From contig JAKAWU010000012.1 of assembly GCA_021816965.1 (NCBI GenBank), positions 1-32,183 of the forward strand: 32,183 nt of DNA. The letters are read 5' to 3'. Each line of letters opens with the position of its first letter. Position 1 is the first letter of the stretch. The notes beneath the pieces were generated by a model that was not told where the DNA came from, searched no databases, and was given only the letters and a program-made list of their open reading frames with translations. Made by a program: the position numbers and the translations under genes. The DNA is from Thermoplasmata archaeon. Its GTDB lineage: Archaea; Thermoplasmatota; Thermoplasmata; Thermoplasmatales; Thermoplasmataceae. Shown here one piece after another: positions 1 through 32,183 of this stretch.

Positions 1-82
1 AAATCTGAATTGTGCTGGGTTTTTTCAATTTTACAGCAGATTCAATACACTATCGTGCTTTCCTCCATTTTGGTTCGTATCA

Positions 83-90
83 TTTATAGA
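83..90 (+). promoter_or_regulatory. TATA box for RNase Z gene
   Basis: TTTATAGA is centred about 24 nt before the ATG at 111, the spacing expected when archaeal transcription starts at or next to the start codon. No Shine-Dalgarno is visible before the ATG. Bases 1-82 hold no gene that I can support. Confidence 0.6.
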
Positions 91-110
91 ATATGGTATA
101 ATATTGGTAT

Positions 111-1046
111 ATGGCCTCACTCTTCAGGATAATCTTTTTAGGCACAGGTGGATCATGGCCCACACCGGGAAGATCTATGCCTTCCATCCTTCTCCAGATA
201 GATGATACCATAAGCCTTTTAGACTGCGGGGAAGGAACACAGAAACAGATCATGAAAAGTGGAGTCTCGTTCATGAAAATAAAACATGTGCTCCTTTCTC
301 ATCTCCATGGTGATCATTTCCTTGGACTAATTGGTCTTATACAGAGCATGTCATTCAACGGTAGAACCGATGAACTCAATATATATGGGCCTCCCGGTTG
401 CATATCCATTCTATCAAGGGCTATAAATGTGGGATACTACACATTGAGATTCCCCATCAAAGTTCATGAAATCCCTTTCGAATCCAGCATGGAGATCGAA
501 GGTTTCATGGTTGAAACCATCAGGGCAGACCATCCAGTGCCAGCAGTTTCATACAAAATAATTGAAAAAGACTTGGTAAAGATCGATCCTGAGAAGGCGA
601 GAAGGCTAAACATATCATCAAGAAGGCTGGAAGAGTTGAGAAGAAAAGGATCTATAGATCATGATGGAAAAATTGTTTCGATGCCTGAAGTTTATGGTGG
701 AACAAGAAAAGGCAGGATCCTCGTATATTCAGGGGATACCCGGCCAAACCCGCAGATGGAGAAATTTGCCATAAATGCAGATATACTTATACATGAGACC
801 TCAACTTCCTCCTCACTTGAGCCCAAAGTAAATGAATTTGGCCACAGTTCTTCAAGACAGGCTGCCGAGATTGCCAGGAACGCCTGTGTGAAAAAATTCT
901 ATCTTTTCCATTATAGTCCCAGAATAGATAATACACTGGAACTTCTCAACGAAGCTAAAGATATATTTCCAGAGTCATATCTCAGCACAGAAGGGCTTTC
1001 TGTTGACATTGAAAAGGGAAATATTGTGTTTGAAAAAAATGATTGA
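111..1046 (+). CDS. rnz: Ribonuclease Z (tRNA 3' processing endonuclease)
   Basis: Metallo-beta-lactamase-fold nuclease that cuts pre-tRNA 3' trailers so that CCA can be added. The 311 residues match the short RNase Z form. Visible features are the N-terminal strand with FLGTGGSWPTPGR (about 9-21), LLDCGEGTQ (37-44), the zinc ligand motif HLHGDH (64-69), a later DHPVPAVSYK segment typical of RNase Z rather than generic hydrolases, YSGDTRPN, and a C-terminal FHYSPR providing the last metal-ligand histidine. The ATG has a TATA box 24 nt upstream, consistent with a leaderless transcript. It ends tail to tail with the permease gene, 1 nt apart. Confidence 0.93.
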   Translation: MASLFRIIFLGTGGSWPTPGRSMPSILLQIDDTISLLDCGEGTQKQIMKSGVSFMKIKHVLLSHLHGDHFLGLIGLIQSMSFNGRTDELNIYGPPGCISILSRAINVGYYTLRFPIKVHEIPFESSMEIEGFMVETIRADHPVPAVSYKIIEKDLVKIDPEKARRLNISSRRLEELRRKGSIDHDGKIVSMPEVYGGTRKGRILVYSGDTRPNPQMEKFAINADILIHETSTSSSLEPKVNEFGHSSSRQAAEIARNACVKKFYLFHYSPRIDNTLELLNEAKDIFPESYLSTEGLSVDIEKGNIVFEKND

Positions 1047-1047
1047 A

Positions 1048-2457
1048 TCAATTTCCAACTGCCATTGAGTTGGTAATATTTCTTCCAAATACAAATTTTT
1101 CAAATATTACGGTCAGAATAAGAGAAAGCGCGAAAGACACTGCATAACTGATATCAACACCGTTAGTTGCGGCGTAAAGTGGCACATTCACTCCAAAATA
1201 AATAGTTATGGTGTCCATGAATGGATAAGATGCTGCTATTCCGATTATGTATGACAAAATTGGACTCCAGTTTACTTTTGCTATGCTGGCCTTTTTCTTC
1301 ACTATAAAAAATTCCGCAATCATGACCCCAAGCCATGGAGTGATCCAGTAATCCAGCACGAAAAGGAAACCTTCAAAGTAGCTCGTAAACGTGTTGAAGA
1401 ACATTATTGAAAGAATAATGGTGATTATAGAAATGGCTGCAATCAGGAAATTCTTTCCAAAAGCAATTCCAATGGCCCTAGCAGACATGAGGTTGGAATA
1501 AAGATTGAGTGAATTTGCAGCGAGTCCGCCAAGGAAGAATGTTATGGCACCAATAACCCAGAAGTATCCAAACATATCCAGATATATTCCACTTGAGACA
1601 GAACCGTTCAGGCTGAGATATGCTGCGGTCATGTACGATATAAGTTCCACCATAAAAGATGCCATTGCAGAACCGGCCAGAGTATAGATCACAGAATTTG
1701 TCTTGTTTCTGCCAGTATTCTTTATGTATCTTGAGTAATCCGATGCATAGGGGCCCCATGACATTATGTATGAGAATGAGAGCATGAATGCGGCTGCAAA
1801 ATTATAAATGTTCCATGTTTCATTCTGTGCAAATACCACACTTGCACCTGATGTGAAAATTCTTATGGCCATGTAGATGAAAAGCAATCCGAGGAAAAAT
1901 GACATCGCCCATTCAAATCTCCTTATAGATTTGTGCCCAAACCTTATGGTTAGATATATGCTTCCGAATGTGATAAATATAGCAATTAAATAGATGATAT
2001 TATATCCGAATATGCTGACCCCTAAATTGTCCTGTGCGGAAAGGATGTAACCAAGTGCTCCGGCAGATATTATAAGGTTCACTGTCAACCACCCAACAGT
2101 ATTTACAAATTGAAGAAGTGAAAATGCTTTTCCTCCAGATATTCCAAAGAAATCTTTTGAAACTTCCATCTGTCCTTTCCCTGACACCGGGCCAATGTAA
2201 GACATGACACCTACGAGGATACCCCCCGCAATATTTGCAAGCAGAAGCGTGATGATCATATCTAAAAAAGGAAGCGCATAATAGTACTCTATAACAACGC
2301 CGAGGAAAAAATCTCCAACGGACAGGTTAGATGCAAACCAGAGGTAAAATAAATAAGATGGCCTGCTCAATCTTTTCTCATCTGCAGTTACGATATCCAG
2401 AGTTTCATCTGCTGTAGTCAATTTGCTTGAACCTGACATATTTTTCTGAAGCCACAT
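1048..2457 (-). CDS. NCS1-family nucleobase/cation symporter (cytosine/purine permease-like)
   Basis: Polytopic membrane protein of 469 residues with about twelve hydrophobic segments. The N-terminal region RPSYLFYLWFASNLSVGDFF and the following glycine-rich helix (LLLANIAGGILVGVMSYIGP) resemble the cytosine permease/NCS1 family, which imports cytosine, purines, allantoin or thiamine-type substrates with a cation. The mid-protein SWGPYASDYSRYI fits the family's conserved external loop. The substrate cannot be read from the sequence. An AT-rich stretch (TTTAAAA near 2490) could be the promoter. The start at 2457 is the longest reading; an ATG six codons in (2439) is an alternative. It is divergent from the CARF-like/PIN gene. 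Confidence 0.82.
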   Translation of the reverse strand: MWLQKNMSGSSKLTTADETLDIVTADEKRLSRPSYLFYLWFASNLSVGDFFLGVVIEYYYALPFLDMIITLLLANIAGGILVGVMSYIGPVSGKGQMEVSKDFFGISGGKAFSLLQFVNTVGWLTVNLIISAGALGYILSAQDNLGVSIFGYNIIYLIAIFITFGSIYLTIRFGHKSIRRFEWAMSFFLGLLFIYMAIRIFTSGASVVFAQNETWNIYNFAAAFMLSFSYIMSWGPYASDYSRYIKNTGRNKTNSVIYTLAGSAMASFMVELISYMTAAYLSLNGSVSSGIYLDMFGYFWVIGAITFFLGGLAANSLNLYSNLMSARAIGIAFGKNFLIAAISIITIILSIMFFNTFTSYFEGFLFVLDYWITPWLGVMIAEFFIVKKKASIAKVNWSPILSYIIGIAASYPFMDTITIYFGVNVPLYAATNGVDISYAVSFALSLILTVIFEKFVFGRNITNSMAVGN

Positions 2458-2550
2458 CGCTACTGGGGATATAATTAATATTCTCTTTTAAATACCATTT
2501 ACATACTTGATTTTGGAACAGTGATAATGCTAATACAGGACTATCACCAT

Positions 2551-2558
2551 TTTTATAT
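2551..2558 (+). promoter_or_regulatory. TATA box for the CARF-like/PIN gene
   Basis: TTTTATAT is centred about 23 nt upstream of the ATG at 2578, suggesting a leaderless transcript. It lies in the 120-nt divergent gap with the NCS1 permease gene; I see no other feature in that gap. Confidence 0.55.
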
Positions 2559-2577
2559 GTTGAAATTATAACAATGC

Positions 2578-3954
2578 ATGGCACATAGAGCAGTTTTTTT
2601 AATTGGTGCATCCAGTGATATTTTTGAATCCAGTGTTTCATCCATATTGAGAACTGCTGAAACCTTTGATGTGGACAGTATTACTATTTTCTATTCGTCG
2701 TTTGCAGAGAGGTATGTTTCCCTTATCAGAAATTTTTTTGAAGAAAATTCCATTCTTACACACATCAAGTGGGAAAACATAGAACTGGATGAAAACAGAT
2801 ATGAGGAACAATTGGAGAATGTGCTGGATAATGATACAATATTCTGCCCTACAGCAGGTTCAAGATATTATACAATATCGGGCTCAGTCCTTGCTCATTC
2901 GAAAGGGGCAACCATTGTACATATAATGTTCCTGTATGGCCCTTGGCATGGAATGTACTACCCCTTTGTTCCCAGATTCCTGCAGCAGTTGAAAATCATG
3001 AATGGCCCTCTTGTACCTTCGAAAAAAATTGGGAATATTATAACAGAAGAACAGGCAGCCAAACTGAAGAAATACTGGGAAGATTCATTCCGTTCCAGAA
3101 GCATCTCACGGAGGGCTGGCAGAGAGGCCCTTTCACTAAATTTGAATGATACCAGAAATTACCTCACAAATAATGATATTGTCAATCTTCCAATCCTGAT
3201 GAGCGAAAATGGAGAGGTAACTGTTGGAAAGACACAGGATGAAAAAACCTGTCTCAGGCTGAAGATATCGGGAAATCCTCAGAAATGCCATGTGGAATAT
3301 GAAGATAAGGGAAGTTTCATCAGCATACCTGATGATGAAAATACGAGAGATGAATTTATTGAATCATTCATAGGACGTGCCCTTTTTGGCAGGGAAAAAT
3401 CAAGACGCCCGAAAAAAGAGAAAATTTCTTTCGAAAATCTGTACAGCATTCTGGGTTTCACGTCCCTGAAAGCAAGCAGCATAGATCACAAAAAGCACAG
3501 TCTTGAGGAAATTTCAGCTGGTTCAAGAGGAATAATTGTAGATACAAACCTTGTTTACAGGGGAATCCTGCTTGATAAAAATGTAAAAAAAATGATTCCA
3601 TATTGCACCTATGTTGAGATTGCAAACAAAAGAACTGACCTCCTTAAATCCAGGCATGAATCACTGGATAAATTCTATGCAGACCTTCTCTGGGAATCTC
3701 TCACAGAACTGATGGAGACAAGTACTATCATACCCACTGAGACCTTTTTCTGCGATGGTGTTATTCCCATGATCGACCCTCTGCTCATAAAGAATTGTGT
3801 GCTTTTGACCCATGATATCGGTGCATATAATCACTGGCTGGAAATATTCTCTGAAAACACGAAGGTTTGCAGGGCATCAGTCTCATACACAGATAATATT
3901 GTAAGACTCGCATTTGCGTTCCTTCTCCTTGCTTCCCTGCTGCACATATCCTGA
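2578..3954 (+). CDS. CARF-like Rossmann sensor fused to PIN-domain nuclease
   Basis: 458 residues with two recognisable ends. Residues 1-150 read as a Rossmann-like fold: strand RAVFLIGAS, helix, strand SITIFYSS, helix, then FCPTAGSRYYT (T92-A93-G94-S95-R96) followed by a helix and strand, the layout of CARF domains whose loop binds cyclic oligoadenylate. The middle (150-310) is unrecognised and charged. Residues 318-445 look like a PIN RNase: IIVDTN (D322), YVEI (E347), D393 and/or D400, and LTHD (D413) supply the usual acidic metal ligands. The last 17 residues are strikingly hydrophobic. CARF fusions to effector nucleases act in type III CRISPR signalling, but no cas gene or array is in this window. 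The PIN call is firmer than the CARF call; the N-domain could be another Rossmann-like sensor. Confidence 0.62.
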   Translation: MAHRAVFLIGASSDIFESSVSSILRTAETFDVDSITIFYSSFAERYVSLIRNFFEENSILTHIKWENIELDENRYEEQLENVLDNDTIFCPTAGSRYYTISGSVLAHSKGATIVHIMFLYGPWHGMYYPFVPRFLQQLKIMNGPLVPSKKIGNIITEEQAAKLKKYWEDSFRSRSISRRAGREALSLNLNDTRNYLTNNDIVNLPILMSENGEVTVGKTQDEKTCLRLKISGNPQKCHVEYEDKGSFISIPDDENTRDEFIESFIGRALFGREKSRRPKKEKISFENLYSILGFTSLKASSIDHKKHSLEEISAGSRGIIVDTNLVYRGILLDKNVKKMIPYCTYVEIANKRTDLLKSRHESLDKFYADLLWESLTELMETSTIIPTETFFCDGVIPMIDPLLIKNCVLLTHDIGAYNHWLEIFSENTKVCRASVSYTDNIVRLAFAFLLLASLLHIS

Positions 3955-3981
3955 TATAGCTCCTGACATTTTGACATCCTT

Positions 3982-3988
3982 TCATATA
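3982..3988 (+). promoter_or_regulatory. Possible TATA box for scpB
   Basis: TCATATA lies about 20 nt before the scpB ATG at 4006, in the 51-nt gap after the upstream gene. The spacing is a little short, so this is a weaker case than the other boxes. Confidence 0.35.
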
Positions 3989-4005
3989 GGCAAATAAATA
4001 ATACA

Positions 4006-4527
4006 ATGATAAAATACCATAGTGTGGAACTTCAAAAAAAGATCGAAGCCCTACTTTTCGCCACAGATGATCCCATTGGCATAAAGGAAATGGCGTCTCT
4101 TCTTATGGAAAATGAGGATGCCGTAAAAAAGGAATTGAAAAAACTTATGAAGGATTATGCTTCAAGGGAAACATCGATCGCAATATTATCCACAGGGAAG
4201 AAATACCGGATGTCCCTCAAGAAAGAATATGATTCCATAGCAATGCCTGTTGCAAAGATGGAAGTAACGCCACAGCAGCTGAAAGCACTGACTGCCATAT
4301 ACAATTCTCCAAGGGCCCTTCGTGGTGCAATCAAAGACAGGCTTGGTGAAAAATCTGATGAGATAATATCAGAACTTAAAAGGGCGGGCTTTATAAAAAT
4401 TGATAAATACAGGAATACTGAAATGTATGTGCTTACCAAAAAATTTTACTCTTACTTCAATATGAACCAGAAAAAATTAAAAGAAGAAATCCATAAAGCA
4501 CAGGAAGGAGTAACTGATGAAAGCTAA
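4006..4527 (+). CDS. scpB: Segregation and condensation protein ScpB
   Basis: Kleisin-associated winged-helix subunit of the SMC-ScpA-ScpB condensin, which compacts and segregates chromosomes. The 173 residues show the family's tandem winged-helix plan: an opening LQKKIEALLFATDDPIGIKEMASLL, a YRMSLK strand pair, and a second domain beginning VTPQQLKALTAIYNSP. The C-terminal tail is lysine-rich. Its 3' end overlaps the purD start by 11 nt, so the two are probably cotranscribed. ScpA and SMC are not in the window. The start has a plausible TATA box 20 nt upstream and no clear Shine-Dalgarno. Confidence 0.85.
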   Translation: MIKYHSVELQKKIEALLFATDDPIGIKEMASLLMENEDAVKKELKKLMKDYASRETSIAILSTGKKYRMSLKKEYDSIAMPVAKMEVTPQQLKALTAIYNSPRALRGAIKDRLGEKSDEIISELKRAGFIKIDKYRNTEMYVLTKKFYSYFNMNQKKLKEEIHKAQEGVTDES

Positions 4528-5806
4528 AATAATGCTTATTGGCGGAGGAGGCAGAGAAGATGCAATTGCTAGAAAAATTATCGAGAATGAGGGGACTCTT
4601 ATAAGTATACTCCCCTTTGAGAATCCTTCCATTATAAGGATGAGTGAAAAATACTTCATAGCGGGTGAGAATGATGCAGATAAGATCATATCTCTTGCAA
4701 AGGCTGAAAATCCTGATGTAGTGTATGTCAGTCCAGATTCATTTCTTGATAAGCCTATAGTGGACGCTCTGCAGTACAGTAAGATCAGGGTTGCTTCCCC
4801 TGATACCAAGGCATTCCAGATTGAAAGCTCAAAAATATTCATGAGGCAACTGATAAAAAGATTCGGAATATCCGGGAATATCAAATATGACATATTCTAT
4901 GATGAATACGATGTTGAAAAGTTTCTTGGAAGCACAGACAAGCATTTTGCCATAAAGCCTGCGGGCCTTACAGGTGGAAAAGGGGTGAAACTCACCGATG
5001 TGCATTTTTCCTCAAGAGAGGAGGCAAAAAGGTATGCTGCATCTGTTGTAGCCAGGGATAAGAAGGTAATTCTTGAGGAGAGGATCACTGGTGAGGAATT
5101 TTCAATTCAGGCATTCACTGACGGAAGATCATGCTCCTTTTTCCCTGTAGCGCAGGATTACAAGAGACTTTATGATGATGAAACAGGCCCCAATACAGGC
5201 GGAATGGGATCAATAACGGGCAGGGACATGGGTCTCCCATTCATCAGGAAAGACAGCGTGGAGAAGGCAAAAGACATTGTGAAGAAAGTGTTGAGCAGCC
5301 TTTATTCAGAAGGCACCATGTTTAGGGGAGTCATTTATGGTCAGTTCATGCAGACAAAATCCGAAGTGAAAATAATAGAATTCAACGGAAGAATGGCTGA
5401 TCCTGAAGGAATAAACTGCATGGCTCTTTTTGATGGAGATATAGTTGATACGTTGATTTCACTGGGTGATACAAATCTTCACACAGCATCGATTCACTTC
5501 AAAAACAGGGCATCAGTGCTCAAGTATGCTGTTTCCGAAGGATATCCTGATCATCCGGTACCCGGAACTCTCAGGATCAACAATTCCCACCTCCCTGAAC
5601 ACTTCAAGATATACTATGGCTCTGTGAAGGGCACGATGGAAGAGCCGCAGATGACAGGTTCAAGAGGTGTTGCACTTCTTGCAATGGCTGATAGCATTAA
5701 TGAGGCCTCAGAGATAGTAGAATCAAACCTCTGGAGAATTGAGGGGAAATATCACATGAGGCATGGCATTGGTTCAGCACCCAGCCTTCGTAAAAAGATT
5801 CAGTGA
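4517..5806 (+). CDS. purD: Phosphoribosylamine-glycine ligase (GAR synthetase)
   Basis: Second step of de novo purine synthesis: joins glycine to 5-phosphoribosylamine using ATP. The 429 residues match the family length. An N-terminal nucleotide-binding-like lobe begins MLIGGGGREDAIA. An ATP-grasp core follows, with KPAGLTGGKGV, EERITGEEFS, and the PurD signature NTGGMGS. The usual metal-binding motif N-x-R-x-GDPE appears as FNGRMADPE, with A in place of G. A strong Shine-Dalgarno (GGAAGGAG, 4503-4510) lies 6 nt before the ATG, inside the 3' end of scpB, supporting this start. It ends 5 nt from the convergent minus-strand gene. Confidence 0.94.
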   Translation: MKAKIMLIGGGGREDAIARKIIENEGTLISILPFENPSIIRMSEKYFIAGENDADKIISLAKAENPDVVYVSPDSFLDKPIVDALQYSKIRVASPDTKAFQIESSKIFMRQLIKRFGISGNIKYDIFYDEYDVEKFLGSTDKHFAIKPAGLTGGKGVKLTDVHFSSREEAKRYAASVVARDKKVILEERITGEEFSIQAFTDGRSCSFFPVAQDYKRLYDDETGPNTGGMGSITGRDMGLPFIRKDSVEKAKDIVKKVLSSLYSEGTMFRGVIYGQFMQTKSEVKIIEFNGRMADPEGINCMALFDGDIVDTLISLGDTNLHTASIHFKNRASVLKYAVSEGYPDHPVPGTLRINNSHLPEHFKIYYGSVKGTMEEPQMTGSRGVALLAMADSINEASEIVESNLWRIEGKYHMRHGIGSAPSLRKKIQ

Positions 5807-5811
5807 TATTT

Positions 5812-6711
5812 TCACAACTTTATTTTCCCTATTATTCTGGGTTTTGAATTAGGCCTTATTAGAAGGTATTCTTTCTCCTGTAGTATGGGCCTGTCCATCA
5901 CCACCTCATTTCCTTTAAGGAATCCGCGCTGATACCTCATGTGGCCTGCAAGGAATACCTCGCCATCCGTTCTCATGGCTTCAGGGACTGCCCTATGGTA
6001 TATCACGTCACCCATGATTGATTCCACGGGTTTCCTCTTCTCTTCCTCCAGGATGCTTCCTCTCTCCAGTTCATCAACATCGACATTTTTCAAAGCGAGT
6101 CCAACCCTTGAGCCAGCAGGAGCCTCATCAACATCAATATCATTCATCTGTATGGATCTTATCTGCACGGTCTTTCCTGAAGGATTCAGGTACAGAGACT
6201 GATGTTTTGCTGCCTTCCCGGAGAGCACGAATCCCAGTGCCACGGTTCCAACACTTTTCACCATGAAGAAGTGATCTATCAAAATGGATGTCTTCCCTCC
6301 AGTTTCCCATGAATGATTCCATGGAAATGTTAGAAGCTCCATCGGTTTTCCATTGAATCTCTGATATTTTTCCATGACACTACCCTTCAGTATCCTTTCA
6401 AGCAGAGATGGTTCTATGTTGCTTCCTGGGATTATGTATCCGTTCTCCTTATTCATGAGATCAGATGCAATTATGATCTCTCCAAGAGACCTGTCTATAT
6501 TGTTCACGCCTATGAGAGAACTCTGGGAAAGAAACAATGCATCCGTGAGGGATTGTATCTTGTCAGGGAACTTGTCAGGAGAGAATATTGTCACTATGTC
6601 ATCACCATCTTTCCTTCCATAGATTGTTATATCACTTTCCGTATGCTTCTTTGCAATTTCCTTGACATAATCATTTGCATCGTATGAGAAATATATCTTA
6701 TTTACTGTCAT
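5812..6711 (-). CDS. EF-Tu/SelB domain-2-like protein lacking the GTPase domain
   Basis: 299 residues. Residues about 145-235 read like the beta-barrel domain 2 of translational GTPases: FMVKSVGTVALGFVLSGK, IRSIQMND, APAGSRVGLALKNVDVDELERGSIL. The rest fits a following barrel (FLAGHMRYQ, RGFLKGNEV). The first 140 residues carry no P-loop (GxxxxGKS), no DxxG and no NKxD, so it cannot bind GTP as a normal EF. Similar degenerate EF-1A/SelB relatives occur in archaea, but I know of no established function. A GGAGGTG site (6716-6722) lies 4 nt before the ATG, and the gene overlaps hemH by 14 nt, so it is translated as part of the asnS-hemE-hemH operon. Confidence 0.75.
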   Translation of the reverse strand: MTVNKIYFSYDANDYVKEIAKKHTESDITIYGRKDGDDIVTIFSPDKFPDKIQSLTDALFLSQSSLIGVNNIDRSLGEIIIASDLMNKENGYIIPGSNIEPSLLERILKGSVMEKYQRFNGKPMELLTFPWNHSWETGGKTSILIDHFFMVKSVGTVALGFVLSGKAAKHQSLYLNPSGKTVQIRSIQMNDIDVDEAPAGSRVGLALKNVDVDELERGSILEEEKRKPVESIMGDVIYHRAVPEAMRTDGEVFLAGHMRYQRGFLKGNEVVMDRPILQEKEYLLIRPNSKPRIIGKIKL

Positions 6712-7582
6712 TTAACACCTCCACCGCTTTTTTCAGTATGTTGATGGATTCCATCGAATCGTTGGGAAGTGGTACCCTTCTGTATTCGATTCCCATCTCC
6801 TTTATCTTGTTTCCTATGAGGGTATCCATATCGTAAAGTACTTCAAGATGATCATAGAAAAACCCAATCGGCACTATATCAACACGGCTGAACTGCTTTG
6901 TGTTCAATTCCTGAACCCTCTTCTGTATCGAGGGCTCAAGCCAATGTGTGCCGTAGAATCCCCTGCTCTGGAATGCATAGGTCCAGTTCTCAATTCCTGC
7001 ATTTTCAGCTATTTCTGCTGACATTGTTACGAAATTCATGTAATATTCCCTCTCATCCTGAACTCTGAATGGGAGACTGTGCGCAGTGAATATGACAATG
7101 TCGCTTCCCTTTGAGTATAGCTTAGAGATAGATTCTGCCCAGTAACTTTTAAGTTCAGAAATATTATCCATCCCATTAAGTGCCTTGGCCCGGACATGAT
7201 CTGTTCCTTCCAAATTCTTCATGAAAGGTTCATTATAACTTTTCATTATGCTCCTGTTCCTTATAGGGAAAAGCGGCATGAGAAAAAGTTCATCGTATCT
7301 ATTTTTTATAATCTCAGTCGCAATTTCCTGCATAGACGGTTTCCAGTGTTTGTAAGCAAGAAACACGTCATAGTCCTGCATATAGGATTGGAACAGTCTT
7401 CTCAGGTTTTCCAGTATGGCTGTGGATGGTGAAACATAATCAAATACAGAGTATTTCTTCAATGTTTCGTCTATTGCTTTTTCTGGAGGTTCTTTACCAC
7501 CGTATACATCCCTGAGATATTCCATTATATTTCCCTTAGAATCAGGACTCCCATATCCTAGCAGCACTATGGCGCTTTTCAA
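6698..7582 (-). CDS. hemH: Ferrochelatase family protein
   Basis: Inserts Fe2+ into protoporphyrin or coproporphyrin to finish haem. The 294 residues carry family hallmarks: LLGYGSP at the start, TAHSLP (H168, metal site), FQSRGFYGTHWLEPS (205-218), and VPIGFFYDHLEVLYDMD with the catalytic glutamate E247. The start is TTG, overlapping the hemE stop as TTGA. The Shine-Dalgarno AAAAGGTGAT (7586-7595) just upstream supports it. Substrate preference (protoporphyrin IX or coproporphyrin III) cannot be told from the sequence. It sits directly after hemE. Confidence 0.92.
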   Translation of the reverse strand: MKSAIVLLGYGSPDSKGNIMEYLRDVYGGKEPPEKAIDETLKKYSVFDYVSPSTAILENLRRLFQSYMQDYDVFLAYKHWKPSMQEIATEIIKNRYDELFLMPLFPIRNRSIMKSYNEPFMKNLEGTDHVRAKALNGMDNISELKSYWAESISKLYSKGSDIVIFTAHSLPFRVQDEREYYMNFVTMSAEIAENAGIENWTYAFQSRGFYGTHWLEPSIQKRVQELNTKQFSRVDIVPIGFFYDHLEVLYDMDTLIGNKIKEMGIEYRRVPLPNDSMESINILKKAVEVLNDSK

Positions 7583-8547
7583 AGAATCACCTTTTTTACC
7601 GTTTTTGATATATCTCTAAGTGTCTGAACGTCAGTTCCTGGAAGAACCCCATGGCCAAGATTGAAAATGTATTTCCTATGATCCTTCATGGAATAGGCCA
7701 TGCTGCCTGCAAGCTGGACTGCCAGTGAAGGGTTGTGAAGAACAATATCAGGATCGAGGTTTCCCTGGATCCCTGTGTTCTCTGAGTCAAAGTTAGACAC
7801 AGGGACTGACCAGTCCGGGTTGATGAAGTCTGCACCTGTTTTCATGATTGTCTTGAAGAAAGCGGAGGTTCCCTTGCTGAAATATATCACTGGAATATTT
7901 CTTGATCTTATTGCCTGAACTATGGGAGCCACTATCTGCTCAATCACAGATCTGGCAAGATCGAGACCGAGCATTCCAATCCAACTGTCGAATATCTGAA
8001 TTGCATCCGCCCCTGCCTCAACCTGCGCTATGGCCTCCGATTGTATTATCTTTCCTATGTTTTTCAGGATGCTCATGGAATTTTCCCTGTCCGTGATCAT
8101 TCTTATTTTTGCATCTTCCTTCTTTTTTCCATCCATGTAACAGAATATAGTGAAGGGGCCCCCTGTGAATCCTATAACAGGAAAATCATTATGATTTTTC
8201 CTGAATTCTTTGATTGCATCGGCTGCAGGATGTGATGGAATATTATTCACTTCTCTTTTTTCAGAAAATACGGGTCCCGTTCCCTCAACGAAATCTATGC
8301 TGTAGCCCATGTTCTCCATAGGTATGGAGATATCAGAAAAAATTATGGCTGCATCCGCACCTGTTTCCCTGGCTGCAATGTATGAGATTTCTGATGCTCT
8401 TTCCGGTCTGTGGCACAGTTCAAGTATTCCCATCTCCTCACGCAGGTCCCTGTACTGCTGAAGATATCTTCCTGCCTGCCTCATGTACCATACAGGCGTG
8501 CTGCTGTGTTCTTCATTGTGAAGTGCCCTTATGAAATCATTTTCCAT
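7579..8547 (-). CDS. hemE: Uroporphyrinogen III decarboxylase
   Basis: Decarboxylates the four acetate side chains of uroporphyrinogen III to give coproporphyrinogen III. The N-terminal UroD signature PVWYMRQAGRY (18-28) and IIFSDISIP with the catalytic aspartate D72 are present. Later FTGGPFTIFCYM, QIFDSWIG and a C-terminal NLGHGVLPGTD complete the family pattern. At 322 residues it is of normal length. I chose the ATG at 8547, which overlaps the asnS stop as TAATG; a longer reading to 8619 only translates asnS sequence out of frame. A four-base overlap links it to hemH. Confidence 0.94.
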   Translation of the reverse strand: MENDFIRALHNEEHSSTPVWYMRQAGRYLQQYRDLREEMGILELCHRPERASEISYIAARETGADAAIIFSDISIPMENMGYSIDFVEGTGPVFSEKREVNNIPSHPAADAIKEFRKNHNDFPVIGFTGGPFTIFCYMDGKKKEDAKIRMITDRENSMSILKNIGKIIQSEAIAQVEAGADAIQIFDSWIGMLGLDLARSVIEQIVAPIVQAIRSRNIPVIYFSKGTSAFFKTIMKTGADFINPDWSVPVSNFDSENTGIQGNLDPDIVLHNPSLAVQLAGSMAYSMKDHRKYIFNLGHGVLPGTDVQTLRDISKTVKKVIL

Positions 8548-9836
8548 TATGGCTTCAACCTTCTCACTGTTCTTGGGTAAGGAATCGCATCCTTGATGTT
8601 TCCAAGGTGCATTATCCACATGGCGAGCCTGTCCAATCCCAGTCCGAAACCGGAATGGGGGATGCTTCCATATTTTCTAAGATCAAGATACCAGTAATAA
8701 TCATCCTTTTTCAGGTTATTCTTCTCTATCCTTCCAACAAGTTCATCATAATTCCATATTCTTTCTCCGCCACCGATTATTTCCCCGTACCCTTCCGGAG
8801 CCAGGAGATCATGGCAGAGTATCTGGTTCGGATTCTGCGGATCAGGCCTGTGGTAGAACGTTTTCAGTTCCTCCGGAAAATGTGTCAGGAATAGTGGCCT
8901 TGTGAAATTGGACATTATCTGTTTTTCTTCATCAGCGCCCAGATCATCCCCATATTTCAGAGGCATTCCATAGGAGGAGGATTTTTCAATCAATTGGCTG
9001 TATTTCATCCTCTGGAAAGGGTGGAGGCTGTCCTCAAGAACTTTGATATCCCTTCCAAGGATGTGCAGTTCTTCGTTGTTTTTTTCCAGAACCATCCTGA
9101 CAATATGCTGAATCATCTTCTCCTCAATTTCCATCATCTCGTTATTGTCTGCCCATGCAACCTCAACCTCTGCATGCCAGTATTCTGTAAGGTGTCTCCA
9201 GGTCCTGCTCTTCTCTGCCCTGAAACTTGGTGACACGGTGAATACTTTTTCAAGCGAGAAGATGAAAGTTTCCAGGTAAAACTGCGAGCTCTGGGAAAGG
9301 AATGCTTCCTCTCCAAAAAATGGTACCTTGAATAATGTGGAACCTCCTTCGGTTGCAGTTGAAACCATCAGTGGGGCCTGAACCTCGTAATATCCATTAT
9401 CAATGAAAAAATCCCTGAATGCCTGAAAAATGGTGGATCTTATTTTCAGTTTTGCATTGAATTCCCTGCTCCTGATCCAAAGGTGCCTGTTGTCAAGCTC
9501 AAATTCCTCCGAGATATCCTTTGAAACTGGAAAATTGTCGTTTCTCTGGAATATTGTGAAAGAGGATATTTTCAGTTCATAACCTGTGATTGCCCTGCTG
9601 TCCACATGTACAGAGCCCTTTATCTCCATGCTGCTTTCAATGGTCAGCGAAGCAAGTTGATCAAACTTTTCTCTTCCAAGATCTTCAAGTTTTCCAACAC
9701 ACTGTATAATATTGCTGGAATCCCTCAGGATGATGAAGCAGATTTTGCTTCCGGTCCTAATTCTGTATACCCATCCCCTGATTTCTACCTGCTTCCCTGA
9801 GTCATTCGCGGAAAGAACAGAATTTATATTCTGCAT
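8547..9836 (-). CDS. asnS: Asparaginyl-tRNA synthetase
   Basis: Class IIb synthetase charging tRNA-Asn. An N-terminal OB fold ([23 protein letters not shown]) binds the anticodon. The catalytic core has motif 2 in [20 protein letters not shown] and motif 3 as [12 protein letters not shown]. The ending [10 protein letters not shown] is typical of AsnRS; AspRS usually has a bulkier ILFPRD-type end. The start at 9836 is chosen because a TATA box (9858-9868) is centred 27 nt upstream, giving a leaderless mRNA. An in-frame ATG at 9851 is the alternative if it is read from the DUF309 transcript. It heads the asnS-hemE-hemH-EF-like run. Confidence 0.92.
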
Positions 9837-9857
9837 AAAACAGTGATTCATTCAATT

Positions 9858-9868
9858 ATTATATATTT
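9858..9868 (-). promoter_or_regulatory. TATA box for the asnS-hem operon
   Basis: On the minus strand AAATATATAAT is centred 27 nt before the asnS ATG at 9836 and only about 12 nt before the alternative ATG at 9851. It overlaps the last codons of the DUF309 gene, so it is an internal promoter. Confidence 0.6.
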
Positions 9869-10374
9869 GCTTCAGCAATCCGTATTATTTCTTTCAGGAA
9901 CCTCTCCCTGAACTTGACAGGATATTCCTTTACGGAAACTATGTCTGCAACTCCAAGCTTCATTGATTTCCGTATTTCTGCCATACCTTCTTCAAGAATC
10001 CCGTCATAGAGTTCTTCCTGCCTCATCTGCCACTTTACCTGCGAAACAAGAATACGGATAAAACCATGGATTGGTGATTTATCCTTGCATTTTTTCCATG
10101 GAACTTCCATGATCTCATGTGCCTCCCAGAATCTTTCCATTTCCAAAAATGACAGTAATTGAGAGGAAAAATTTTCCCTGTTCAGATTTTCTCTTTCCAA
10201 TTCAGGATACGCTCTGAAAAGGCTTATAGTAGAAAGTGTTTTAAGATCAGAATCTGTTGCTCCGTTGAAAAAATCTGCCTCTGTTCCATATGTGGTTCTT
10301 CTGGAGATGAAACTTGATCTGAGACACTGCAGCGCCTTGGTGTTTGCTGAAGGAATCCCACAGATTAATCTCAC
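9859..10374 (-). CDS. DUF309 family protein
   Basis: 171 residues. The helical motif RFWEAHEIMEVPWKKCK (about 81-97) is the signature of the DUF309 family, small all-helical proteins of unknown function. The following helix has the family's conserved glutamine-rich face (VSQVKWQM). The start is GTG, overlapping the stop of the upstream unknown gene by four bases (GTGA), so the two are cotranscribed. No strong Shine-Dalgarno is visible. The N-terminal 60 residues are poorly conserved-looking and the real start could lie further in. It ends just before asnS. Confidence 0.75.
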   Translation of the reverse strand: MRLICGIPSANTKALQCLRSSFISRRTTYGTEADFFNGATDSDLKTLSTISLFRAYPELERENLNRENFSSQLLSFLEMERFWEAHEIMEVPWKKCKDKSPIHGFIRILVSQVKWQMRQEELYDGILEEGMAEIRKSMKLGVADIVSVKEYPVKFRERFLKEIIRIAEANI

Positions 10375-10985
10375 TTCACAGTCCCCACGCTGTTTTCTCT
10401 GAGTTCCTCAACAAATAGTTTTGGTATCCCTTTCTCGATCAGATACTCCCAGCCAGGAATAACTTTTCTAGCTATTGCAAGGACAATTATATCCTGAAGG
10501 CTCATGTAAGCTGTAGAAGGTGCATAGGAAGTTCCAAGAAGCCATGGTGGATAATGAAAATATTCCTGAAAATTTCCAGGTATAACCTTAATAAGACAAT
10601 CAGTTAATATTTCAGATATTTTCTTGTTGTAGTACCATTTCTTTATACCCTGAGTCATGTAGACAGGTGGAGGCATGTATACCTTCCAGTTAAGTCCGTA
10701 AAGGTAAATATCTCCCTGATACATTGCAGTGCCAGTGAAAGGAGAGTTTGTTATCTGTGTATGTTTTTCCTCCAGTCCCGTTACTTTGTTTACAAGCCTG
10801 AGGTTAATATGCGATTTTTTTGACATAAGGTCAGCTATGGAAATTTCGAGCCATTCCAACTCTTCTATTGACAGATTCGGGTCGTTTTCAATCTGATCCT
10901 GAATATCCACAAGGTCCTCGATTGTAGAATTGAGGATCAGTTTTATGTAATAATCTGTTTTCCTAAGCCCCATTCCTTTCACCAT
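10371..10985 (-). CDS. Unknown protein, first gene of the DUF309 operon
   Basis: 204 residues from the ATG at 10985; I do not recognise a family. The N-terminal 70 residues are charged and helical, with paired acidic stretches (STIEDLVDIQDQIENDP). The second half is rich in aromatics and prolines (YGLNWKVYMPPPVYMTQ, YFHYPPWLLG) and ends in an ordinary helical segment. There is no signal peptide or membrane segment. The start is set by a TATA box (11003-11011) centred 22 nt upstream; an upstream in-frame ATG at 11021 would lie before that box. It is divergent from the unknown gene at 11083. Confidence 0.65.
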   Translation of the reverse strand: MVKGMGLRKTDYYIKLILNSTIEDLVDIQDQIENDPNLSIEELEWLEISIADLMSKKSHINLRLVNKVTGLEEKHTQITNSPFTGTAMYQGDIYLYGLNWKVYMPPPVYMTQGIKKWYYNKKISEILTDCLIKVIPGNFQEYFHYPPWLLGTSYAPSTAYMSLQDIIVLAIARKVIPGWEYLIEKGIPKLFVEELRENSVGTVK

Positions 10986-11002
10986 GTAAATATTGAAAAA
11001 CT

Positions 11003-11011
11003 GTATATAAG
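11003..11011 (-). promoter_or_regulatory. TATA box for unknown/DUF309 operon
   Basis: CTTATATAC on the minus strand lies 22 nt before the ATG at 10985, consistent with a leaderless mRNA and excluding the upstream ATG at 11021. Confidence 0.55.
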
Positions 11012-11053
11012 AGTAATGCAAATATGCCCAATTTTATTTCGAAAATGAGAATG

Positions 11054-11061
11054 AAATATAT
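11054..11061 (+). promoter_or_regulatory. TATA box for unknown gene at 11083
   Basis: AAATATAT is centred 25-26 nt before the in-frame ATG at 11083. It abuts the more upstream ATG at 11062, which therefore is unlikely to be in the mRNA. Confidence 0.6.
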
Positions 11062-11082
11062 ATGCTTGGAGTATCAACCATC

Positions 11083-12003
11083 ATGGTTATGCGAGATCAA
11101 CTGATGCTGCAGTATATATCTGATCTGGAAAAATCAGGAATAAAAAACATTGAAATTGACGAAGGTCTTAAAAGAGTTGGTGGAACACCTGACTCAGGAG
11201 ACATAAAACCATTCGATCTTAACCAGATATGGTGCAATATTCCATTCCAATCACTTTCTGAACTGAAGGAATACATAATACTTAAAGGAGGGAAGATTCA
11301 GGATAATACCTATGTATCATATTTCCCGATTGGGCATAGGGAAATTAAAAAGTTGCATGTTTCCTCGCTTACAACTTTAGATTCCATACATCTTGCTTTT
11401 GCATTGAGGATGAAAGAAATGATCCCTGTTCAGGAACCCCCATATAACATTGTGGAAATTGCTTTCCAAATAAAGAACACACTAAAATTGCCCGACGAGT
11501 TGTTCGTTGATTTTCCAATCATGCCAATGGATAATAATATCCAATGTGGAAACCCAATTCTTAGTAATTTTGGAATAGTTAAAGATATCAGGCTTTACCA
11601 TAACCTGTACGGATTCTTTAATGCCAGGGCAATTCCATTTGTGTCATTTCCTGCAAATTTTCTCATAAACAGGGATGTGACTTCTGACTCCGTTGCAGAA
11701 AAAATTGCATATGCGTTTGAAATGTCAATGTCAGAAGCCCATTACGGTCATTACATTGCGTATAGATCAGCAAAGAATATAAAAAGAAAATTTATGGCCA
11801 GAGCCTGGAAACCTGTGAAAAGCAGGATGTTCACTGATCAGGAGATACAAATGGCCATAAATACCGGGATGTTTATGGAAAGTGAACAATCACTTGCTTT
11901 GAAAGATGATATGAAGCGGGAGGCATTTAATTCTTTCATAGAACTGAAGAAGAAACAGGCTCAAAAATATCTGGAATATTGGAAGTCCACAATGATCTTC
12001 TGA
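11083..12003 (+). CDS. Unknown protein, 306 residues
   Basis: I do not recognise this family. The protein is predicted soluble, with no signal peptide or membrane helix. It contains strand-turn stretches (LFVDFPIMPMDNN, CGNPILSNFGIV) and a helix with conserved-looking histidines (MSEAHYGHYIAYRSAKNIKRK), followed by a lysine-rich C-terminal helix. The HxxHY cluster could be a metal or catalytic site, but that is a guess. The start at 11083 (MVMRDQ) is chosen on the TATA box at 11054-11061. Its neighbours are the divergent unknown/DUF309 operon and, tail to tail with no gap, a GNAT gene. Confidence 0.65.
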   Translation: MVMRDQLMLQYISDLEKSGIKNIEIDEGLKRVGGTPDSGDIKPFDLNQIWCNIPFQSLSELKEYIILKGGKIQDNTYVSYFPIGHREIKKLHVSSLTTLDSIHLAFALRMKEMIPVQEPPYNIVEIAFQIKNTLKLPDELFVDFPIMPMDNNIQCGNPILSNFGIVKDIRLYHNLYGFFNARAIPFVSFPANFLINRDVTSDSVAEKIAYAFEMSMSEAHYGHYIAYRSAKNIKRKFMARAWKPVKSRMFTDQEIQMAINTGMFMESEQSLALKDDMKREAFNSFIELKKKQAQKYLEYWKSTMIF

Positions 12004-12498
12004 TCAATCTGAGTCTTCTTCAATATTCTTGCCATACACACTTGTAACTTCTCTGTATCCTATTTTTTCGTAGAAATTCAGTGCGATCAGGTTAAGAGAA
12101 GGAAATTCAGCAGTTATTATCTTAATTCCCAGTTTTTTCATCTCCCCATAAATAGCGCTGAGAAGCATGTTTCCAACATTCTTCCTCCTGAACTCAGGCA
12201 TTATGTAAAGATCAATGATTCTCAGTTCCTTGGAAGGTTCATATGATATCCGTTCTCTGATCTCTGCCTTTACCAGACCCATTATTTTATCTTTTTTCAC
12301 AGCAACAAGCGTGATAAAGTGTTCATGATCATTTATACACTTCAGGTAATAGTCACGTATTGGTGTATCGTCCCCTTCCCTCGTCCTGAAAAGAGGATCG
12401 AATTCCCCATTGAGTTTCTTCATCCTTAATATCATGGACATAAACTGATCAATATCCCCTTCTCTTGCCTTCCTTACAGTCCCACTGCTTTCTTTCAT
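12004..12498 (-). CDS. GNAT-family N-acetyltransferase
   Basis: 164-residue acetyl-CoA-dependent acyltransferase. The acetyl-CoA binding motif A is visible as LYIMPEFRRKNVGNMLLS (RRKNVG in place of RxxGxG), followed by motif B LNLIALNFYEKIGYREV. The substrate is unknown; protein N-termini, amino acids or small amines are all possible. It overlaps the malic enzyme stop by four bases (ATGA), with a strong Shine-Dalgarno GGAGGTGAGG (12501-12510) just upstream, so it is the second gene of that operon. Confidence 0.85.
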   Translation of the reverse strand: MKESSGTVRKAREGDIDQFMSMILRMKKLNGEFDPLFRTREGDDTPIRDYYLKCINDHEHFITLVAVKKDKIMGLVKAEIRERISYEPSKELRIIDLYIMPEFRRKNVGNMLLSAIYGEMKKLGIKIITAEFPSLNLIALNFYEKIGYREVTSVYGKNIEEDSD

Positions 12499-13829
12499 TC
12501 CCTCACCTCCGGTAGTTTTCTGATAAAACCCAAATCCATGGATTTCTCTATCATCGCCCTGTTTGTGCTTATTATTTCTCTTGCTGTTTTAAGGTATCCT
12601 TCCTTGCTGTCAGGTTTCCTTGCAAACCCTTCATCCACAGCCGCTCTAGCAACTGTGGAAGCAACCTGCGGATATAATTCCCAATCCTCCATTGATGGTA
12701 CGATTCTGTCAGGTTGCGGGGCCCCAACAAAGTTAGCAATTTCCTGAGCTGCCTTCACCATGATCCCGAAATTCACACCCCTTGACCTTGCATCAAGCAT
12801 TCCCCTGAAAACACCAGGAAAAACAAGGCTGTTATTTATCTGGTTTGGAAAATCACCTCTTCCTGTTGCCACTATTTTAGCCCCATTGTCTATAGCATCC
12901 TGTGGCCATATTTCAGGAAGTGGGTTTGCGAGAGCGAATACAATTGCATCGTTGTTCATCTCGCCTATCCACTCATTCTTTATGGTTCCAGGCTCAGCCT
13001 TTGCTGCAGAAACTATTATGTCTGTACCCTTGATTGCATTCTCCATGGTTCCCTTCCTGTTCTCGCCATTTGTGATGAGGGCAAGTTCATATTTCCATGG
13101 ATTTGAAAACATCAGTGAATCCAGATCATCCCGTTCCTTATCCAGTATCCCCTTTGAATCGACCATTATTATGTTCTTGGGCTCGAACCCTGACTCTATG
13201 AGAAGATGTGCAGCTGCTATGTTTGCTGCTCCTGAACCCACAAGGGTGAGGGTGGTATCCTGAGCTTTCCGTCCTGTGATCCTCATGCTGTTTATGAGCC
13301 CTGCAAGTATGATGCATGCAGTGCCTAACTGGTCGTCATGCCATGCAGGTATTGTGAGTTTTTCCTGAAGTTCTTTTAGCACATAGAAGCATTTAGGGCT
13401 CTCAATGTCCTCAAGGTTGAACCCCCCAAAGGATGGTTCGAGGGCCTTCACAACGGAAATGAAATGATCTCTGTCGGAAACTCTCAATGGAAGAGGGATA
13501 GCATTCACCCCGCCAAGAAGATTGAAAAGCATTGCCTTCCCTTCCATTACAGGCATTGCAGCCTCGGGGCCCACATTTCCTATTCCCAGAACCCTCGTGC
13601 CATCTGTAACTATACCAACGCTGTTCCACCTCCCTGTAAGATTGAAAGATTCCTCAGGGTTGCGTTTTATCTCCATCGAGACTTCAGAAACACCCGGAGT
13701 GTACCAGTAAGAAAAGTCTTTAAGTGAATTTATCGGGACACTGGGAAGTGTTCTTATCTTCCCTTTGTAATATCTGGAATATTCAACTGCAAGCCTGTTG
13801 AACCTTGCAGTTCGTTCTCCATCATTCAT
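12495..13829 (-). CDS. Malic enzyme (malate dehydrogenase, decarboxylating)
   Basis: Oxidatively decarboxylates malate to pyruvate with NAD(P)+. The 444 residues match the short prokaryotic form without a phosphotransacetylase domain. The motifs are YTPGVSEV (near 50), the catalytic-lysine and metal regions around GGFNLEDIESPKCF and WHDDQLGTA, the Rossmann motif VGSGAANIAAAHL, and ALANPLPEIWPQDA. Cofactor preference is not obvious. The ATG at 13829 is chosen because the palindromic TATA box at 13850-13860 is centred 25-26 nt upstream; a TTG (13844) and an ATG (13838) further out lie too close to the box. Confidence 0.93.
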   Translation of the reverse strand: MNDGERTARFNRLAVEYSRYYKGKIRTLPSVPINSLKDFSYWYTPGVSEVSMEIKRNPEESFNLTGRWNSVGIVTDGTRVLGIGNVGPEAAMPVMEGKAMLFNLLGGVNAIPLPLRVSDRDHFISVVKALEPSFGGFNLEDIESPKCFYVLKELQEKLTIPAWHDDQLGTACIILAGLINSMRITGRKAQDTTLTLVGSGAANIAAAHLLIESGFEPKNIIMVDSKGILDKERDDLDSLMFSNPWKYELALITNGENRKGTMENAIKGTDIIVSAAKAEPGTIKNEWIGEMNNDAIVFALANPLPEIWPQDAIDNGAKIVATGRGDFPNQINNSLVFPGVFRGMLDARSRGVNFGIMVKAAQEIANFVGAPQPDRIVPSMEDWELYPQVASTVARAAVDEGFARKPDSKEGYLKTAREIISTNRAMIEKSMDLGFIRKLPEVRE

Positions 13830-13849
13830 TGATACCATATGCAAAGATA

Positions 13850-13860
13850 ATTTAAATATA
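13850..13860. promoter_or_regulatory. Shared bidirectional TATA box, malic enzyme / GNAT-GNAT gene
   Basis: ATTTAAATATA contains the perfect palindrome ATTTAAAT (13850-13857). It is centred within a base of the midpoint between the two divergent start codons, 13829 on minus and 13879 on plus, about 25 nt from each. No second box is visible in the 49-nt gap, so one TATA element appears to serve both leaderless genes. Confidence 0.6.
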
Positions 13861-13878
13861 CTTCTAACATGGCTTTAC

Positions 13879-14829
13879 ATGGAGGAACTAACCAATATAA
13901 AACTTGACTGGAACATTATTCTCGGCAAACAGATCGCCACATTACAGGAACAGTTCTCCAATATAGATGCCGCTAAATTGTTCAGACCCATTATAGACTT
14001 ACTTTCCAGCAACATGATTCCATCAAGAGTTGTAATCTCCAGAGGTGAAGTTTACGCGTATAGCTATATCCTGCCATCTGGTGTTCTTGATGACAGGATC
14101 ATCTGCACCATTGGATTTACGAGAGATTCAGAAGATAACGTGGATAAAGCAGAAACAATCTTGAAATGGCTGGATGAATTGTCCGCCAGATCTGCAAAAC
14201 TCATAATCATAGACAATATGTTCAACGGCACATTTCTAAACGGTACACTTGAAAAACAAGGATATACCATGGACAGACGCATAAAGATGAAGTCAACACT
14301 TAAAAAAATTATGGAAATGAAAGATAAATCAGAATTTACTGAAAGTTTGAATCAGGAGACTATTATCATGAAGGTTGATGAAGTTGATATTAATAAAATT
14401 AGCATTGCCCAGTATGATGCATATTGTGACAGCCCAGAACATTACCTTCTTTATAGAAAGGATGGGGAAAACCTCACATATGATATATTGTTCAATGGTT
14501 ATTACGGTAAATTCTTGCCTTCTCCTTCCTGTGTTCTCTATAATAATGGAGTTGCAGGTGCATGTATTATCACTGACGGGAGGGAGGAATTCGTAAACAC
14601 AGGAGTCCCACTCATTGTTGATATATTTGTAAATAAAGATTTCAGGAACAATGGATTTTCATCCTTCCTGATCCGATATGCCGCAGAAAAACTTCAACTG
14701 CTTGGCCACACTGAGATACAGTTGTGGGTAAATGAGTATTCAAAGGCCAGGAGCATATACCGCGATATTGGATTCATGGATACAGGTGAGATTGAAACGC
14801 TTTACTGGAAAGATTTCAGAAAATACTGA
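13879..14829 (+). CDS. Two-lobe GNAT protein (degenerate plus active-looking domain)
   Basis: 316 residues. The C-terminal half (about 185-316) has a clear GNAT core: PLIVDIFVNKDFRNNGFSSFLI as acetyl-CoA motif A, then LWVNEYSKARSIYRDIGF as motif B. The N-terminal half has the same strand-helix rhythm (SRVVISRGEVYAYSYI, IGFTRDSEDNVDKAETILKWL, TLEKQGYTMDR) but lacks a recognisable pyrophosphate loop, so it looks like a degenerate GNAT lobe. Tandem GNAT proteins include mycothiol synthase and Eis-like enzymes; the substrate here is unknown. The ATG at 13879 is placed 24-25 nt from the shared TATA box. The 3' end overlaps the convergent membrane-protein gene by 14 nt. Confidence 0.75.
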   Translation: MEELTNIKLDWNIILGKQIATLQEQFSNIDAAKLFRPIIDLLSSNMIPSRVVISRGEVYAYSYILPSGVLDDRIICTIGFTRDSEDNVDKAETILKWLDELSARSAKLIIIDNMFNGTFLNGTLEKQGYTMDRRIKMKSTLKKIMEMKDKSEFTESLNQETIIMKVDEVDINKISIAQYDAYCDSPEHYLLYRKDGENLTYDILFNGYYGKFLPSPSCVLYNNGVAGACIITDGREEFVNTGVPLIVDIFVNKDFRNNGFSSFLIRYAAEKLQLLGHTEIQLWVNEYSKARSIYRDIGFMDTGEIETLYWKDFRKY

Positions 14830-15763
14830 GAACATAACTTATCAGAATTATTCCAACAGGAATGCTGAAATTATCGTCAAGAGGATACCCGGATGCAGAT
14901 TCTATAAGTGATGCACCAATAGCCAGTGGAAAATAAGTTATCCCGGATATCAGATATACAAATACAAGAGTTGGGAGCATCATTGCCATCAACCCACCCA
15001 GGCTTTTTTTCCTGCTGTAAGGGAGCCTGATTGTCCTTATGCTTATTCCAACTATAGTGGCAAGGGAATCTCCTATTGCCATTGCAAACACTCCGATAAG
15101 TATGATATCCGTAGAAGTGGTCAGGCCCATGAGAATCATCAGGCCGGAAATATACCAGATTGAACCAATGCCCACAGGAACATTTGGCCTCTCAAGAGAT
15201 GAAACCATCCTGGAGAAACCATTCTGCACATTAAAGGATAAAATATCCAGGATAAAAATAGAAATGACACCAAGAAACACCATTCCGGAATAGGAAAGTG
15301 TCTTGGAGATTTCCGGAAATATCAATATGAAAAGTACGCCTGAAGCGATCTGTACAATATCCCTTCGTTTTTCCACAGCGGGATTCTTTCCTCTTGTGGA
15401 ATCGTTTACAGATGCCATTTTCTTCAATTCATCATTGAATATCATTGAAACGGCCATACCAGTTCCCGCTGCAAGCAAAAAGACCTGCATGGAAATTGCA
15501 GAATATGCTGAATAAAATTGAATAAAGGAACTGATTGCAATCACTATAAGGAAAGGTATGGAGCTCCGCCTGTAGAGAGTATTCATTGCAAGAGAAAAAC
15601 ATAGTTCCACAGGCATTGAGAGTGGATTTAAGCCAGAAAACAAAAACAATAAGGAAATAATAAGGGATACAACTGTTGATACGTTCAGGTTCCTGCGCAT
15701 TGCGTACATGTAGAACAGTATGGAGCTAAGCCAAAGTGTGAAAGAAAGTAATAGAAATTGCAC
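14816..15763 (-). CDS. Dolichol/phytol kinase-like integral membrane protein (CTP-dependent)
   Basis: 315 residues with about nine hydrophobic segments. The C-terminal half carries the pattern of the phosphatidate cytidylyltransferase / dolichol kinase / phytol kinase superfamily: GDSLATIVGI, then RKKSLGGLMAM, and SLIESASGYPLDDNFSIPVG, where the conserved acidic residues bind nucleotide and metal. In archaea such enzymes are proposed to phosphorylate polyprenols for lipid or glycan synthesis; which lipid is used here cannot be told. The start is GTG at 15763, placed by a TATA box at 15782-15789. An N-terminal hydrophobic helix begins at once. Confidence 0.75.
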   Translation of the reverse strand: MQFLLLSFTLWLSSILFYMYAMRRNLNVSTVVSLIISLLFLFSGLNPLSMPVELCFSLAMNTLYRRSSIPFLIVIAISSFIQFYSAYSAISMQVFLLAAGTGMAVSMIFNDELKKMASVNDSTRGKNPAVEKRRDIVQIASGVLFILIFPEISKTLSYSGMVFLGVISIFILDILSFNVQNGFSRMVSSLERPNVPVGIGSIWYISGLMILMGLTTSTDIILIGVFAMAIGDSLATIVGISIRTIRLPYSRKKSLGGLMAMMLPTLVFVYLISGITYFPLAIGASLIESASGYPLDDNFSIPVGIILISYVLSIF

Positions 15764-15781
15764 TTGTGTGTATTTTCACAA

Positions 15782-15789
15782 TATATAAA
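15782..15789 (-). promoter_or_regulatory. TATA box for dolichol-kinase-like gene
   Basis: TTTATATA on the minus strand is centred 22-23 nt before the GTG at 15763, supporting a leaderless GTG start. Confidence 0.55.
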
Positions 15790-15825
15790 AGCATAATTCA
15801 TTATCAAGGGGTCATAACAGCACTT

Positions 15826-16332
15826 TCAACTAATTTCCCTTGAAAGCCTGATCCAGTTTTTAGAAAAATCTGGAGAGATTTCCATAACTTTGTTAAACCC
15901 CATTCTTAAATAGAAATTTATTGCCCCGGTATTTGTGAGAAGAGTATCAACCACCATTGTTTTTCTTAAAATCAGCGTTACTATGATGTTTATGAGATTT
16001 CTTCCAACTCCTTTTCCTCTGAAATCTGAATCCACAACGATCTCTTCAATATAGAATTCTTCTCCTGAACATCCATGTTCAGAAAGAACCCCAGGATCAC
16101 TGCTTCCTGCAATCCATCCTGCAATATGAGAATTGATTTCAACGATCCTGCACAGGTAAGCAGGATTGCTTATGTAATCCATCACAACGCCTTTATCAAT
16201 TATCAGATGGTTTTTCTCTTCAGAATCCAAGTTGACCCTTAGAAATGGGCTCAGTGATTCTGCCAGAATTTCATACATATTCTTCAGGTCAGAAGTGTTG
16301 GGTATCCTTATAATAATATCCGAACTGTTCAA
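15826..16332 (-). CDS. GNAT-family N-acetyltransferase
   Basis: 168 residues of RimI-like type. Motif A is textbook: EEIVVDSDFRGKGVGRNLI with the RGKGVG acetyl-CoA loop. Motif B is TGAINFYLRMGFNKV. A typical N-terminal IRIPNTSDLKNMYEIL opens the fold. The substrate is unknown. The start appears to be TTG at 16332; the next Met is 18 codons in and would remove the first strand. A TTTTATGT element about 26 nt upstream of the TTG could be the promoter, but an ATAAATA nearer by leaves the start uncertain. Confidence 0.85.
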   Translation of the reverse strand: MNSSDIIIRIPNTSDLKNMYEILAESLSPFLRVNLDSEEKNHLIIDKGVVMDYISNPAYLCRIVEINSHIAGWIAGSSDPGVLSEHGCSGEEFYIEEIVVDSDFRGKGVGRNLINIIVTLILRKTMVVDTLLTNTGAINFYLRMGFNKVMEISPDFSKNWIRLSREIS

Positions 16333-16448
16333 TTGTTATTTATATGCGTGCATTACATAAAAAGCTTTTCGAAACAGAAGTGAATTCTTGGAAGTCCAAA
16401 ATTCCTGAACGAGAAAAAAATGGGAATTATATTGATAAAATTTGGAGA

Positions 16449-17120
16449 TTATAGGGGAAATTCCATGCTTCCAAAAGCATTTTCCCAGTCCTTGAGGAAT
16501 CTTGAAAGGCCCTCATCTGTTTTGGGATGCGAAGGGAGTTTTGAAAGAACATCGAATGGAAGAGTTATAACATCAGCACCCATGATCATTGCCCTGACCA
16601 CATGAAGCGGATTCCTGATTGACGCAACGAGTATCTTAGTCTTGATGTCATAGTTTGTGAATATGATCTTTATCTGCTCTATAACGGACATTCCATCTTC
16701 CCCTATGTCATCAAGCCTTCCAACAAATGGGGATACAAACTCAGCACCTGCCTTTGCAGCAAAAAGTGCCTGTATCCCATTGAATATCAATGTTGAATTG
16801 ACAGGTATTCTTTTTTCCTTCAGTGCCCTTGTGGCGTTCAGTCCATTAAGTGTCATGGGAAGCTTCACAACAGCATTGTTTCCAAGGGAGCTTATTTTAA
16901 GGGCCTGAGATAGCATTGTTTCATAGTCTGTTGCTATTACCTCGATGCTGACTGGTCCCGGTGTTTCATGTAGAATCTCAGTTATTACTTCCCTGAACCC
17001 TTTACCCTTTGACATTTCCTTCGCTACAAGGCTGGGGTTTGTGGTAACTCCGTCAAGCAATCCCCAATCTCTCGCTTTCTTTATCTCCTCAATGTTTGCA
17101 CTATCAAGAAACAGTTTCAT
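16449..17120 (-). CDS. tal: Transaldolase, small FSA/TalC-type
   Basis: Transfers a dihydroxyacetone unit between sugar phosphates in the non-oxidative pentose phosphate pathway. The 223 residues match the small class. Motifs are [26 protein letters not shown] (24-34), the Schiff-base lysine K86 in [25 protein letters not shown] and [14 protein letters not shown]. The family also contains fructose-6-phosphate aldolases, but the partnership with transketolase favours transaldolase. A GGAGGAAG site (17127-17134) lies 6 nt before the ATG, inside the 3' end of the transketolase C gene, with a 17-nt overlap. Confidence 0.92.
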
Positions 17121-18060
17121 ATTTATCTTCCTCCAGAAAACATTTCACTCCGGCATCCACGATATCCTTAATTCCCATATGAAAGTAATCAAAAAGTTCC
17201 CAAGACTTACCAGACTTTCCAAATGTGTCTCTCATGCCAATTCTCACAACTGATACTGGATATTCCTCAGATACCACCTCTGCAACTCTGCTTCCAAGGC
17301 CATTGTAAATGGAGTGCTCCTCTGCTGTGAGAATGTGTCCTGTACTCTTTGCATATTTTATAATATTTTCTCTGTCAAATGGTTTCATGGATGATACATT
17401 GATCACTGCCGCATCTATGGCTTGGTGTTTCAGTTCTTCCGCAGCAATCAACGCATGACCAACCATTGAACCATTGCAGAAAATTGTGAGATCACTACCG
17501 TCCCTCAGTACTGTGTTTTTACCCTCAATGAATTTGTAATCGGGCTGGTTAACCACAGGGAATTTTTCTCTTGACAGCCTTACATAATATGGAGTTCTCG
17601 TTTTTTCTACAAGATAATCCATAAGAGATGATACCTCAACAGTATCTGCAGGGACGATGACCTTCATGTTAGGAAGACCGCACATTATTCCAGTATCTTC
17701 TATGATCTGATGTGTGGCCCCATCCTCACCTACTGTGATTCCGGAATGGGTCACAACAAACTTCACGTCAATGTTGTTATAACATACAGATTGCCTTATC
17801 TGTTCATATGTTCTTGTGAGAAATACCGCAAATGTTGATACAAAAGCTTTCTTTCCGCTAAGTGCAAGGCCTGCTGCAGCGGTGACCATGGACTGTTCCG
17901 ATATTCCCATGTTGAAAAACCTTTCAGGAAATTTCTTTCCGAACATGCCTGTCCTGGTTGATGAAGAAAGATCTGCGTCCAGAACCACTATTTCTTTATG
18001 GGATTCCCCAAGGGCCACAAGTTTCTCACCATATTTTTCCCTTAGACTTTCGCTTGACAT
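17104..18060 (-). CDS. Transketolase, C-terminal subunit
   Basis: Carries the pyrimidine-binding and C-terminal domains of a split transketolase, which transfers two-carbon units between ketoses and aldoses. The 318 residues contain [19 protein letters not shown], with the catalytic glutamate that activates thiamine diphosphate, and [18 protein letters not shown], both diagnostic. The C-terminal domain closes with [16 protein letters not shown]. The ATG overlaps the N-subunit stop by one base (TAATG), so the pair is translationally coupled. Two-gene transketolases are usual in archaea. Confidence 0.94.
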
Positions 18061-18935
18061 TATGTTGCACCTATTTCCTTCAATGCCTTTTCGAACTCTT
18101 CCTGGTTCGCAGGTGGAGAACCATGATACTTGCTTGTGTTTTCCATATAGCTAACACCCTTTCCCTTCACTGTATTTGCAATCAGAAATACAGGTTTTTC
18201 TCTTTTTTGTGAGGCAAAGGCAAATGCCCTCCTGATATCCCTGAAATCATGCCCGTTGAATTCTGTCACATCCCATCCAAAGCTTGCTGCCTTGGCAGAA
18301 ATGTCTCCCATAGGCATCACGTTCTCTGTCATATCATCGAGCTGGACCCTGTTCCTATCCAGTATTGCTATCAAATTGGATGTTTTGTATTTGCTTGCTG
18401 CCATCATGGTTTCCCAGATGTTTCCTTCCTCTATCTCCCCATCTCCAAGTATGACAAATACCCTGTAGGATTTTGAATCAAGCTTTGCTGCCAGTGCCAT
18501 TCCGAGTCCAATTCCAAGCCCCTGGCCCAGTGAACCAGTTGATGTTTCAACACCGGGTACTCCCCTATGAACATGTCCTTCAAGTTTCGAATTAATCTTC
18601 CTGAAACCCATGAGAAGTTCTACTGGAAAAAATCCCCTCAGGGCGAGAATCGTATAAAGTGCTGGTGAAGCATGCCCCTTGCTCATGATGAGCCTGTCTC
18701 TGTATGCAAGATTCTGATCTGTCGGATCAATATTCATCTCATTGAAATACAGGTAAGTGAGAACATCTATAATACTTAGAGATCCACCTGGATGACCGCT
18801 CTTTGCTTCATACACCATTCTTATAATATATTCCCTGGCCTTCTTTGAAATTTTCAATAATGTATCATCATTAAAATCGGTTGTTTTACCGGTAACCCCG
18901 GAATATTCTCCCATTTGCAGGTCTCTCCAATCCAT
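18060..18935 (-). CDS. Transketolase, N-terminal subunit
   Basis: Pyrophosphate-binding half of the split transketolase. The 291 residues include AKSGHPGGSLSIIDVLTYLY, MSKGHASPALYT, GSLGQGLGIGLGMALAAKL and the thiamine-diphosphate motif GDGEIEEGNIWE. The DRNRVQLDD segment and the closing KGVSYMEN match the family. It is the first gene of tktN-tktC-tal. The ATG at 18935 is the longest reading; GTTTTAATC about 17 nt upstream is a weak TATA candidate, and an ATG seven codons in is possible. Seventy-seven featureless bases separate it from the ftsZ stop. Confidence 0.93.
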   Translation of the reverse strand: MDWRDLQMGEYSGVTGKTTDFNDDTLLKISKKAREYIIRMVYEAKSGHPGGSLSIIDVLTYLYFNEMNIDPTDQNLAYRDRLIMSKGHASPALYTILALRGFFPVELLMGFRKINSKLEGHVHRGVPGVETSTGSLGQGLGIGLGMALAAKLDSKSYRVFVILGDGEIEEGNIWETMMAASKYKTSNLIAILDRNRVQLDDMTENVMPMGDISAKAASFGWDVTEFNGHDFRDIRRAFAFASQKREKPVFLIANTVKGKGVSYMENTSKYHGSPPANQEEFEKALKEIGAT

Positions 18936-19012
18936 GAATTAATACCCGATTAAAACTTTTTTGTAAAATGCTTTGTAAAAATCCTTTTTCCTATGTGTGT
19001 GCATCGTCGCTC

Positions 19013-20080
19013 CTAACTGTCAAAGCTTATATCCACACTACTGGAGTTATCATAATCTGAACTTATGCCTGTTGCAAAGAGAATAATCTTAACCTTGCCT
19101 TCAAACTCTGCTTTGGTCTCATATCTCTGTATAATCAGGGCATTTTCTGAAACGGAATCCTTTGCGAGTTTCATGGCCTCCATGTGTTCGGATGATGCAA
19201 GATCTGGGCCTCCAATTATGCTGATAAGCAATCCTTTTGCATCCCTTATCTTCACATCGCTGAATGGGTTGTTAATTGCCTGTTGAAATGCTTCCTTCAC
19301 TCTCTGTCCTGGTGGTGAATCTGATATTCCTACACCAAAAGCTCCAATACCCTTCCTTGAAATAAGTTTCTTCAAGTCTGTTATCTCAGTGTTAACAGAA
19401 TTTGTCTTTGTGACGGATTCAACGATTCCTATGATTGCATCCATCATGATTGAATTTGCCAGTGAAAATGCTGCATCAATTCTCTCCTTTGGTACCATTT
19501 CAAGCAATTTTCTATTGCTGAAAAGAATGACGGTATCAGTTGCCCTCAGAAAATTCTTTATCCCGGCTTCTGCGTTTTTCTCTCTCACCTTTCCCTCTGC
19601 CTCCAGAGGTGTCGATGCAATTCCAATGGTGATTGAATTATTCATATTTGCCCTATAAGCAATTACTGGCCCTGCACCTGTACCGGTTCCTCCACCCATC
19701 CCAGCAACTATGATTGCTATATTGGCCTGCTTCACAAGGTTATCAATTTCAGCTGAGGATTCTTTCGCTGCTTCCTCCCCCACTTTTGGATCTGCACCCG
19801 CCCCTCTTCCCTTGCAGAGTTCCTTGCCTATCACGAACCTGTAATCTGCATTGATTGTTTTTAGATGCTGTGCATCTGTGTTTGTTGCAATAAAATAAAC
19901 TTCAGCGCTTTCACTCACAAACAAATCTTTTTTCTGTGCCATCATGGAGATTGTGTTTGAACCTGCCCCACCTACACCAAAAACAAGTATCTTTTGTTTT
20001 GTATCTTCAACTATCTTCTTCAGTTCTTCTTCATCTATAAAAGCATCAGCATCAGGGAACATGCTGTCGGTGTCTGACAT
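19013..20080 (-). CDS. ftsZ: Cell-division GTPase FtsZ
   Basis: Tubulin homologue forming the division ring. From the ATG at 20080 it has 355 residues. GTP-binding loops are visible: VFGVGGAGSNTISMM, ATNTDAQHL, the tubulin signature MGGGTGTGAG, and TPLEAEGKVREKNAEAG. A C-terminal GTPase-activation domain follows (GIGAFGVGISD, RVKEAFQQAINNPF). The tail is short and acidic/serine-rich. The N-terminal extension EEELKKIVEDTKQKI resembles archaeal FtsZ1-type proteins. The start is chosen because the TATA box ATATTATA (20103-20110) is centred 26 nt upstream; the ATG at 20101 touches that box. Confidence 0.95.
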   Translation of the reverse strand: MSDTDSMFPDADAFIDEEELKKIVEDTKQKILVFGVGGAGSNTISMMAQKKDLFVSESAEVYFIATNTDAQHLKTINADYRFVIGKELCKGRGAGADPKVGEEAAKESSAEIDNLVKQANIAIIVAGMGGGTGTGAGPVIAYRANMNNSITIGIASTPLEAEGKVREKNAEAGIKNFLRATDTVILFSNRKLLEMVPKERIDAAFSLANSIMMDAIIGIVESVTKTNSVNTEITDLKKLISRKGIGAFGVGISDSPPGQRVKEAFQQAINNPFSDVKIRDAKGLLISIIGGPDLASSEHMEAMKLAKDSVSENALIIQRYETKAEFEGKVKIILFATGISSDYDNSSSVDISFDS

Positions 20081-20102
20081 ATGGGAATATATCATTTCCA
20101 TA

Positions 20103-20110
20103 TATAATAT
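20103..20110 (-). promoter_or_regulatory. TATA box for ftsZ
   Basis: ATATTATA on the minus strand is centred 26-27 nt before the ATG at 20080. This selects a leaderless start seven codons inside the longest open frame. Confidence 0.55.
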
Positions 20111-20166
20111 CTTTATTTATCAAAGTAAAAATAAGAGAATTATGTGCGGAAAGCACTTTTACGATT

Positions 20167-21771
20167 TCACTTGTGGCCCAGCAATTCCCTTAGAGCCTTC
20201 TTATCTATCTTCCCCGTGTATCCTTTCTTAAAAGAATCAATTTTGATAAACTCATCCGGAATCCAGAATTTCTCTATTCTTCTCTGCTCCACAAACTTCA
20301 GTAGGAAATCCCTCATTTTATCCAGATCTATCTCCTCTTCCGCAGTATAAAATGCAACGGGCCGCTCTCCCCATTTTTCATCCTTCTTCCCAATCACTGC
20401 AACTTCCTTTACCTTTCCAAACAGGCTGATAACATCCTCAATGATAAGAGTTGGAATAAATTCTCCCCCTGATTTTACAGAATCCTTTTCCCTGTCTGAA
20501 ATATTCAGATATCCATGTTCATCCATATATCCTATGTCCCCGGTATGCAGCCATCCATCTTTCCATAATTTCTTTGTGGCATCTGGATCCTTGTAATATT
20601 CACTTGTAAGATAGGGGCATCTTGCAGTAATCTCTCCTATTTCATGACTGTCTGTGATGTCTTTTCCGTTTCTGTCTATTATTTTAATTTCTACAAGAGG
20701 TGCAGGCATTCCAGCTTTCATTGCAAGTTCTTCCTGCATTTCACTGTTCAATTCTCTGGAATGTTGATTGAGCACTGCTACTGAAAGAATAGGAGCAGTC
20801 TCTGATAACCCATATCCAGCCACAGTCCGTATGTTGAATTTTTTAGCAGCCGTGTAAAGACCTTTCGTGAGTGCAGCTCCTCCAATTATGACCCTCAAAT
20901 TCAGTTTTGGTAAAACGTTCTCTGCGGTCTTATCTGATATGAGCATAAACAGAATGGATGGAACCATGGCAGAAACCGTGACGTTTTCCTTTTTCATCTG
21001 GGCAATAATCGATTCCGGAACATACTTTCCCGCAAGGACATATTTATTTCCACGCATAATGCTTGCCTGAGGCATTCCCCATGCATGCACATGAAACATT
21101 GGAACAAGAGGCATTATCACGTCTGAGGATTTCACATTTATAGGTTCGTCAGAAATCATCATGGAGGTGTTGTATGCCAGAGTTACAAGATCCCTGTGCC
21201 TGAACGTGACTCCCTTTGGCATACCTGTTGAACCGGAAGTATAGAAAATAGTGGCAATGTCATTTTCATTTACTGAAGGGAGTGAAACTGAATACGTATT
21301 ATTGAGGAAATCGTCAAGATAATAAACATTGTTGAATGGCAAATTCACCTCATCCTTTCCAGTCCTATAAATAATCCATCCCTTCACAAAACCAAAAAAT
21401 TCACTGTACGATACTAGTTGCTTTGCCAATTCATCCCTTATAATTACATAGGAATCTTCAGCGTGATTCATAGTATAATAAATCAACTCATTTGGATATC
21501 TTATGTTCACTGTGTGGAGAATCGCGCCGCAGATCGGGACGGCATAGAATGCTTCCATGAAATGTATGGTGTCATAGTCCAGTATGGCGACCTTATCTCC
21601 GTGTTTTACGCCTATGTTCATGAGTCCTTTCGCAAAATTTTCGACATTCTTCTCAAATTCCCTGTAAGTAAATTCCCCAAATTGAGAATCCACTATTTTT
21701 TGCTCAGGGTTTCTTCTGACAGAACTTCTTAAGAGATTGCCTATGGTGAGTTCATATGGGATGTATGCCAT
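20167..21771 (-). CDS. Acyl-CoA synthetase (fatty-acid-CoA ligase, AMP-forming)
   Basis: Activates a carboxylic acid as acyl-AMP and then acyl-CoA. The 534 residues show the ANL-superfamily motifs in order: FYTSGSTGMPKGVTFRH (A3, P-loop-like), MFHVHAWGMPQ, AGYGLSETAPILS (A5), WLHTGDIGYMDEHGYLNISDREKDSVKSGGE read in pieces as A7/A8, and a C-terminal GYTGKIDKKALRE with the catalytic lysine. The MFHVHAWG and LHTVNIRY segments resemble medium/long-chain (AlkK-type) ligases, but chain length is not certain. It is a single gene with its own TATA box and a leaderless ATG. Confidence 0.9.
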   Translation of the reverse strand: MAYIPYELTIGNLLRSSVRRNPEQKIVDSQFGEFTYREFEKNVENFAKGLMNIGVKHGDKVAILDYDTIHFMEAFYAVPICGAILHTVNIRYPNELIYYTMNHAEDSYVIIRDELAKQLVSYSEFFGFVKGWIIYRTGKDEVNLPFNNVYYLDDFLNNTYSVSLPSVNENDIATIFYTSGSTGMPKGVTFRHRDLVTLAYNTSMMISDEPINVKSSDVIMPLVPMFHVHAWGMPQASIMRGNKYVLAGKYVPESIIAQMKKENVTVSAMVPSILFMLISDKTAENVLPKLNLRVIIGGAALTKGLYTAAKKFNIRTVAGYGLSETAPILSVAVLNQHSRELNSEMQEELAMKAGMPAPLVEIKIIDRNGKDITDSHEIGEITARCPYLTSEYYKDPDATKKLWKDGWLHTGDIGYMDEHGYLNISDREKDSVKSGGEFIPTLIIEDVISLFGKVKEVAVIGKKDEKWGERPVAFYTAEEEIDLDKMRDFLLKFVEQRRIEKFWIPDEFIKIDSFKKGYTGKIDKKALRELLGHK

Positions 21772-21792
21772 ACATATTATATTGGAATGGAT

Positions 21793-21800
21793 GTTATATG
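21793..21800 (-). promoter_or_regulatory. TATA box for acyl-CoA synthetase gene
   Basis: CATATAAC on the minus strand is centred 25-26 nt before the ATG at 21771. The remainder of the divergent gap to 21939 contains an AT-rich GTTTAAAATT but no other feature I can support. Confidence 0.55.
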
Positions 21801-21939
21801 TTTTTCCAATTTTGGACAGAATTGATTGAACGTCATTTAGAATTGTTTAAAATTCCCATAAATTACATTTTCTTTCATGAATTAAGTTGAGTCGAACTGC
21901 TCCGATGTGAACAGATTAATATTGATTGATTTATTATAC

Positions 21940-22968
21940 ATGGCATTGAAACAACCTCGTATTGATGATAAAGGAGTATCTGCCATAGTGGGTACTTTGC
22001 TGCTTATTTCCATAACAGTCATGCTGATGGCTACAATTGGATTGTTCCTTTTCTCAAATATACCAACTACAAATCCAGTGAAACCAGAGATTTCCATTAC
22101 GTCTGAACAAACTTCATCAGGGAATTACATTATAGTGATCGATCAGGTGACTGAAACAATAAAACCAGGCCAGATAATTATTGATCTCACTTTTTCAAAC
22201 TATTCCAAGTCCGTAATGATTCAGCTTTCTGGAAACAGGGTCTATTATGCATATCCTGCAATCGTGGATGCAATTACAACGTTTTACCAGTATAATGGTC
22301 CCATTTCTGTGATCAATGCATCCCTGGTGTTCTATGTTTATGTTCCGCACAACATACATCTATCATACGTATCATTTATAGATAAATCTACAGACAGCAT
22401 GGTTGCGGAAAATTCAGTTAAATTATATTCCGGGTCACAATCAGTATGTCTGTTGCCCTGGATAGCATACGATCTTTCAGGTTATACCTCTGTTCCCTCA
22501 TTCTCAACATTAAATAATACCGACCTGCCATCACCTACAAATATAACCATGTTCAACCCAACATTGGCTAACGGGTTTGAGTACAATTCCACGCCGTTCC
22601 AGAAACATATAGAACCACAATATATCTTTTGGAGAAATAACATATCATTCTATTTCAGCAACCTGAACAAATCCACTGATTATAATAAGGGATATGGTGC
22701 TTATTTCATATCAGAATTCAACGTGAGCAGTACCCTGAAATCTTTGAATATTTCAGCTTATTCTACCGAGCCTTCCTTCATTAAAATCTATAACACTTCT
22801 GGATTTAGCGATTATACTTACCTGAATGATTCCTCCAATGGAAAAATTTATGCCAATAATACAACTGTCAGCCTTGATTTAAAACCAGGCATTTACGTTG
22901 TTTATATATATTACTTCTTCACAGCCAGGGATGGAATGCTGGCATTCAAGATGGAGTCATACTTCTAA
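21940..22968 (+). CDS. Archaeal type IV pilin-like surface protein
   Basis: 342 residues. The N-terminus (DDKGVSAIVGTLLLISITVM) is the hallmark of the archaeal pilin N-terminal domain: a short charged leader, cleavage by a PibD/FlaK-type peptidase near KG|VSAIVG, and a hydrophobic assembly helix. The remaining roughly 300 residues are a beta-rich exported domain, rich in Ser, Thr, Tyr and Asn, with about a dozen N-x-S/T sequons, suggesting heavy N-glycosylation. It is longer than most pilins, so it may be an adhesin-like minor pilin. A GTG at 21907 extends the frame, but the ATG at 21940 places the leader correctly. No assembly ATPase gene is nearby. Confidence 0.78.
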   Translation: MALKQPRIDDKGVSAIVGTLLLISITVMLMATIGLFLFSNIPTTNPVKPEISITSEQTSSGNYIIVIDQVTETIKPGQIIIDLTFSNYSKSVMIQLSGNRVYYAYPAIVDAITTFYQYNGPISVINASLVFYVYVPHNIHLSYVSFIDKSTDSMVAENSVKLYSGSQSVCLLPWIAYDLSGYTSVPSFSTLNNTDLPSPTNITMFNPTLANGFEYNSTPFQKHIEPQYIFWRNNISFYFSNLNKSTDYNKGYGAYFISEFNVSSTLKSLNISAYSTEPSFIKIYNTSGFSDYTYLNDSSNGKIYANNTTVSLDLKPGIYVVYIYYFFTARDGMLAFKMESYF

Positions 22969-24026
22969 TTTATCCTGAGTCTTTCCACTTCAAGAGCATC
23001 CCATGTTGGATACTCCTCCACTTCATAAAGTTCATACTGTACTTTTCCCTTGAGATCCTCCACGAGCCATGGGGCAATTTCAACTCTTCTTTTAGCACTG
23101 TTTACCTGCATCATGGATTCAGGGACACCGATTGATGTCAAGTTTGATATTATTTCTTCAGCCTCTCCGCCCTCGATTATTCCCTTTATGATGGTCCCAT
23201 CCTTTGTTATTACATCTATATTCCTAGCAACATTCTTTGCCCTTCTCTTGAGCCTGTTCTTCAACTGCACAGAATCCTTGAATGAAGCAGAACAATAATG
23301 CACGGTAAAATCAGGATTGTCCTTCACCATTTTTATTGCCATTTCTTGGCTTCCCTTTGTGCCAGATTCAACATCATTCTTTACACTGTAGTCATGTCCG
23401 AGAAGATTTCCATAATTTGTCTCTGAAAATTCCAGTTCATTCAGATTTATGAAATCAAGTTCCATCCGTCTGCTGAAGTCGATCAAGTTCTCCATGTCAT
23501 CGGTCCTTCCTGGAAGGCTTGGAACCTCTATGCCCACATTCATTCCTGAGTCTCTTGCCCATTTTATCCTGTCCTTAAATATGGATCTATCCATGTGGCT
23601 CCATATCTCTTCGGGGGGATGGAATCTGATCTCATCAAGACCAGCTTTCGCGACTGATTCAATTCCTTCTCTTGAACCACTTATGGAATATAGATGAATA
23701 TGATGTTTTTCACCAAAGTTATCCTTCAAAGCACGAATATAATCTGAAGTCCTCTCATAGAATTTCAATGGATCTCCACCGGTTATTCCTGTGCCAGTGG
23801 CCTGGATCATGTTAGCCTCGAAGATTGCATCTCTGAAACCGCTTATTGGCATCTCATCTGCATACATCACATCTTTCATTTTCTTCTGTTCTGATATGGG
23901 GCAGTAGAAACATTTTGCATCACATATACCTGATATGAAAAGAACCATCTTCGCACCCTTGGCACACATGGTGCATCCGGTTGGTAACGTTCCAGTATAA
24001 GCAGACTTTCCAGGTAGTGACTTCAT
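22965..24026 (-). CDS. Radical SAM protein, COG2108-like
   Basis: 353 residues. The radical SAM cluster motif CDAKCFYC (C35, C39, C42) is preceded by an additional pair C18-x2-C21 in GCTMCAKGAKM, an arrangement of the archaeal COG2108 family, which is related to pyruvate formate-lyase activating enzyme and is uncharacterised. GITGGDPL is the SAM-binding GGE-like motif. The barrel continues through IHLYSISGS, EIRFHPP and NVGIEVPSLPGR. A C-terminal domain of about 100 residues (VITKDGTIIKGIIEGG, RRVEIAPW) is not recognised. It overlaps the convergent pilin gene by 4 nt and has its own TATA box. Confidence 0.85.
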   Translation of the reverse strand: MKSLPGKSAYTGTLPTGCTMCAKGAKMVLFISGICDAKCFYCPISEQKKMKDVMYADEMPISGFRDAIFEANMIQATGTGITGGDPLKFYERTSDYIRALKDNFGEKHHIHLYSISGSREGIESVAKAGLDEIRFHPPEEIWSHMDRSIFKDRIKWARDSGMNVGIEVPSLPGRTDDMENLIDFSRRMELDFINLNELEFSETNYGNLLGHDYSVKNDVESGTKGSQEMAIKMVKDNPDFTVHYCSASFKDSVQLKNRLKRRAKNVARNIDVITKDGTIIKGIIEGGEAEEIISNLTSIGVPESMMQVNSAKRRVEIAPWLVEDLKGKVQYELYEVEEYPTWDALEVERLRIN

Positions 24027-24047
24027 TGAACTGTTATTATATGAGAA

Positions 24048-24055
24048 TATTTAAG
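24048..24055 (-). promoter_or_regulatory. TATA box for radical SAM gene
   Basis: CTTAAATA on the minus strand is centred 25-26 nt before the ATG at 24026, consistent with a leaderless mRNA separate from the upstream purB operon. Confidence 0.55.
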
Positions 24056-24067
24056 GAGTATGTATTT

Positions 24068-24649
24068 CTAAAGATCCTCCAGTGTCTTCTGATCGTTGTC
24101 CCTGAGTTCTTCTATGATGAACTTCAGGTCGTAGTGCGAAATACATATGTCCCTGAGTACTTTCATTATCTTGTCCTGATCTTTCATATCAGATGGCTCA
24201 ATGGTTCTCTCAGTTTCACTTATATTTATCCCCATCATGGCCAATTTTTCCATATATTCTGATTTTTTGCCTGTATTAGCCTGCCTGTAATTTATTGGCA
24301 GATCAGTTCCACACAGCTCAATTTCTCTTATGAATATGGGCCTGTTAAAGATGTAATTAAGGGTCATGAGGCAGATATCCCCATTCTTCTCTGGAAAAAT
24401 GTTACGGATGGAGCGTCCAATGGAGGCGTAGGCATTGTTCACACGTCCTTCATTTATTGAGTATACCTTTGCAGGCCTAATGTCCTTGAATTTTAGGTGA
24501 CCTAAATCGACCATTGCTGAAAGATACCCTGAAAGAGTCAACCTGTGTGTCTGTATTCCTATTCTGTCAAGTTTTTCCTTGATTCCAGAAATGGAAAGTT
24601 CACCATCTTTAAGTATTGCAACTATTTTTTTTGATTCTCCGTCCATCAT
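24068..24649 (-). CDS. Winged-helix-like protein cotranscribed with purB
   Basis: 193 residues, family not recognised. The first 70 residues look like a winged helix: KKIVAILKDGELSISGIKEKL, a helix LTLSGYLSAMVDLGHLKFKD, and a wing ending KVYSINEG, as in ArsR/MarR-type regulators. The C-terminal part is helical and acidic with IKPxx-free, charged repeats and no membrane segment. It overlaps the purB stop by four bases (ATGA), with AAGGGA just upstream, so it is translated from the purB mRNA. It may be a regulator, but nothing shows its target. Confidence 0.65.
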   Translation of the reverse strand: MMDGESKKIVAILKDGELSISGIKEKLDRIGIQTHRLTLSGYLSAMVDLGHLKFKDIRPAKVYSINEGRVNNAYASIGRSIRNIFPEKNGDICLMTLNYIFNRPIFIREIELCGTDLPINYRQANTGKKSEYMEKLAMMGINISETERTIEPSDMKDQDKIMKVLRDICISHYDLKFIIEELRDNDQKTLEDL

Positions 24650-25995
24650 AAATTATCCCTTCTCAATAATTTGGTTCTCCCTATTGTTTCCATGCATATT
24701 TCATGTGATGATCCTGTGAAGTTGTGTGGATCCAGTATGTTATCCATCTCTTCCTTTGTGAAATATTTCCCAAATGGGCTCTTCTCCAGAATGCTTCTCA
24801 ACTTATCCTTTCCAGAGTAAAAGTCCATGGATATTTCCCTTATAATCTCATGGGATTCCTGCCTGTCCACTTTTTTCAATGCAAGTTCAATGGTGAGCCT
24901 CTCCGATATGCAGAGCGGAGATTCCATAAGATTCTTTTCCATGGCTTCTGTGTTAACAAATAGGAAATTTAAAATTTTGTTCATTTTAACAAGTATATCA
25001 TCCAGAAGAATACATGAGTATGGTATTGTGAACCTTTCAAGTGCGCTGTTCGTTAGATCTCTTTCATGCCACTGAACTGCTGCTTCCATTTCAGGTGTCA
25101 CATAAGCCCGTATGATTCTGGAAAGACTGCAAACGTTTTCGCTTGTAATTGGATTTCTCTTGCTTGGCATGGACGATGAGCCCACCTGTTTCTTCACGTC
25201 GAAATATTCCATGACCTCGTTAATCTCTGGCCTCTGGAGATTTCTTATTTCTGTTCCAATCTTTTCAAGAGTCAATGCTATACCTGATAGAACCTGAAGA
25301 AACTCCACATATCTATCCCTGGCTACAATCTGCCCTGTGGCCCCTTCGGCATAAAGCCCAAGTTTCTTCATGACCTGTTCATTGACTTCCAGACCCTTTC
25401 CGCCCATTCCTGCTGCTGTGCCAACGGGCCCAAGGGCCTTTCCCACCAGGACTCTTTTCTCCGATTCCCTGATCCTTTCATAATGCCTGTTCATTTCGTC
25501 AAGCCACGCAGCAACCTTTAGGCCGAATGTAATTGGACTTGCATGCTGCCCATGTGTTCTTCCGAGCATGGGCTGTCTTGAATATTTTTCAATGAGTGAT
25601 ATCATGGCGTCCTGCACTTCACGCAAATCTTTGTAAAGAAAATCATAGAACTCTTTAAGCTGAAGCGCTGTGGCAGTATCATTCACGTCATTGGATGTGA
25701 GCCCGAAATGAAGATATGGAAAACTTCCACCTGACTGCTCCCTCACAGTTCTCAGGAAAGACATTATATCATGGTGAGTTTCCTTCTCTATCTCGCTCAT
25801 TCTTGAGATATCCACCCCTTTCTTCAGGATTTTTTTCAGGCTCTCAAGATTTTCTGGAGGAATGATGCCAAGTGACGATTCGACTTCAGCCACTGCGATC
25901 TCAAATTGGAGCATAAGGTTGGAACGGTTCTGATCATCAAAAATATGTTTTATCTCATTTCTTCCATATCTATTTTCCAGAGGTGAAACAGTCAC
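24646..25995 (-). CDS. purB: Adenylosuccinate lyase
   Basis: Acts twice in purine synthesis: cleaves SAICAR to AICAR and adenylosuccinate to AMP, releasing fumarate. The 449 residues match the family. Motifs are PLENRYGRNEI at the start, LTSNDVNDTATALQL, GRTHGQHASPITFG with the catalytic histidine, and the fumarase/aspartase signature SSSMPSKRNPITSE with the catalytic serine loop. The start is GTG at 25995, placed by a TTTTAAAAT box about 23 nt upstream; an overlapping ATG is out of frame. It is first in a two-gene operon. Confidence 0.95.
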   Translation of the reverse strand: MTVSPLENRYGRNEIKHIFDDQNRSNLMLQFEIAVAEVESSLGIIPPENLESLKKILKKGVDISRMSEIEKETHHDIMSFLRTVREQSGGSFPYLHFGLTSNDVNDTATALQLKEFYDFLYKDLREVQDAMISLIEKYSRQPMLGRTHGQHASPITFGLKVAAWLDEMNRHYERIRESEKRVLVGKALGPVGTAAGMGGKGLEVNEQVMKKLGLYAEGATGQIVARDRYVEFLQVLSGIALTLEKIGTEIRNLQRPEINEVMEYFDVKKQVGSSSMPSKRNPITSENVCSLSRIIRAYVTPEMEAAVQWHERDLTNSALERFTIPYSCILLDDILVKMNKILNFLFVNTEAMEKNLMESPLCISERLTIELALKKVDRQESHEIIREISMDFYSGKDKLRSILEKSPFGKYFTKEEMDNILDPHNFTGSSHEICMETIGRTKLLRRDNL

Positions 25996-26013
25996 ATCAG
26001 TGAATAAGGTATA

Positions 26014-26022
26014 ATTTTAAAA
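26014..26022 (-). promoter_or_regulatory. TATA box for purB operon
   Basis: TTTTAAAAT on the minus strand is centred about 23 nt before the GTG at 25995, in the short gap after dph6. Confidence 0.5.
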
Positions 26023-26047
26023 GCTTTCCCATGCATCATTATGATTT

Positions 26048-26680
26048 CTATAAGTACAGTTCTCTGAAACCTGTTGAACCATTCCATATATCCCTGTATG
26101 ATTTGACTGAAATATCCTTTCCAAGATATGATAGAACAAAAGATTCATACTCCCCACCTTCTCCTGAGATATTGATGCCATGCTTGATCTTAATACTGAG
26201 CAGTTCGGAAATGAGTTCATGGTCAATGGTTCTTCCCAGATATTTTCTTCCCAGTCCATCTGCAGAAACAGAAACAAGCATTGCCCCGATGCCAGAAGAT
26301 ATAACAGAATTTAGCTCTTTTTCCTGATCCATTAGCCAGAGTGGTGTTAAGGAGACTATTCCCAATTCCGTGCACATTTTCTCAATCCTTGTCTTCTGGT
26401 AGTTCGACGCAATGGCCCCGCTGATGAGAGCTTCTGCTTTTGTTTCATTTACAATTCTTACAATGTCTTCACGAAATGTGTCTTCTTTTATCGCTATATT
26501 CCGGATGCTGAGAAGTTGGGATACAGCCCCTGCATGGATATGGTTTGGAAAATGGAACATCATTGAATCTTCATGAGGGTATACCGTGACTGTTGCAACG
26601 ATGTCATGTCCCTGTTCCATCGCAATCAGCGCTGAAAGGAAAGAGTCTTTTCCTCCTGAAAAAAGGGTTATTGATTTCAT
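26048..26680 (-). CDS. dph6: Diphthine-ammonia ligase Dph6
   Basis: ATP-dependent amidation of diphthine on EF-2, the last step of diphthamide formation. From the ATG at 26680 it has 210 residues, the usual length of the archaeal form without the fused RidA domains of eukaryotes. The N-type ATP pyrophosphatase loop SGGKDS (8-13) is clear. [25 protein letters not shown] and [11 protein letters not shown] are diagnostic of the Dph6/MJ0570 family. A longer open frame to 26977 only runs antisense into the peroxiredoxin gene. GATATAAG (26702-26709) is centred 25 nt upstream. Confidence 0.9.
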
Positions 26681-26686
26681 GATAAC

Positions 26687-26695
26687 ATTATATAT
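26687..26695 (+). promoter_or_regulatory. TATA box candidate for peroxiredoxin
   Basis: ATTATATAT is centred about 33 nt before the ATG at 26724, which would give a transcript start about 7 nt ahead of the ATG. It lies between the dph6 ATG and the dph6 TATA box, so the two divergent promoters interleave. Confidence 0.4.
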
Positions 26696-26701
26696 CGTTT
26701 G

Positions 26702-26709
26702 CTTATATC
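26702..26709 (-). promoter_or_regulatory. TATA box for dph6
   Basis: GATATAAG on the minus strand is centred 25-26 nt before the dph6 ATG at 26680. It lies within the 43-nt divergent gap shared with the peroxiredoxin gene. Confidence 0.5.
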
Positions 26710-26723
26710 TTTTCGGTGATACA

Positions 26724-27197
26724 ATGACAATAAAAGTAGGAGATATAGCTCCGGATTTTGAGCTTGCAGACACAAGCAACAAATTGAGAAAGCTTTCTGA
26801 ATTCAGGAAAAACAACGTAGTTATTGCATTCTTCCCGGGAGCCTTTACAGGTGTTTGCACAAAGGAAATGTGCACTTTCAGGGATTCCATGAGCGCATTC
26901 AACAACATGAATGCAAAGGTCGTTGGCATAAGCGTAGATACACCATTCACCCTTGCCAAATTTGCATCAGAGAACAATCTTAAATTCGATCTTCTCAGCG
27001 ATCACGGCAAGGAGACTATAGGAAAATATGACGTGATTCATAAGGGATTTATCAACATTCCACACTTTGATGTGGCAAAAAGATCTGTATTCATAGTGGG
27101 GAAAGACGGAAAAGTCAAATACACCTGGGTATCAGAAGTTCCGACTGTTGAGCCTGATTATGAAAAAATAAAAGAAGAAGTCAAAAAACTCAATTGA
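26724..27197 (+). CDS. Peroxiredoxin (AhpC/TSA, BCP-like)
   Basis: Thiol peroxidase reducing hydrogen peroxide and organic hydroperoxides. The 157 residues open with [14 protein letters not shown], followed by [20 protein letters not shown]. Within this stretch, the PxxTxxC motif holds the peroxidatic cysteine; a second cysteine four residues on could be the resolving partner. [17 protein letters not shown] completes the thioredoxin-like fold. The redox partner is not in the window. The ATG at 26724 begins the conserved domain; the upstream open frame is antisense to dph6. Confidence 0.92.
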
Positions 27198-27291
27198 CTT
27201 TATTTTTTAAATTTGAATCAATGATGTAGGACATTTTCCCTCACTTCAAACAACTCAAAAAGTTTATTGATTGGCTATTATTTTACCGTGG

Positions 27292-28149
27292 ATGATCCTT
27301 TTTGAAATTGCACTGATAATCTTGATTACTATGGGTTTCTCCATTGCAGTGCTTTTTTCGAAAGTGTCATTGAACCACATACGCCCTGAAAGATTTGCAA
27401 TGCTATACATAATGGGGGCATCCTTTGTCATATTCATTGAGTTTTTCATATTTCATCTGCTTGGACAGGCCCCTATAGTAATTAAGGTGAATATTTGGAT
27501 AATACTGGTTGCTGCACTCTTTGGCGCTTTTGCATATTTTTTTGGATACGTGGGACTTAAGAATACCAATGCAGGAATATCCAGCACCATTTTCAATCTG
27601 CAAGGGCCACTGATTGCTCTGCTTGGGGCTCTGTTCTATATGGAGTATCCAGGGAATTTGGTTCTTACTGGCCTTGCAATCGCCATAGTGGGCCTTTTCA
27701 TGATGGGAAGCAGTGGAAATTCCGGGAAGGTCATTAAATTTAACATTCCATTCATATTGCTGAGCATGTCTCCCCTTTTCTGGGCCCTTGAATGGGTGAT
27801 TTTCTCATTTGTTTCCTACGCAGCACCGATATTTTACACTTTTGTCCTCTACTTCTCCATTTTCATGGTTCTTGTTGTCATGAATATCATTTTAAGACCG
27901 CCTTTGATAAGTTCGCCCCGAGTAAGAGCATATGCACTTACTGGAGGATTATTTTCAGGTATTGCCAACGGAGCATATGGAATTTTCATAACTTATTATG
28001 GAACGACACTTACAGGTCTTATCACGCTAATATCAGTACCTGTTTCCATCATCCTGGTGGTGGTCATTTTGAAAGAAAGATACGTTAAATTAGAAATGCT
28101 TGGCATCGTATTTGTCTGCATAGGACTGTTAGTATCTGCCATTCTTTGA
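27292..28149 (+). CDS. EamA/DMT-superfamily membrane transporter
   Basis: 285 residues from the ATG at 27292, almost wholly hydrophobic, with about ten helices in two repeated halves, as in drug/metabolite (EamA) permeases. GYVGLKNTNAGISSTIFNLQGPLIALLGALFY, read in parts, is the typical end of the first EamA repeat; the second ends TGLITLISVPVSIILVVVILKERY. The substrate is unknown. An upstream TTG (27271) extends the frame by seven residues, but TTTATTG near 27262-27268, about 27 nt before the ATG, favours the ATG. It is a single gene, followed by a T-tract. Confidence 0.82.
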   Translation: MILFEIALIILITMGFSIAVLFSKVSLNHIRPERFAMLYIMGASFVIFIEFFIFHLLGQAPIVIKVNIWIILVAALFGAFAYFFGYVGLKNTNAGISSTIFNLQGPLIALLGALFYMEYPGNLVLTGLAIAIVGLFMMGSSGNSGKVIKFNIPFILLSMSPLFWALEWVIFSFVSYAAPIFYTFVLYFSIFMVLVVMNIILRPPLISSPRVRAYALTGGLFSGIANGAYGIFITYYGTTLTGLITLISVPVSIILVVVILKERYVKLEMLGIVFVCIGLLVSAIL

Positions 28150-28220
28150 TAAAATTGGCTGAAATTTGAAAATAATTTATCTGCGTTTTTGCTAAACAAT
28201 TAAAATAGGGTGTGAATAAA

Positions 28221-28227
28221 TTTTTTT
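28221..28227 (+). terminator. T-tract terminator after EamA gene
   Basis: A run of seven T lies about 70 nt beyond the EamA stop in the convergent gap. Archaeal RNA polymerase commonly stops at such runs. The gap also holds TAAAATAATTTAT and TTTTTG, but nothing coding. Confidence 0.4.
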
Positions 28228-28253
28228 CGCAGAGAAATATTATTTCTTCTGCG
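28228..28253. repeat. Inverted repeat at the MMPL stop codon
   Basis: CGCAGAGAAATA (28228-28239) faces TATTTCTTCTGCG (28241-28253), a 12-bp stem with one bulged base and a one-base spacer. It straddles the end of the membrane-protein gene and adjoins the T-tract, so it may act as a terminator or 3'-end stabiliser for either convergent gene. Confidence 0.4.
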
Positions 28254-31200
28254 TGCTTTTTCCGAACTTTGCGGGCCACCAGTTAGATTTTCCGAGAACC
28301 TTCATGAATGCAGGTATGAAGAACTGCCAGCTGAGGAAAGTGTCAAGCAGAACCCCAAGAGCTATTCCCACTCCTAACTGCTGCATCAAGGGTATTGAAC
28401 TGAAGTAAAGAGCAGCAAAGGTTACGAAAAGTGTTGTTCCAAGCAGCATGACCACGGCACCATTCTCTTTTACGCTTGTGATTATGCTGGTGTCAATATC
28501 GTTCCCTTTGATTATCTCTTCCCTCACTCTCGTGATCATGAAAACATCATAATCTACACCCACAGCAAGAAGTGTTGTAAACACAAATACCGGCATGAAT
28601 ATGATCACTGGATAACCCTGGATATAATGGAATATTCCATAACCTATAGAAAGGGCCACAACGACTGTTCCAATTACCATAAGTATCAGCCTTGTTGGAG
28701 AAATTACTGAACTTAGCTGTATAGCAAGAAGTGCGAAAATAGTTATGGAAAGAATAGGAACCAGTTCAAGGAATGCTGACTGTGTTGATGAGTATGCATT
28801 TGAAAGAGATTCTGTCAGTCCACCTATGGCTATTGTATAATTTTCATTTCCTGATGCCTGAATATTGCTGTTAAGGACGTTTACTGTGGAGATAGCCTTG
28901 TTTTCCCATCCAAGTATGTAAGTCTGGAATACAATCTCGACATATCTCGAATTAGTAGAGCTTATGAATGAGTTGGACTGATTCTCATACAATATTGCCT
29001 GTGATGCAGGAACGGATGATGGATTGTATCCTGTAAAATAACCAAATGGCCTTCCCGGACCGTATACTTCCGATATTCCCGAAGTTGAGAGAGTCTTGTT
29101 CTCTATACTGTTTACGGTGGACATTTCAGTCTGATTTACTTTCCCATTGACAATAAGTGGAGCTGCGAGGCCCACGACAATAAATCCTCTGTCGAGGAAA
29201 TCGCCATTAAATGAATTATTTATCTGGTCAATAGCAGTTATTGCCTGGCTCTGAGGTAACAATTTCAGTATGTTGATACTCTCAGGGGTTGCCTGGTAAA
29301 TATACACCCCGATGATTATTATAACGAAGAACACTGCAATCATGGCATATCTGTTTTCTGTTGTGAATCTTCCAACCTTTTGCATTCTAAGATGCTCCGA
29401 TTCTACGGTTCTACCTTCAGCAGATTTCCTGAATATGCTTTTTCCATACCTGTGAAGTATAGAAGGAAGGAATGTTGTCGCAAGCATTAGCGATACAAAT
29501 ACCCCTATTGCATTTGCGAAACCAGAGTCACTGAAAAAAGGTATGTTGATAAGCCAGAGGACAACCTGAGAAAGGATAACTGTCAAACCAGAGGTGAATA
29601 CCGCATGTCCTGCCCATCTCGAAGTGATAATGGTGGGATGCTCGGTCTTGTGAATCAGTTCCCTCCTGTACCTTGCCATGATATATACTGTATAGTCACT
29701 GGTCAATCCTAGTATGAATATGAAAAGGAGTGTGGGAGTGATGAAAGATATCTGCGAATGGAATATATAAGTATAAATTAATCCAATTATTCCAAGAGAT
29801 ATTACTGCAGAAATCATGAAAAGCAATATTGGTATAAAGGCTGCCTTGATGGATTTGAAAAATAATCCTATAACCAGTATGGATAGCATTACTCCTATGG
29901 CAAGCGCCTTTACCAAACCGGATGATATTTCACTTGAAAGTTGGGATGCAAATTGTTCAGTTCCTGCGATCAGGAATGTTGAACCATGTATTTGCGCAGA
30001 AAAGTTTCCTGAGGATGAAGTGACAATATTTGCCTGCTGAGCCGTATAATTTCCATTGAATGTGAATACAAATAACACAGTTTTGTTATTGAATCCAACG
30101 AAATTGTGCATAAGGTATGGTGTTGGATATATAGGTAGCCCATAAATGGAATGGTGTGTCATATATGACTGTACAGTCAAACCAGTACTGGAATTTGCAA
30201 GTATATTGAAATACGAAGAAAGAGCATTTTTGTTAATTTCAAAAAATGGATTGCCATCAAACTTTATTATTGCGGCTCTCGAAGTAAAGAGAGAGGAGAG
30301 ATAATCAATAGTGTTATTTGATAATGCGAGTGAACCGTGTGTTGTATTAAAAACCTGTGAAGTGAATCCAAACAAAGTGAAATTGTCCACTGATTCTATC
30401 AGATACATTAAAGAAGATGTGTTTGAACCTGTTGGCAGAATATAGAATGGGAAGAACAGTGATGAAAGGTTCAGGGTGGATTGTGTGCTGTTTGATATGA
30501 ACGCAGAAAGATTCTGATTTCCTATCACAAATATGGATGAGGCATTGAGTGGCCCGAGTGCAGAGAGATATGGGACAAAAGAGCTGTTCTTCAGTGTGCC
30601 CTGAGAACTTGTTTGAATATCACCCAAGGGGTTATTAATAATTGAATTGCCTGATATATTGACGTTATGTGAAAATGCATCAAGATATTGTATCTGTATG
30701 GATTCATACGGAGTTGAAACACTTTGAATAAATGAAAGTGCGCTATTATATGAAACGTTCAAATTATGACTTTTGATGAAAGCATTTAGATATACTTCCT
30801 CAACAATCAAAAATAATGAAGATGAAACATTTGTCTGGTACACAATACCATTATCTACCTGAACAGCTCCAGCATTCCCCTGTAGAAGTGTTTTCATTCC
30901 TGATGAAAAAGCATTCATTGAAGTGGATTCGGTGGATATAATACTTTGTACGCCTGTAAACCCAGGAGTCTCATTTAGGGATTTGCTAAGAGATTGTTCA
31001 TATTTAACAAGAGTACTAAAATCACTGGTGTTGTTGACGTATGTGTTCTGTGTGACGATTAAAATCTGTGTTCCGTTAGAACTTCCATTAGGATCTGACG
31101 GGAAATATTGGGAAAGTTGATTCTGTGCAACCTGTGCTTCACTGGTTCCACCTCCAAACGAAGATTGTATATTGAAATTTGTATTGGAAAATACCAGGGT

Positions 31201-31305
31201 GGCACCATAAGACATTAAAAGAATGAGAATTAACCATATAATTATGATTTTGCCACTATTTTTTGATACCTTTCTTCCTATCTTTTCAAAAGTGCTTTCA
31301 AACAT
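28240..31305 (-). CDS. MMPL/RND-superfamily membrane protein
   Basis: 1021 residues with RND topology: one N-terminal helix (KIIIIWLILILLMSYGATLVF), an external loop of about 400 residues, five clustered helices, then the same plan repeated. Each half keeps the family's paired acidic/aromatic site, GLTSDYTVYIMARYRRE and GVDYDVFMITRVREE, expected to carry protons. Relatives export lipids or drugs (MmpL) or hopanoids (HpnN). The first external loop has more than 15 N-x-S/T sequons, suggesting glycosylation. Substrate unknown. It is a monocistronic gene with its own AT-rich upstream region (ACAAATAT about 25 nt before the ATG) and no adaptor protein. Confidence 0.85.
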   Translation of the reverse strand: MFESTFEKIGRKVSKNSGKIIIIWLILILLMSYGATLVFSNTNFNIQSSFGGGTSEAQVAQNQLSQYFPSDPNGSSNGTQILIVTQNTYVNNTSDFSTLVKYEQSLSKSLNETPGFTGVQSIISTESTSMNAFSSGMKTLLQGNAGAVQVDNGIVYQTNVSSSLFLIVEEVYLNAFIKSHNLNVSYNSALSFIQSVSTPYESIQIQYLDAFSHNVNISGNSIINNPLGDIQTSSQGTLKNSSFVPYLSALGPLNASSIFVIGNQNLSAFISNSTQSTLNLSSLFFPFYILPTGSNTSSLMYLIESVDNFTLFGFTSQVFNTTHGSLALSNNTIDYLSSLFTSRAAIIKFDGNPFFEINKNALSSYFNILANSSTGLTVQSYMTHHSIYGLPIYPTPYLMHNFVGFNNKTVLFVFTFNGNYTAQQANIVTSSSGNFSAQIHGSTFLIAGTEQFASQLSSEISSGLVKALAIGVMLSILVIGLFFKSIKAAFIPILLFMISAVISLGIIGLIYTYIFHSQISFITPTLLFIFILGLTSDYTVYIMARYRRELIHKTEHPTIITSRWAGHAVFTSGLTVILSQVVLWLINIPFFSDSGFANAIGVFVSLMLATTFLPSILHRYGKSIFRKSAEGRTVESEHLRMQKVGRFTTENRYAMIAVFFVIIIIGVYIYQATPESINILKLLPQSQAITAIDQINNSFNGDFLDRGFIVVGLAAPLIVNGKVNQTEMSTVNSIENKTLSTSGISEVYGPGRPFGYFTGYNPSSVPASQAILYENQSNSFISSTNSRYVEIVFQTYILGWENKAISTVNVLNSNIQASGNENYTIAIGGLTESLSNAYSSTQSAFLELVPILSITIFALLAIQLSSVISPTRLILMVIGTVVVALSIGYGIFHYIQGYPVIIFMPVFVFTTLLAVGVDYDVFMITRVREEIIKGNDIDTSIITSVKENGAVVMLLGTTLFVTFAALYFSSIPLMQQLGVGIALGVLLDTFLSWQFFIPAFMKVLGKSNWWPAKFGKSTQKK

Positions 31306-31415
31306 TGATTTCGATAAGTGATATTTGTAACCTATTAATATTTTATTATGTTAAGTATTCTAATTTCTCAATTGCTGAAAAATATGGAATATAATTTCTA
31401 GCCAATCTCACACTA

Positions 31416-31424
31416 AAATATATA
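31416..31424 (+). promoter_or_regulatory. TATA box for AGT-EndoV gene
   Basis: AAATATATA is centred 26 nt before the ATG at 31446, implying a leaderless mRNA. It lies in the 140-nt divergent gap with the MMPL gene; the rest of that gap is AT-rich with no other feature. Confidence 0.6.
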
Positions 31425-31445
31425 CATAGATTTCATACTTCATTG

Positions 31446-31965
31446 ATGGATCTAGAATATTTCATGACTGAGGATTATGACTTATACAGAGATTATGAAA
31501 ATTTGATGCTTCAGTTGCCAGAGGATTCCATCACAACCTATGGGGCCATAGCAAAGGCCCTCGGTGACATCAAGGTTGCAAAGGCAGTGGGATTCATGCT
31601 GTCAAGAAACACTGATGGAGATAAAATAAAGTGCTACAAGGTAATTCATTCTGATGGTAGAGTTGGAAAATTCACCCATCCCCTTGGTAGTGAAGAGAGA
31701 ATACGAAGACTTGAAAAAGATGGTGCCATCATAAAAAATGGTTCAGTCTCGAACTTTAAGGAAAAGTGTTATGATGCTTTCAGAACTGATTACCCGCTAA
31801 AACATCTTTCTGATCTTCAGACACAACTTTTCCAAGATTTCTCTGAGAAGTTAAACAGTGATTTATATGATCTGTCTGAATACAATGAAATAGGTGCTGT
31901 GGATGTTTCATATTATAATCAGAAAGGTTACGGAGTTTTTGTCTACACTTCAGGTGAAAAGATAT
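31446..31965 (+). pseudogene. O6-alkylguanine-DNA alkyltransferase-endonuclease V fusion, interrupted
   Basis: Residues 1-100 form an AGT/ATL domain: TTYGAIAKAL, KAVGFMLSRN (Lys where the family usually has the DNA-flipping Arg), and IKCYKVIHSDG, with the acceptor cysteine C63 in CYK rather than the usual PCHR. Residues from about 115 start an endonuclease V domain: LQTQLFQDF, then GAVDVSYY with the first catalytic aspartate D153. F. acidarmanus encodes a functional AGT-EndoV fusion. Here EndoV sequence stops near residue 173, where the right end of an IS605-type element begins. The frame stays open to the window end, but only by reading antisense through tnpB. The AGT half could still be made; the nuclease half is lost unless the element excises. 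Confidence 0.75.
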
Positions 31966-32183
31966 GTGACATCCTCCCCCAGCTAACGCAGGGGCTTCCC
32001 GTTTCAAAGACCGAAGTTGCCATTGGCAGAGCTCCAATCTCCACGGGCGTGAATTTGGGAGTGCCCCTCCCTACAGCGATCAATCCAGCATTCCGGATGT
32101 TCATTGCGGCATTCAGGTCCCGATCAATGGTCAGGCCGCATGGGTTGCATTGGTATATGCGGTCTGACAGTTTCAGATCCTTC
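31943..32183 (-). CDS. tnpB: TnpB (IS605-type OrfB) C-terminus, partial
   Basis: The frame enters from beyond the window end, and its last 79 residues are visible. RIYQCNPCG provides the second CxxC of the TnpB zinc ribbon, and LTIDRDLNAAMNIRNAG carries the RuvC-III aspartate, both diagnostic of TnpB RNA-guided nickase/nuclease proteins. The tail ends VFETGSPCVSWGRMSHIFSPEV. The last residues appear to be encoded outside the element, by antisense EndoV sequence, with the stop at 31943-31945. The GC content is clearly higher than in the neighbouring genes. The N-terminus and any tnpA are out of view. Confidence 0.82.
   Translation of the reverse strand, partial: KDLKLSDRIYQCNPCGLTIDRDLNAAMNIRNAGLIAVGRGTPKFTPVEIGALPMATSVFETGSPCVSWGRMSHIFSPEV
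31966..32183 (-). mobile_element. IS200/IS605-family element, right end
   Basis: The right end reads, on the minus strand, GAAGCCCC...GGGGAGGATGTCAC, the style of right end I associate with archaeal IS605/IS1341-type elements. It includes a subterminal hairpin and no inverted terminal repeats. I place the boundary after TGTCAC (31966-31971 on plus), where recognisable EndoV coding ends. The exact base could differ by a few. The rest of the element lies beyond the window. Confidence 0.7.
31977..31994. repeat. Right-end hairpin of the IS605-type element
   Basis: CCCC (31977-31980) pairs with GGGG (31991-31994). An A-A mismatch is followed by GC/GC pairing around a TAAC loop. Bulged subterminal hairpins of this kind are recognised by TnpA and also end the scaffold of the TnpB guide RNA. 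Confidence 0.55.

What the first reader, a model, noticed from the sequence alone, without database searches (positions are those of the whole stretch)
31446..32183. TnpB element inserted into the AGT-EndoV DNA-repair gene
The plus-strand gene reads as AGT then EndoV up to about residue 173. At 31966 the DNA becomes a GC-richer IS605-type right end whose minus strand encodes the TnpB zinc ribbon and RuvC-III motif. EndoV loses everything after its first catalytic aspartate, so inosine/deaminated-base repair through this protein is probably lost. Automated annotation could miss it, because the broken frame stays open through the element and yields a chimeric protein.
Basis: partly seen in the sequence, partly recalled or inferred. 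Interest (0 to 1): 0.75.

Follow-up and report, generated by a model that had tools for sequence, protein, structure and literature searches.

The report
Transposon replaces half a repair gene
In this uncultured Thermoplasmata archaeon an ordinary IS200/IS605 transposon sits where the second half of a fused DNA-repair gene (alkyltransferase plus endonuclease V) used to be, so the endonuclease V half is gone; this is a routine mobile-element event in a gene that most assembled members of the genus do not carry.

Summary
The plus-strand gene is AGT-EndoV up to residue 173. At 31965/31966 an IS200/IS605 right end begins, with tnpB reading inward on the minus strand. The junction is sharp: other copies in this genome and in G008 end at the same ...GGATGTCAC, and intact orthologues (87, 73 and 60% identical) continue with normal EndoV.

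The interpretation needs one change. The window is the end of its contig (C23). The other side of the locus is the end of contig C43, which carries the same element's left end followed by hemA, the gene downstream of AGT-EndoV in three relatives. That left end lies within a few bases of the orthologous EndoV stop codon. So EndoV residues 174-313 (about 420 bp) are missing, not pushed beyond the element; neither tblastn nor the Endonuclease_5 profile finds them in the assembly.

The element targets TTTAA: all five full left ends are preceded by it, and an empty site in G008 confirms it for one copy. How the 420 bp were lost is unresolved: element-adjacent deletion, earlier deletion, or two insertions. 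EndoV activity through this protein is almost certainly lost; the AGT domain with its cysteine remains. Eight of eleven congeners also lack a detectable EndoV. Ordinary.

The parts
31446..31965 (+). Remaining 5' part of the AGT-EndoV gene (residues 1-173 plus one base of codon 174); complete AGT DNA-binding/alkyltransferase domain and the first ~30 residues of EndoV
   Evidence: PF01035 match; 87% identical over residues 1-172 to the intact 313-aa orthologue of G008, which carries both PF01035 and PF04493
31632..31634 (+). Codon of the candidate alkyl-acceptor Cys63 (motif KCYK in place of the common PCHR)
   Evidence: Position read from the translation; aligned in the AGT/ATL matches; the acceptor role is family knowledge
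31902..31904 (+). Codon of EndoV Asp153 (GAVDVSY), the first catalytic Asp; the only catalytic residue left
   Evidence: The orthologue aligns here with solved EndoV structures such as 2w35; the downstream FRE and DGNGxLHPR motifs of G008 are absent here
31966..32183 (-). Right end of an IS200/IS605 element (outer end at 31966), including the subterminal stem-loop and the 3' part of tnpB; the contig stops inside the element
   Evidence: Same end in other copies of own and G008 genomes; 99% identical over 152 bp to the end of contig C7; 98% to two G008 contig ends; predicted stem-loop
31943..32182 (-). C-terminal 79 codons of the TnpB frame (CxxC of the zinc ribbon at 32138-32149, RuvC-III DRD at 32117-32125); a 1-nt shorter C run removes the usual stop, so the frame runs out into the flank
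   Evidence: PF07282; comparison with intact TnpB of contig C16 (413 aa; PF01385, PF07282, PF12323) and with G008 right ends
28240..31305 (-). Upstream neighbour, MMPL-family membrane protein; same neighbour in G008 and G004, and a similar-sized gene in the same place in G001
   Evidence: PF03176; gene order

Best explanation
An IS200/IS605 element (HUH transposase TnpA plus TnpB), present in this genome in at least two near-identical copies, occupies the 3' half of the AGT-EndoV gene. Its right end abuts codon 174 and its left end lies at the former EndoV stop codon, next to a TTTAA target motif; EndoV residues 174-313 are gone. Most likely the element inserted at TTTAA at the stop codon and the DNA beside its right end was then lost, though the order of events is not shown. 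The remaining frame can make the AGT domain plus a dead EndoV stub and an antisense tail. Shown: both junctions, the synteny, and the absence of EndoV from the assembly. Inferred: that contigs C23 and C43 are the two sides of one element, the order of events, and loss of nuclease activity.
For: Sharp right end shared by many copies. C43 ends in the left end of the same element type, and its flank is the EndoV-hemA spacer plus hemA, the gene that follows AGT-EndoV in G008, G004 and G001. No EndoV C-terminus by tblastn and no PF04493 match in the own genome, while three relatives are positive. All five full left ends are preceded by TTTAA, and the G008 empty site for the C13 copy reads ...TTTAA|GAACTC... 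without duplication. TTTAA is the TAM of Sulfolobus islandicus TnpA/TnpB elements (PMC10640517).
Against: No contig spans the element, so the C23-element-C43 connection rests on synteny and matching ends. A small EndoV fragment between two copies of the element could have been dropped from the assembly (85.5% complete, 77 contigs). Reads were not available, so a mixed population is not excluded.
Confidence: 0.75

Rival explanations
1. Two copies inserted in the same orientation, one at codon 174 and one at the stop codon. The ~420-bp EndoV 3' part either lies between them, unassembled, or was removed by recombination between the copies.
For: Each boundary would then be an ordinary element end with no unexplained deletion. 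A hypothetical site ATA TTT AAA at codons 173-175 would be in frame and carry the TTTAA target on the minus strand. Fragments flanked by repeats often drop out of short-read assemblies.
Against: The closest orthologue has ATA ATG ACA there, 3 of 6 differences where about 0.7 is expected at 88% identity. It needs two insertions in one gene. No EndoV fragment was found.
Confidence: 0.2
2. The EndoV 3' part was deleted first, for example by slippage between short repeats, and the element later inserted at the TTTAA beside the scar.
For: CAGGTGAA occurs 7 nt before the right end in the window and also at the stop codon of the G008 orthologue.
Against: A shared word of 8 nt or more with that end region occurs for about 5% of random 40-nt pieces of the gene, so it is weak. 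The deletion scar would have to fall next to the target motif.
Confidence: 0.2
3. Assembly artefact: the EndoV-element junction joins unrelated reads.
For: Contig C23 ends inside a repeated element, where joins are least certain, and the genome is a draft of 77 contigs.
Against: The junction falls exactly on the element end seen in other copies, and the other side of the same locus independently ends in the same element's left end beside its target motif.
Confidence: 0.06

Closest known systems
AGT-EndoV fusion protein of Ferroplasma acidarmanus (Kanugula et al. 2005, cited in PMC10779285)
   Same: Alkyltransferase and EndoV fused in one protein; the intact orthologues here have both Pfam domains, AGT first
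   Different: The window copy has lost EndoV after its first catalytic Asp. The Ferroplasma protein itself was not aligned here
IS200/IS605 family elements with TnpA and TnpB, e.g. those of Sulfolobus islandicus with TAM TTTAA (PMC10640517)
   Same: Y1 transposase and TnpB genes in complete copies, TTTAA at the left end, no target duplication at the one empty site available
   Different: At this locus host DNA is missing beside the right end, which a simple insertion does not cause

Membership tests
IS200/IS605 element | Y1 (HUH) transposase gene in the element | tested here: met
   PF01797 E=2e-37 in the complete C16 copy; for the window copy only by relationship, as its transposase gene is not assembled in the window
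IS200/IS605 element | TnpB with RuvC and zinc-ribbon domains | tested here: met
   PF07282 in the window; PF01385, PF07282 and PF12323 in the C16 copy
IS200/IS605 element | Insertion 3' of a short fixed motif, without target duplication | tested here: met
   TTTAA before all five full left ends; empty site of the C13 copy in G008
IS200/IS605 element | Subterminal hairpins at both ends | tested here: inconclusive
   Stem-loops predicted at both ends, but not stronger than shuffled sequence (z -1.1 and -0.35)
AGT-EndoV fusion protein | AGT DNA-binding/alkyltransferase domain with acceptor Cys | tested here: met
   PF01035; Cys63 in KCYK; activity not testable
AGT-EndoV fusion protein | Complete EndoV domain with its catalytic residues | tested here: not met
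   Ends after residue 173; PF04493 is not found in the own genome but is found in G008, G004 and G001

The most novel reading that the evidence does not exclude
The deletion that starts exactly at the right end was made by the element itself, by TnpA using a second site in EndoV or by TnpB cutting next to its own insertion, so that IS605 elements can carve adjacent deletions with one end fixed.
Probability: 0.12. Interest if true: 0.4.

Novelty: new member of a known kind. Interest (0 to 1): 0.2.

Why it matters
It documents natural loss of the EndoV half of a bifunctional repair protein while the AGT half stays in frame, in a genus where EndoV is often absent. No other EndoV, no TIGR00375 protein (from memory the family that includes EndoQ) and no second AGT is found in the draft genome, so it is a small natural test of whether deaminated-adenine repair by EndoV is dispensable in these archaea. 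It also shows how contigs that end inside repeats can make a deletion look like a simple insertion.

Tried and rejected
An early argument that the target motif (then read as TTTAAC) would place a stop codon in an intact EndoV was dropped when the G008 empty site showed the motif to be TTTAA (the notebook checkpoint still carries the old argument). Deletion by the 8-nt repeat CAGGTGAA was tested and is weak (about 5% by chance). Pairing C23 with C74 was rejected because C74 and C7 flank one locus in G004 and G001. The 2005 Ferroplasma paper is not held. A search of named genomes returned only G008's own record (Thermoplasmata archaeon YS4.bin59) and one weak, more distant match. Hairpin folding gave no significant z-score. 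Papers on adjacent deletions by IS200/IS605 were searched for by title and abstract only and none was read.

Full report
Observation. The frame from 31446 stays open to the end of the window. Its first part matches the AGT DNA-binding domain (PF01035) and the minus strand of the last 240 bases matches the TnpB/Cas12f zinc-ribbon domain (PF07282). The window is the whole of contig C23 of a 1.36-Mb, 77-contig, 85.5%-complete draft genome, so the contig ends inside the element.

Junction. Orthologues exist in three members of the same genus: G008 (87% identical over residues 1-172), G004 (73%) and G001 (60%), all with uninterrupted EndoV after the point where the window diverges. G008's protein has both PF01035 and PF04493 and its C-terminal part aligns with solved EndoV structures. 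Between own and G008 the first 519 nt are 88% identical with dN/dS about 0.16-0.20, so the retained part shows no sign of decay, although this mostly reflects the time before the event. The element's right end reads ...GGATGTCAC and is followed by a different flank in each copy examined, which fixes the boundary at 31965/31966.

The element. Complete relatives on contigs C16 and C13 are 1753 and 1759 bp and carry a 140-aa Y1 transposase and a TnpB of 413-415 aa. All five full left ends begin CATA(A/T)GCGAG and are preceded by TTTAA. G008 has the empty site of the C13 copy...CTTTCTTTAA|GAACTCATG..., with no duplication. TTTAA is also the TAM reported for TnpA/TnpB elements of Sulfolobus islandicus (PMC10640517). 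The window's copy and the copy at the end of C7 share a 1-nt shorter C run compared with two G008 copies, which removes the usual tnpB stop. The antisense EndoV frame stays open here for the 73 codons visible, whereas in C16 and C13 it closes after 23 codons.

The other side of the locus. Left ends of the same element subtype stop contigs C43 and C74. On C43 the flank is the spacer and start of hemA (glutamyl-tRNA reductase). In G008 and G004 the gene after AGT-EndoV is this same 422-aa hemA, and G001 has a 422-aa gene in the same place. Aligned with G008 and G004, the left end of the element lies within a few bases of the EndoV stop codon. C7 and C74, the other two contig ends of this element, have flanks that are neighbours in G004 and G001, so the pairing C23-C43 is the consistent one. 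EndoV codons 174-313 therefore have no place in the assembled locus, and neither tblastn with the G008 C-terminus nor the Endonuclease_5 profile finds them elsewhere in the draft genome.

Mechanism. An IS605 insertion does not by itself remove host DNA (family knowledge). The left end has the expected TTTAA, with near-matches (TCAAA, TTAAT on the plus strand, against TTAAA) at the homologous place in G008 and G004, so the stop-codon site is the better candidate for the original insertion; the 420 bp beside the right end were then lost. Two rivals remain open: an earlier deletion next to the site, with weak microhomology support, or two insertions with the piece between them lost or unassembled. 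Reads would decide.

Consequence. The EndoV motifs after the first Asp are gone, so inosine cleavage by this protein is almost certainly lost (inference from family knowledge). The AGT domain with Cys63 remains and could still act, or act as an alkyltransferase-like binder. The draft genome shows no second AGT, no other EndoV and no TIGR00375 protein. Eight of eleven other genus members also lack a detectable EndoV, including a single-contig genome rated 99% complete, so absence of EndoV is common here.

Verdict. A real, correctly spotted junction; an ordinary transposon-associated gene loss, misread only in that the rest of EndoV is missing rather than displaced.

Noticed in passing
L018:2350-2396 (contig C54) and L086 around 1295-1341 (G008 contig C108): A 47-bp mini-element made of the left tip fused to the right tip of the same element at a shared CGGGAA, next to TTTAA; it sits at the same place in both genomes, so it predates their split.
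   Followed up: partly
L097 (contig C7), about 5580-6152: Beside the second copy's right end lies a ~570-bp stretch without a counterpart in G004 that matches a tnpB-bearing region of contig C10, suggesting a nested insertion next to an older element remnant.
   Followed up: partly
L099 and L100 (G008 contigs C70 and C14, first 127 bp): G008 also has two contigs that start inside the same element (98% identical) but with other flanks, so the element is active or recently active in the genus.
   Followed up: no
31632-31634: The alkyl-acceptor motif is KCYK rather than PCHR in the window, G008 and G004 (KCFK in G001); more distant relatives have PCYK, PCYR or PCHR.
   Followed up: no
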